NCBI GenBank assembly: GCA_964017235.1
Contig: OZ024940.1
Coordinates: 26,293,615-26,357,614, forward strand
From: Sabellastarte sp. h YS-2021
Taxonomy: Eukaryota > Annelida > Polychaeta > Sabellida > Sabellidae
Reading direction: 5' to 3'
DNA length: 64,000 bases
The notes beneath the pieces were generated by a model. It ran no database searches. It saw nothing but the letters and a program-made list of their open reading frames with translations, and had not been told where the DNA came from. Shown piece by piece: positions 1-64,000 of this stretch. Positions within the stretch are counted from its first letter, which is position 1; the number at the start of each line of letters is the position of its first letter. Both the position numbers and the translations under genes were made by a program.

Positions 1-3000
1 CTTGAGTGAGGGCCACACCCAAGGGATTACAAGACTTTATCACCTAGATGTAAGTCTGAGACCTATTCCATATTGTTTAGTGCCATCAACTTGATGTCCT
101 GTCCACATTTCAGCATTACATATGAATATTTGACATACTTATGGGGTGTGATAGGTAGTGGAGGGTACTTGACTGAGGGCCACACCCAAGGGATTACAAG
201 ACTTTAGCACCTAGATGTAAGTCTGAGACCTATTCTATATTGTTTAGTGCTAATAACTTGATGTCCTGTCCAAATTTCAGAATTACATATGTCATTTTGA
301 CACACTTATGGCGTGTTTTATTCACTGGAGGGTACTTGAGTGAGGGCCACACCCAAGAGATTACAAGATTTTATCACCTAGATGTAAGTCTGAGACCTAT
401 TCCATATTGTTTAGTGCTATCAACTTGATGTCCTGTCCAAATTTCAGAATTACATATGTCATTTTGACACACTTATGGCGTGTTTTATTCACTGGAGGGT
501 ACTTGAGTGAGGGCCACACCCAAGAGATTACAAGACTTTATCACCTAGATGTAAGTCTGAGACCTATTCCATATTGTTTAGTGCCATCAACTTGATGTCC
601 TGTCCACATTTCAGAATTACATATGTATGTTTGACATACTTATGGGGTGTGATAGGTAGTGGAGGGTACTTGACTGAGGGCCACACCCAAGGGATTACAA
701 GACTTTAGCACCTAGATGTAAGTCTGAGACCTATTCCATATTGTTTAGTGCTATCAACTTGATGTCCTGCCCAAATTTCAGAATTACATATGTCATTTTG
801 ACACACTTATGGCGTGTTTTATTCACTGGAGGGTACTTGAGTGAGGGCCACACCCAAGGGATTACAAGACTTTATCACCTAGATGTAAGTCTGAGACCTA
901 TTCCATACTGTTTAGTGCCATCAACTTGATGTCCTGTCCACATTTCAGCATTACATATGAATATTTGACATACTTATGGGGTGTGATAGGTAGTGGAGGG
1001 TACTTGAGTGAGGGCCACACCCAAGGGATTACAAGACTTTAGCACCTAGATGTAAGTCTGAGACCTATTCTATATTGTTTAGTGCTAATAACTTGATGTC
1101 CTGTCCAAATTTCAGAATTACATATGTCATTTTGACACACTTATGGCGTGTTTTATTCACTGGAGGGTACTTGAGTGAGGGCCACACCCAAGAGATTACA
1201 AGATTTTATCACCTAGATGTAAGTCTGAGACCTATTCCATATTGTTTAGTGCTATCAACTTGATGTCCTGTCCAAATTTCAGAATTACATATGTCATTTT
1301 GACACACTTATGGCGTGTTTTATTCACTGGAGGGTACTTGAGTGAGGGCCACACCCAAGAGATTACAAGACTTTATCACCTAGATGTAAGTCTGAGACCT
1401 ATTCCATATTGTTTAGTGCCATCAACTTGATGTCCTGTCCACATTTCAGAATTACATATGTATGTTTGACATACTTATGGGGTGTGATAGGTAGTGGAGG
1501 GTACTTGACTGAGGGCCACACCCAAGGGATTACAAGACTTTAGCACCTAGATGTAAGTCTGAGACCTATTCCATATTGTTTAGTGCTATCAACTTGATGT
1601 CCTGCCCAAATTTCAGAATTACATATGTCATTTTGACACACTTATGGCGTGTTTTATTCACTGGAGGGTACTTGAGTGAGGGCCACACCCAAGGGATTAC
1701 AAGACTTTATCACCTAGATGTAAGTCTGAGACCTATTCCATACTGTTTAGTGCCATCAACTTGATGTCCTGTCCACATTTCAGCATTACATATGAATATT
1801 TGACATACTTATGGGGTGTGATAGGTAGTGGAGGGTACTTGAGTGAGGGCCACACCCAAGGGATTACAAGACTTTAGCACCTAGATGTAAGTCTGAGACC
1901 TATTCTATATTGTTTAGTGCTAATAACTTGATGTCCTGTCCAAATTTCAGAATTACATATGTCATTTTGACACACTTATGGCGTGTTTTATTCACTGGAG
2001 GGTACTTGAGTGAGGGCCACACCCAAGAGATTACAAGATTTTATCACCTAGATGTAAGTCTGAGACCTATTCCATATTGTTTAGTGCTATCAACTTGATG
2101 TCCTGTCCAAATTTCAGAATTACATATGTCATTTTCACACACTTATGGTGTGTTTTATTCACTGGAGGGTACTTGAGTGAGGGCCACACCCAAGAGATTA
2201 CAAGACTTTATCACCTAGATGTAAGTCTGAGACCTATTCCATATTGTTTAGTGCCATCAACTTGATGTCCTGTCCACATTTCAGAATTACATATGTATGT
2301 TTGACATACTTATGGGGTGTGATAGGTAGTGGAGGGTACTTGACTGAGGGCCACACCCAAGGGATTACAAGACTTTAGCACCTAGATGTAAGTCTGAGAC
2401 CTATTCCATATTGTTTAGTGGTATCAACTTGATGTCCTGCCCAAATTTCAGAATTACATATGTCATTTTGACACACTTATGGCGTGTTTTATTCACTGGA
2501 GGGTACTTGAGTGAGGGCCACACCCAAGAGATTACAAGACTTTAGCACCTAGATGTACGTCTGAGACCTATTCCATATTGTTTAGTGTCATCAACTTGAT
2601 GTCCTGTCCAAATTTCAGAATTATATATGTATTTTTGACGTACTTATGGGGTGTTTAACACACTGCAGGGTACTTGAGTGAGGGCCACACCCAAGGGATT
2701 ACAAGACTTTATCACCTAGATGTAAGTCTGAGACCTATTCCATATTGTTTAGTGCCATCAACTTGATGTCCTGTCCACATTTCAGCATTACATATGAATA
2801 TTTGACATACTTATGGGGTGTGATAGGTAGTGGAGGGTACTTGACTGAGGGCCACACCCAAGGGATTACAAGACTTTAGCACCTAGATGTAAGTCTGAGA
2901 CCTATTCTATATTGTTTAGTGCTAATAACTTGATGTCCTGTCCAAATTTCAGAATTACATATGTCATTTTGACACACTTATGGCGTGTTTTATTCACTGG

Positions 3001-5318
3001 AGGGTACTTGAGTGAGGGCCACACCCAAGAGATTACAAGATTTTATCACCTAGATGTAAGTCTGAGACCTATTCCATATTGTTTAGTGCCATCAACTTGA
3101 TGTCCTGTCCACATTTCAGAATTACATATGTATGTTTGACATACTTATGGGGTGTGATAGGTAGTGGAGGGTACTTGACTGAGGGCCACACCCAAGGGAT
3201 TACAAGACTTTAGCACCTAGATGTAAGTCTGAGACCTATTCCATATTGTTTAGTGCTATCAACTTGATGTCCTGCCCAAATTTCAGAATTACATATGTCA
3301 TTTTGACACACTTATGGCGTGTTTTATTCACTGGAGGGTACTTGAGTGAGGGCCACACCCAAGGGATTACAAGACTTTATCACCTAGATGTAAGTCTGAG
3401 ACCTATTCCATACTGTTTAGTGCCATCAACTTGATGTCCTGTCCACATTTCAGCATTACATATGAATATTTGACATACTTATGGGGTGTGATAGGTAGTG
3501 GAGGGTACTTGAGTGAGGGCCACACCCAAGGGATTACAAGACTTTAGCACCTAGATGTAAGTCTGAGACCTATTCTATATTGTTTAGTGCTAATAACTTG
3601 ATGTCCTGTCCAAATTTCAGAATTACATATGTCATTTTGACACACTTATGGCGTGTTTTATTCACTGGAGGGTACTTGAGTGAGGGCCACACCCAAGAGA
3701 TTACAAGATTTTATCACCTAGATGTAAGTCTGAGACCTATTCCATATTGTTTAGTGCTATCAACTTGATGTCCTGTCCAAATTTCAGAATTACATATGTC
3801 ATTTTCACACACTTATGGTGTGTTTTATTCACTGGAGGGTACTTGAGTGAGGGCCACACCCAAGAGATTACAAGACTTTATCACCTAGATGTAAGTCTGA
3901 GACCTATTCCATATTGTTTAGTGCCATCAACTTGATGTCCTGTCCACATTTCAGAATTACATATGTATGTTTGACATACTTATGGGGTGTGATAGGTAGT
4001 GGAGGGTACTTGACTGAGGGCCACACCCAAGGGATTACAAGACTTTAGCACCTAGATGTAAGTCTGAGACCTATTCCATATTGTTTAGTGGTATCAACTT
4101 GATGTCCTGCCCAAATTTCAGAATTACATATGTCATTTTGACACACTTATGGCGTGTTTTATTCACTGGAGGGTACTTGAGTGAGGGCCACACCCAAGAG
4201 ATTACAAGACTTTAGCACCTAGATGTACGTCTGAGACCTATTCCATATTGTTTAGTGTCATCAACTTGATGTCCTGTCCAAATTTCAGAATTATATATGT
4301 ATTTTTGACGTACTTATGGGGTGTTTAACACACTGCAGGGTACTTGAGTGAGGGCCACACCCAAGGGATTACAAGACTTTATCACCTAGATGTAAGTCTG
4401 AGACCTATTCCATATTGTTTAGTGCCATCAACTTGATGTCCTGTCCACATTTCAGCATTACATATGAATATTTGACATACTTATGGGGTGTGATAGGTAG
4501 TGGAGGGTACTTGACTGAGGGCCACACCCAAGGGATTACAAGACTTTAGCACCTAGATGTAAGTCTGAGACCTATTCTATATTGTTTAGTGCTAATAACT
4601 TGATGTCCTGTCCAAATTTCAGAATTACATATGTCATTTTGACACACTTATGGCGTGTTTTATTCACTGGAGGGTACTTGAGTGAGGGCCACACCCAAGA
4701 GATTACAAGATTTTATCACCTAGATGTAAGTCTGAGACCTATTCCATATTGTTTAGTGCTATCAACTTGATGTCCTGTCCAAATTTCAGAATTACATATG
4801 TCATTTTGACACACTTATGGCGTGTTTTATTCACTGGAGGGTACTTGAGTGAGGGCCACACCCAAGAGATTACAAGACTTTATCACCTAGATGTAAGTCT
4901 GAGACCTATTCCATATTGTTTAGTGCCATCAACTTGATGTCCTGTCCACATTTCAGAATTACATATGTATGTTTGACATACTTATGGGGTGTGATAGGTA
5001 GTGGAGGGTACTTGACTGAGGGCCACACCCAAGGGATTACAAGACTTTAGCACCTAGATGTAAGTCTGAGACCTATTCCATATTGTTTAGTGCTATCAAC
5101 TTGATGTCCTGCCCAAATTTCAGAATTACATATGTCATTTTGACACACTTATGGCGTGTTTTATTCACTGGAGGGTACTTGAGTGAGGGCCACACCCAAG
5201 GGATTACAAGACTTTATCACCTAGATGTAAGTCTGAGACCTATTCCATATTGTTTAGTGTCATCAACTTGATGTCCTGTCCACATTTCAGAATTACATAT
5301 GTATGTTTGACATATGCC
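1..5318. repeat. 167-bp satellite array with higher-order repeats (HIBCH intron)
   Basis: About 32 tandem monomers of 167 bp; the array continues past the left edge. Taking monomer starts at 73+167n, variants recur in a fixed order. B has GCATTACATATGAATATT, A has GCTAATAACTTG, C and D differ at GTCATTTTGACAC versus GTATGTTTGACATAC, E has GTCCTGCCC, and F has TTTTTGACGTAC and AACACACTGCAGGG. The blocks read BACDE (73-907), BACDE (908-1742), BAC'DE'F (1743-2744), BADE (2745-3412), BAC'DE'F (3413-4414), BACDE (4415-5249), then a partial D-like unit. The basic higher-order unit is therefore 5 monomers (835 bp), with 6-mer and 4-mer derivatives. Copies of the same type are nearly identical, so the array is young or homogenised. 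It lies upstream of the first visible HIBCH exon and so within a HIBCH intron. Confidence 0.95.
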
Positions 5319-5428
5319 ATATGCAGCTCGTGGTGGATAATAAAACATGAAATAAATAAATTAATAAAAAATACCCCTTCTTGTTCAGCAATAGGGGATC
5401 GCCCCTATTTTTGAAATTTCCAATGTAC

Positions 5429-5718
5429 TATGGCCTAGTGGGTAACACACTCGCCTAGGACCACAGAGGACATAGGTTCAAACCCAGATACAGGCAGATA
5501 CAGCACAGATGACCACTTAAAATGGTCATTGGGTTCTATCCCCAGTGGCAGGTTAAAGAACCTCAAGGATGTTGATTAAATGGTCATCCTTGAGCCTCTG
5601 TCTTTCAGTTAGAAGAATGTCAGTAATTTGAGAGTTAAGACTGTACCTGTAACGTCGGATGGGTCATATATATAGTCCTGTAGTACATGGAGATATTGTC
5701 CTGAGTGTAAAATAATAC
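5429..5718 (+). mobile_element. SINE-B, tRNA-headed
   Basis: The head has a pol III A box (TGGCCTAGTGGGTAACACAC) and a B box (GGTTCAAACCC). A body shared with seven other copies in the window follows (GACCACTTAAAATGG, CCCCAGTGGCAGGTTAAAGA, GAGATATTG..CTGAGTGTAAA). Its 3' end stops about 13 bases before the first visible HIBCH exon, so it forms the acceptor region of that intron. No clear target-site duplication was seen. Confidence 0.85.
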
Positions 5719-5731
5719 AATACGCTTACAG

Positions 5732-5816
5732 GAGTGGACCTCAGATCCGGAAACCTCCATGGTCATCATCAAGGGAGCCGGGGAAAAAGCCTTCTGTGCC
5801 GGAGGAGACATACGGG
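5732..5816 (+). CDS. HIBCH: HIBCH exon (first visible)
   Basis: Begins in phase 0 with EWTSDPE and contains [18 protein letters not shown], the first oxyanion-hole loop. The acceptor is TTACAG with a poor pyrimidine tract because a SINE abuts it. The donor is G|GTAGGT; one base carries into the next exon. Confidence 0.95.
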
Positions 5817-8800
5817 GTAGGTGAATACCTGCTAGCTGCCATAATTTGGCAGGGTACCTTAAATTGGCACAGATATGAAGTGAACAGTCAGTCTGTCGTT
5901 CTAGCCAAATAACAGGAGAATTGATCATTTTGGAGTGGGGCACGAAATTTTGCTCGCAAAATAGGCATAAAATAGTTACAGTAAAAATACTGTATTTATA
6001 GGAAGTGTTACTTGTACGTTTTTTGTATCCAGAATAGCACCCTAAAAATCTATCTCAAAGAGAGATCACTCCGTCAGTTGGCCGGGTTGTGGCTGGGGTA
6101 ATTGGTCTCATTAAACCCCGTTTTCTGTCTTCATTTTACAGCCGTGACCGAAGCTGGCAAAGTGGGAGGCTCCCTCGCCAGAGACTTCTTCAAGGAGGAA
6201 TACATACTGAACAATGCCATAGGTAAATATAAGAATACACAGGTATATTTTCCTATCTGCCACTGTGGCCTAGCGGGTAACACACTTGTCTAGGAACTCA
6301 GAGGACGTGGGTTCAATCCCAGGTACAGGCAGATACATAGTTGCTCGGATGACCACTTAAAATGGCGGTCCTCTGTCATTGGGTCCTTTCCCCAGTGGCA
6401 GGTTAAAGAACCTCAAGGACGTTGATAAATGGTCATCCTTGAGCCTCTATCTTCCAGTTAGGGGAATGTCAGTTACTTGTCAGTGGGGGCTGTACCTGTA
6501 CAGTCGGATTGGTTAAATAGCGCTTTGAGTCCTGTAGTATATGGAGATATTGCGCTGAGTATAAATACATAATAAAAAAAAAAAAAAAAAAAATATCGAT
6601 CACGCTATAGTGTTGTGTGTAACTAATATCAAGGAAGCACTTTACTCTCTCAAATGGTTTGGTAACCTTCTCTGAATGACCAGTTTATTTATTGATTTAT
6701 TGATTTATTTTTTTACCATTAATTAGAAGAATACATACTGAGCAATTGCCGTAGGTAGTTATGAGAATGCATTCATCGATATGTTTTAATGTTGATTCTT
6801 ATAGCTTTGTAAATGTCAAGGGGCTTTTCTACTGTCTTAAATGATTCTGTAAACCTTCCCTAATGATCTTTTTTTACCATTCTTGGTTTCCATCCATATT
6901 TTGATCAAAAGCATAATCCATGTTATTAGACACAAGACAAGCATAATGCCTTAGAGTACACTTTTTATTCAGTAAAGATTAAGTGCTGTACAAGTTGGTT
7001 AGAATTTGAATTAATCTTCACAGCCCTTATTACAGAGGGGAAATTTTTAAAAACCCACTAAAGTTGCTGTCCTTCAATTCAGTTCTGCATAAAATGGTTG
7101 ATTATCCACAATCTTTTTCCTGACTAGTACATATAAATAATATAATATCTAGATGTTTATGAAACATAAAAATACGCTAATCCTATTGAACGTTCACATA
7201 TTGTGAATACTCATACTGTGTATGAAGAGATGCTTGTGAATCCCCAATGGAGGGTTCCCTACCCTCGCCCTCCCTGGGCCTAGTTCAGCCATATTATTGT
7301 TAAAAAAGGGTAAATAAATGTCACTCTGTGGGGGGGAAAATTAATAATAATAATAAGGTGAAGGTTATAATTTTTCAAAAAATAATTTATTTATTTTATT
7401 TATTTATTTGGGGTTTTACGTCACTTTCAACACTGTACTGGTTATATCACGACGGGTAGTTGGAAGGGCAGAGGAAACCAGTACATGCAGTTCGTCAGGG
7501 TTCTGTACTGTAAACTGCCGACCAACGGCAAGCAACTACCAGCTTTCCCACTTGAGGCCGTGCCGGGAACCGAACCCCGGCCTCAGAGGTGGGAGGCGAG
7601 AGTGTTACCACTCTGCCACCGTGGCCCCTTTTTCAAAAAATAAAGAAAACAATAAAAAAAACAAAAAACAAAAAAAAACTTGCTGTTGTTTTTGTATTTT
7701 TAGGCACTATGAAAATCCCCTGGGTGGCCCTGATACACGGAATCACTATGGGAGGGGTGAGTTGGAGCAATAGCATTAAAATCTCAAGGGCACTCTGAGA
7801 GTGCATGCCTCTGCCAAGGCACGTAAACTCTTGCCTATGAGTGGAATGGTTTACGCAAATTCCTAGATGCAGAATTGGTTGCAAATCATTTCTGAAATTG
7901 AATCAGTTTATGTTAGACCAAGACCCGCTACTCTGAATAATGAGATGCAAATCGATGCCGTCATTTTTCTGTAAACTTGCTGACAAACAAAACAGAATCT
8001 AATGAGTCTTTACTTCTCCTGTGCAGAAGTAAAGGGGAAAAAAAGTTTTGTAAGATTTTTGTTTTTGATATTGGATACCAGCCAATCAAATCCACAGATT
8101 TGGCATTAAGGTATAAATAATTCTTTGTACAAAGATCATGTGATCTGATTTAAAATTTTCAACCAATCAAATCCACAGATGTGGCACTGAGTCATAACTG
8201 GTCTAATTACAAAGGTCATGTTGTCCGATTAAGCCAATCAAATTGTAGAAATGTTTTTCCAGGGCGTGGGTTTGTCAGTGCATGGGAGATACAGAGTTGC
8301 CACAGAGAAGACTGTATTTGCAATGCCAGAAACTGGTATAGGTGGGTACTAATGTTGCTTTTTACTCACGTACTAAACAGAATAATTTAACAGTAAGATG
8401 ACATAAGTAAAATAAACCACATTCCTAATGTTAAGAAAAGTTATTTTTATATTTTTGTGGTTCATTAAAAATGCACAGTTATTTGATGGGAGAGATTTCC
8501 TTTAATGATTTAGAGTTCAGTGTTTTATGTGAAGTGAAGACATTTTTATTGGGTAAAATATCCCTACCTTATCCTCACTATTGCTGTATAACGAAGTTAT
8601 GATACTTCTTCAGATGAGTCAATCAGAATGTGATATTTCCGTCATCTATAAACTTCAGCCATTTCGAAATAAACAAAACAGCAAATGGTTTCTAAAGTCG
8701 ATGTTTAGTAGTCTCCGACGACCAAATAAAATATGAAGTATAAGAGGAACTAGGGACGCGGCGCATGTGCAGTCCACGTAATTATGCGCAGTGGTACCGA

Positions 8801-8859
8801 CAAGAATATTTATTATATCCCCAGACGAAAGTCGGGGATATATTGGATTCAGGTCCGTC

Positions 8860-8911
<52 letters not shown>

Positions 8912-11900
8912 AGAAATTTCCTTGTGGACGCGATAACTCAAAAACAAATTAATATTTTTTTTTCAAACTTGGTACACATGTTAAGGGTGCCCAAAGGAAG
9001 ATCCCTATTTTAAGGTGACCTTAAACTCCCAGTAAAAAAGAACTTATGACCACCTTAAGGTCAGAAATTGGACTTTTGGCCACTTAGAGCCCTCTAGGTC
9101 ACAAACTATGATGCTCAGCTGGCTGAAATTTTACCTGACAACACATTAATATGTTCTTAGTACATGTGCCGAAAATCACGACTTTAAGTTGAGGAGAAAA
9201 TTGTGTTTGAGGCCCATAAATACCCCCACTTGGGGATTTTTTGCTATACTTTTCACATATTTTGCCCTATAATTTGGAAGTGGTAATTCTGATGAGTCTC
9301 AAACTGCGCTAGGTATAACTTTGATATGTAATCCTTGTCTGTAGAAAATTTTAGGGCTGTAGGTTTACCCAAAGGGGTCGACTTAAGGTCTCAAAAGTGC
9401 CCACAGAGACCCAATTTATGCACTTTTTGCCACTTTCAAGCACTGTAGCTTTCAAACTATGTCTCTCATCTAAGTTAAATATCATCTGGGAATATATCTA
9501 TGTGTTTTCTTATATGTGCCCCAACATTTAGGCCTTTAATAGACAGTTAACCTGTGTATCAGGACCATAAACACCCACCCGAGTGACCCTTATAAGACAT
9601 TTTTCACATCTTTTTCCCTGTAACTTGGAAATGGTAAGTCTGAGAAGTTTCAAACTGTATTAGATATATATTCTGTGTGTAATCTTAGTATGTAACAGAT
9701 TTTAAGTCTGAAGCTTTAATTTTGAAGGTCAAATTGAGGTCTCTAAAAGGCTCCCAAAGACCCAATATTTGGACTTTTTGCTACTTTTAAGCCCTGTGAC
9801 TGTCAAACTATGTGACTGATAGAGCTCAAATCCTATCTGGGAAGATATTAGTATGTTATTTATATATGTGCCAAAAATTAAGGCTTTAAGAAGACATTTA
9901 ACCTGTGTATGAGGACCATAAATCCCCACCCGAGTGACCATTTTTAGACATTTTTCACATATTTTGCCCTGTAACTTGGAAATGGTAAGTCTAAGAAGTT
10001 TCAAACTGTATTAGATGCATATTCTATGTGTAATCTTAGTATGTGACAAATTTTAAGTCTGAGGCTTTAATTTGAAGGCCACATTTAGGTCTCTAGAAGG
10101 CCCCATAAAGACCCAGTATTTGGACTTTTTGCCAATTTTAAGGCCTGTGACTGTTAAACTATGTGACTGATAGAGCTGAAATCTCATCTGGGAATACATT
10201 ATTATGTTCTTTTTACATGTGCCAAAAATCAAGGCTTCATGTAGACATTTAACCTGTGTATGAGGACCTTAAACACCCACCTGAGTGACCCTTTTAAGAC
10301 ATTTTTCACATATTTTGCTCTGTAACTTGGAAATGGTAAGTCTGAGAAGTTTCAAACTTTATTAGATACATATTCTATGTGTAATCTTAGTATGTAACAA
10401 ATTTTAAGTCTGAAGCTTTAATTTGAAAGCCACATCGAGATCTCTAAAAGGCCCACAGAGACCCAATATTTGGACTTTTTAACCACCTTTAAGCCCTGTG
10501 ACTGTTAAACTATGTGATTGATGGAGCTGAAATCCCATCTGGGAATGCATTATTATGTCCTTTTTACATATGCCGAAAATCAAGGTTTTTAGTAGACATT
10601 TAACCTGTGTATGAGGGCCATAGACACTCGCCCAAGTGCCTTTTTGGACATTTTTTCCGTATTTTGCCCTGTTATTTGGAAATGCTTAGTGTGACAAGTC
10701 TTAAACTGTATTATATATAATTTTTGTTTGTTATGTATGTCCCCCAAAAAGTTTCAGATCTGTTGTTTAATTGCTAAGGTCTCTTTAACAATTGTAAAAT
10801 GCCCACAGAAACCCAATTTATGGACATTATGCCACTTTAAAGCCCAGTAACTGTCAAACTATGTGGGTTATAGAGCTGAAATCTTTGAATTTTTAAAAGG
10901 AAATGCCTGTCTATTTAAATTTTGAATATTAATAATGTTATGGCTATCTTAGTCTTTTAAGAACTTATTTTTGTGTGTTATACCTCTGCTTGCTGAGTTT
11001 TTCACTTTTTAAAATGAAACTGGTGAAACATATTCAAGTAGACAAAATGGACACTTTAAGTGAGCTTTAAGTCCCAATATTAATGAAATTATATCCTTAT
11101 GTAGTAAAAGTAGGGGATTTTTAACCCTCAACTAGCCCAGTTTTATTCAACTTGCCTCAGTTAATTTTGACACAGCTCCTACAGTTATGAACTCATTTCA
11201 GTTGATAATCACATACTTAAAATTCTCAATTCTTTTTGTATTTGAGTACCCCTTTTATATAGATTGTTTGTTTACCATTTATGCATCCCCCACCCGGATT
11301 CCCCCCACCCACCTCTGGGACCTCCAGCTATATTGAGTGACACTAAATAAACAAAGGTATTTAATGATATCAGATGAGAAACAAAGAACTCAATGGGGTT
11401 GCAGATCTTGTGTAATAGTGAGAGAGGTGTGGAGAAGGGGAGAGGGGTGGGGGTGGGAGGTGGTGGGCTTCATTACATATAACACAAAGGGGAGTCAGAA
11501 CTGAGATTGTGTCACATATTTAGGTTGCATATATATGGACCACATATATAGGTATAGAGGAAATGAATAACTGAAAACAATTTGCAAATTCTAAAAATAA
11601 TATAATAAAATAATAATATAAATAATTTTTTTTTAAATAATATTTTATTTGTGAACAAATATAGAAACAGATATGCGCTTTTGGGATTATGAATTTTAGA
11701 ATGGACATTGAATCATCAATCATTTAAATACTTTGAAGGAAGATTGAAAAGTATGATGAGTTGAGTTAAAAATAATATTTTATTTGTCAACAAATATAGA
11801 AACAGATATGCTCTTTTGGGATTATTATTTTAGAATGGACATTCAATCATCAATCATTTAAATACTTTGAAAATAGGTTTAGAGTTATCATTGCAGGAAG

Positions 11901-14900
11901 ATTGAAAATATAATTTGAGTTATGTATTCGGCGTCTGGGGATACACCATCTTCCTTGGAAGATATAAACAGAGTAGATTGATGTGCTGAAGTTCATATAA
12001 TAATGGGTAATTATGTTTTAAAAAATTCCCGATCAAAACCTGTGGCGTGAGTGATGACCTGTCTGGGGATATGTTGGCGCCGAGTTGGCCCAATCTAGTT
12101 TTAAAAATATTCGAGTTAGTCGTGGATATTTGCTCTTACCAACATACAGCAATAGTGAGGATAAGGTAAGGTATTTAACTTACAAAAAGTTAAATTACTA
12201 TAAAATGTTTACAATTTGTGCAGATATAACACAGAGGCTGATTTCTCTGGGTAATAAACTAGTGAAATTATAAAGCAGCTGTACCATATTAAAACGATAC
12301 AATGGTTCATGGAATGACTAGCCCTTTATGAGGTTAAAAATGTTTTAGTTGAAAAGTTTTGACAGAAACTTGGGTCAGAAATTTATATTTAACACTGAAA
12401 GCAGCAGTCAGTTTTAAAAAAATTAGTAACTAGGTTTTTATGACGTGCTATCAACCTTGCTATATCTATGGAATAATGGTTACTGAATGAGTGTCTGGTG
12501 TTACACCTTTTGCAATAAAGTCATAGAATAAATTCTAACATGACGGCGATGTAACAGAGTTTCTGATTGGCTAATTGAACAAAAATACCATACTCAGTAT
12601 TGTCACGAAGTTATGGCTGATAGTTCCGGGTTATCGTTAGCCTCCTAAAAACGTAAAATACAACACACAAAAAAAAAATGAAAATATTTTATTATGGACA
12701 TACCATGTTAGATACACCTTCGTGATCTAAACCCAGAATTGTGCTCTAAATTTGTGTAGAGCATCGATTTTTATGGTATATCCCTATAATGGAATGACCA
12801 AAAACAGCAATAACCAGACAAACTAGTATTCCATTTACAGTAACAGTCATTTGAAAAATCATTCAAATTTGAAAATAGCCTACAAGAAGTTCAAACCCTG
12901 ATCTTGAAAATGGATTTAATGTGGTAATAAAGGATGAGTATTGGGCTTCGTCTTTTATTCCGCCTGGAAGTTTGTGATTTATTCGCCGACACAATACTCA
13001 AACCAAGTTCTGTATTGTTATTATAAAGACCGGTGTGATTTTAACACCACAACATCTATTAATTCAGTCAATAAATCTAGTTGTTGTAGGGAGTATATCT
13101 TTACTGAATTACTGCCAATATTGTGGACTTACAATCAGATCCCTCGCATTATAATGTACGATAGCACTGATGGCGCAGCTACGAGTTTTCGTTCACTGCG
13201 CATTTTCTGTCTTCATAATAGTCCGCATTTCTTTGGCCTATTTCATGTCAGAAATACACTCCTATATCCATTGTACTAAGTTAGGGTAGCTGGATATACG
13301 GACAGATATATATCCTATATCCATTGTACTAAGGGAGGGGTAACTCGATATACAGACAGATATATATCCTATATCCATTGTACTAAGTTAGGGTAACTGG
13401 ATATACGGACAGATATATATCCTATATCCATTGTACTAAGTTAGGGTAACTCGATATACAGACAGATATATATCCTATATCCATTGTACTAAGGGAGGGT
13501 AACTGGATATACAGACAGATATTTATCCTATATCCATTGTACTAAGTTAGGCTAACTGGATATACAGACTTCTTCACAAGGGTATCATAATGTTCTTTCA
13601 GGTCTGTTCCCCGACGTTGGAGGCGGCTACTTCCTGCCCCGTTTGCAAGGCTTCCTGGGAACGTACCTCGCTCTGACGGGTTTCCGGATGAAAGGTCGAG
13701 ACGTGTTGAAAGCAGGGGTGGCCACGCATTTCATTGACAGCAGTAAGGTAAAGACGGGCTCAACAGATGCAAAAGCTGACTGGAACACCTTTGGGGGAAT
13801 ATGCATTGATGGGTTGGCCAGGGCATATACAATGTATTGTCATGACCAATTCATCTTTCTGTTTGGTTCAAGATGAATACGTGGTGGATGGCCACAAATA
13901 GTACTGCAGACCACTTGGTAACACACTCGCCCAGGAACATAGAGGACGTGGGTTCAATCCAATATACAGGCAGATACTTAGCGGCTCAGATGACCACTTA
14001 AAATGGCGATCCTCTGTCATTGGGTCCTTTCCCTAGTGGCAGGTTATAGAACCCCCAGGGTGTTGATAAATGGTTAACCCAGAGGCTGTGTGTTTCAGTG
14101 GGGGGAATGTCAGTCACTAGAGAGCTTGGGCAGTTGAGATTATTACTTTATCACCCATATGTAAGTCTGAGACCTATTCCGTATTGTTTAGTGCCATCAA
14201 CTTGATATCATGTCCAAATTTCAGCATTGCATATGTATTTTTGACATATTTATGGGGTGTGATAGGCAATGGAGGGTACATGAATATGGGCCTCACGCAA
14301 GGGATTACAAGACTTTAGCACCTAGATGTAAGTCTGAGACCTATTCCATATTGTTTAGTGTCATCAACTTGATGTACTGACTAACTTTTAGCATTACATA
14401 TGAATTTTTTACATACTTATGGAGTGTGATTGGCAATGGAGGGTACTTGAGTGAGGGCCACACCTAATGTATTACAAGACTTTATCACCCAGATGTAAGT
14501 CTGATACCTATTCCATGTTGTTTAGTGCCATTAACTTGATATACTGTCAAAATGTCAGCATTACATATCTATTTCTGACATACATATGGGGTGTGATGGA
14601 CAATGGAGGGTTCTTGGAGTGAGGGCCACACCCAAGGGATTTTAAGATTTTAGCACCCATATGACAGTCTGAGACCTATTCTATATTGTTTAGTTCTATC
14701 AATTTGATGTCCTGTCCAAATGTCAGCTTTACATATGAATTTTTGGACATACTTATGGGGTGTGGTAGTCAATGGAGGGTACTTTAGTATGGGCCACATG
14801 CAAGCGATTGGAAGACTTTAGCATCTAGATATAAGACTGAGACCTATTCCATATTGTTTAGTGTCATCAGCTTGATGTCCTGCCCAAATTTCAGCATTAC

Positions 14901-17900
14901 ATATGAATTTTTTACATATTCATGGGGTATGATAAGTAATCAACGGTACTTGAGTGAGGGCCACACCCAAGGGATTACAAGACTTTAGCACCCAGATGTA
15001 AGTCTGAGACCTATTCCATGTTATTTAGTGCCATCAACTTGATGTCCTGTCCAATTTTCATAATTACATATGTATTTTTGAAGTACTCACTCTGTGTGAT
15101 AAGCAATCGAGTGTACTTGGAGTGAGTTCCACACCCCAAGGAATTACAAGACTTTAAGACCCAGATGCAAGTCTGAGCCTTATTCCATGCTGTGTAGCAT
15201 CAGCTTGATGTCCTGTCCATATTTAAGAATTACAGGTGTATTTTTTGACGTACTTATGGGGTATTATAAGCAATGGAGGGTACTTGGAGTGAGGGCCACA
15301 CCCAAGGGATAACAAGACTTTAGCACCTAGATGTACATCTGAACAGGGTTGCCAGTGGTCAGGAAAAAGTCAGGGAAATTCAAGGTTAGGGAAAAGTCAG
15401 GGAATTTTGAAAACAGGCAGGGAAATTCAAGGTCAGGGAAAAGTCAGGGAAATTCAAGGTCAGGGAAAAGTCAGGGAATTTTGAAAAAAGGCAGGGAAAT
15501 TCAAGGTCAGGGAAAAGTCAGGGAAATTCAAGGTCAGGGAAAAGTCAGGGCATTTTGAAAAAAAAGCAGGGAAATTCAAGGTCAGGGAAAAGTCGGGGAA
15601 TTTTGAAAAAAGGCAGGGAAATTCAAGGTCAGGGAAAAGTCAGGGAATTTTGAAAAAAGGCAGGGAAATTCAAGGTTAGGGAAAAGTCAGGGAATTTTGA
15701 AAAAAGTCAGGGAAATTTGGGAAAACCCTTAGAAAGTCAGGGAAAATTGACTTTCTTGAGTCGTGCATGTAAGGTTAAGAGAAGCTATGATGCCACAAAT
15801 TGGAAACGTATGTGTATAGCAATGCAACAAAAATTGAAGTGCAATGTTTATCAACAAGATACATAAATACATAGATAAATACATAGATAAATACATAAAT
15901 AGCCCTGTACAATTTGAATCTGTTTGACCACATCTTTATGCAATTTTTTTATGTGCATGTAGAGCAAAGGAAGAAGTGATTAAATTTTGGGAATGTTCCG
16001 GACCATACTCTGACTACAAAAAAAAAATCCCTAATTTCAACTGTTCCATTTTCAGTTGTTTTGGATTTGTGGTTGACATTACTTCTAATGTGATGTAAAA
16101 AAACAGTATTTGGGTGAAATTACAATATGGGGAAAATTGACCGCCTTGGCGGAGATATGCACTCTGTGGAGTGCTCTCTACTTAGGATTATTGCTTTAAT
16201 TTTACAGATGGCCGACCTGGAGAGGGAGCTTTTATCTCTGTCCAAACCAGATGCCAAGCAAGTTCACTCGGTCATAGAACAGTTTCACCAGCAGGTAATT
16301 AAAAACTTGATGTAATAAAGCTTATTCGGAATGACCTTCCCGACAGTATATGCAATGCAACATCTGTTGCCTCCTTCAGGAAGAGTCTGAAAAGTCATCA
16401 GTTTGAAAAGGCCACCCCACCACCCCTGTGTCTTCTCCTGCATGTTCAATGAACCTATGACTATTCAATATGTTTATGTATCATTGCACCGTAAAGTCAA
16501 TGATGGAGATTAAGTGCTATAAAAGTCCATATTAGATTAGGTCAGATCATTTAACCATGCTGCTATAAAGCTTAATCTCTTTACAGGTACACAAAACAAA
16601 AAGTGTGTTTTGGGTTTAAATCTGTTTAATATCACCTTGCCACACATTGTACAGGTCACATGATCAAAAATAGTCAGTGGGGATGGAGGAAAGCAGCACA
16701 TACTAGTTGGTCAGCGGTCTGTACTGTAAACTACTGGGCAGTGCTTGAAGTTTTGGCCAGTTGTAAAATGTCTACCCAAAAAGTCACAATAACATCTTTA
16801 AAAATATATCAGCACGAGTTAATTAGTAGAACGATACTTTTATGGCTAAATAATTACTTGCAATTCAGATTTCAGTTTAAGGCAACACTATTTGACGTTT
16901 ACAATTAACAGCGCTGTTACCCACACAGAGTAAGGTTTTGTTCCAGTAATAGTAAATTTCATCACTAGGCTGAATAGGTAAGTCTTTAACTATTGTCTAA
17001 AACCCAGTGACCGAAGCCTGGATTCTGATGGCTTGAAGGGGTTTGTTTGATTCAGTAGGATCTCTTAAAATAGTGGGGAAATATAACTGTGGTAGAGAAA
17101 ATTAATTCATTAGATCAAATGATATTTTTCGGATAAAAGAAGCTCTGTGGTTCTGCAACCCAATATATTTTTGTGTTTAGTGTACACCATCCGAGGAAGC
17201 GCCATTTATCTTGGCTCCGCACATGGAGAGCATCAACCGTCTGTTCAGTGCCGACACCTTGGAGGAAATAGTGGGGGGTCTGCTGAAAGATGGCTCGGAG
17301 TGGGCCAAGAAACAGGCAGACACTATCAGCAAAATGTCGCCCACCTCACTCAAGGTTTGTAAATCCATACAACAATGAACAGTGCAGTATATAAAATAAA
17401 TAATGTAATGACATTACTTGGGAAAATGATATCTCATTTTATAGCGACAACCCTTACCATTTCCTCACATATAGCTATTGGTTGGAGCCATCCAAATCAA
17501 TGGCTAGTCCAGAGATGTGAATATAAGATAGTCAGGAGGGTGAATTACAGTAGTCCATCCTCCCGCCAGTATGTTACATGACCATGTTGTTTACTTCATT
17601 ATTTTTGTCGTGAGACAAAAAAACGGGCGAACACCATTGGCAAAATCTGGGCTATGCCTTATTGAAACTTACCTTTGGATAACAGAGGATCTGTAATATC
17701 AAATGCAAAGAATATACCTTTAAAATTAAGTATTACCGGTAATCCATATTTTTCCTTTATGTTCTCTTTCATAAGCTGTCAAAATTTATTAGTGAGTACA
17801 AAAAGGTAACTAATTATGAGCTCAGAAGAAAGACTAAGCAGAGTACTAAACAATTGGGTATTGAGACTAGCACAATATTTGAAAGTTCCAACACATCACG

Positions 17901-18794
17901 AGTTTGCATTTCTGCCCTTTCATGACCCACAGGTTACGCTGCGCCAGCTGCGGGTGGGTGGTCACATGACCTTACAAGAGACACTAGAGATGGAGTATCG
18001 CCTAAGCCAGAGGTGCATGGAAGACAAAGACTTCTACGAGGGTGTCCGAGCAGGTTGGTATGGATGTAACAATGTGTTGTAATTCCTTCTTCTAGTCACA
18101 GGTCACTAAGTCGACTTCAGAGGTTCTGGGTGGCATAGTGGTCAGCAAATTTGGCATCTAATCACAGACTGTCACCTCTGTGTGGGTTTCGACTCACACA
18201 AGTGGCAATGCTGAGAACCTGTCCCAATATGACCCTGGTTGCTGAACGGGATGTAAAACCCCAATTTTGACCTTTGACTAAGTCGATTCCATTCCATAAG
18301 AGAAATCTGCATTGGATTTGTCATGTCTTGAATCTCAACACAGCTGTCCTTGCAGATGTTCTAATACGCAGCTAATTGGACAACTGCAATTCCCTATTTG
18401 CCTCACGCAGACTTTAAGTTAGGTAACATGCTCCTTATTCAGTCTGAAGGAGACTCTGCATTCCTTGAGAGTCAAACCTTCTGTTCGGGATGTGCTAGTC
18501 ACTGGAGTTCCTGACTGTACTTGTGGTCTTGCTAAATAGCGCATTGAGTCCTATAAATAGTAAAACAGATATTGAGCAGATTATAAATATCAACAGTACG
18601 ATTAATGGAATTATCAGTAATTATCTTTGAATGTCTTTTGTAAATTATCATTTACATTGTTTATTTATCTTTCAGTGTTAGTAGACAAAGACCAATCACC
18701 AAAGTGGGACCCCAGTACACTGGAAGGGGTCACTAAGGACAAAGTAGACTGGTACTTTTCCCCGCTTCCAGAAGAGAGAGAATTGAAACTATGA
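5732..18794 (+). CDS. HIBCH: 3-hydroxyisobutyryl-CoA hydrolase, mitochondrial (5'-partial gene, 9 visible exons)
   Basis: Known role: hydrolyses 3-hydroxyisobutyryl-CoA to free 3-hydroxyisobutyrate in mitochondrial valine breakdown; crotonase superfamily. Seen: exons 5732-5816, 6142-6222, 7704-7756, 8263-8341, 13602-13747, 16208-16294, 17181-17354, 17933-18053 and 18676-18794, all with GT-AG introns, join in phase to 945 bases (314 residues plus TGA). Hallmarks in order: [10 protein letters not shown] and HGITMGGGVGLS (oxyanion-hole segments of the family), then [20 protein letters not shown] with the Glu and Asp expected at the active site, [49 protein letters not shown], and a C terminus ending ELKL. 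The vertebrate protein is about 386 residues, so roughly 70 N-terminal residues, including the mitochondrial targeting peptide, are outside the window. No frameshift or stop interrupts it; it looks functional. Confidence 0.96.
6142..6222 (+). CDS. HIBCH: HIBCH exon (second visible)
   Basis: Encodes [10 protein letters not shown]...[13 protein letters not shown], matching the family FFREEYMLNN segment. The acceptor is TTTTACAG and the donor ATAG|GTAAAT. A degraded copy of its 3' end and donor lies in the downstream intron near 6724-6786. Confidence 0.95.
6257..6592 (+). mobile_element. SINE-B, full length with A tail
   Basis: Best-preserved SINE-B copy. The tRNA-like head has A box TGGCCTAGCGGGTAACACA and B box GGTTCAATCCC; the full body follows, then AATAAAAAA and a 20-base A tract. 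It sits 34 bases downstream of a HIBCH exon. Confidence 0.9.
6593..7389. other. HIBCH intron: tandem duplication and AT-rich sequence
   Basis: A block with an exon-edge copy (6724-6786) and a CAAGG..CTTT...TTTTTTACCATT segment occurs twice (about 6629-6720 and 6817-6882). It looks like a tandem duplication that began in the preceding exon and was later split by the SINE at 6257-6592. The rest is AT-rich with nothing recognised. Confidence 0.6.
7390..7628 (-). mobile_element. SINE-A, tRNA-headed, antisense
   Basis: Read on the minus strand it starts GGGGCCACGGTGGCAGAGTG (A box), has GGGGTTCGGTTCCC (B box), then CAGTTTACAGTACAGAACCC, and ends with the conserved GTAAAACCCC and a (AAAT)n tail. 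The same family recurs near 20977, 36718, 37160, 38828 and 59912. Confidence 0.88.
7704..7756 (+). CDS. HIBCH: HIBCH exon (third visible)
   Basis: Encodes [18 protein letters not shown], the second oxyanion-hole helix start of the crotonase fold. Acceptor TTTTTAG, donor GGG|GTGAGT, phase 0 exit. Confidence 0.95.
8079..8262 (+). repeat. Degenerate tandem copies leading into a splice acceptor
   Basis: The phrase CCAATCAAATCCACAG occurs at about 8079 and 8162 and as CCAATCAAATTG at about 8235, spaced 72-85 bases apart. Similar AT-rich sequence follows the first two, and the last copy runs straight into the real acceptor (TTTTTCCAG|GGC). The upstream copies carry acceptor-like CCACAG. Confidence 0.6.
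8263..8341 (+). CDS. HIBCH: HIBCH exon (fourth visible)
   Basis: Encodes [26 protein letters not shown]; the Glu of PET is the expected catalytic residue of the family. Acceptor TTTTTCCAG, donor ATAG|GTGGGT. Confidence 0.95.
8342..8814. other. HIBCH intron, no recognised element
   Basis: AT-rich intronic sequence; I see no gene or repeat family here. Confidence 0.5.
8815..9008. repeat. (GCC)n microsatellite in a low-complexity dispersed element
   Basis: About 16 GCC triplets at 8862-8910, flanked by GAAAGTCGGGGATATATTGG and GACGCGATAACTCAAAAAC..CAAACTTGGTACACATGTT. The flanks resemble a dispersed metazoan repeat type I have seen around TCCG/GCC runs; the family is not identified. Translation through it gives a meaningless poly-Arg run. 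Confidence 0.6.
9009..10900. repeat. ~351-bp degenerate tandem array
   Basis: Roughly 5.4 units. The anchor phrase TTTTTGCCACTTTTAAGCCC and relatives recurs near 9075, 9427, 9777, 10128, 10480 and 10829, a spacing of 349-352 bp. Other conserved parts are ACCTGTGTATGAGGACC, CACCCGAGTGACC, GACATTTTTCACATATTTTG and TAACTTGGAAATGGTAAGTC. Divergence between units is clearly higher than in the array at the left edge. Confidence 0.85.
10901..12531. other. HIBCH intron with a local direct duplication
   Basis: A segment at 11636-11738 (AATAATATTTTATTTGTG...AAATACTTTGAA) is repeated at 11770-11870 with a few changes. The rest is AT-rich with C/G-rich runs near 11285 and 11430 and nothing recognised. 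Confidence 0.6.
12532..12792 (+). mobile_element. MITE-3 copy (one-armed)
   Basis: Shares a head (ATTCTAACATGACGGCGATG, GATTGGCTAATTGAACAAAA), a middle (CGTAAAATACA.CACA) and an end (GTGCTCTAAAT...GGTATATCCCTATAAT) with 46696-47041. Compared with that copy it lacks the left arm of the terminal inverted repeat. Confidence 0.75.
13262..13566. repeat. 53-bp minisatellite, 6 units
   Basis: CTATATCCATTGTACTAAG recurs at about 13262, 13315, 13369, 13422, 13475 and 13528. Units are near-identical (AGGGTAACTGGATATACGGA variants). The array ends about 35 bases before a HIBCH exon. Confidence 0.92.
13602..13747 (+). CDS. HIBCH: HIBCH exon (fifth visible)
   Basis: Encodes [17 protein letters not shown]...[27 protein letters not shown]. 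The Asp of FPDVGGGY is the second expected active-site residue. Acceptor TCTTTCAG, donor AAG|GTAAAG, phase 0 exit. Confidence 0.96.
13900..14130 (+). mobile_element. SINE-B, 3'-truncated
   Basis: Diverged SINE-B with GGTAACACACTCGCCCAGGA, B-box-like GGTTCAATCC, GACCACTTAAAATGGCGATC and CCCTAGTGGCAGGTTATAGA. It stops around AGAGAGCTTGGGCA, where the old satellite array begins. Confidence 0.8.
14136..15345. repeat. Old, degenerate 167-bp satellite array
   Basis: About seven diverged monomers of the same satellite as 1-5318: recurring ATGTAAGTCTGAGACCTATT, GATGTCCTGTCCAAAT, GAGGGCCACACCCAAGGGAT. Unlike the left array, monomers differ by many substitutions and small indels. It lies in the intron between the fifth and sixth visible HIBCH exons. 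Confidence 0.92.
15349..15735. repeat. GTCAGGGAAA minisatellite
   Basis: Tandem GGCAGGGAAATTCAAGGTC, AGGGAAAAGTCAGGG and AATTTTGAAAAAA blocks in variable order, unit about 27-47 bp. It directly follows the degenerate satellite. Confidence 0.9.
15736..16207. other. HIBCH intron, dispersed-repeat scrap
   Basis: Includes a short ACATAGATAAAT tandem run near 15866-15900. A segment near 15960-16010 (AAGGAAGAAGTGATTAAATTTTGG) resembles one at 33592-33615. Otherwise unremarkable. Confidence 0.5.
16208..16294 (+). CDS. HIBCH: HIBCH exon (sixth visible)
   Basis: Phase 0 to phase 0, 29 codons: [20 protein letters not shown] then VIEQFHQQ. This is the less conserved helical insert that aligns with the LEEDLLALKSPSKENI region of the vertebrate enzyme. 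Acceptor TTTTACAG, donor CAG|GTAATT. Confidence 0.93.
16316..16555 (+). mobile_element. LINE 3' fragment
   Basis: From about 16325 the frame reads [20 protein letters not shown] then [10 protein letters not shown]. This is the characteristic C-terminal end of CR1/L2/Jockey-type reverse transcriptases (WNxLP...S..SFK..LK). A 3' tail follows (GATGGAGATTAAGTGCTATAAAAG...ATTAGATTAG). A related copy lies antisense at 54905-55205. Confidence 0.7.
16556..17180. other. HIBCH intron, no recognised element
   Basis: AT-rich intronic sequence with nothing identified apart from the acceptor tract before the next exon. Confidence 0.5.
17181..17354 (+). CDS. HIBCH: HIBCH exon (seventh visible)
   Basis: 58 codons, phase 0 to 0: [40 protein letters not shown], then KMSPTSLK. 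The last is an invariant family segment. Acceptor TGTGTTTAG, donor AAG|GTTTGT. Confidence 0.96.
17355..17932. other. HIBCH intron, no recognised element
   Basis: Nothing identified beyond the splice sites. Confidence 0.5.
17933..18053 (+). CDS. HIBCH: HIBCH exon (eighth visible)
   Basis: [20 protein letters not shown] then [20 protein letters not shown]. Matches the family TMEYRLSQACM...EGVRAVL. Acceptor CCCACAG, donor GCAG|GTTGGT. Confidence 0.96.
18125..18275 (+). mobile_element. SINE-C, tRNA-headed
   Basis: Head TGGCATAGTGGTCAGCA (A box) and GGGTTTCGACTC (B box). The 3' part reads AATATGACCCTGG..GCTGAACGGGATGTAAAACCCCAA. The family recurs at 20250 (-), 20448 (+), 26140/26764 (-, split), 54747 (-) and 61023 (-). 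Confidence 0.75.
18276..18675. other. HIBCH last intron, faint SINE-B tail
   Basis: A segment near 18520-18590 (CTAAATAGCGCATTGAGTCCTATA) resembles the SINE-B 3' end, strongly diverged. No gene features besides the splice sites. Confidence 0.5.
18676..18794 (+). CDS. HIBCH: HIBCH last exon with stop
   Basis: [20 protein letters not shown], ..., [15 protein letters not shown] then TGA at 18792-18794. Matches the conserved [11 protein letters not shown] and the LKF-type C terminus of other animals. No AATAAA was seen in the 38 bases before the MITE that follows, so the poly(A) signal must lie within or beyond it. Confidence 0.96.
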
Positions 18795-18832
18795 CATTGT
18801 GTCTTTATGTATTGTAAAAGTATTTTCTTGCA

Positions 18833-19384
18833 CCCCATTCACATTACAGGCGGTTTCACCCGCGGTAATCCGTGTTTGGTGAAACGTCCTTGGATCGCCG
18901 TCTGACATCCGTAGACCTTGCAAGTCAGTGGCGAACCGTCCATTACCTTGCGAGTTCTAGCAAAATTTTGAAATATTTGAATTTTCCGCCTGTGATTTCA
19001 GTACCGTGTGCATGCACAGACAATTTTGCGCATGCACATATGAAAGTTTTACTACGGTAACCGAAGGTGTGATCCATGGTGTACATAAGGTTGTGATTCG
19101 GTCGTCTTCGGTGTATTACAGCGACATAAGGTTAGTCAAGGTATTGGTCGTTTTGTCACTTGTTCTTCCAACGGCTACCGAAGGGGAGTTGAGGTTGTTT
19201 CACGGTGACCAACATTTTTAGTACTGTCATCCGACTGTTGTTGATGATTAAAAAAACCATGTCCAATCAGTAACCGCCCTCCTGTTGTGTTAACAACTTG
19301 GACAAAATGGGGCAAACTGGAGGTGGTTCCATCGCCGAGAAAAACTTCTCACTGCGAGATGTATCGCCTGTAGTGTAAATGGGG
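18833..19384 (+). mobile_element. MITE-1 (non-autonomous DNA transposon)
   Basis: 552 bp with about 20-bp terminal inverted repeats: left CCCCATTCACATTACAGGCG, right reverse-complements to CCCCATTTACACTACAGGCG. Internal CTTGGATCGCCGT, GTCAGTGGCGAACCGTCC and ATTACCTTGCGAGT are shared with 62492-63037. A partial inverted copy lies at 38093-38350. No transposase. Target-site duplication unclear. Confidence 0.88.
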
Positions 19385-20249
19385 CATACGTTTAAAGAAC
19401 TTTACATATATTCAGATTATATTATTTTCAAAAGATTTACTTTTAAATACTAAATGCTATTTTACAACTTACATAGCAATATTGGATACCAAATAATGTG
19501 GAGAAAAAAGACAATAATTCATGATTAATTAATTATGCTACTATTGTAAGTTTTATGCTTTAATCTATAAACTGACATAAGTTTGGTTGGAGTTTTACGG
19601 CCTTTTAAAACCCCAACCCATCAAGGCTGGAGTTATAGTTATTCCCCTGTACCATTCAGGTGGTGACAGCAGGCATAAAGTTTGTGGCTGCTCCACAGCC
19701 TACTTACTTGTGTGGTTTTTCATTAACATCTGTGGTCATATTAGAATAGACCTTCAGTCCACCTGCGTGTTGTCATAAACTGGGTTCAAACCCACCACCA
19801 CAGAGGTCATTTCTTATCAAACTTGTTCACCAACCTGTTACTGAGGTGCCTATTGAACACAAGATATGGCCGCCGACTTATGTTTATGCATGTAAAAGTG
19901 TTAATAATTCACTGTGAATTCAAAGAAGAAATTATAATTTCGTTAACATGAATTCTAACATGACACGGCTGTGCCCTTGATTCTGATTGGCCGACAGCCA
20001 TGGTAAAATTCTTTCTGTAAGGGTCGGCTGTTCCACAATAATACCCGGCAAAGTACACTGGGTTATTCTGCCTTTATGTTACTATTGTAATGTCCCATAT
20101 TAGCTGTGAATTTTAGTAAGAATAACACCTCCAAAATGATGCCTTTGCCTTCATTTTTTATAACCATGGTCGGTCGGATATTCTTCCTATATCGCAAAAC
20201 CAACCCTGGTATTTACATGTAAAGTCAAACATTATTTGGTCAGAGGTCA
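19385..20249. other. Intergenic, no gene
   Basis: AT-rich. A possible pol III-type scrap lies near 19580-19800. Around 19948-20060 ATTCTAACATGACACGGC..GATTGGC faintly resembles the MITE-3 head. No coding signal. Confidence 0.45.
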
Positions 20250-20372
20250 AATTTGGTGTTTTACAATCCATTCAACAGCCAGGGTCATATTGGGACTGGT
20301 CCTCTCAGCATTTGCCACTTGTGGGAGTCAAACCCACACAGAAGTGACTGCCTGTGATTAGATGCCCACAGA
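20250..20372 (-). mobile_element. SINE-C, antisense
   Basis: Plus-strand text GTTTTACAATCCATTCAACAG, CCAGGGTCATATTGGGAC, CCACTTGTGGGAGTCAAACC is the reverse of the SINE-C tail, body and B box. Confidence 0.75.
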
Positions 20373-20447
20373 AGACCTCTCATTGTTTGTTCAAGTCTCA
20401 AGGGGACAGTTAAATACTTTTACTAAACAAGGAATAGTAGTGGCTTC

Positions 20448-20545
20448 ACAGTGGCCGAGTGGGTTACCAGGTTTGGCATGTAATCACTGGCTGTCACCTC
20501 TGTGTGGGTTCGAACTGAAGTAGTTGAGAAATTTAGCAGTTTTCT
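20448..20545 (+). mobile_element. SINE-C head fragment
   Basis: CAGTGGCCGAGTGGGTTACC (A box) and TGTGTGGGTTCGAACT (B box) followed by unrelated sequence. It faces the antisense copy just upstream. Confidence 0.65.
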
Positions 20546-20965
20546 TCAATCTACTCATACCTTTGTGGTCCTGGGCTTGAATCCTACTCATGATAACATG
20601 TGGGAGGGCCTGTCTTGAACAAGCGATTGTATGTCGTATACAATACTACAGGGCCAGCTTCAATAGTGTAGTGGTCAAACTCACCACCAACTCTGAGGTT
20701 ATGGGGGGTTGGATTCTCAGAACTGGCACCAAGCTGCAAAATTTGTCAGTTATTTTTTTCCAGAAATTCTGATGGTTTACAATGCAGAAGTTTGACCAAG
20801 TATAAATTATCCTCCATCTTTTAAACTCCCGAGACATAACCCATATACAGTGTGTTGATAACTTGATAGCAAGGTCAAAACAATATGTAAAATTGTTAAG
20901 AACATAATGGCCAAGTAGTTGGCAAATTTGACGTTCAGTAATTCACTGAGGCCCTGTCTTAATTT

Positions 20966-21220
20966 ACCTTCGCTTTATTTATTTATTTGGGGTTTTACGT
21001 CACTTTCAACACTGTACAGGTCATATCACAACAGGTAGTTGGAAGGACAGAGGAAACCAGTACATACAGTTTGTTAGGGTTCTGTACTGTAAACTGCCGA
21101 CCAACGGCAAGCAACTACCAGCTTTCCCACATATGAGGCCGTGCCGAGAACCGAACCCCGGCTTCAGAGGTGGGAGGCGAGAGTGTTACCACTCTGCCAC
21201 TGTGGCCCCACCTTCGCTTT
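20966..21220 (-). mobile_element. SINE-A, antisense, with 11-bp target-site duplication
   Basis: A complete SINE-A at 20977-21209 lies between perfect copies of ACCTTCGCTTT (20966-20976 and 21210-21220). This defines both element ends and shows a fairly recent retrotransposition. Confidence 0.93.
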
Positions 21221-21924
21221 TGAAAAGAATATAAAAGCCCTAGCTTTCGCTATGTATGGTCATCGTAACTTAGCCCTGAAAGACATGCATACAAGTTGGT
21301 GAAGATTCTACATTGAACATTGGTATGGAACTGTCAACATGATCCTTTCAGCAAACTTCTGATATTCAGTCCAAGAACTTAGGGTGGAATATGACCATTT
21401 CATCGTCATTTAGGAGTGTAGGTGTCAGTATTTGTGTCCGTCACTCATAAATTACGTCTAGGTTAATCTTACCAATGCTCAGTGGTTATTTATTCCTCCC
21501 CAGAAATGTTTCTTACAAAATATGAATTTTGCTTTCTGAAAGAATTGGGTTTCCACATAGGTTACATATACACCACACATTCTCTTGTTAGCTTTTCCCC
21601 TTGTTGGGATGCCTTTAGTTTTTAGCACCTCTTGTTGTTGGAACTTGAACTTTAATACAACAGCACCTGTGAGGATGTTCTCATCAAGTTTGGTGTTTTG
21701 GGGTGTAAATGTGAAGCAAATTTCCAGGTGTACTGCCAAAAAGTTTGTGTTATATCTGTGGAATGTATGGAATAAAAAGGTATAAGACCTAGCTTGTCTT
21801 TATGTTGCACAGTATTATCTTGGAGTAATTGGTGGATATAATGTATTGTTATCTAATTTATTTGGTGATTTTACATTGTTAGAGGATTCATTGTATCTAA
21901 GTGAGTTTAGCTATACTTTGCCTT
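21221..21924. other. Intergenic, no gene
   Basis: No recognised element. An AATAAA occurs at about 21770 with no associated coding exon. Confidence 0.45.
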
Positions 21925-22290
21925 ACTTCACAAAACTTCACTGGCTACAATAGAACAGAGTATCCTGTTTAAATACTATCTGATCCTGTTGAAATCCACC
22001 AAAACTATTCAAGTAGCCTCATCAGGGAAACTACACTTTTGTTTCTCCAGTCTGTTCAAAGAAAATTGACAGTTGATGCTTTGTTGTCACAGCACTCTGA
22101 CTGGAATAAGCCTACGTAAATTATCAGGATGCACAATCAGATTTCAGAAGTCCTCTGAAGACCTATCTCTTTAGAAAAGTCTAACCCCCTCTTCATGGTT
22201 ATGCCTTTTTACAGGAATATAGACTTTCACCACTTCGAAATCTGAACTTAATAGAATGGTCCAGCCCAATTAAGTGCTTTATTAATGTCT
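21925..22290 (+). mobile_element. LINE reverse-transcriptase C-terminal remnant
   Basis: Broken frames read LHWLQ then IEQSILFKYYLILLKSTK, resembling the LHWLPVEQRI.FK block of CR1/L2-type reverse transcriptases. Further on FQKSSEDLSL and a 3' tail AAGTGCTTTATTAATGTCTTG follow. Several frameshifts and stops; dead copy. Confidence 0.5.
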
Positions 22291-25200
22291 TGATTTTACT
22301 TGATTCCCAGAGACTCCTCTCTTCCAATGTGGTCATGGGTTAGAAGTCTTTCCCCTGATCTGAAGTGGGAAATTTTATTATCTTTTGCCAATGCCAAGTG
22401 CTTGGCAATGTAAATTCTATTAAAACTATAATGTTTTCTTTCACCTGTAAAGCTGCTCATCGTGGTCTCATGTCTGTACAATATATTAAAAATATTGCGG
22501 CAAAATAATTTAAGTGGAATGATTTTCTAATAATTGGTGCTTCTGAAAAGCACACCGCAAAATGTAATTTAATCATAATTATACAAAGTAAAAAAGTTAG
22601 CAGTGTTTTCTGAAATCCAAGCTTTTGGATTATTTGCACTCTTAAAAGTATTCCTTACAATTGGTTGTCATAAAATTATACAGCACAATCTGGGATCGTA
22701 CATTTTATTTTTAATTTATTTCATATGGATATATGTATACAAACGATTCAAAAATATTCTGTTAATGTCCTACTGTTTTCTGATGCAGTTTTTATTTATT
22801 TTATTTCCTGACCCATTGAAATAATTTGACAATCCACAAACACTCTGACATTATGTATAAAACCCAAATAAAGGTTCCGAAACATATTAAACGTAGTAAT
22901 ATTCGTACCCTTTGTACTATGAGTTTTAGTCTTCCCCCGTATTGATCGGCTATTTCCTCGAATCTGGGTTACATCCGGCTTTTTGTGAATCCGTCAACAA
23001 ATAAACATCAGGATCCTATAAAATACATCACAGGTAATACTTGTAAGCCATTTGGTGTGGAATACAAAGCTAGTGTAATAACCGTTGTTCTGCAATGACA
23101 GAGGTGGTATGACACTTGTAATTATTGTTGTAAACTTTAACCGTGTTCACTTCCGCATGTCGTGGTGGGGGAGTTTACTCCATGCTACTACACGGTTGTC
23201 ATTAATGTTAGACGTCATTAATGTTATTGGTGGTGGACCAATTCACGCCCGGGTACCAATTCAGGCCCACCCTCAATTTTCTTGAAGATTTATAAGTTTC
23301 GCTCGTATAAGTTTTCATAGAGAAGATGTTTATCACATCATAGATAATCATTAGACCGAGTTTCTGTCCCATCGCGCATTGCTGTTGATATTTCTGATGG
23401 TACGCAATGGCGAGGGACAGAGTCCACATGTACTTGTTTTTTGTGTAAATTTTAAATGGCATATTTGTACGCATATTACCACAAGTATAAAGTGTTATTT
23501 GTATTATTTGAGGTATCTATATGTGCCGTTCACTTATATTTAATGCCAATTAAACTGCCATGCATATATTTCAACCTATTTTTAAACACAGCCACAGCTC
23601 TACACGCAAGTAAAGTAGAGCCGAGGTAACCACGTCTAGGGGTGGGTGTGAATAGGTACACAGGTGTGAACTTGTCCACCACCACTAGATATAATATTTA
23701 AAATTGCAAGAGTCTATCGATCAGGTCCCTGATCATTAGAAACCCTACCTATCGATTGGGTTCCCTGTCATATTTTACAAGTGAGTATTTGATCATTTAC
23801 CCATGAATACAAAGTGGAAGAAAATTTTAAGTGAAAAACCATCCCGTACTTGGATCTAAGGTCACCATGTCAGAATGCAATTTACTACATTTCGTGTAGC
23901 AAATATTAATTAAAATAATCAACCAATGAAATTAAAAGGCTAATTGAGAAACATACATACAGAGTTATGGTAGCCATACTGACGATTTCAGCAATTAGTA
24001 CCCACTTAGTATAAACCAATTAGGTAATGAACCAATGAAAAGGGTTAGATGAAGCATGCTTCTATACAGATCTGTACAAAGAATAAACAGGACCCGTTCG
24101 ATAGTTACGTCTTCTATTGGCCGGGTCCCTGTTCGATATCCACTTCGTTTAAAATTTATATTATGTTAGTAGGTGTAGCGTATATTCTTCTAAAACAAAA
24201 TTATCAAAGGACAAACTTTACAATTAATACTTTGATTATGCTGTTCAATATTTCTTTGAAAGTGTTATATTTTGACAGTAGATCTCTATTATTGGCCGTT
24301 TTAACTGGAAATACCTTGCAGTGAATGCCCATTTTGTTTGCAAATAGAAGCATTTGTCCTTGACTTCTAATAAAGATATATAAAGTGGGCATTCACTGGT
24401 AGGCTGGCATTCACTGGTAGAATGCCACTGGCCTATGTCATTTATTGAAAGCTGACAGTTGTTAGTGGTGTCCAGGTGTCACTCTACAGAGGTTTTGCTG
24501 CATTATACATGATATTTTGTTCCAAAGATGTGTACAAAGATTTTTTGCTACATGATTTCCACTATCTGTCATTTATTCTCCTACTCTCAGCTAGAGAAAT
24601 TCGCCAGGCAATAAAGTTTGTCACCCGCCATTTAAGCCCTGAAGGCCCAGCAATATTTATGCTTTAACAAATGTAACCATTGCTTAGAATATCAATGTGC
24701 AATTCAGTGGTGACATTTAACAATGACGTTTTACACTGCTCAAAATGCAGGTGACGAAATTCACTGGTTGAACAGTACAAACGTTAAAATTTAACGTTAT
24801 TTGATTCCATTCAAAAGGGTAGAGAAATTCACGCCCACCTCAAAATTAATTTCAGTCTGTCAGTCATATTTATTCATGCTGCAACAATATTGGTAGAATT
24901 TAATAGTTTGCTGATATAAGTACTTTGTGTGGAAATGTTGATTTAGTTGAAGATCAGACACTTCAAATTTACACACTTGTACAAGTAATTAGTATCTATG
25001 TATCTGTAACATGAGGTCACAGAATTCTTTGGGGTTTCCCAACAATATTTATGAATATAGGAATGATGCTTGAAGATCAAGTAATTTTTTGGCGACTATG
25101 AAAAGACTGACCTCATACCCTTCAGTTGTTCTTGTGTATAACAGGAAAACAAAAGAATTACCTGTGAGTGTGCTTAGTTTATGCTATATGCTTTATAAAA

Positions 25201-26139
25201 TTGTGTGCATGTATTTATAAAGTATTTTCAAGTATATACACTGACCATTCTCCAGTGACTCTCTAAGCTTTCAGACAATGGAGGATATGTATAAGGGTAG
25301 AGCTACTGGAAGTTTAATGCATCTTTGCGTAGACAGAGAATATGCCACAAATCTAGATACAAAGCCTGGTGAGTGGAAACTAAATACAGTGAAACACAGT
25401 AAACAGTAGTCTGGGAACTCGTCAAATATACAATTAGCCAGCATTCCATAAAATACCCAAAAGCAACAAAATGATTTTAAAAAAATATTCGAGGAAACAC
25501 TGAAGGAAAAAGTGAAGAAACCTAGAAAACAATTACTCCATAAACCCTAAAGAGTAAGCAGAAAATAAAATTGAAAACTCAGAAATTTTTTTAAATGCCC
25601 TCTAGTGGAGGCCTGTGTTCCACAAGTGCTTTCTGTTTATTGTTATTTTTTTCACGACAAATTTAAGAAGCTGATATACATATAGAGTAATCACAAGGAA
25701 ATCCTGTTCTCTTGCAATAGTTTTAAAAAGGGTTTTTATAAAACTATTTGTATCCTGGAAATGCGATCTTTTTTTTCTTGTGGCAAGGCATATCTTGTTC
25801 TCATATCACTGTATGTCAGAATATGGGTTGTCATGTGATATGTACAGTGTTGATCTGTGGGTTAAATCAGCATCATTTGGCATATGTAGGTATAACTGTT
25901 TTTTTTTTTTTTTAAATTGCTTTGAGATTTAGTTATGTGATGGGTGTAATCTTTCACCAAAAGTGTTTCCTGCTCTTGAGTGTTTTATACTGATATGAAA
26001 TTTTGAAACAATTGAGGTGAGGCATGTAAAATTAAATTAAAAATTGAAATTAAAGTAAACAACATAAATCGAGATCCTACAGCCCATCAAAAACTCTAAG
26101 GGATAGGTCAAATACCCAAAACTTTTGGTACGTTACCAG
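22291..26139. other. Intergenic, no gene recognised
   Basis: Long AT-rich stretch. Small direct duplication GGCATTCACTGGTAG near 24387-24420. Homopolymer T run near 25900. No convincing exon, promoter or repeat family. Confidence 0.45.
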
Positions 26140-26850
26140 TTTCAAGTCAGAGTTCAGGTTTTATGTCCTGTTCAGCAACCAGGGCCCATATTCACGAAAG
26201 GTCTTAGCCAGGGCTTAGGCTTAAAGTTGAGACTTTTGTCTCAAGTTTCTGCCCAAAACCTGCTAAGACTTTTGTCTTAGGCTTAGTGTTATTCACAAAG
26301 CATTTAAGACTGGTCTTAGGCTTACCCAAGGGCTCAATTTTAAGACTGGTTAGTAGTGGGCTTAAATTTTGTACAGAGGACTTAAATATGGCCGCCATAA
26401 ACTTTTCTCCACTTCAAAATTTGAAATGGCTGTAAATAAAGTATAATTATACAGAACACCTCACTAAAGCAGTCTTTGGAAGTTTATTTGTAGTAATGAG
26501 GTTTTCTATGTCAAAACAGCACTTCTCCTTAGATAAAATGCATTAAATGAAGGATATATGTCACCAATAGTATAGTTTGAACAGAAAAGAAAGGTCACAT
26601 GACACAGAAAACCACTGGTTATTTGATAATCTTAGACTTAGCTAAGTCACCCTTTGTGAATATGGTTTTAAGACAAAACTTAGCTGAGACAAAAGTCTTA
26701 ACTTTAAGACTGGATTTAGGCATAAGACCTGGCTAAGACTAAGACCTTTCATGAATACGGGCCCAGGGTCATATAGAGACAGGCCCTCGGCACTTGCGGG
26801 AGTAAAACCTGAACAGAGTTGACACCGTCTAGCCAGATGTCAACTTGCAA
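26140..26850 (-). mobile_element. SINE-C split by a nested MITE
   Basis: Antisense SINE-C tail ends at TCAGCAACCAGGG (about 26185) and resumes at CCAGGGTCATATAGAGACAG (about 26764). The two halves join across the MITE at 26186-26764. Confidence 0.75.
26186..26764. mobile_element. MITE-2, inserted in a SINE
   Basis: Long imperfect terminal inverted repeats: GGGCCCATATTCACGAAAGG at the left, and the right end reverse-complements to GGGCCCGTATTCATGAAAGG. Both arms are rich in GTCTTA/TTAAGAC motifs. Internal TATGGCCGCCATAAACTTTT and GTCACATGACACAGAAAACC are shared with 41430-41987 and, more weakly, 58329-58825. CCAGGG on both sides suggests a short target duplication. Confidence 0.88.
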
Positions 26851-27226
26851 ACTATAAGGCCACTCAGAACCCAAAATTTGAATCAAATTGCCCAAGCCGT
26901 AACAAAGCGATGTGAATTTCTTGGTCATTAACAGAAACAAGGTTAGGTTTCCTCTGTCATACTTGAACAGGGAAATGAGTTCTGCTGAGGATGATCTGGT
27001 GCCCGACTTAAGTGTTAATAATATGGCCGAAAAGGTCAATCGTAGAGAATTTGAAACTTGCTTCATCGCCCATGACATCCAGATGTGTAGGAGTGGAAGG
27101 TGGGGTTGGGGGTGGGGTGGAGAATGGGGTGTGCACTGTGCAGTGGGAAAAAGCTTGTCAGATCATAGAGCTGCCATTGTTGTATGAAGACTGTGTGTCT
27201 CTTTTATTCCTCGAATATTTGCTTTC
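26851..27226. other. Intergenic, no gene
   Basis: No recognised element; G-rich run near 27090-27130. Confidence 0.45.
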
Positions 27227-27600
27227 TCATATCATTAAATACCCTTTTAAAATGATCATTAGAAATCCCATTTCAATGCAAACAAGTTCCTTTAAGTAGA
27301 GTTTTGATAAGTAGAAGTTTAGTTTAAATGCAAACTCATTTAAGTAGAAGTTTGACAAGTAGAAATCCCATTTAAGTGCATCAAGGCCCTTTAAGTAGAA
27401 ATCCCATTTAAATGCAAACTCATTTAAGTAGAATTTTGGTAGGAAAAATCCCATTTAAGGGTATCAAGGCCCTTTAGAATTTTGATAAGTTAAAATCCCA
27501 TTTAAGTGCAACCAAGGCCATTTAATAAGTAGAATTTTGATAAGTTGAAATCCCAGTGGTAGCACTGGGACATGTAGAATTCCCATTTAATAATAGCCAA
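27227..27600. repeat. Degenerate AAGTAGAAATCCCATTTAA minisatellite
   Basis: Irregular tandem repetition of TTTAAGTAGAA.TTTGATAAG, AATCCCATTTAA.TGCA and CAAGGCCCTTTA blocks, period roughly 30-40 bp with gaps. Confidence 0.8.
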
Positions 27601-30600
27601 GTTTATTAAAGTGGCATTTTGATGAGTTTAATCTCCCTTTTTGTGATGTTAAATCCATGTAAAGGGAACATATCTGTAAGTTGATGCTTATAAGAGACTC
27701 TTTGCTATTGAAAATTCCCCTGTTATCCAGAACACATACTTTGGTAGAAGTATTTTATGATCAGCGTAGAGGTTCCACAAAAACAGTGTGTCAAATGTAC
27801 ACCTTCTGTTCACCCACACTTGACAAAAATTTTTTTTAAAAATATACGACTTATTATCCAAAACAATAACTGTTTGTTTCAGTCTGGGTTAACATGTACA
27901 TAAAAATATTGGTAGATATTTGTGTTACAAATCAATACTTCATCCATCAATAACTATCAATAATTTGACATATGCCTGTCTATGTTTTAACAGCAGTGTC
28001 CAAAATGTGTACGGAAAACATCCCTAACACACAACTTTGAGTCCTGATCTGGCTTTAGCTATTGAAAGGGATGAAAAAAAAACCCAGCTTAACCTTTGAA
28101 CTTTGGCCTGTATACACAGACTCAAATGCCAAATTCCTTTGTTCAGAGTTAATACGAAGCCATGCAACAATAGTAACCAGCAAAAGTTTTTGTTAAGACT
28201 TTATTTTCTGCAAACTCTTTTGTCTTAACAGACTTTGGAAAGATTTACTAAGTGTTCATTTCCACATCTCCAAGGGATGATTGCCTATTGTTCTGCATGT
28301 TTCTGTCCTGTTTACCAATTTTATGTAAGTTCTTGCTTTATGCCCGACATAGAATAGAATAGAAACATTTATATAGCGCAAAATTGATGTAACATCCTCT
28401 AATGCGCTTGAGGTCAAAAGGGAAAGTCCAGGGACGTATAAGGTCGAGATACAAAAATAGCGCCCGCCAGGGAAACATGGCACATCTCAGATCACAGGCG
28501 CCAATCTAGACTGAACTTCTGTCACTATAATTGCCAATTTTGTCCTCGATAAGCGAGGGGTTTGATTAGTACTTGTTCAACATGGAACAGTCTATGTACA
28601 GAGTGAGGGGAACAGTAAACACTACCTAAAATGAAAGAAACACGTATAGAAAACAATTTCAGTTGATTTAAATTTTCTAAAACCGGCTATTTAGTTGCCA
28701 AGCAATAACAAGACGGTAACTAATTATATTTAACAAGTTTTAAATTAAAGCACTGTTTAAAAGTGTCTTTAAAATCTCTTCAAAAACTACTACTGAAATA
28801 CTATAGCTCTAACATTGGTGAAGCCTATAACGTTATTATTATTTTTTTTTTTTTGGGGGGGGGGGGGGGCATATCAAGGCTAATAACTTAGCAATAAGGT
28901 TTAAATAATATGGTATTCCATCAGATACATGGCCTTCTGTAACATTTAATAATGTTTTCATAACTTTTATTGAAACTGGGAAAAAGAAAACTGTACAAAA
29001 TTAATATTTCTCCTGTCAGCACCATGGGAAATTGCATTATTATTTCCTTGAGAAGGTAAAAATACATTAAGACAAGCTGTGTGTGTTATTTACGGCTATT
29101 TCAATGCCCTCTCTGTTTTGTCTGATATTTTTCCTCTTGTTATTTTTCATGGATTCAATTGAACAAACTTTGAGTAGTCGACAAAAGGTGCAGAAAAAAA
29201 ATACATATATATGAAGACAAGTAAATTCTCTACAAGTGCATTGTTGTGCTGTTCTTAATAGACAGAGAATATTATTCTCTCTCAAAAAAAAAAAAAAAAA
29301 TCAATTGTGCAATTGTGTTAATTTTTCTTTCTTTATTTTGTAAAGGTTTATGAATTGAGCAATTTTTATTTTCATTTCAAATCATGGGTGCTAAAAATGA
29401 AAGAATAACGCAGATTCTGTAAGCGTACACTGTAGGATATGGGAACGTGAGATATTAAATAAAGCCATATTGCTTATAGTGTTTCTCGGATTATGAACTT
29501 CGAGAGATTTTTTAATTCTGCGATTTTCTGCTGTTTTGTTGTTTAAGCTTGTGGACTAACCGTGGTCACAATCATAGAAATGGTATTTATTCTTTGTTTT
29601 TAGATTTGTTTGTCTGAGCCTTTAGTGGATATTAGACCCCTTACTGGTTAAAATTAATGGTGATATTAAAATGCAATTTTCAATATCGTTATACAGCTGT
29701 AGTTTGGTGTTGTATTTCAATCAGTGTTGAAATATTGTTGAAACACGATAAAATGCATATTTTGCAGCTACTAACTGCTATTTGTATGACTAAAACTCCG
29801 CTTCAAGTTTAAAGTAAAATAGTTTGCTCCAATACTTTTATCGGTTAAAAGTAATATAATAGTAGCATAAAGTACGAAGTAATATATGTTGTGGTTTTGT
29901 TTTTTGGTTCTACGCCGATAGCTGTTTTTTCAAACAGATCAATGTGTAGATACACTTATACGCGTGAATGAGTTTTCAGTACGATTTCATGACACGACCT
30001 TATTTTTTGTAACCTGCAGTAAAAACACCTCTCAATACAAAAGTTGTGTCTGTTTTTGGACAATATTTCTGCACTAAGAGTAGGAATTTCTGTTCTGTGG
30101 CTTCCTTTATATGCCCTGGTCACATTATACGCGGTATTGACTAGATTTTGAATGACCAAAAAACTTCCAGACTTGTAGAAAAGTATAAATCCTAAAGTAG
30201 ATAGTATTATATAATTGTGTAACAATGGTATTATATTGTTCATCTCGACGAGTGGTGAATATATAAATATATAGATTTTTTTTTAAATATATATGTGAAG
30301 AGGGTTATTTATGTTCATTATCCACTATTTTGCATTGATAATCTCAGTAAAATATGGCCACATTTAAAGAAAGAGTGCCAAAAGAGGGGCTGTGATGTTA
30401 TGTCTGGTCACCAGTGAATAACATAAAAACTTCAGTTTTTAACTCGGGATTTCTCCGCCATTTATAAATGGATTTCAGTGTAACACAATCAGACAGAAGC
30501 TCCATAAAGATACTATTCTAATGATTTATGTAACATCCATGGCTTGAATACAGCGCATTGTGGATAATAAAATCTCATATTCCTTCATGTAGGACCAGAA

Positions 30601-30767
30601 ATTTGGTCAGTACAGCTTGCATACTCTGATATTCCTTGCTTTCCGTAGGCCACACACACAAAAGTTTTAAGCTGTTTCGAAGTTTCCTCCTACCATAGGG
30701 TATACCAAGATCACCTGCTATAGCCTGAGCCATAACTGCAGGATGTTCCATCATTTCTCCAGTTGTT
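27601..30767. other. Intergenic with scattered repeat scraps
   Basis: A SINE-C-like tail lies at about 28040-28110 (GGGATG..AAAACCCAGCTTAACCTTTGA). Poly(T)/poly(G) run at 28845-28870. A segment at 28350-28490 has TATATAGCGCAAAATTGATG and TAATGCGCTT. No gene recognised. Confidence 0.45.
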
Positions 30768-30900
30768 CTGGGGCTGTATTCACAAAAGGGATCAAGCTCA
30801 AGCTGAGCCAAAAGACGGCTCAAGTTTAACATAAACAGCTGCAGATTTGAGCTGATTTGGGGCTCAACTTGAGCTTGATCCCTTTTGTGAATACGGGCAC
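30768..30900. mobile_element. Short foldback element, 29-bp arms
   Basis: About 130 bp. The left arm contains GTATTCACAAAAGGGATCAA then GCTCAAG. The right arm is its reverse complement (CTTGAGCTTGATCCCTTTTG then TGAATAC). The terminal GTATTCACAAAAGG resembles the MITE-2 terminus. Confidence 0.85.
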
Positions 30901-31500
30901 TGCCTTTCTTGCTGGTTCTGCGTTAATTTGTGTCTTTCTCTGTGAGCCCGATGATAAGCTGTACCTATATGTAACATCAATGCAGCTTTTCTGTGTTGAA
31001 CTGTGGCCAGTAATCCTAATCCCCCATTCTGATTGTCTTCTGTAGCAGAACTGTAGCAAGAGTGTGACTGGCGCTTACCTTCAGGTCCCAACTGAAGGGG
31101 TTTTTTGCTAACAACTGACCTAGACTTCCACAAAACATAAAGACTGCCTTTTACATAATCAGCATTCAGGAGTCAACTAACTGAAAAAAAGGTACACTTA
31201 CCAAATGGCCAACAATTCATTGGCTCCATAGGAAAGTTGTATGCATGAAAGCAGCACTGATATCCCCCTGCCCTCCCCCTCCTGCTCGCTATTGAGCATA
31301 GAAGTGCTGATGTCTAAAATCAACAAATATGCATGATAATATTTATAAGTCAACGGCGGAGTACAAACGGGTGTAATATATAACTTGTGTGTATGTGTGT
31401 GCTCTCAAGTCTGTGACATGACACACTCTTTTTGATCTCCGGCAAATTGTGGCTTGATGAAGCTTACATTTTACACTAGTAGTGCAATTTATTTGTTTCC

Positions 31501-31542
<42 letters not shown>

Positions 31543-31918
31543 CCCCTCCTCTTTTGTCAGGCGGTTATATAATGCACTTTTTGCCAGAGAAATAGTGATA
31601 CATTCTGGTTCATTAGAAACAGGATGACTCCGTGTCCAATGGCAATGTTATAAAGATGTCTAGACTGGGTGACTGTGTTTATTTAAGTGGGTAAAAAACC
31701 TCACTATGAAAGCTATATATATACTATAGTTTACAGAGTAAATATTTGCGCCTGTTTACCATAATTTCTGAAACAGGTTCCCTGGGCCATACATTTCTGT
31801 CAAGTTGGGGCCCTTTCTAGTCACAAAAAGTAGTGGGGTGGATTGAATAGCTAGTGTAGAAATGTTTCAGTTAGTTTTTGTCTCACAAGTCTTTTTTTTT
31901 TGAAATTCTGGTTGACAA
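30901..31918. other. Intergenic, poly(C) tract
   Basis: A run of about 37 C at 31502-31538, possibly an assembly weak point. No gene recognised. Confidence 0.5.
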
Positions 31919-32092
31919 TACAGTAGAAATTCTATTTATCTGACTCTCTATTATCCAAATTTTCAATTATCCAACCTTAAACCCACTCTCTTAGCTTCAT
32001 TTATCCCATATTATCCGACTTTTTCTTGTCCAACCTAATTGTTACTCTCCCCCCAGGAGGGTCGGATAATAAAGGTTGTGTTGTATAAATAT
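31919..32092. mobile_element. MITE-4, Tc1/mariner-pogo-like ends
   Basis: Starts TACAGTAGAAATTCTATTTA, has repeated TTATCC/GGATAA motifs (TTATCCGACTTT, GGTCGGATAATAAAGG) and ends GGTTGTGTTGTA, flanked by TA. Related copy at 42359-42523; single ends near 54650-54690 and 57372-57420. Superfamily is inferred from the CAGTA..CTC end and TA flanks. Confidence 0.7.
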
Positions 32093-35000
32093 TGCAGTGT
32101 TTTTACTGCCCACTCTTTCAGTGTACACAGCTACTCTAAAGCCCCTGAAAGTGTTGAAGATACACAGGCGAAGTGAGCTTTTGAAAATTCAGCGAAAATG
32201 GGACTTTTATGAATTAAATTTTTTTTTTGTATCCTTAGTTTGATTCGAATCTTTCGACAAAATCAATCACTTCATCCTTTAGCCAGGCACTTCCCACATA
32301 TTTAAAAAAATTCAGAGAGATCTGTTCATTACTTTTGGAGTTACTGCAAACACAGGAAAACAAATTAACAAATGCAGTCAAAATAGAACTCACCCCCACC
32401 TTATCTGAGATAGTGCATAGTTCTTTAAAAAGGTGTAGTAAAAATTACAAACAAAAAAAAAATTATGAAAGTGCAAACATTATGGTGGGAGTCCCAACTA
32501 TTTGTCAGAGTCTGGATGACTTCATTCCAGGTCAAACCTAAGTATAGTTTGTGAATCTCTCACAAAAAGAAAATTACAGTGACCATTCACGAAAATTGAA
32601 TTTCCACCCAAATAAAAAACTTCATGCTTGAAAGGGATCGAAAATTTCTGTTCAGGCTAAAATTTGCTGCTGTACAGTACAGCATGTAAGTATACAATCT
32701 TTAGCATGTCATCATGACCTATCAACAGGTCCATTGAGCTGAATGTCCACGTAAAAGTGAATATCATGTACTTAATATACATTTTTTTTTTTACACAAAT
32801 ATATAATTTTCAAAATGATGGAGGAAATTTGATACTTATGTGTGCATGGTTTTGAGTGTGTTATGCAGGGTTCAGACTTTTCTCCAAAAGCGACTGCCCC
32901 GATCTTGGATAATCTCCAGTTTGACCGAGCCCACTAACAAAGGCATGGAGATAGGTCAAAATGTCCTTAATTTGTTGTCCCCAAATGTGCCTAAGTTCAC
33001 ATCGTCCATTTTTTTCAAAGTGATGAACATTTAATGCCAAAACAAATAAATTTCGGAAGCTTTGAGGTTTCATAGTTTATGATATGAAATTGTGAAAAGA
33101 GAACTAACATATAAGGGGAAAAAATTTTTTTTTTCTGATATATATTTGAAAAGGGTCTGTTTGTTTGTGAACATACCTTTAACTAGTTAACCGAGTTGGC
33201 CAATTTTGAAGGTGTTAAATTATTTGTGTCTTGAGATAAAAATAGCTTTTGACTTTGGTACCTCATAGAGGATATCTGTCACATCAGAGGTTTTATGAGG
33301 CGAGAGGATGTTTTAACAGTAACCAAATACGGACTAATACAATCTGATGTATCAGGCTTCAATACTGTTTTGACAAAGGTCGGAATATAATGGTTCAGTA
33401 AACTGTATACAGTGTCACTTAAATATATATGTGTGGAGAGACTGTAACAGTAAACTTACGTGCATTCATGTTTTTATATCCACCGGGAGGTTATGTTGTT
33501 GATGTGTCCATTTGTCTGTTTGTGTTCGTGATTATTCCAAATGTAGTGAACGGATCTTTATGAAATCATTTCTTGTAAGTATTGTCTGGCCAAGGGAAGA
33601 AGTGATGAAATCTGGGGAAAACTCAGAATTCCTGAATTTCCAGTGGTCCGATTTGCAATGTGTTTTCTGTAACTTGAGCTTTCAAGGTAGAATCCCCACA
33701 CGGTATGATTGGCATTACTTGAAATGTAATGAGTAAATCTTTATGAAAATGGAACCTTACTAAAGGACGTAGTGATTAGACTTTCGGAAAGATCCCAATC
33801 AAATTTTCAAGGAAAAAAAGGGGGGGATGTCTGGGCTTAATGAATGCTTTCTAGTTCTGTTTTGTGGTTGTTTGTGGTATATGTGGAATTTATAGTCACA
33901 CAGGTTAAAGGGGAAATAGGTTGCAGAAAAATTAACAGTTTTCCAAACTATCTCAAAACTTATCTCTTAAAATATTCTGCACAGTCGTGATTAAAACTAA
34001 GTAACAATGATTTGTAAACTTTGATATAACAATTTGAAATAACTGGCCTGAGAGTGTTTGGAAACGATAATGAAATCAGTATAAAAATCAAGGGAGTAGA
34101 TCTGCAGTTTGGAAGGAATCAAAGATTGATCTTTCAAAATAATCTCTATTTGTATCAATGATCTGTTGATAGTTGTCAAGCAAAGTGTTTTCCGGCATGA
34201 CACGATGCTTCAATAGCCGTCGATTTGCAGAGACAATTAATGTGAGTTTGATATCGACATTGAAACAGCGATTCAGTCCCAAGGCAAGCCAGCAGAACCT
34301 GATAAGAGACAAACCCTCGTTAGTCAGAAATAATGAGGTCGGCCAAGCCACTGATAGACCCCCTGACATAGTTTTTCAAGTTGTGCAGAGAAACAGACCC
34401 CATTGCAGTACCTTCAAGCCTCCCCTTTCAGTGGCAAAGTTGGCTACACCTTCCTATTTCTAGGTGCAGAATAATGACATTTACACTGGAAGGCTGCCGA
34501 TTTAATTATCATGGTTACTGAAAATGGGGAGTGTTTACTGTAATTGAAACGTGAAAAGAATTTACTAGCGAGTGAATCGTCTCGGTTTTTTTATATATAT
34601 AACAGGATAAATTAGCCAGTTCCAGTATGCTGCCAAATATTGCATTAGTGGATAAAAATGCCCCCCCCCCCCCCCCCCCCCCCCCTCCACTGAACTATTT
34701 TAGTTGGATGAAAACAGGAATTATTTCATTTCCTATAATACTTTTTTTCCCCCTCACAAATTTCCCCCAATAGTTATTACTCAGTAATGCATTGTTTACA
34801 CTTGTTCCAGTCACTAATATCCGATGTAGTTACGACGCGGCTTGCCCGGGAAACAATAAGATTGGTGGAGGAAGATTGAATGTATGCAAAAAAGGACCAA
34901 ATTCATGAACTAGAAAAGCACTTAAAGAACAAACACCTCTGCCAAAGAACTCATTTCCTGCCCTATTTTTTGCTGTTCTGAATCATTTATAAGCACCCGG

Positions 35001-35376
35001 AATTTCACTAGGATCCGCATCAAACTTAGGTATAATATAGATTTACTATTTGTGGGAATGTCTTGTGTGGGTTTTTTTTTTTTTTTTGGCCAAGCCATCT
35101 GAGGATTCATTAGTGAGGTACATACACTACACCTGTACAATCGAATCCTCTGTTCCTTGTCATTTGTCTAGATTGACTGGAAGTTTCATCGAAATCCGCC
35201 CGTAATTTATTATCGAGTTATTTTGCAAGAAGACAGACAGATCAACAAACAAACCAACACCGCCAATAACATAACTTGGTGAAGGCATCACATGTGAAGC
35301 CATCACATGTACAAACTTTTGTCCCCGAACCTCTGGCTTGTCGTCCCTGCTCTTCGTTCGGTAATTATTATTATTA
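32093..35376. other. Intergenic with dispersed repeat scraps
   Basis: 33480-33840 and, antisense, about 34915-35290 look like a common invertebrate dispersed repeat (CAAGGGAAGAAGTGATGAAAT; CAGACAGATCAACAAACAAA). Poly(C) run at 34662-34685. No coding exon or first STAT exon could be recognised. Confidence 0.45.
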
Positions 35377-35692
35377 TGTATTTATACTCAGCGCAATATC
35401 TCCATATACTACAGGACTCAAAGCGCTATTTAACCAATCCGACTGTACAGGTACAGCCCCCAACTCACAAGTAACTGACATTCCCCTAACTGGAAGATAG
35501 AGGCTCAAGGATGACCATTTATCAACATCCTTGAGGTTCTTTAACCTGCCACTGGAGCTAGGACCCAGAGACAGAGGACCCCCATTTTAAGTGGTCATCG
35601 GAGTCACGGTGTATCTGCCTGTACCTGGGATTGAACCCACGTCCTCTTGAGTTCCTAGACAAGTGTGTTACCCGATAGGCCACAGTGACAGG
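35377..35692 (-). mobile_element. SINE-B, antisense, near full length
   Basis: Plus-strand text runs from TATTTATACTCAGCGCAATA through ATCAACATCCTTGAGGTTCT to the B box (GGGATTGAACCCACG) and TAGGCCACAGTGACA. Confidence 0.87.
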
Positions 35693-36704
35693 AGTATCTT
35701 AACAGAACCCAAAGGCTTATATGATGGTCCGATACTATTGCTAGAACATACGGAGGTAATTAGCATAAAGTGAAAAAGTGGGAGGAGCTTAATGGCAGTA
35801 TCTGTAGCCAATGGGGAATGTGATTATTGCAATAGAGGAGACCTGTGTGGTCTGATCTTATTTGGAATATATCTCTGTATCTCTGTAAATTGGTGTATAT
35901 TCAGAGCATTGTGAATCTGGTATAGAGTCTTCTATTTGCTCGTTGTTATTAAGTGTAAGCATGGAATAGAATGAAACTCTGTTGCGTCACCTGACTAATA
36001 TAGTCAACACAAGAGGTTAAAATACCTGGAAAGTTGATGTACACTGTTTAGTTCAAAATCCGAAGAACCTTCACAGCAAAGAACTGGTGTATATATTATA
36101 TATAGAGAGATATACTAATATAATATAAAATGTGATTTATAAATATAAAATATATAACATTATATGATCAGTATTTGATAACCAGTTAACACACAAAAAT
36201 AAAACACAGTTATAATTTAAGTATTACTGCATCTTCAAATTGCATAAGAAACATTTGCTGAACAATAGTGCTCTATCACTGGTGGGACAAGAGACAATTG
36301 GATAACTGTCCAGATGAAAATGGTAAGCTATCATTAGCCGATAGATTTGTTTCAATTGTTAGTCTCAATACCCCTCAGCATACAGGACTAAAGAGCAATA
36401 TTTAGTAAGTACTTTTACTTTAATATTTTATCTTTGAAAGTCGTCCATCTAGTGATCATGTTTTTTTATTTTTGTCACCAGACCTTCGGAATTTGTGCAT
36501 AACTCACTACTCTAGTTTACTACTCATGTTTCGTTTTTGCTTTGCAGCGCATGCGTATAGGACAAAAGAAATTTTGTCTTTGTTTTGGTCAAATTTAACG
36601 AAAATAGATTGTGATGAAAAACAGAATATAATATATATGAGAGGGCTGTATCAGATGTACTGCCGTGTTCAACGTATGCTCGTAGGTTGGCAATGGACGG
36701 TGTT
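35693..36704. other. Intergenic, AT-rich
   Basis: No gene or repeat family recognised; TATATA-rich near 36090-36160. Confidence 0.45.
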
Positions 36705-36962
36705 TACAGTAACAATATAGGGGCCACGGTGGCAGAGTTGTAACACTCTCGCCTCCCACCTCTGCGACCGGGGTTCGATCCCCGTCATGGCCGTAAGTGG
36801 GATAGCTGGTAGTTGCTTGCCGTTGGTCGGCAGTTTACAGTACAGAACCCTAGCGAACTATATGTACTGGTTTCCTCTGCCCTTCCAACTACCAGTCGTG
36901 ATATGACCTGTACAGTGTTGAAAGCGACGTAAAACCCCAAATAAACAAATACAGTAACAATA
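36705..36962 (+). mobile_element. SINE-A with 13-bp target-site duplication
   Basis: A complete element (GGGGCCACGGTGGCAGAGTT...GGGTTCGATCCCC...GACGTAAAACCCCAAATAAA) lies between perfect copies of TACAGTAACAATA at 36705-36717 and 36950-36962. Confidence 0.93.
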
Positions 36963-37159
36963 ATAATGACATACACATAGTAACATGATAACATATATCA
37001 TTTGAAAGTTTACAAGGGGTGACTCAAAATCTTAATGAAGTTAAACACATCAGGGTGTTTTACTTGCAAAGATAGAGACAACTAACCCCCTCCCGCACAG
37101 GGCCAGTTTGGTGGTACTAATTTCCAAAAATCTACCCTTACGACTATGTACACATAGAG

Positions 37160-37378
37160 GGGCCACGGAGGTGCAGTGGTAACACACTCTGAGGACAACG
37201 GTTCAAACCCCGAACCCAATATGGGTAAGTTGGTAGTTGCTTACTGATGATTGGCAGTTTAACAGTACAGAATCTTGACCAACTGTGTGTACTGGTTTCC
37301 TCCGCCCATAAAACTGCCTGTCTTTAATGACCTGTATAGTGTTGAAAGCGACATAAAACCCCAAACAAATAAATGAAG
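37160..37378 (+). mobile_element. SINE-A, diverged
   Basis: GGGGCCACGGAGGTGCAGTGG, a weakened B box (GGTTCAAACCCCG), CAGTTTAACAGTACAGAATC and a GCGACATAAAACCCCAAACA end. Older than the copy at 36718. Confidence 0.82.
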
Positions 37379-37705
37379 GCCTGGCTTGATATGACCTTGA
37401 CTCTTGACCCTAGGGCCCTGGCTGTTAAAGGGGAAAGGTTTTTGTCCCCTGGAAAAAAAAATCTTATAAATTTCACTCTTGGAATATTTATCTGGTGCTA
37501 TCTACAATTATAGAACAAACTAATCCAACTGGCTGCTTAAGGCCTTTACACCTCTTCTGGGAGTGACAACGAAATCCAATATAACCCTTTCAGGAATGAG
37601 TGATTTCGAATGTTCTCTGGCCTCTTGACTGTGGGCTTTAAACCCAATGTGGAATATTTCTTTTTTTTTTTACTTTTTGATTATTTTTTTTTCTCTTCTT
37701 TCCAG

Positions 37706-37801
37706 TGGCAAGAAAACTTGACAGAGGTTAAATATTCGCCCGGAAGCGAGCACTCTGAGGGTCTTCCTAGCGGGTGCCCCGAACTGCACAACTTATACAA
37801 G
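37706..37801 (+). other. STAT 5' leader or N-terminal extension in first visible exon
   Basis: A good acceptor (TTTCTCTTCTTTCCAG) ends at 37705, so this exon starts 96 bases before the ATG. At least one upstream exon must exist but I cannot identify it. All 32 codons before the ATG are open and in frame (WQENLTEVKYSPGSEHSEGL...LHNLYK). The ATG is preferred because the following residues match the usual start of STAT5 proteins. Confidence 0.65.
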
Positions 37802-37938
37802 ATGGCGGCCGACACCTTGTGGAACGAGGTGCAGCAACTGCCCTGCGACGCCATGAGGCAGGTGCAGTCCCTGTATGGCACGCACTTCCCCATAGAAGTG
37901 CGCCACTTCTTCGCCTCCTGGATAGAGCAGCAGATTTG
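37802..37938 (+). CDS. STAT5: STAT exon 1 (coding)
   Basis: [46 protein letters not shown]: start of the N-terminal tetramerisation domain. The Kozak context AAGATGG is good. Donor TTTG|GTAAGT. Confidence 0.95.
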
Positions 37939-40900
37939 GTAAGTAACCACTACAGTGTCGGAGAATTGTCGCATATTTCTATCATTATTGAAGTGCCCTG
38001 TTTTGCCATAGCTCTGGGCTAGTCTCAGGATTGATTTTTGGTTACAAATATCCCCGAGTTATGCTTGTGATTTGGTCAATACGGACCTAATACCCCATTC
38101 ACCCCGCGCTAAAATGTTTTACTCGGCAGCAAAACCGCCTCCCAGGATCCCTCATATCTTCAGAGGTTTGGTGTATCAATAAGGTATGACCACGGCCACT
38201 GATTGGACACAGAGAGGGACAACCTCCATTCACCCCATGTTGCCGCCACACAAACATGTTGCATCGAAACACGACCTAGTTACAACCTTATATAAACTGC
38301 GGACCACACCTTCAGTTACCGTATGAAAAATTCTACTGCGTATGCCCTAGTGGGTGGACGATTAGACGAACGTTCGATCAATCGTTGGTGTCATGGTACA
38401 ATCGCGTTCGGTCACTAGCAACTTCTATAAATCGATTAATTCTTACCCTTCTTTATGTGTCTCAATATCCACGTATTTTTTATATTTTAGGCAGTTTCCG
38501 AAACTTTCCTTTAATAAATCAACAGATTTGTCACGAATTTTGTGTTTGTTTATAACTACCGCCATATTTACCGGAAGTAGGTGCTTTTGGTGGATACTAA
38601 TTGTCGGAAACACCATTATTCTTACCGGATTGACATACACTTCATCCCGGAATGTGTTTCATTACAGTGGAGTAAAAAAGTCGATTATGGGTCGATCATC
38701 GCTCGGAAAAATGGACGAATAATCGACCATGAAAATCGAGGCGATTCCACTCACTAGTATGCCCCACGGTTCCAGATTCAGAGGCGGGAATTTTAAACAT
38801 TTTAAAGTTACAGCTAAGGGCACTCGAATTTATTTATTTGGGGTTTTACGTCGCTTTCAACACTGTACAGGTCATATCAGGACGGGTAGTTGGAAGGGCA
38901 GAGGAAACCAGTACATACAGTTCATTAGGGTTCTGTACTGTAAACTGCCGACCAACGGCAAGCAACTACCAGCTTTCCCACTTGAGGCCATGACGGGGAT
39001 CGAACCCCGGCCTCATAGGTGGGAGGCGAGAGTGTTACCACTCTGCCACCGTGGCCCCCTAAGGGCGCTCGAGGAATTAGACTGAGTTCACTACAGTGTC
39101 AAAAGTTTGCATCAGACATCAGACGGTAGTTGAAGGACAGGGGTGTTTTGTCCAACACTTACTAAAGCAGGGTATACCGCCTTTAGTGTGATTGGGGTAT
39201 TCATAGGAACTGTCTGTTCAACCAACAACTGTTCAGGTCAACCCCATTTTATTTTAAACTGAATAAAATTCTACCTTTTAGGACGGAAACCTATCAACGG
39301 CAATCAATTAGATTTCTCGAATTTTTTTTCAGGATAAATCTTCATGTCTGCCCCCCAAAAAAGCATAAAAAATATCTTGCATCAAGATGACTGTATCATA
39401 CAAGTGAGCTTGAGTAACTTATATATATATATTGTTGATGTTTGCCATTTCTGCTTGGTTTTTTAGTGACGATTATTTGTTATAGTTTTGGGCACCGTTG
39501 CATACAGAGGTCTATCCCAGTATTTTATTCATATACTGAGTGTAGTTGATGATAGTTCTACAAAACAAAGCTTGTGGTAATTGCTCTTTCGAAACACTGT
39601 TTTTCCTCCACCCTTGCGGCTCAATCCACATTATTGTTCGAGTTAAAATGGCATGGGAAAAGTTCAGGTCATGTTTTTGGGCCTAGTGATCCGGTTGCCA
39701 GCCTGTCACAGGATTACCTGCCCGACTAGTGTTAGGACCCATTTGTACTCTCAGGTGAAGAGGGGCACACACGTGTAAAGCACATTGGCCAAGTGTACAG
39801 TCTCAGATAGAACCCCAGCCAGTGATAGAACCCCAAATCTATTCCTCTCTGATTTTTTCTAACACCCTCCCCACAAGGTGGCAGAAACCATAAAAAATGG
39901 GATTTACTTGTAACTCGCGACCATGGCAGCTGGTGACCAACAACTCGTACACAAATATTACTACCTAGTGATTATATTTCATAACAATAAAAAGTTAGTA
40001 CTGTTAAAATACACTTCTTCAAATATTAATGAAGAAATATGTCCCGATATACGAGATCACCCAATTCCTTGGGGTTTTCTGGCTATTTTGTATTTTATAA
40101 ACAGAAATGCTACTTGAAGATCAAGTATTTTATGTAGGAATCTCTAGTTGAAGAGCAAATACTTAAAGTTCTTGTACAATTCATTAATATTCATGTATAC
40201 GCACCTGAGGTCATGGAATTCTGTGGTAAAACTCAACAATATTTATCTTTTAATAGATCTGAAGTGTTATGTATGGTATTTTATGTGGCAAGTATATAAT
40301 ATTTTGGGTATGAAATTATGTGTGCCAAACCCGGTTAAGTGCAACCGTGGTTTAAGTCAATTTAAATTACATTATACCTTGTTAGTCACTTGACGAAATT
40401 TCCCCTCGTGTAAGCTGGCTGACAAAGTTTTTGCACCAGTTCTGTGAAAACCCAGTTTTCGTGCAGTGGTATCTGGTGGCACAGTAGTTTAGTCAGTTGT
40501 GAAAATTTCCCCCTTCATACCTTTGCCTCTCTTTATCCTGACTGTGTTTTTTGGTGTGCTTATGAAACGCCTACGGATTCCTTACAAGGAATCAGTCATT
40601 TCTTCCCCCCCCCCCGAAGCATTTTCTAGAACAGTGTTTTAAAGTGTTGAATAAAAAAAGGCAGGAAATGCTGGTTTTTGTTTTCATTATTTTTTTAAGT
40701 GAAGCATTCTGATTTTCTTATTAATGTCATTGAATTCTCCAATATTGGTATGACATATGTAACTGACATATAACCCAAAAAAATATACCTTGATCATGAA
40801 GGAAAATTATAAGATTGAACCAGTGCATAGCCAATAAAGAGTGGTACATGAAATTCTGGTTTTGAAATGTGTCAGCTGTATGTAGGTGTAAGTAAGGTTA

Positions 40901-43900
40901 AAATAAAATAGCCAAGGTGTACAAAATATAAAGGCAGGGCTGGGCATTCACATTTGCCCGCTTACCCACGACAAGTCAATTTCCGGTCAGGGCAAATGGA
41001 CAACTTTTGGCCCTAAGAACATGACATTGTAAATGACTAGCAACATGTTGTGCTGAAAAACCCTATTAAAATGTAAATTATTCATCTCAAGACATGCTTA
41101 ATAACCTTAGCGAACCACAAAGTACGGGCAAGTAGAGTCCAGGTCAGGGCAAGTGAAATCTGAATGGCTCTACTGGCAATTAACGTCCTACCCTGATAGG
41201 GAAAAAACAAATCTTGAAGATTTCATAAAAACAAAATATTTGGAGAGTCTCTCTCCCGTAGGAAATATAGATTTTGAAAATAAGAACCACAGGGGGTTGG
41301 TTTTTTGTTTGTTTTGTTACTTTGCAAAGTTTTTGGAATTACTCATTCTATTTGCTTGCTTGTTTGAAGTCTTGTTTGTTTACTCCAAAACTACTGCATG
41401 GATGGTAATGAAGTTTTAGGGAACATCAGGGGCCGATTTCACTAAAGGACTTAAACTAAGTCCCTTTATTGGCTAAGTCAGGGACTTAAATCTAAGACTT
41501 TGGTCTTAGCTAGGTCTGGGACTTAAATGGATTTCACAAAAGGGTGACTTAGCTAAGTCCAAGCTTATCAAATAACCACAGTGGTTTTCTGTGTCATGTG
41601 ACCTTTTATATCCTTTATTTGATGCATTTTATCTAAGGATAAGTGCTGTTTTGAAATAGAAAACCTTGTTACATCATATAAACTTACGAAATACTACTTC
41701 AGTATGGTGTTCTGTGTAATTATACTTTATTTACAGCCATTTCAAATTTTGAAGTGGAGAAAAGTTTATGGCAGCCATATTTAAGTCCTCTTTACAAAAT
41801 TTAAGCCCACTACCTCCCAGGCTTAAAGTTAAGTCCACTGACTTAGCAATTTCATGGACTTAGCTGCTTTGTGAAATCCGTTAAGTCTTAGCCCACAGAC
41901 TTAACATTCTGTTGACAAAATTTAAGCCCAATGTCTTAAATTTAAGTTTAAGTCTGGGCTTAAGTCCCTTTGTGAAATCGGCCCCTGAACTTTTCCCATG
42001 AAGAACTGATTAAAATTTTGGCATGACCACGTTAATATCCTTGATTCTGGAGTAAATCAGACAGTAATATATTTTACAAAAATTTTGCGAAGTCTGCACT
42101 CAGCTCGCCTCTCAATGCTCGTTTTTCATTTTGAAAAATTTATCCACATCTTCGCATCAACTGTAACTAAAATAAGTCCATATTTAGGTGAAGAATGACA
42201 GAAAAAAGTGACTATTTAACTTTTTCCTTAGCAAGGGGCACTGGTGGATATTAAAGACTTTAGTTTTTAATTTGAGAAATATCGTTGTTCTTGACTTGAG
42301 ATTTTCTCAACTCTAATTATCCATAGTAATTAAGCAACACTGTGGAAATAAAAACAAATACAGTAAAACCTCTATTATCCCACCCTCTTGGGTGAAGTAA
42401 CAAGAATGTTGGATAATGGAAAGGTCGGATAATAAACAGGTTGAAATAACAGGCTTAAATGGAGTTGGGAGAGTGGTTTTGAGGTCGGATAATTGAATAT
42501 TCAGAAATAGAGCTTCTACTGTATTCCCGTGGTCTTTATTTAAGGCAAATATGGCTCTTGGTGCGTGATAAACATATATATATATTTCTGATAATGTGAA
42601 AACTGGTTCATACATTTTTGTATACTCCGCAAACTGTTATCCCTCTCTGATATTTTCTCCAGGAAAAAAAGATATAAGAACAGAAAGATATGTATATATG
42701 ACTTTATATGTATACATAGACATCCCACAGGTAAAGAATATATGTATTACCACTTGTGGCTTGTCACACATTCCCCATAATGCTACAAAAATTTAAGAAG
42801 CATTTCTTCTGGCCCAGAGAGATTCCTAAAAGAAATTACTTTGGAAAAAAAATTGTCAAATAGTTTCTTTTCCTTGTGTGTGGGAGAACGAAGTTTGTGT
42901 TCAGAGAAAAAAAAAGATGCTATAGGTTTTCAAGAAGTGTTTTTTCTTTTCATAATGCAGAGTTGTTGTCGGCGTTTCAAGGGTTTAGGAAGTAATCTGG
43001 CTATCAGACCGATCCCTCCCACACACTGGATGTAACCAACAGTTTCTGGGAGTTCCCACATTTTTTCGCCATTCGTCTTAGATTCCCGTGGAAGGCTCAG
43101 GAAGTTTGTAGCATGTTCATAAGATGATCCTCGCCAATCTGTGTCTTCAAAAATGTTTCTTTTCAATCCTGTTTCTCTTTCCAGAGGTGTTGATCACTGA
43201 ATAAATAGTGGAGCTACAGTTTGTTAACCCAGTATTACTGGATGCCTATGGGATCACTTCTTGTCTTGTTAACCCCCATCATTATGCGGATCATTTGGGG
43301 ACAGGTTCCTTAACCCTTTTTGTGGCCATTCAACATGACGTAAATCTTAACTTGCACCTTAAACCCCTACTAGACTTACCAGCCCAAAAATTTAAGTTCC
43401 TTTCATGCCCCCACCCCCCACCCCTTTGCTTTTTCAACCATAAAGTTCACATATCACACATATATTTGTAACTCCTTCAGTCATCAACATATTGGATCTG
43501 CAGAGTGATAGCTAGATTAGATTAGATTGTTACACAGTGTATGGTTATATTTGTATTTATGCTCGGCGCAAAATCTCCTTGTACTACTCAAAGCGCAATA
43601 TGATCCATCCAACTGTACAAGTACAGCCCAACTCTCAAATTACTGACATTCCCCTACCTGAAAGACAGAGGCTCAAGGATGACCATTTATCAATGTCCTT
43701 GGGGTTCTTTAACCTGCCACTGGGGATAGGACCCAATGACAGAGGACCGGCATTTTAAGTGGTCATCCGAGCCACTATGTATCTGCCTGTACCTTGAATT
43801 GAACCCACGTCCTCGGTGTTTGTAGGCGAGTGTATTACCCACTAGGCCACAGTGGCAGACAGTGCTAAAGGAAAAGTAAACTAAACAGGAGAGTCGCCTG

Positions 43901-46900
43901 CTAATGGCCCTGGTTAACCCTTTGCTGGCGATTGTAAATTGATAAATAAGGTCCTGTAGAGGTGAACCTCCATGTAGAGTAAGAAATCTAAAATTCGCCA
44001 GGAATCAAAAATTCGCCACCTCAAAAACCTTAGTTAATTTTATGAAGAAAAGGATGATTTTGTCTAAGAATTGGTATTTTTCAGTTCAAAAAGCCTTAAT
44101 TTAGTATACATTCAACAAATCTCGCCACAATTAATTTATTTTATCAGTATTTTCACATGTGGCGAATTTCAGATATGTGGTGAATTTTAGATTTCTTACT
44201 CTAATGTTTGTTTAGATTTCAGACAGGTGTGGGCAGTAGTTTTTTTAAGGCAGAGAGGAAGAATTTTTCTAAAATTCACGCAGTTCATTATTAAGGGAGA
44301 CCTCTGTTTGATGACACTGAATAATTATAATTCTTAGCCATCTGAAGTTTTTAAAATGTTGGAAATTAACTTACTTCCAGTGATAAACAATTTTGACTCG
44401 ATGAAAAAATATATATATACAAAAAAAATAATTTTTCAAGAACCGAGAAACGTTTATCACAATCCCTGACGTTAGATATCTGTATCCTTGATTGTTTACA
44501 ATAACTTAGTTGGTTTCCCTTTCGTTTTCCACATTAAGTTGAGTCACGCCCTCACTCCTTCATATCTGGAGGCTGGCAGTTTTTGTGAACAGTAAACCAC
44601 AGTTATCAACTTATCATGGCTGCGGACTGATATATATACCATATTGTCTGCAATAAATGCCCCCCCTCAGTCAGTCTAGGAAATGTTTTTCCCACCACTT
44701 CTAGCGAATAAAGAAAACATACATAAGGCCTATGTTCAGTGATACTTATGGCCTTTTTATATAACCTCACAGTAAATCTATGTGTGCCAACTTCAAAGTA
44801 TGTATGTAAGTCAAAAGTGTGGGTTTGATTGCTTATATTTTCACTTTCCAGGAAACCATAATTTTCCCTCTTCCTCTCCCCCCCCCCCCCCCCCCACCAC
44901 CACCACCACCAAAAAACATAAAAAAAATTAATATCAAAACAAAGAAGAACATCAAAACCAAATGCATGCATTTGGAAAAATTATTCATTTCAATATAAAT
45001 TACAGAAAATGGTTACTGTAACAAATACTCCTAATAATAATACTCCTATATTCAGCCAAACGTACACATTCGTTGCAGCACGAAACAGCCATTACCTGAA
45101 ATTGTTAGGTGCATTATTTAACATGGAGGAGTGGTGATGGGCGGAATTGTATGTTAATGTACGTAAACTATATAACTATGTGTGGGAGAGTAAAGTCCTC
45201 TTTAAATTCTTCAATTTTTCTATATGCAAAGTAGCATTACTGCATTGAGATTTACATTAATTATGACTTTATGAGGCACTTGAAAAGCATCTGTTAGAAT
45301 GGTTTACTTTCGACAGAGAAGCTGGGAGGTCCTCTGTAATTTAGGAGTTACCAGGTTTGGCACTCCCGGGCTATTCAAACTACTGTTTATATTATACTCC
45401 GACGGATGGTGAAGCTATCGAGTTGCCAAGGTTACGCTTGGGATTTGTAGGTTATATTCTTTGACAGTGTTCACATTGTGTTAGATACTCCCCCACATTA
45501 ATATCTGGGTTTCTCCAGTGTCAGCCGGTTAATATTTTCCCAGTGGTCCAGCTACTATTGCCAGTGTATTTTATATCTGGCTGATGGGACAGACTGACTT
45601 ATAGATCTGTCGATTTTGCAGGTCGTCTCTGGAGGAAGATAACGCCAGTCATGAGGAGTTGGCGTCCAAGTTACGGGATGACCTCATTTTACTCATTGAA
45701 GAAAAGGCACAGGTATCTCTTTTTGTTTGTACAATATACCAATACAGCACTCTGTATCGCCCATGTTCTCCTAAGGTGCCCCCACGTTATTGCCCATAAA
45801 TTGTTAATATATCATTCCGAGGTAAATTAACCCTTTTAAAATAAACCTTTTTATAATACATACACAATAAAAAGTTTAAATTGTGAAAAAAACCTTTTAA
45901 AACCCATTAGAAAGTTAAATTTGATTCCTTTATATCCATTTTAACCATAATTTCCTTGTTGTAGCAGTAAATTCACATTTTAATGCAGAGAGAGTTGTTT
46001 ACATCAACCACACGTTACTTCCCAGTAGGAGTGTATTAAAATGCGCGTAGCTAAATTTGGGTCATTTCTTTCCAGACTACCCAGCTGGCTTTCATAGTCA
46101 TAAATGCCCATCCCCAAAACCTTGTGGAAATATGTGGTCATTTCGCCCATGGGTGTTTCAGAACATGGAAATGGTATATATATACTCAATATGTCTGACA
46201 GGACTCAAAGTGCTATTTATACTCAATATGTCTGACAGGACTCAAAGTGCTATTTATACTCAATATGTCTGACAGGACTCAAAGTGCTATTTGACCCATC
46301 CTGACTACACAAGTACAGCCCAAGCTCTCTAGTGACTGACAATCCCCCGCTAACTGAAAGTCAGAGGCCCAAGGATGACCATTTATAAATGTCTCTTAAG
46401 GTTCTTTAGCCTGCCGCTAGGACCCAACAACAGGTTACTGCCATTTTAAGTGGTCATCCAAGCTACCATCTATCTGCGTATACCTGGGTTCGAACCCACG
46501 TCTTCTATGGTCCTGGGTGAGTGTGTTACCCACTAAGCCATAGTGGCAGATATATTTGTCATGTTAGACAGAAAAAAACCCAGAACAGATCCAATTTGAG
46601 GCCTAAGAGCTTCTATAAATCTTGCCTCAGATTTCAAGCAGTAATAAAGTGTTGTGTATTCACCCCCACGCTTTAGTGCAATACAAAAGATTACATTGCC
46701 ATATTTAGTATTCTAACATGACGGCGATGTAACAGAGTTTTTGATTGGCTAATCGAACAAAAATACCATGCTCAATATTATTACAAAGTTGTGGCTGTTA
46801 CTTTCGGTTATCGCTAGCCTCCTCAAAACGTAAAATACAGCACAAAAAAGTAATAAAAGTATTTTATTATAGACATGTCACATTAGAATAAGGATATACC

Positions 46901-49900
46901 ATACAAATCCATGCTCTACACAAATTTAGAGCACAAAATCTGGGTTTAGATCACGGAGGCGTAGCCTGAGTGGTCTAAACCCAGAATTTGTGCTCTAAAT
47001 TTTCGTAGAGCAGGGATTTTTGTGGTATATCCCTATAATATATATGCTTTTTGAAACTGTTTCAGGAGCTGAGTTCAGGAGACATGTTTCTGACCAAGCT
47101 GAAGTTACAGCAGACCGCCCAGACGTTCCGTGACATGTACGGCAGCAGTCCCATGAATCTGGTGCGGGTCCTCACCAACTGCCTCGCCACCGAGCACAAG
47201 CTGGTGAACCACTTTGTCAGGAACAAGGGCATGGTAAGTTGTGGTATCGGAATATTCTGGTGATGGTATCAAGTAGCAATCTATATATCTCGATATCAGA
47301 CCATATTTTTGCCTTCCGTATCGATCAACATTGAAATATCGGGGCATGAGATGTTTTCCTATGGCGACACAGTTAAGGGAGTGTGAGACAGTGGGATATA
47401 GACTTAGGTATCCTAACTTAGTCAAGGCTTATCTGACTTAAGTTTGAGACTTTAAATTCTTTAGGGAATCCATCCCAGGAAGTATGTCTATTGAAAGTTT
47501 CAATTAACGATGTTTATTTTTTTAATATTTTTTTTTTGTAGGATACAGGTGTGAGTGCTCAGGCCACTGCACACAAACTGATTCAGGAAGAATTCACAGT
47601 CTTACAGTCACAGACACAGGTAAAAAAAGTGTAATATAGACACAGGTTTAAAAAAAGTGTGATATAGACACAGGTAAGAGAGTGATATAGACACAGGTAA
47701 ATGTGTGATATAGAGACAGGTAATAGAGTGATATAGACACAGGTAATAGAGTGATATAGACACAGGTAAAACGTGTGATATAGACACAGGTAATAGAGTG
47801 ATATAGACACAGGTAAAAAGTGTGATATAGACACAGGTAATAGAGTGATATAGACACAGGTAAAAAGTGTGATATAGACACAGGTAAAAAGTGTGATATA
47901 GACACAGGTAAAAAGTGTGATATAGACACAGGTAATAGAGTGTGATATAGACACAGGTAATAGAGTGTGATATAGACACAGGTAAAAGTGTGATATAGAC
48001 ACAGGTAATAGAGAGTGATATAGGCACAGGTAAAAAGTGTGATATAGACACAGGTAATAGAGTGTGATATAGACACAGATAAAGGAGTGTTATATAGACC
48101 TAGGCCGGAGAGTGTGATATAGACACAGGCAAAAAGTGAGATATAGACAGGTAAAAAGTGTGTGATAGACTTAGTAAAAAGTCTCATATAGTCACAGGTA
48201 AGAAGTCCAATGCAAGCCACAGGTAAAAAATCTGATATAAACAAAGTTTAAGAAAAAAACTCTGAATCAGATACAGACACAGGTACAAAAGTCTAAAATA
48301 GACATATACAGAGATAAGATGTCTGTCACAGTTGTAGACATAGATACAAAGTCCAGTATAGTCATAGACATGGATAAGAAGTCTACTGTAGTCCTAGACA
48401 CAGCTTTTAAAGTTTCATGGGGCCAAAAAAGTTGTCATAGACATTGGAAACCTATCTAGATTAGTCATAGACTCCTGAAAAAATAACACATTTCAGTAAT
48501 TGTGAAAACAGTCCTCAAGAAAGGACCTATCCACCTCCCTTTAGGAGGCAGTCATTTGAATTTCAGTGTAGAAGATACGAAGTGTTTTCAAGATATAATG
48601 TACTTAGCAATTTGTATAGTCTTTGGCTCAGTGACATAATTAACTGTGTTAGAACTACCTGACCTTTACCTCGTGAATATTTCACAAAGCCATTTACCGT
48701 CTTGTCTGATCTCTGTCCTAGGAGTCAGAGGAGAAGTTGAGAGGGATGCTACACGAACAGGAATCCTTTATCCTGTTACACCAAGAGTACACAAAGATCA
48801 ACGGTAAGTACTGCTGAGTAGTAATATATGGTCCACTAAACGGCCCTTAAAGACTGTGCAGGTATTGTTTACACAGAGCACGTTTGCTTGTGGTGGGCAG
48901 GCCAGTATACCTGTATCTCAGAAACCATAAAATGTAGAGACTTTCGTACTTGAATGGGACATTCTAGCACTTTGCACTTGCATAATGATCTGTGCAGATT
49001 GAACACCTCAAGGAGGTGCATATTTTTGTCAAGTTTTATTCATAAGGATTAGTATATGGTAGTGTTGTTAACAGTTTACCGGTATGCGGAATATCGTTTC
49101 GTTTTGGTAGAAAAAACGAAATCCGCAAAGAATATTTGGGAACCGGTTTTTGAAGATGTTATTATTTTAGGCTTTCTAATGGCTGATACTTCATCAAAAC
49201 GACAAAACATATATATATTTTGTAAAATATGTGACATTTTTACCTTATATTGAGGAAAAATTATTTTTGCATACATAAAAACATCTCGCGAAAGCCACTT
49301 CCATTTACAAGTTATCGCTCATGTACACCCGCGAATAATTTTTCAATGCACAGAACAAGCGTACGAAATACCGGATTTCATTTTGTTTCAAAGCCCCGGT
49401 AACCGGTTTTGATTTCTGTAATCGATGCCACCACTAGTATATGGAAGTATATGGTTCAGATTTTCTGGAGCAGAAATATCGAAAATGTAAGAGATAAATA
49501 GACGCATTCAGTTAACGCTTAAGTAGAGGAATGATTAATTGTTGAGGAGAATAGGATTTATATATTGTGTAGGGGAGAGGCAGACAACTCCAATAGTATC
49601 AAGTGTGAGGTCTTTACCTCAAATGGCTACCCTGCTAGTCACAAAAATGCCGTTTTCTTGAGGGAATGTATACAGTTGAATTGATATGACTAAAAGTCCC
49701 AATGTCCACAGGATTTGGTTCTAGTTATGACTGACTTCCACTGACAGGTATCTTGATAACTTATATTTTTCCTCTAGTTTAGATCAGTAACCTTCAAGTT
49801 TCAGACATAATGTTTTAAAAATCTTTTCATGTTACTCTAATTTCGATCAGTAGCCCTCAATCCCAGACATGTCTTTTTGAGAAAAAGAAATCCATTTTTT

Positions 49901-52900
49901 TTTTCATTTTTGTAGCTCAGATCAGTAACCTTCAATCTCAGCCAAATGGCCAAATACGACTGCAGAACGAACAAAGGCTACAGGCTGAAAAGACAAAAAC
50001 TGAAGCCGAACTCAGAAGAATGGCCCAAAGTCTACTGGACATGAGACTGGTAAGTGTAACGGCACAGCTGATTGGCTAATAAAGTGGTTGTTGGACTGAT
50101 TGGACCGATAAGATTAAAGCTTACAGTAGGGGGAAAATGTGTAAAATATGAAAGATTGTTACTAATTCTTTCAGCTATAAGATTAAGACACATTTGTCAT
50201 GCAAAATGTAGAAAACGTTTAAACATTTTACTCAAGTGTTTATGTTTGCGTGATTCAAGGTGTCTTTGAAATTTGTTATATTAAACTACGGTCTAGTTAT
50301 AATATCAGAAATGCCTCAAGTAAGAAAAGTGCAATCATATGATCATTTATTTTAGCAAAACTCAAATTACGTAGTTGAATTTGTTTTTATTTGAATTTTT
50401 ATTTTTTGTTTGTTTCTATTTTTAGTCCAAACAACTGTTTCACTTTTCTTTGAATGGAGTTTTTACCTGAATCACCTTGTTCGTGGGTAACCAATGCATC
50501 CTTGCTGCCTTACGTACCATATTGGGGAATACAATAATAATTCTAATAAACTGTTGTGTATCTTAGAAACTGGCCAAAAGTCACAAGGAGATCTTCGAGA
50601 GCCTGTCGAGACTTCAGAGCCGTATCCTTGACGACCAGCTGATCTACTGGAAGCGCCAGCAGCAGCTGGCGGGAAACGGGGCGCCATTCGATGCCAGTCT
50701 GGAGACTCTACAGCTCTGGTAGGTACTGGTGTCGGAAATGGCAGCCCCCCCGCCTCTCCAATTATCTGGGTCGAATGATCAAGCCAGTATCAAATATTAA
50801 CCTATTTTGTTACATCTTTTTTCATTAAAGGGCTTTTTCCCTTATGAAGGATATGTTAGTCTGTGAAGAATTTTGGTGCTTTCAGAATTTCTGATTTTAG
50901 TGTCCACTGAACATAACCATTTCCTGTAAACAATTTTGTCAGTCTCAAATCTACCAATCTATCAACCGTGATCCTGACAACCGTTTTCAGGTGCGAGTCC
51001 CTGGCTGAGCTGATCTGGACCAACCGCCAACAGATCCGTAAGGTTGAGATGCAGCGAGCTCAGCTTCCCATAGACATCCCGCCGGGAGAGCAGGACCTGA
51101 TGCCTTTCCTCAACACTACTATCACAGGGCTGCTCAGCTCCCTGGTCACCAGGTAGGTCCCTTCAGGGGGCGAGAGTTTTATCGATTTCGAATCCAGTGA
51201 CTAATCCGGTGAAGAATGAAACCATATTTATTCTTTAATTCCTGAGAACAGCAAACTAGATAGTGAAATCAAACAAAGTGAATATATGCAAGATTGAGTG
51301 TAACTTAATTTAAATGCTACTCCGTAAAACTGCTGCAGTAGTGATCTTGAAAAATGTGGTATCAGTTGCATTTTATTGTTATTTTTCAGCACATTTATAA
51401 TCGAGAAACAACCACCCCAGGTGTTGAAGAAGGATGCAAAATTCACAGCCACCATCCGCCTACTGGTTGGAGGGAGGCTGAATGTGCACATGAACCCACC
51501 CACTGTTAAAGCAACCATCATCAGGTGAGATTAGATAGGAAACAGGTTCATCGGTACGAGATGTTTGATAAGAGACAAGTTAATCAGTAGGTGAGATTTG
51601 ATAGGAGACAGGTTAATTGGTAGGTAAGATTTTATAGGAGACAGGTTAATCAGTATGTGAGATTTGATAGGAGACAGGTTAATCAGTATGTGAGATTTGA
51701 TAGGAGACAGGTTAATCAGAAGGTGAGATTTGATAGGAGACAGGTTAATCAGTATGTATGGTTTGAATGACACAGGTTAATCAGTAGGTGAGATTTGATA
51801 GGAGACAGGTTAATTGGTAGGTAAGATTTTATAGGAGACAGGTTAATTGTCAGGTGAGATTTGATAGGAGACAGGTTAATCAGTAGGTGAGATTTGATAG
51901 GAGACAGGCAATTCTTGGGTTGGATTTGATAAGAAAATGGTAAATCCTGGGGTGAAACTTGATTGGAAACATTTTAAATTTATCATGGGATTTGACAGAG
52001 GAACTGTTAAATCATTGTGAGATTTCACAGGTAAAAGCTAAACTATTGGGGGAAGTTTGATAGGAAACAGGTTGGTCATATGGTGAGATTGTAAAGTTGG
52101 ACCATCTGGTAGAATTTCCTTGGAAAATGGTTCATTATTAGTTTGGACGTATAGGCTGAAGGTAAAATTAGGTGAAATTTGATGGGAAACAGTTATATCA
52201 GGTGAGATTTGGTAAGAAAGAGGTTAATCATACAGAGCAATTTCTCGGCCAAAACATTAATGATCAAAATGGATATTTTAGGCTCCCTTAGTGTTTTGTT
52301 CACCGTCTGTTTCTTTTTTCTTCCACACAGTGAAGAACAAGCAAAAGCGATCCTGAAAAATGACAAAAACGCCAAGAACGAGTCCAGCGGCGATATCGTG
52401 AACAGCCAGGGCCAGATGGAGTATCACCAGTCCAACGGACAGCTCGCCATCATGTTTAGGAACATGGTAAAAGTCATAAATATATTAATCTATAAAATGA
52501 ATCTTGGTCCATGAAAGTAATGAGATTTAAACCCCCAGAGTTTTGTTTAGGAACGTGGAAAACCTCGGAAGATTTATGTTCAGGGACATGGTCAGTCTGC
52601 GAGTTATGTTCAGGAACATGGTAAACGTAAGAGTATATAACTCCAGGCCCACCCCAAATCGACTAGGCCACCGACAGGAAGGGAAACTCATGAAATAAAA
52701 ACATGGCAGTTTCTTGTCAACGAAATTTCTGCTAAAATCCCCAAATGTACAAAAAATATGGGATAACATAGTGCAGTTTCTTTGAATTTAAGTATTTTTC
52801 CAATATTTTAAGCTTTCCTTCAAGTATATGTGTTGGCAGTTGAAATGGCAGTTGTAAAGTATCATCACAGGGTCCTCTTAATACCAAGATACTGGGGCCC

Positions 52901-55900
52901 ACCCCTACCTTTAACAGTGTGTCTTATTTCTTATAAGTATTTGCACAGAATGTTTATTTTTATTCCGTTTAGCAACTGAAGCGTATTCGGCGGGCGGAGA
53001 AAAAGGGCAACGAGACAGTGACAGAGGAAAAGTTCTCCATTTTGTTCCAGAGTCAGTTTACAGTGGGTGGCGGCGAGCTGGTCTTCCAAGTCTGGGTGAG
53101 TTTCCAAATGAGTGAAAAGAATGTGAGAAATGGCGTGAAACAAGCGTGAATGTGTTATAGCATTATGGAAAGAGATGAATTCATCCTAATTAAGAAGTGG
53201 AAAGCTCGTCTTCCAAGGTCTGCTTAATTGTGAAAAGAACATGAAACAAGTGTGAACTAAGTGTGAATATGTGGTCATGATATTTAGAGAGAGACAAATT
53301 CACACACAGGAATAGCGGTGGCGACCTCATCTGTGGACTCGTAGAGTGTGAAATGGGTAAGAAGGAGTATGCAACTAGTGTGAATTTGGTGAGAACGAGT
53401 GTGAAACTAGGGTGAATTTGGTGAGAATGGGTGTGAAACTAGTGTGAATTTGGTGAGAATGAGTGTGAAACTAGTGTGAATTTGTGGTCATAGTTTTCTT
53501 GAGAGTGATAAATTTATTCACAGTGAAAGGTGGCAATCTCATGTGTAGATCTAGTAGAGTGTGAAATAGGTGTGAAAATGTGTGAAACTAGCGTGAATAT
53601 GTGGTCACAGTATTCTTGACACAGTGGGAGGTGATGGACCTGTCTTCTAAGTGTGGATGAAAAAAGGTGAAACTACGTGAAACAAGTGTGGAAATGTGTG
53701 CAACTGGTGTGAAAGTTTGTGAAACATAAATGAAAGTTTGTGAAACCGCTGTGAAAGTGTTTTATGAAAAGGTGTGAAAATATGTGAGAGAGAACATGAG
53801 ATGGAGACTGAAACCATGTTTAGTATGAACACAAGAGCTCTTGGAGAGCGCTTACCTCCGCCGAGGCATGTAATAATAAGTAAATGGGAAAATCCGGATC
53901 TTTGATATTTTTCGGTATCCAGACCTAGATCCAGATCAGTGTCAAATTTTAATCGGATCTAAGCTAGATCAAGACCCATCTTCTCCTTTTTAATGAAGAT
54001 CCAAACCGTAATATTTACATAATTCTGCTAGCAAAAAAAAATAAATAAATAACGGACAAACGGTCATGAATTTAAAACCTGCATGGCGGAAGTTCTAACA
54101 GAAGTCTACTATATCCATATATATATATATAAGAAAAGCCAGTTATGCTGCTCTTCATTTTGTATATTTCCATTACAGACGTTGTCCTTGCCGGTTGTGG
54201 TGACCGTGCATGGCAACCAGGAGTGCAACGCCTTAGCAACCATCCTCTGGGACAATGCCTTTGCCGAACCGGTGAGTACAATTTTGACGACCTTAATTTA
54301 TGAAGTTTGGTAGTTACTTGGTGATGTCAGGGGCTTTACAGGTGCAGTATCTTCACCCCCCACCCACATCCCCCACCAACAAGAAAAGTATCTTTCTTGC
54401 GGACAAAGGATTGACACAATATGATATTTGTGAAGTGTTTTTTCCATTTTGTGTTAGGGCAAAAACCAATCTTTGGGAAGAATTTTTATGTCCTATGTTT
54501 GGGCAAAACATGAGATGTCTGAGCTTTTTATACATTCACAAACTGTTACACATTGTTGGGGCTTTTGATAACAGTGAATATAATGATTGTTGTAAACAGA
54601 AGACTTGTATAACTGTGAAACTTTAGTCAAGAGTAGAGAATTGAATGTTTGGATATTATAAAATTTGGATAATCGAGGTTCTACTATATTTAATACATGA
54701 ACAATATCCAGATGGTTTTGTTGCAAGCCAGTGCCAAATGACTTAATAAAGTAAAAGGTTTTACATCCAGTTGAACAGCCAGGTTGATATAGGAACGGAC
54801 CCTCACTGTTGCCACTTGTGGTAGAAGAACCCACACATAGAGAGCCCACTGGGCCCCCAAAGACCTGCGAATGGTGACCAACTGGTTTGTGCTGCTTTCC
54901 TCCCATCTCCTGCAACCAATCTTCGTCTAATCTAATGTAATGATATGGACTTTTATAGCACTTAATCTCCATCATGGATAGACTCTAAGGCACAACTACA
55001 CATAAACATATTGAATACCTGTAGCTCCAATGAACATTGCCAGAGATGATACAAAAGAAGACACAGGGGTGGCAGGGAGATTAGGGGGGGATAGGCTTTT
55101 GTAAACAGGTGACGTTTGAGCTAATAACTAGGAGACAATAGATGTTGCATTGCTTGAATTGTCCGGAAGGTCATTCCAAACTTTAGGAGCATCGAAGGCG
55201 AAGCTACTTTCAGAGTGTTATGTGATCCCAATGCTGTGTGTTTAAAGCCTCACTTGACCTGAGTCAGTCAGTCACCAGTTACTCAGTTTTCTGCCGTGTT
55301 CCCGCAGGGCCGTATCCCGTTTCAAGTCCCGGAGAAGGTGTCCTGGACTCAGTTGGCTCAGGCACTCAATACCAAATTTGCATCGGCGTGCGGCCGCGGA
55401 CTCAACCAAGAAAACCTGAACTATCTGGCCTTTAAAATCTTCGGTGAGCAAAAAAAACATTTGTTGAAATAAAGAAAGAAATACAAGAATCCAATGTTGT
55501 CCTGTTGAAATTTATGCCTTTTGTTTACAAGTGTGTGCTTGTTCAGTCTCCATTAGTAATATTACTTTTATTATATTTTATTTAATTTCTGTAATGGGTG
55601 ATAATAGGAGACTCTTCAGATTGACAATATTGAGGTGAAATGTTGAATCAAACAGTAAACAGCCCTTATCACCTAAGGCTTATTTGAAAGCACTTTATGT
55701 ACTTTTTGAATTTGATCATTTTTGAGCCTGTACTTTATGAATTTGATCATTTTTGAGCCTGTACTTTATGAATTTGATCATTTTTGAGCCTGTACTTTAT
55801 GAATTTGATCATTTTTCAGCCTGTACTTTATGAATTTGATCATTTTTGAGCCTGTACTTTATGAATTTGATCATTTTTCAGCCTGTACTTGATGAATTTG

Positions 55901-58900
55901 ATCATTTTTGAGCCTGTACTTGATGAATTTGATCATTTTTGAGCGTGACCTTGATACAGTATGTTCTTACTTCTTGTAGGTCAAACAGATGATTTGACCC
56001 ATCCTGTCTCTTGGACACAGTTCAACAGGGTAAGCGTTTTAATCTGTAAACAGTGGTTAGCATGTAACTGGTAGATATCTGTAGATATTTTCTTTTCCAG
56101 GGCTGCTTAAAGTAAAACTTGATAATGTAGAAATGTAATATTTCTCAGACGTATAATACAAATTAGTAACAAATGAATACTTTATTTGGATATAATCCAT
56201 GTTCCAGCGTTTGTAAATGTACGTAATTGCGAGGGATTCTGTACTCTCCCTTTTGTACAAAATTTGAAGGTGAAAATAACCCATACTGCCACTAACTTGC
56301 ATAGGGGGGACCTGAGATTCTAGGATTGAAATATGCCACCCCCTCAATCACACTGTATTTCTGAAATATTCCATGCTCCCCATCCACATAAAATTGTATT
56401 TAAAAATGAAATACTCCCTACCCCTATGTATGTTAAATGTGAAATATTCTATGCCCTGGCAATATTTATATTGAAGAGTGAAATAATGCATGCTTTGATT
56501 GAAATAGTCTATGCATCGACTATGTATGTAAAAGTGAAATAATGCATGACCCTTTGGTTTCTGTAGGAGCCGTTACCGGGGAGGAACTTCACCTTCTGGG
56601 AGTGGTTTTACACCATCATGAAACTCACTAAGGACTGGCTTCAGGGACCCTGGAAGGAAAAGTAAGTTTTACCTCTGCCAAGGAGGTATTAAATTCATGA
56701 CCGTTGATTTGTCGGTTCGTCTGTTTCCGAGGAGGATTTTGCCCAAATACTACTGGTTGATTCTTCATGCAAAAAAAAGTGAGACAATGGGTCTCTGCCC
56801 AACTTAGATCCCATTATATTTGGAGAGTGATTCAGGTCACTGCCTGGATACAAAAATATATAATAAAATCCAGAATTTCCCCATTTACTTACTGTTGGGC
56901 TACTTTTTGAAAACTCAATCATGCCGAGACGGAGATGTGCACTCTTGTTTTGTTTTTTTTGTTACAATGTTTAAACCAATCCAATCACTGTTTCATGGCA
57001 CGTGATCCCAGTAAGAACAGAGACTAAGGTACGTAAAACAGTTACTCTCTACGGAAAGGCAAGATTTATTTGTTCATGCAGCGATAGTTACTCCGGATTT
57101 AAGCAATCGTTTTTACAGCATCTTATCACTGCACCACTTGAAGTTGATAATTGCCTGTGGGGTGCCTGAGAGTTTTCAGTGCACAACCTTGACCGACTAC
57201 CCCGCACTGCTGTCCTCCATCTATTTGACTGCTGGATATGGTCCAACCTATACTGTACGTTGACATGATACTCTACCTTTCAATAAGTCGAGTCGGCCAA
57301 GTTTCAAGGCAAATACATTACGGTAGACGGTGCATTAATATATGTAGGGAGACAAGATTTTGGTTTGGTTAATCCAGAGATTCGGATAATAGAAGGCCGG
57401 ATAATCGAGGTTCTACTTTATCACAGAAAATCTGGTAAGCACTGGAGAAATTTTGATTGTAATCATGGCATTGAAAAACCTGGTTCATAGTACCACCATT
57501 TGTATGTATACTATGTAATGGTATCCCCAAAATGGTAAGAATGATAGCTTTGCCTGCGTAGCCTGTGTTATTTGGCGCAAGTCTTGTTTTTAACCAAAAT
57601 TTTCTCTTATTTTCAGCTTAATCTTTGGTGTTATTACAATGTTTCAAGAACCTTTCACTCCAGTCCAAACACCTGTAAAAAATGCATTATCTGCCACTGT
57701 GGCCTAGCGGGTAACACACTTGTCTAGGAACTCAGATGACATGGGTTCCAACCCAGGTACAGGCGGATACATGGTGGCTCGGATGACCACTTAAAATGGC
57801 GGTCCTCTGTCATTAGGTCCTATCCCCAGTGGCAGGCTAAAGAACCTCAAGGACGTTGATAAATGTTCATCCTTGAGCCTCTGTCTTTTAGTTAGGGAAA
57901 TGTGAGTTACTTGTCAGTTGGGACTGTACCTGGGCAGTCGGATGGGTTAAATAGTGCTCTGAGTCCTGTAGTATTCGGAGATATTGCGTATAAAAATAAA
58001 TACACACAAATTCCTGATACTTTTTTATCTGTGAGCTGACACTGTGCCCGCTTGTGGACATTAGCATCTTGTATTACAAGTATCTCATCTTTGTCTTTGT
58101 TTTTCTTCCCCTTCCAGTCTAATTGTGGGTTTTATCAGCAAACAGAAGGCACAGGACTGGCTGATGATGCGCCCAAAGGGAAACTTTCTCATGCGTTTCA
58201 GTGATTCGGGTGTCGGGGGCATCACCATCGCCTGGGTGGCGGATGACGCAGTCAAGCCAGGTTGGTTAATGCTATTTTTTTTTCTGACGGAGCGAAAAGT
58301 ATTTGATACTCAAGACCTTTTGTAAGCGGGGGTTCAGTTTCATTAAACGTGACTTAGACTTAAAGTTAAGACTTTTTATCTGAAACCAAAGACTAAGTCT
58401 GTGGTCTTAGTCGATTTAACAGTGCAGTTCTAAACCTTGGCTTAGTCTTGGGCTTAAACTTAAGTCCACCTGGGAGTGGGCTTAACTTTTTGCAAACAAA
58501 GAATTTCATATGGCCTCTATAAATTTTTGTCTACGTCAATGTTTTAAATGGCTAATAATATTCTGAACACCTCAGGAAAAAAATGATAAAAACAAAGCAA
58601 ATATGTCACCTGTGGTACGTATATTTGGAGTAGAAATGAGGGGGTCACATGACCCAGAAAACCACGGTGGTTATTGGATGAATTAGTCCCAAGCTTGGTC
58701 TCCGCTAAGTCACCCTTTGTGAACTCCATGTAAGCTCAAGACCTTGCTAAGACCAAAGGCTCAGATTTAAGCCCCCGACCTGATCTAGACCAAAGTCGAA
58801 GACTCTCTCTGAAGGTCGCCCCTGGACTTAAGTTGACCCTGTAATATTGTCCTCTCTTGTTCCCAGGGGAGAGGCAGGTGTGGAACCTGGAGCCGTTTCT

Positions 58901-61773
58901 GGAGAAGGACTTCAAGATCCGGAGCATCGGGGACCGTATCAAAGATCTGGAACATCTCACCCACCTCTACCCCGACATCCCCAAGGACGAGGCCTTTCAG
59001 AAGTTCTGGAGCCAAAATCCAGGTAAACCTGTGGATAAAGTGTCTGTCTGGCCTACATAATGTCTCTTTACAGGGTCTTCAAACCTTCAAACCACAGTAA
59101 TTTTACAGGGAAAATACTATATATATTAATCATTTATTGTTTAAATACTAAAGAAATTCTACAGATATTAAAGGGCATTAGCAGTGAATTATGGAGACTT
59201 AATTTGTCTTTGTGTATTGTTTGTAAAAAAAAAAAATTAAAAATTACATAAAAAAATATATCTTTGTGTTTAAAATTAGAGGTGACAGTCCCCTGTAATT
59301 GGGCCCTATCCCCAGTGGTAGGCTAAAAGCCCCACGGGCATTGATAAATGATCAACCATGAGCCACACGGCCTTTCAGTTAGGGGGGGATGTCAGTCACG
59401 AGAGAGCTTGGGCGTTACTTACGCAGTCGTAGTGGGTCACATAATGCTTTGAGTCCTGTAGTACAAGGAGATACTGCACCGAGTAACCTGAATATATGAT
59501 AAAAAAAAAATAATTGCTATAAGCGGTAAAAAAAAATAAATAATTGCTATAAGCAGTAAAAAAAAAAAAAAATTGCTATAAGCAGTCAAAAAAAAAGCAA
59601 AAAAAAAAAAAAAAAAAAACCTGAATATATGATACAATGTATCTGACTTTTCCCCATATTACTGAGATTTAAGGTCTTGTATGCCTTTTCAGATCTTTAC
59701 TTTACGATCTTTCCTGTGTCTTTCAGATGAGTCCAAGCTATTGACGGCGAGTGGTTATGTCCCAGTTTCCATCGCTACGACTGTACCAGGAATCAAGTGA
59801 GTTATTTGGAAAGTGATTTTATCCAAGAACCAGTCCCCCCCCCCATAGACTCACAACCCTAGAAAACTGAGCCAAAAATCTCATATGGCTGTTGCCGTTT
59901 TCTCAATTCTTTGGGGCCATGCTTGCTCAGTGGTAACACACTGGCCACCCACCTCTGAGGTCAGGGGTTCAAATTCTGGACCTTATGTGGGAAAGTTGGT
60001 AAGTTGCTTCCCGATGGTCGGTAGTTTACAGTACAGAACCTTGACACCAACTGTATGTACTGGTTTCCTCTGCCCATAAAACTACCCGTCGTGATATGAC
60101 ATGGAACTGTTAAAATCTTATCCAGGCTATGCGTCGGACACTGTAAGGGAAGTTCTTGTAAGTCATCAAGGTCTGTACCAACTCTATATGTGACCGATTA
60201 ATTCAATCACTGATTACTTGCTATTATTATTATTATTTAAATACCAAAGAGATTCTACAGATATGAAAGGGCATTGTATAAAAGTAGAAATAATATCATT
60301 TCACGACGTTGAAAAGCAACATAAAACCCCAAATAAGTAAATTAACTAATTAAAGCAGTAGATTAAATTGTTATTTTTTTTTTGTTGTTTTTTTTTTTTT
60401 TTTTTTTTTGTTATTGCATAAAATAGCCTTATACAGCTGGGAGTTCTTTAATTATGACTCAGCCATTGAAACTTCATTGAAAGAATCATGTTATCTCCAC
60501 GACGACCAAAAATTAAAGGAATTTCTTTCGACAAACTCTTGTCGTCAATTAGCCCCGCACATGCACGCACATGTGCAGACAAGGGGTCAGCTTGCGCACA
60601 AGAATAATTTATTAAATATTCTTGTTGTTAACTACAACAGTTGTTACAATTTGTGTGGTTATTTGTTTATTTATCCAACAGATCTGCAGGCATCATATCC
60701 AAGCACCCCAGTGTAGAGGACCCCCGCTCCCCCCAGCCCTTTCAGGTGCAGAGTCCCGCCCCCTCAATGGACAGCACCTACGGACAGCTGACACCTGGAC
60801 CTGCGCAGGTGCCCATGGAGGCCATTGCTGGGTGAGACTTTAGACACTTTAACTCTCAAAATCTCAGGGTTACCCTTTTTTCAAAATTCAGTCTGTCCCA
60901 TCTTTGGATTGGTCCGTGCAAAGTGTCAAAGTTAGGGTTGTACATCCTGAGACCGCCAAGTCCATGATACCTTCTTTGGAACTTCAAACAGGACACGACC
61001 CTGGAATAATTGGAGAAAAGGTCAAAGTTGGGGTTTCAATCCCATTCAATAGCCAGGGTCATATTGGGGCAGACCTCAGGATTGCCACTTGTGGGAGTCG
61101 GACCCACACAGTACTTGTGTACTATAACTGTACTGAGTATTCCTGATAAGAAGTCCTGCTGGTTTGTGCGACTTCTTCATCAAGGTGTAAGGGCAACCTT
61201 AGATATGTGACAGATCAATCGGTCACTGATTGCTTGTTCTGTTGATGTTATCGACTGTCATAATGAAATCTTGGCTCAAGTAGATATGATATCCCTGTAA
61301 TGCAGGAATAAGTATACGATACCCCTGGAGGGCCATTTCTGTTCAAATTAAGTTGAAAATAATAGCATGTCTATCTCTCTATAGCTTGGCAGGCCATTTT
61401 TGTTAAAATTAAATAGGAATAATATCCCTTTGATCCAGATATACACACAACTCGATTTTGGACGGCCTTTTCTATTAAAAAATTAACTCATCTGGAATTG
61501 TTGATGTATTTCTCTTGAGATTGAGCTCGATTCAGTTTTAAAAACTGCCAGTTTATTGGCCATACTGGGGTTAAAGTGCAAGACAAGGCTTTTTAAGGTG
61601 TGATCATGGATTGTAAACTGTTGGCACCTGCCAATCATTTATTTCTCTCCGCCTATTTTTATTTCAGAAACATGGAAACGGAGGATGATTTTAAAGATTT
61701 CTTCATCACGGATTACAACCCGGACGATATCTCCTCGATCAACATCAGCGAACTGCTGGGACACCAGAACTGA
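37802..61773 (+). CDS. STAT5: STAT5-like signal transducer and activator of transcription (20 coding exons, complete)
   Basis: Known role: latent cytoplasmic transcription factor, tyrosine-phosphorylated by JAK kinases, dimerising through SH2-pTyr contacts and binding GAS sites in the nucleus. Exons: 37802-37938, 45622-45712, 47066-47233, 47542-47619, 48722-48803, 49916-50049, 50567-50718, 50991-51152, 51390-51524, 52331-52466, 52973-53095, 54179-54271, 55308-55443, 55980-56029, 56567-56661, 58118-58260, 58867-59022, 59727-59796, 60682-60831, 61668-61773. They sum to 2397 bases: 798 residues, close to vertebrate STAT5A/B. N-domain about 1-130, coiled coil 135-330, DNA-binding 332-480, linker 480-590, SH2 591-690 with Arg617 in FLMRFSDS, phospho-Tyr701 in SGYVPV, acidic tail. 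Signatures [18 protein letters not shown] and [14 protein letters not shown] point to STAT5 rather than STAT1-4. It may represent the invertebrate STAT5/6 clade; a tree would decide. Confidence 0.95.
38093..38350 (-). mobile_element. MITE-1 partial copy, inverted
   Basis: Starts CCCCATTCACCCCGCGC. ACTGATTGGACAC, TTACAACCTTATATA and CACACCTTCAGTTACCGTA match the reverse complement of the MITE-1 interior. The far end is degraded. Confidence 0.7.
38351..38813. other. STAT intron 1, no recognised element
   Basis: Nothing identified. Confidence 0.4.
38814..39072 (-). mobile_element. SINE-A, antisense, with 14-bp target-site duplication
   Basis: Complete element between CTAAGGGCACTCGA (38814-38827) and CTAAGGGCGCTCGA (39059-39072), 13 of 14 bases identical. 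Lies in STAT intron 1. Confidence 0.92.
39073..41429. other. STAT intron 1, no gene
   Basis: AT-rich. 41290-41420 contains a scrap of the dispersed repeat type also near 33480 (TTGTTTGTTTACTCCAAAAC). Nothing else recognised. Confidence 0.45.
41430..41987. mobile_element. MITE-2 copy
   Basis: Ends GGGGCCGATTTCAC and GTGAAATCGGCCCC are perfect inverses. The interior (GTGACTTAGCTAAGTC, CTGTGTCATGTGACC, AAGTTTATGGCAGCCATATT) is the reverse complement of the 26186-26764 copy, so it is inserted in the opposite orientation. Confidence 0.9.
41988..42358. other. STAT intron 1, no recognised element
   Basis: Nothing identified. Confidence 0.4.
42359..42523. mobile_element. MITE-4 copy
   Basis: TACAGTAAAACCTCTATTATCC at the left and AGAGCTTCTACTGTA at the right form the inverted ends. 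The interior has repeated GGTCGGATAAT. Confidence 0.78.
42524..43548. other. STAT intron 1, no recognised element
   Basis: Nothing identified; TATATA-rich near 42570 and 42690. Confidence 0.4.
43549..43858 (-). mobile_element. SINE-B, antisense
   Basis: Runs from TATTTATGCTCGGCGCAAAA to the reversed B box (GAATTGAACCCACG) and CACTAGGCCACAGTGGCAG. Confidence 0.87.
43975..44203. mobile_element. MITE-5, 229 bp with 25-bp inverted ends
   Basis: Left TAGAGTAAGAAATCTAAAAT..TCGCCA. The right end, TGGTGAATTTTAGATTTCTT..ACTCTA, is its reverse complement except for one base. Internal TTCGCCAC/GTGGCGAA repeats. No second copy in this window. Confidence 0.85.
44204..45621. other. STAT intron 1 remainder
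   Basis: C-rich run with CCA repeats at 44878-44910. Nothing else recognised before the exon 2 acceptor. Confidence 0.45.
45622..45712 (+). CDS. STAT5: STAT exon 2
   Basis: [20 protein letters not shown] then [11 protein letters not shown]-domain helices. Acceptor ATTTTGCAG, donor CAG|GTATCT. Confidence 0.94.
46176..46550 (-). mobile_element. SINE-B, antisense, with internal 37-bp triplication
   Basis: Antisense SINE-B. Its tail segment ACTCAATATGTCTGACAGGA then CTCAAAGTGCTATTTAT is repeated three times at 46183, 46220 and 46257. The B box is GGGTTCGAACCCACG. Confidence 0.85.
46696..47041 (+). mobile_element. MITE-3 copy with 62-base inverted arms
   Basis: Head as at 12532. Arms at 46892-46953 and 46971-47032 are near-inverses (GGATATACCATACAAATCC against GGGATTTTTGTGGTATATCC; AGAGCACAAAATCTGGGTTTA against TAAACCCAGAATTTGTGCTC). 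It ends 24 bases before exon 3. Confidence 0.82.
47066..47233 (+). CDS. STAT5: STAT exon 3
   Basis: 56 codons, phase 0 to 0: [56 protein letters not shown]. End of the N-domain. Donor ATG|GTAAGT. Confidence 0.95.
47542..47619 (+). CDS. STAT5: STAT exon 4
   Basis: 26 codons: [20 protein letters not shown] then LQSQTQ, start of the coiled coil. Its last eight bases and donor (GACACAG|GTAAAA) are the seed motif of the array that follows. Confidence 0.93.
47620..48410 (+). repeat. STAT intron 4 minisatellite carrying decoy 5' splice sites
   Basis: About 30 units of 22-25 bp, consensus GACACAGGTAAAAAGTGTGATATA, starting at the exon 4 boundary. About 20 units keep CAGGTAA or CAGGTA. Units become more diverged away from the exon (beyond about 48120). 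Long open frames on the minus strand through it are repeat artefacts. Confidence 0.95.
48722..48803 (+). CDS. STAT5: STAT exon 5
   Basis: [20 protein letters not shown] then QEYTKIN, coiled-coil helix 1. Acceptor CTGTCCTAG, donor ACG|GTAAGT. Confidence 0.94.
49771..49880 (+). repeat. STAT intron 5: two copies of the exon 6 acceptor region
   Basis: CCTCTAG then TTTAGATCAGTAACCTTCAA (49771-49797) and CGATCAGTAGCCCTCAATCC (49844-49863) repeat the beginning of exon 6 (CTCAGATCAGTAACCTTCAA). The first copy keeps a pyrimidine tract and AG. Confidence 0.8.
49916..50049 (+). CDS. STAT5: STAT exon 6
   Basis: [45 protein letters not shown]: coiled coil. Acceptor TTTTTGTAG, donor CTG|GTAAGT. Confidence 0.94.
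50567..50718 (+). CDS. STAT5: STAT exon 7
   Basis: [20 protein letters not shown] then [18 protein letters not shown]. The LDDELIQWKRRQQLAGNG block is a STAT5/6 signature. Donor TCTG|GTAGGT. Confidence 0.96.
50991..51152 (+). CDS. STAT5: STAT exon 8
   Basis: [20 protein letters not shown]...[16 protein letters not shown]: end of coiled coil and entry to the DNA-binding domain. Acceptor GTTTTCAG, donor CCAG|GTAGGT. Confidence 0.96.
51390..51524 (+). CDS. STAT5: STAT exon 9
   Basis: [20 protein letters not shown] then [20 protein letters not shown]: first strands of the DNA-binding beta barrel, strongly STAT5-like. Donor ATCAG|GTGAGA, the motif repeated in the next intron. Confidence 0.97.
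51525..52230 (+). repeat. STAT intron 9 minisatellite carrying decoy 5' splice sites
   Basis: About 20 units of about 33 bp, consensus GGTGAGATTTGATAGGAGAC then AGGTTAATCAGTA, starting at the exon 9 boundary. The exon end ATCAG|GTGAGATTAGATAGGA aligns with the unit. ATCAGGTGAGATT is restored exactly near 52197-52209. Middle units are near-identical; outer ones are diverged. Confidence 0.94.
52331..52466 (+). CDS. STAT5: STAT exon 10
   Basis: [48 protein letters not shown]-binding domain. Acceptor TTCCACACAG, donor ATG|GTAAAA. Confidence 0.95.
52541..52640 (+). repeat. STAT intron 10: three copies of the exon 10 end and donor
   Basis: TTTTGTTTAGGAACGTGG (52541), ATGTTCAGGGACATGGTCAG (about 52576) and ATGTTCAGGAACATGGTAAA (about 52606) copy the exon end ATGTTTAGGAACATG|GTAAA. 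The third differs by one base, a synonymous change, and keeps GT. Confidence 0.88.
52973..53095 (+). CDS. STAT5: STAT exon 11
   Basis: [20 protein letters not shown] then [24 protein letters not shown]-binding domain. W replaces the K usual in FQVKTLSLPV. Acceptor TCCGTTTAG, donor TGG|GTGAGT. Confidence 0.95.
53096..53830 (+). repeat. STAT intron 11: degenerate repeats including exon 11 end copies
   Basis: The intron is built of GTGTGAA/GTGAAAC-rich units. The larger unit repeats the last bases of exon 11: AAGCTCGTCTTCCAAGGTCTG (about 53201), GGTGGCGACCTCATCTGTGG (about 53318), GGTGGCAATCTCATGTGTAG (about 53528) and GGTGATGGACCTGTCTTCTA then AGTGTGG (about 53630), against GAGCTGGTCTTCCAAGTCTGG in the exon. 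Confidence 0.82.
54179..54271 (+). CDS. STAT5: STAT exon 12
   Basis: [20 protein letters not shown] then [11 protein letters not shown], the end of the DNA-binding domain. Phase 0 to 0. Acceptor CATTACAG, donor CCG|GTGAGT. Confidence 0.97.
54747..54890 (-). mobile_element. SINE-C, antisense
   Basis: GGTTTTACATCCAGTTGAACA, GCCAGGTTGATATAGG, CCACTTGTGGTAGAAGAACCC. Just upstream a single MITE-4 end occurs (GGATAATCGAGGTTCTACTA, about 54669). Confidence 0.7.
54905..55205 (-). mobile_element. LINE 3' fragment, antisense
   Basis: The reverse complement contains [13 protein letters not shown], an RT C-terminal motif as at 16316. The tail TATAGCACTTAATCTCCATC and TCTAATCTAATG matches that copy reversed. 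Confidence 0.7.
55308..55443 (+). CDS. STAT5: STAT exon 13
   Basis: [45 protein letters not shown]: linker domain. Acceptor TTCCCGCAG, donor TTCG|GTGAGC. Confidence 0.96.
55690..55945. repeat. 31-bp minisatellite in STAT intron 13
   Basis: About eight near-identical units of AATTTGATCATTTTTGAGCC then TGTACTTTATG, ending 35 bases before exon 14. Confidence 0.93.
55980..56029 (+). CDS. STAT5: STAT exon 14
   Basis: Short 50-base exon: [17 protein letters not shown], linker domain (VSWSQFNR in vertebrates). Acceptor TTCTTGTAG, donor AGG|GTAAGC. Confidence 0.93.
56330..56550. repeat. Degenerate GTGAAATA-TATGC repeats in STAT intron 14
   Basis: Irregular repetition of TGAAATATTCCATGC, TGAAATATTCTATGCCC, TGAAATAATGCATG and CATGTATGTTAAA-like phrases, period near 30-60. 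Confidence 0.6.
56567..56661 (+). CDS. STAT5: STAT exon 15
   Basis: [20 protein letters not shown] then [11 protein letters not shown]: end of linker, entering SH2. Acceptor TTTCTGTAG, donor AAA|GTAAGT. Confidence 0.95.
56672..57691. other. STAT intron 15, dispersed-repeat scraps
   Basis: 56672-56960 (CCTCTGCCAAGGAGGTATTA, GTCGGTTCGTCTGTTTCC) resembles the common invertebrate repeat type near 33480. A MITE-4 end (GGATAATCGAGGTTCTAC) lies near 57400. Nothing else recognised. Confidence 0.5.
57692..58005 (+). mobile_element. SINE-B
   Basis: GCCACTGTGGCCTAGCGGGT, GACCACTTAAAATGGCGGTC, CCCCAGTGGCAGGCTAAAGA and the GAGATATTGCGTATAAAAAT end. Confidence 0.88.
58118..58260 (+). CDS. STAT5: STAT exon 16 (SH2, first half)
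   Basis: [48 protein letters not shown]. Arg617 in FLMRFSDS is the pTyr-binding arginine expected of an SH2 domain. Acceptor CCCCTTCCAG, donor CCAG|GTTGGT. Confidence 0.97.
58329..58825. mobile_element. MITE-2, degraded copy filling intron 16
   Basis: GACTTAGACTTAAAGTTAAGAC, GTCACATGACCCAGAAAACC, GCTAAGTCACCCTTTGTGAA and terminal GGTCGCCCCTGG identify a diverged copy in the same orientation as 26186-26764. It makes up about four fifths of the 606-base intron. Confidence 0.75.
58867..59022 (+). CDS. STAT5: STAT exon 17 (SH2, second half)
   Basis: [51 protein letters not shown]. Matches the FSIRSLADRLGDL...FPDRPKDEVF block. Acceptor TGTTCCCAG, donor CCAG|GTAAAC. Confidence 0.97.
59280..59495 (+). 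mobile_element. SINE-B, headless
   Basis: Begins inside the body (GGGCCCTATCCCCAGTGGTA) and ends GGAGATACTGCACCGAGTA. It lacks the tRNA-like head. Three AATAATTGCTATAAGC(A/G)GT plus poly(A) units follow to about 59620. Confidence 0.8.
59727..59796 (+). CDS. STAT5: STAT exon 18 (phospho-tyrosine)
   Basis: [20 protein letters not shown] then PGI. Tyr701 in GYV is the position of the activating JAK-phosphorylated tyrosine of the family (Tyr694 of STAT5A). Acceptor GTCTTTCAG, donor CAA|GTGAGT. Confidence 0.95.
59912..60345 (+). mobile_element. SINE-A, diverged and interrupted
   Basis: GGGGCCATGCTTGCTCAGTG to GTCGTGATATGACATGGAAC. The GTTGAAAAGCAACATAAAACCCC end appears only at about 60307, so about 200 bases interrupt it. 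Confidence 0.7.
60682..60831 (+). CDS. STAT5: STAT exon 19
   Basis: [50 protein letters not shown]: a Pro/Ser-rich transactivation segment, poorly conserved as expected. Several S/T-P sites (RSPQP, QSPAP, LTPGP) could be phosphorylated. Donor CTGG|GTGAGA. Confidence 0.92.
61023..61130 (-). mobile_element. SINE-C, antisense
   Basis: GGGGTTTCAATCCCATTCAA, AGCCAGGGTCATATTGGGGC, CCACTTGTGGGAGTCGGACCC. Confidence 0.7.
61668..61773 (+). CDS. STAT5: STAT exon 20 with stop
   Basis: [20 protein letters not shown] then [14 protein letters not shown] and TGA at 61771-61773. Acidic, aromatic-rich C terminus, typical of a transactivation tail. Acceptor TTATTTCAG. Confidence 0.94.
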
Positions 61774-61810
61774 ATGTCTTGCCGACACAACGATTACAGA
61801 ATCAGGGTGG

Positions 61811-61816
61811 AATAAA
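61811..61816 (+). terminator. Candidate STAT poly(A) signal (proximal)
   Basis: AATAAA 38 bases after the stop, followed by GT-rich TTTGTCTGCTGT. If used, the 3' UTR is very short and excludes the hairpin array. A distal AATAAA lies at 63130-63135. Confidence 0.45.
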
Positions 61817-61844
61817 AACTGGAGTGTTTAACTTTGTCTGCTGT

Positions 61845-62440
61845 ATAAAGTGAAAGTTGGCTAAAACTGTAACCAAATCCTGTGGATATTGGAGGTTCTA
61901 GTTATACAGAGTCTAATGTATGTAGTGGAAGTTAGCTATAACTAGAACCAAATCCTGTGGATATTGGAGGTTCTAGTTATACAGAGTCTAATGTATGTAG
62001 TGGAAGTTAGCCATAACTAGAACCAAATCCTGTGGATATTGGAGGTTCTAGTTATACAGAGTCTAATGTATGTAGTGGAAGTTAGCTATAACTAGAACCA
62101 AATCCTGTGGATATTGGAGGTTCTAGTTATACAGAGTCTAATGTATGTAGTGGAAGTTAGCCATAACTAGAACCAAATCCTGTGGATATTGGAGGTTCTA
62201 GTTATACAGAGTCTACTATATACAGTGGAAGTTAGCCATAACTAGAACCAAATCCTGTGGATGTTGGAGGTTCTAGTTACACTGAGTCTACTGTATTTTG
62301 TGTAAGCCATAACTAGAACCAAATTCTGTGGATGTTGGAGGTTCTAGTTATACAGAGTCTACTGTGTATAGAGGAAGTTGGCCATAACTAGAATCAAATC
62401 CTGTGAATATCGGATGTTTTAGTTGTACATACTCTGTGTA
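61845..62440 (+). repeat. 75-bp hairpin-forming tandem array after STAT stop
   Basis: Eight units. GGTTCTAGTTAT occurs at 61894, 61969, 62044, 62119, 62194, 62269 (ending TAC) and 62340, with a diverged eighth near 62415. In each central unit ATAACTAGAACC, 19 bases, GGTTCTAGTTAT forms a perfect 12-bp stem. The first and last units are diverged. Confidence 0.95.
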
Positions 62441-62491
62441 TTTGTGGAACTTTGACCATTGTACAGTTGTAAGACAGTTATAACATTAATA

Positions 62492-63037
62492 CCCCTTTTA
62501 CACTACAGGCGGGATCACCCGCGGTAGGCCACGTTTGGGGAAATGTCCCTGTCCTTGGATCGCCGTGTGACGTCCGTGGACAACCTTGCGAGTCAGTGGC
62601 GAACCGTCCATTACCTTGCGAGTCCTACAGAAATTTTAAACTGTTTCAAATTTCTGCCTCTGATTTTGGCACCGTGAGCATGTACAGATGATTTCACGCA
62701 TGTGCATATGAATTTCCTACTACAATAACCGAAGGTGTGCTCCATGGTGTTCATAAGGTTCTGATTCGGTCATCTTTCAGTCTAATATGGCAACATAACG
62801 TGAGTTAGGGCGGTATTGGATGTTTCACCGAAGGTGAGTTCATTTTAATGGAGGTTGTCTCTCGGTGACCGTCGTTTGTCCAACTGTTATTGACGGGTAA
62901 AACACTGTGTCCAATCATTGGCCATCCGCATGTAGTGTGAACAACTCCGATGAAATGGGGCAACCTGTGGGGGGGGCGGTCCCGCTGCCGAAAAAACTTG
63001 TAACCCCGGGACGACCGCCTGTAATGTGTGAAAGGGG
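62492..63037 (+). mobile_element. MITE-1 copy downstream of STAT
   Basis: 546 bp. Left CCCCTTTTACACTACAGGCG; the right end reverse-complements to CCCCTTTCACACATTACAGG. The interior is collinear with 18833-19384 (CTTGGATCGCCGT, AGTCAGTGGCGAACCGTCCA, TTACCTTGCGAGTC). Confidence 0.88.
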
Positions 63038-64000
63038 CTTACATATTTTAATCGAATATTATGACAAAATGGAGAACAAATTTTTTTTTAGAATTTTTGC
63101 AACTGTTCGATGATCTTTTTTACAACCTAAATAAATCACGCAAACATTGTTAATATTTATTACCATTTCATCACAGTTCCAGACATTTGTTTGACTCGCC
63201 CAACTCACTGACCAATAGGGACTTGCTCATTTAAGATTTTAAAACAACTAAACCCGGCCAAACAGCTACTGTTAGTAAACGTTGTTTCTCATTAAAAGAG
63301 TGTCAACAAAATCCGTTTTAGTGACGTGCAACAAAGGTGTTATTTTTAAATCTGACGTTTCAGTACATTTTTGTTTTGTTTATACTTTTTTTCAGAAAAA
63401 GAATTCTAGTTTGTCGTTATAAAATGGTGCATTTATTTTTATATCCACAAAGTTCTCCTTCTGTACAAAGGTGCTTATAAACTTTATTCTTTGTCCGCTT
63501 TGTAACATGAAGTTTATGTAAATTACTAAATGTGCGTTCATCTTTCAGTCAAAATCCAGCATAAATCTTGCCTGAAAATCAAATGACATCCCAACCGATT
63601 TTGGCCATTCCACAATTGAAACATGCGTGGAGATATCTTGGTTACAAAATACCCGGTATATCTAAAAAAAAAATTCATTCTTAAGGTATAACATAAATAT
63701 TGTCATACTGATGCAGTTCTAATGAAACTGGTAAAAAAACTCAGCAAGAAGCCATTTTTACTCATGAAACATCTAAAAGATTTCAAAATCTGAAATTCCC
63801 GTTGAAAACTAGAAATTTAGTATACATTTGTGCGCCGTGGAACAAAGTAAAGAGAAATCGACGGTGTTGCTTTGTCTTCCGTTCTATATTCGTGATTTGG
63901 GAACTGCACAAACTACATACACACAGTCACTTTGAGGCCGACCGTTTTAGAATTTTATGTATAATTATCGTTAACGGATAAAATTTTGTTCAGGCTTCAG
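63038..64000. other. Downstream of STAT, no gene
   Basis: AT-rich. AATAAA at 63130-63135 could be a distal STAT poly(A) signal. No coding exon recognised to the right edge. Confidence 0.5.

Follow-up and report, generated by a model that had tools for sequence, protein, structure and literature searches.

Why do several introns of one gene carry tandem copies of the edge of their own neighbouring exon, and do such duplications prefer splice junctions? The gene in question lies in the 64,000-nucleotide stretch of Sabellastarte sp. DNA analysed here (the window, to which positions refer). Its exons were placed from 47066 to 55443 in a gene model readable in one frame, and the predicted protein was identified as STAT by its Pfam match and by its best solved structure, STAT5A (E 1.9e-120); the model used may miss one exon between 55443 and 56567. 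A STAT paralogue for comparison was not found, all three STAT_bind matches being exons of this same gene. For the second gene, HIBCH, all three exons searched matched the 3-hydroxyisobutyryl-CoA hydrolase and ECH_2 models, and the single exon compared with the PDB gave 3-hydroxyisobutyryl-CoA hydrolase. Splice sites were scored with weight matrices taken from general knowledge, which recovered 17/17 donors and 17/17 acceptors of the STAT and HIBCH exons placed by eye, a check that is partly circular because those exons were placed with the same consensus in mind.

For each edge, a 40-base query (20 bases of exon and 20 of intron) was aligned to the remainder of the adjacent intron, and significance was assessed with 200 dinucleotide shuffles per edge. 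The test comprised 36 edges from 18 introns, 14 of STAT (28 edges) and four of HIBCH (eight edges), leaving out STAT exons past 59022 and those HIBCH exons that lie upstream of 13602. For five of the 28 STAT edges, the adjacent intron held copies that exceed chance, with scores of 28-40 and 0/200 shuffles each. These are the donors of exons 4, 9, 10 and 11 and the acceptor of exon 6, i.e. four donors and one acceptor, with both boundary types represented; they are exactly the edges for which the sequence-only reading had claimed copies, and its judgement that chance similarity is unlikely is borne out at all five. The remaining 23 STAT edges failed the shuffle test, the best of them being the donor at 58260 (score 21, 5/200 shuffles). 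The same reading had counted HIBCH as one further case, which is not confirmed: none of its eight tested edges went beyond the shuffles (top score 20 with 50/200 shuffles; fewest shuffles 28/200). All five source exon ends sit in sequence common to STAT5 (TQ, ATIIS, FRNM, ELVFQV and AQ..L in the alignment) and the exon is therefore the source of the copies.

Introns 4 and 9 consist largely of tandem edge copies. Exon 4 of the in-frame model (47542..47619, + strand; donor score 40, 0/200 shuffles) ends in CAGACACAG, and these bases together with gtaaaa form the first unit of an array at 47612..48420 (+ strand), in which a unit of about 24 bp, AGACACAG followed by GTAAAAAGTGTGATAT, recurs about 32 times according to TRF and wrap-around alignment. 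TRF reported 24 bp x 26.2 copies over 47612-48243, and the wrap-around alignment over 47609-48420 gave 88.6% overall. Units nearer the exon are more uniform, with 0.87-1.0 to the consensus until 48044 and 0.75-0.92 deeper in the intron. Exon 9 of the same model (51390..51524, + strand; donor score 38, 0/200 shuffles) likewise seeds its array with its last bases (ATCATCAG) plus gtgagat. The intron 9 array (51514..52245, + strand; TRF and wrap-around alignment) has about 22 units of about 33 bp, GACAGGTTAATCAGTAGGTGAGATTTGATAGGA, and spans most of the 806-bp intron; TRF found 33 bp x 11.7 over 51523-51908 and the wrap-around alignment 81% overall. Here too the units until about 51903 are more alike (0.84-1.0, with one unit at 0.76) than those further inward (0.62-0.90). 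From the junction, the arrays can be traced for about 800 bp in intron 4 and about 720 bp in intron 9, with far limits chosen by the analyst.

Three more introns hold few copies: in introns 5, 10 and 11, one to three degenerate copies each exceed the shuffle maximum. The intron 5 copies derive from exon 6 (49916..50049, + strand, in-frame model; acceptor score 36, 0/200 shuffles); the two of them, at 49761-49812 and 49824-49869 (49761..49869, + strand; 82% and 77% identity), span the 3' splice site together with 29-33 bases from the start of the exon. Exon 10 (52331..52466, + strand; donor score 36, 0/200 shuffles), which ends in ATGTTTAGGAACATG followed by gtaaaa, is the source of copies of its end and donor at 52545..52643 (+ strand; alignment and reading by eye). 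A single one of these, at 52590-52643 (81%), lies above the shuffle maximum and extends 30 bases into the exon; two further copies, at about 52545 and 52575, were recognised by eye. Exon 11 (52973..53095, + strand; donor score 28, 0/200 shuffles) ends in GAGCTGGTCTTCCAAGTCTGG followed by gtgagt, and intron 11 contains three old copies of this edge at 53203-53255, 53517-53593 and 53621-53696 (53203..53696, + strand; 67-73% identity). They extend 20-39 bases into the exon and are interspersed with internal repeats of the GTGTGAAA type; TRF reported 32 bp x 4.4 at 53345-53484 in this intron.

Could units of a dispersed satellite or transposon, resembling exon edges by chance, have been inserted into the STAT introns? 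The genome does contain dispersed as well as tandem repeats, and a dispersed repeat of about 220 bp lies inside intron 10 itself. Against this stands the fact that no second locus for the intron 4 and intron 9 arrays was found in the 1.79-Gb genome, in a DNA search that ignores very common words and by which rarity is therefore not strictly established. For intron 10, scoring was carried out on 40 of 1597 candidates, and the 41 matches that it gave at other places cover 52648-52912 alone and spare the edge copies. Moreover, each array matches the edge of its own exon, and in other genes 4/5566 non-adjacent pairs match. Since the DNA search placed the arrays of introns 4 and 9 at their own locus alone, an introner or other dispersed element is rejected as their source, and the insertion reading appears highly improbable. 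That the arrays are an artefact of assembly is scarcely credible: no sign of one was seen in the one assembled haplotype, and differences between copies together with gradual decay are not readily produced by collapse or stutter.

Edge copies are not confined to STAT. As a comparison sample we took exons of three other gene families of the same genome, myosin (PF00063), kinesin (PF00225) and chaperonin (PF00118). Before counting, 15/78 rows were removed for PF00063 (one tandem cluster, C14), 1/126 for PF00225 (C313:16726-16995) and 0/55 for PF00118; of the 243 remaining exon matches 113 were used, including 31 with an internal stop, and splice-score and flank limits left a final sample of 97 donors and 98 acceptors. 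At score 22, copies were found at 12/195 edges (6.2%), comprising 7/97 donors and 5/98 acceptors (p 0.57), while the controls gave 4/5566 for non-adjacent pairs and 6/1570 for exon interior. In the three families, edges match their own intron more often than non-adjacent pairs do (p 3e-15), and they also exceed exon interior (p 2e-8). Multi-copy cases also occur outside STAT, e.g. at a myosin donor (G000:C3:27301982) with at least eight copies of the region from -47 to +60, the eight compared being evenly 84-89% identical to the junction. A muscle-myosin exon had, by a small margin, two molluscan PDB entries as its closest matches, and two further myosin exons gave no guidance on affinity. An age gradient of copies away from the exon, present in introns 4 and 9, is absent from this myosin array and was rejected as a general feature. 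Tandem repeats cover 15.5% of the STAT introns vs 7.6% of the sampled regions. The STAT edge rate exceeds that of the other genes (5/28 vs 12/195, p 0.046; in a shorter test 5/28 vs 6/133, p 0.024), as do STAT donors the interior first-copy rate (4/14 vs 4.6%, p 0.003), comparisons that are biased in that STAT was selected for showing the pattern.

Edge-copy arrays are widespread in this genome; a preference for junctions is a separate matter, on which the small sample gives no clear sign. The sequence-only reading had proposed that duplication breakpoints favour splice junctions, and in the corresponding explanation junctions, donors foremost, would be true hotspots of tandem duplication, e.g. 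via R-loops, nicks or slippage at AG/GT motifs. Copies at 4/14 STAT donors speak for it, as does the excess of edges over first-copy points (positions in introns and flanks) at all five thresholds (odds ratios 1.05-1.80). At score 22 this excess amounts to 6.2% vs 4.0% (244/6054, bootstrap 3.1-5.0%; any-copy points 494/6054) with p 0.14, and the claimed preference is not upheld by p values that range from 0.84 to 0.027 across thresholds. The lowest value belongs to score 18, the laxest (19/195 edges vs 342/6054 first-copy points), which is also the noisiest (non-adjacent 31/5566); at scores 20, 22, 24 and 28, p was 0.08, 0.14, 0.26 and 0.84. Donors of the other genes stood at 7/97 vs 115/3027 first-copy points (p 0.10) and acceptors at 5/98 vs 129/3027 (p 0.61). 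A shorter query with relaxed splice thresholds gave 8/195 edges vs 431/6272 interior any-copy points and, for first copies, 6/195 vs 225/6272, so that edges did not exceed the interior; under strict thresholds it gave 4/53 donors vs 81/1748 (p 0.31) and 1/80 acceptors vs 86/2677 (p 0.52), without a significant bias of donors over acceptors in this short test (4/53 vs 1/80, p 0.08). Score 22 was chosen as the main threshold after all five results were known, and all five are reported. The complexity filter was likewise replaced once results were known, since the earlier one discarded long matches (the C3 and C18 donors); with it, score 22 yielded 9/195 edges vs 198/6054 first-copy points (p 0.30) and 360/6054 any-copy points. 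Under both filters the edge rate falls between the two point rates, exceeding that for first copies and staying under that for any copy. The sample is compatible with a mild junction preference, for which the upper confidence limit is about 2.6-fold. True hotspots at junctions seem to us unlikely, and we hold the same doubt about an elaborated form in which mild hotspots, donors foremost and exceeding intron points by about 1.5- to 2.6-fold, would let introns grow away from their exons in the manner of a conveyor, the intact edge reseeding fresh copies while older ones decay inward, as in the gradient of introns 4 and 9, and the spliceosome would have to choose the first of about 20 equal or better donors.

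The genome studied here is larger than that of amphioxus, the animal from which the closest described system comes. The sequence-only reading knew of no such system, a statement that has to be corrected: two reports describe amphioxus "mirages", minisatellite-like tandem duplications of 5' and 3' exon-intron boundaries in Adh3, the globins BflGb6 and BflGb9, and also PGBD5 and troponin C, with units that range from 10-72 bp in Adh3 to 150-160 bp in the globins; AG/GT signals are present in many copies, a homogenised cluster is accompanied by older boundary units, and splicing and length polymorphism were also studied (PMC3087553, PMC3902484). Undisturbed regular splicing and instability, both of length and somatic, count among the traits of this type. 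The STAT duplications resemble mirages in spanning the exon-intron boundary (5/28 edges), in affecting both 5' and 3' boundaries, as in the other genes, in unit length (24 and 33 bp for introns 4 and 9, within about 10-160 bp) and in that most intron 4 units keep AG/GT. They differ from the amphioxus reports in that several introns of one gene are affected and that a rate across 195 edges of other genes can be given. In human IFI6/G1P3 a minisatellite reportedly supplies multiple splice donor sites, several of which are used in the transcript; as far as that account goes, the likeness is the donor-bearing minisatellite, the difference a single gene with several donors in use. Tandem duplication around splice signals has also been described as a source of new introns (Rogers AGGT intron gain) in potato RdRp and in fission yeast, where a 24-bp exonic unit is repeated many times (PMC4974935). 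Such gain makes a new intron, whereas STAT introns carry edge copies and the downstream exon lacks a repeat of the unit; for intron 4 it was rejected (exon 5 acceptor score 18, 96/200 shuffles; units mostly intron sequence). Novel introns in Drosophila arose where a region of coding sequence that holds a proto-splice site was duplicated in tandem (PMC2891723), a case that concerns new intron positions and not arrays within introns.

In our judgement the STAT arrays are probably mirage-type minisatellites that stem from pervasive local tandem duplication, purged in exons and tolerated across junctions. A local duplication would by chance span an exon-intron junction and would be tolerated because the exon stays intact and the original splice site is still adjacent to it; the intronic duplicate may then expand by unequal exchange or slippage and slowly decay, the arrays being presumably near-neutral. 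Local duplications would arise throughout introns, selection removing exonic ones and, to a much lesser degree, those that cross a junction, and the several arrays in STAT could reflect chance or a region rich in tandem repeats. The proposal of the sequence-only reading that introns lengthen by local tandem duplication that includes the exon edge, leaving putative decoy sites, is supported by copies that are far beyond chance and recur at 12/195 edges of other genes. The reports cited describe mirages from single amphioxus genes; in a different and larger genome they now extend to STAT and to genes for motor proteins and chaperonins, and the controls separate a junction hotspot from duplication everywhere with exons purged. 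If general, such arrays could commonly add to intron length, could supply material from which new introns or exons arise, and would offer many natural tests of spliceosome choice among similar donors.

In intron 4, 21 additional GT sites equal or exceed the true donor in score with a generic weight matrix, a point against the main reading in that such strong predicted decoys may not be harmless. The arrays might be retained for a function, a ladder of decoy donors that gives rise to isoforms with premature stops and tunes STAT output. We regard this as very unlikely, even though 21 decoys equal or outscore the true donor and read-through past the donor runs into an in-frame stop, at base 12 of intron 4 and at bases 1, 45 and 51 of introns 9, 10 and 11. 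A stop occurs within 51 intron bases at all 14 donors examined, with or without an array, and like copies are present in myosin, kinesin and chaperonin genes. The splice signal is retained in the intron 4 units as A31, G31, G27 and T30 of 32, and its GT (57/64) is not conserved more strongly than the other positions of the unit (88.6% overall).

The STAT gene lies on the + strand, with exons from 47066 to 55443 in a single reading frame, STAT domains named by Pfam, and STAT5A and STAT5B as its nearest solved proteins. It seems to be single-copy, since all three STAT_bind matches in the genome (assembly G000, 1.786 Gb in 647 contigs, in which the window occupies C21:26293615-26357614) are exons of this one gene. 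Upstream lies a partial HIBCH gene: all three exons searched match the 3-hydroxyisobutyryl-CoA hydrolase and ECH_2 models, and the single exon tried against the PDB matches 3-hydroxyisobutyryl-CoA hydrolase.

Both edges of 18 introns (14 STAT, 4 HIBCH; 36 edges) were queried, each represented by 20 bases of exon and 20 of intron, against the remainder of the same intron, using 200 dinucleotide shuffles. Five edges passed, with no shuffle scoring as high: the STAT donors of exons 4, 9, 10 and 11 (scores 40, 38, 36 and 28, respectively) and the acceptor of STAT exon 6 (36). These are exactly the STAT introns (4, 5, 9, 10 and 11) in which the sequence-only reading had placed copies of splice junctions. 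The remaining 31 edges failed the shuffle test, including all eight of the four placeable HIBCH introns, and the additional case proposed for HIBCH was not borne out there.

Intron 4 opens with an array on the + strand, between 47612 and about 48420, in which the 24-bp unit AGACACAG|GTAAAAAGTGTGATAT recurs about 32 times; TRF counts 26.2 copies, ending at 48243. The intron 9 array, likewise on the + strand, comprises about 22 units of 33 bp from the intron start to about 52245 and occupies most of the 806-bp intron. Likeness to the consensus is 0.87-1.0 up to 48044 and 0.75-0.92 beyond in intron 4, and 0.84-1.0 up to 51870 (0.76 in a single unit) and 0.62-0.90 beyond in intron 9. The copies above the shuffle maximum in the other introns are degenerate: two in intron 5, extending 29-33 bases into the exon, one in intron 10 (30 bases) and three in intron 11 (20-39 bases). 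The exon is the source of the copies, because their exon parts fall in sequence common to STAT5. Tandem repeats cover twice as much of the STAT introns as of the sampled regions described below (15.5% vs 7.6%).

Putative decoy donors, GT sites scored on a generic donor matrix, were most numerous in intron 4, where the true donor is rather weak and 21 further GT sites score at least as high, including three with a score of 5 or above. Intron 9 holds two such sites. The other 12 STAT introns hold 0 to 2 each, and counts in the four HIBCH introns range from 0 to 4. In the intron 4 units GT is conserved equally to the rest of the unit (57/64 vs 88.6%), and AG in 62/64. Translation continuing past the donors of introns 4, 9, 10 and 11 would reach a stop codon at base 12, 1, 45 and 51 of the respective intron, and each of the 14 donors tested is followed by one within 51 intron bases.

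Junction preference was assessed on exon matches of the myosin head, TCP-1 and kinesin families of the same genome (90 loci merged into 79 regions, 266 kb, 113 exon matches). In the main test (query -40..+40, match spanning the point, 600-bp target, score at least 22), 12/195 edges carried copies (6.2%, 95% 3.2-10.5%; donors 7/97, acceptors 5/98); some of these 12 edges may belong to more extensive exon duplications. The edge rate exceeds exon interiors (6/1570, p 2e-8) and non-adjacent edge/intron pairs (4/5566, p 3e-15). Intron and flanking points, not all proven intronic, had any copy in 494/6054 and a first copy in 244/6054 (4.0%, bootstrap 3.1-5.0%). Against first-copy points, taken here as the fair comparator, the odds ratio was 1.56 (p 0.14), in a sample of three housekeeping-type families where points of one region are not independent. 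At scores of 18, 20, 24 and 28, edges gave 19, 14, 11 and 7 of 195 and first-copy points 342, 271, 236 and 208 of 6054 (p 0.027, 0.080, 0.26 and 0.84); against any-copy points edges were lower (p 0.08 to 0.81). A shorter query gave 8/195 (any copy) and 6/195 (first copy) for edges, and 431/6272 and 225/6272 for points; strict splice thresholds gave 4/53 vs 81/1748 for donors (p 0.31) and 1/80 vs 86/2677 for acceptors (p 0.52). Across these queries, scores and splice thresholds, the proposal that duplication breakpoints favour splice junctions is thus not demonstrated, and a mild preference may still exist in this genome.

STAT itself had more copy-bearing edges than the other genes (5/28 vs 12/195, p 0.046; in the short test 5/28 vs 6/133, p 0.024, and for donors 4/14 vs an interior rate of 4.6%, p 0.003), figures that are upper views because STAT was chosen for showing the pattern. 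Elsewhere, the myosin donor at C3:27301982 has at least 8 copies of its -47..+60 junction segment within 1.3 kb (84-89%), the kinesin donor at C6:35758268 has 4 and the myosin donor at C18:77970943 has 3; clear copies also accompany acceptors at C7:107671748 (myosin) and C2:36027109 (TCP-1). One of eight cases inspected, C5:94512836, gave no copy with a longer query. At C14:20123497-20142816, myosin-head exon matches recur in tandem units of about 2,352 bp, in at least 8 copies.

The STAT intron arrays are real and striking, and the idea that introns grow by duplication holds. The same kind of array is already described, contrary to the view that no such system was known, as the mirages of amphioxus, in two papers (PMC3087553, PMC3902484), and every mirage feature testable here was found. 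Among the open-licence papers found, the two that apply the term to such arrays deal with amphioxus, which leaves their absence elsewhere unproven.

In searches that skip very common words, the intron 4 array matched no other place in the genome and the intron 9 array only its own place and continuation. For introns 10-11, 41 matches elsewhere were scored among 40 of 1597 candidates (very common words skipped), all falling within 52648-52912, an ordinary dispersed repeat. This repeat of about 220 bp in STAT intron 10, mostly 52650-52870, recurs at 72-80% identity in at least 39 other places among those 40 candidates. Downstream of the last placed STAT exon, a 75-bp unit is repeated 7.9 times (61842-62429), with an inverted relative in intron 5 (49685-49746) and shorter, weaker matches at 57399 and 19474. 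The window starts with 31.8 copies of a unit of about 167 bp (1-5312), and the HIBCH region has an array of similar appearance (14145-15342), with 7.2 copies that have diverged further.
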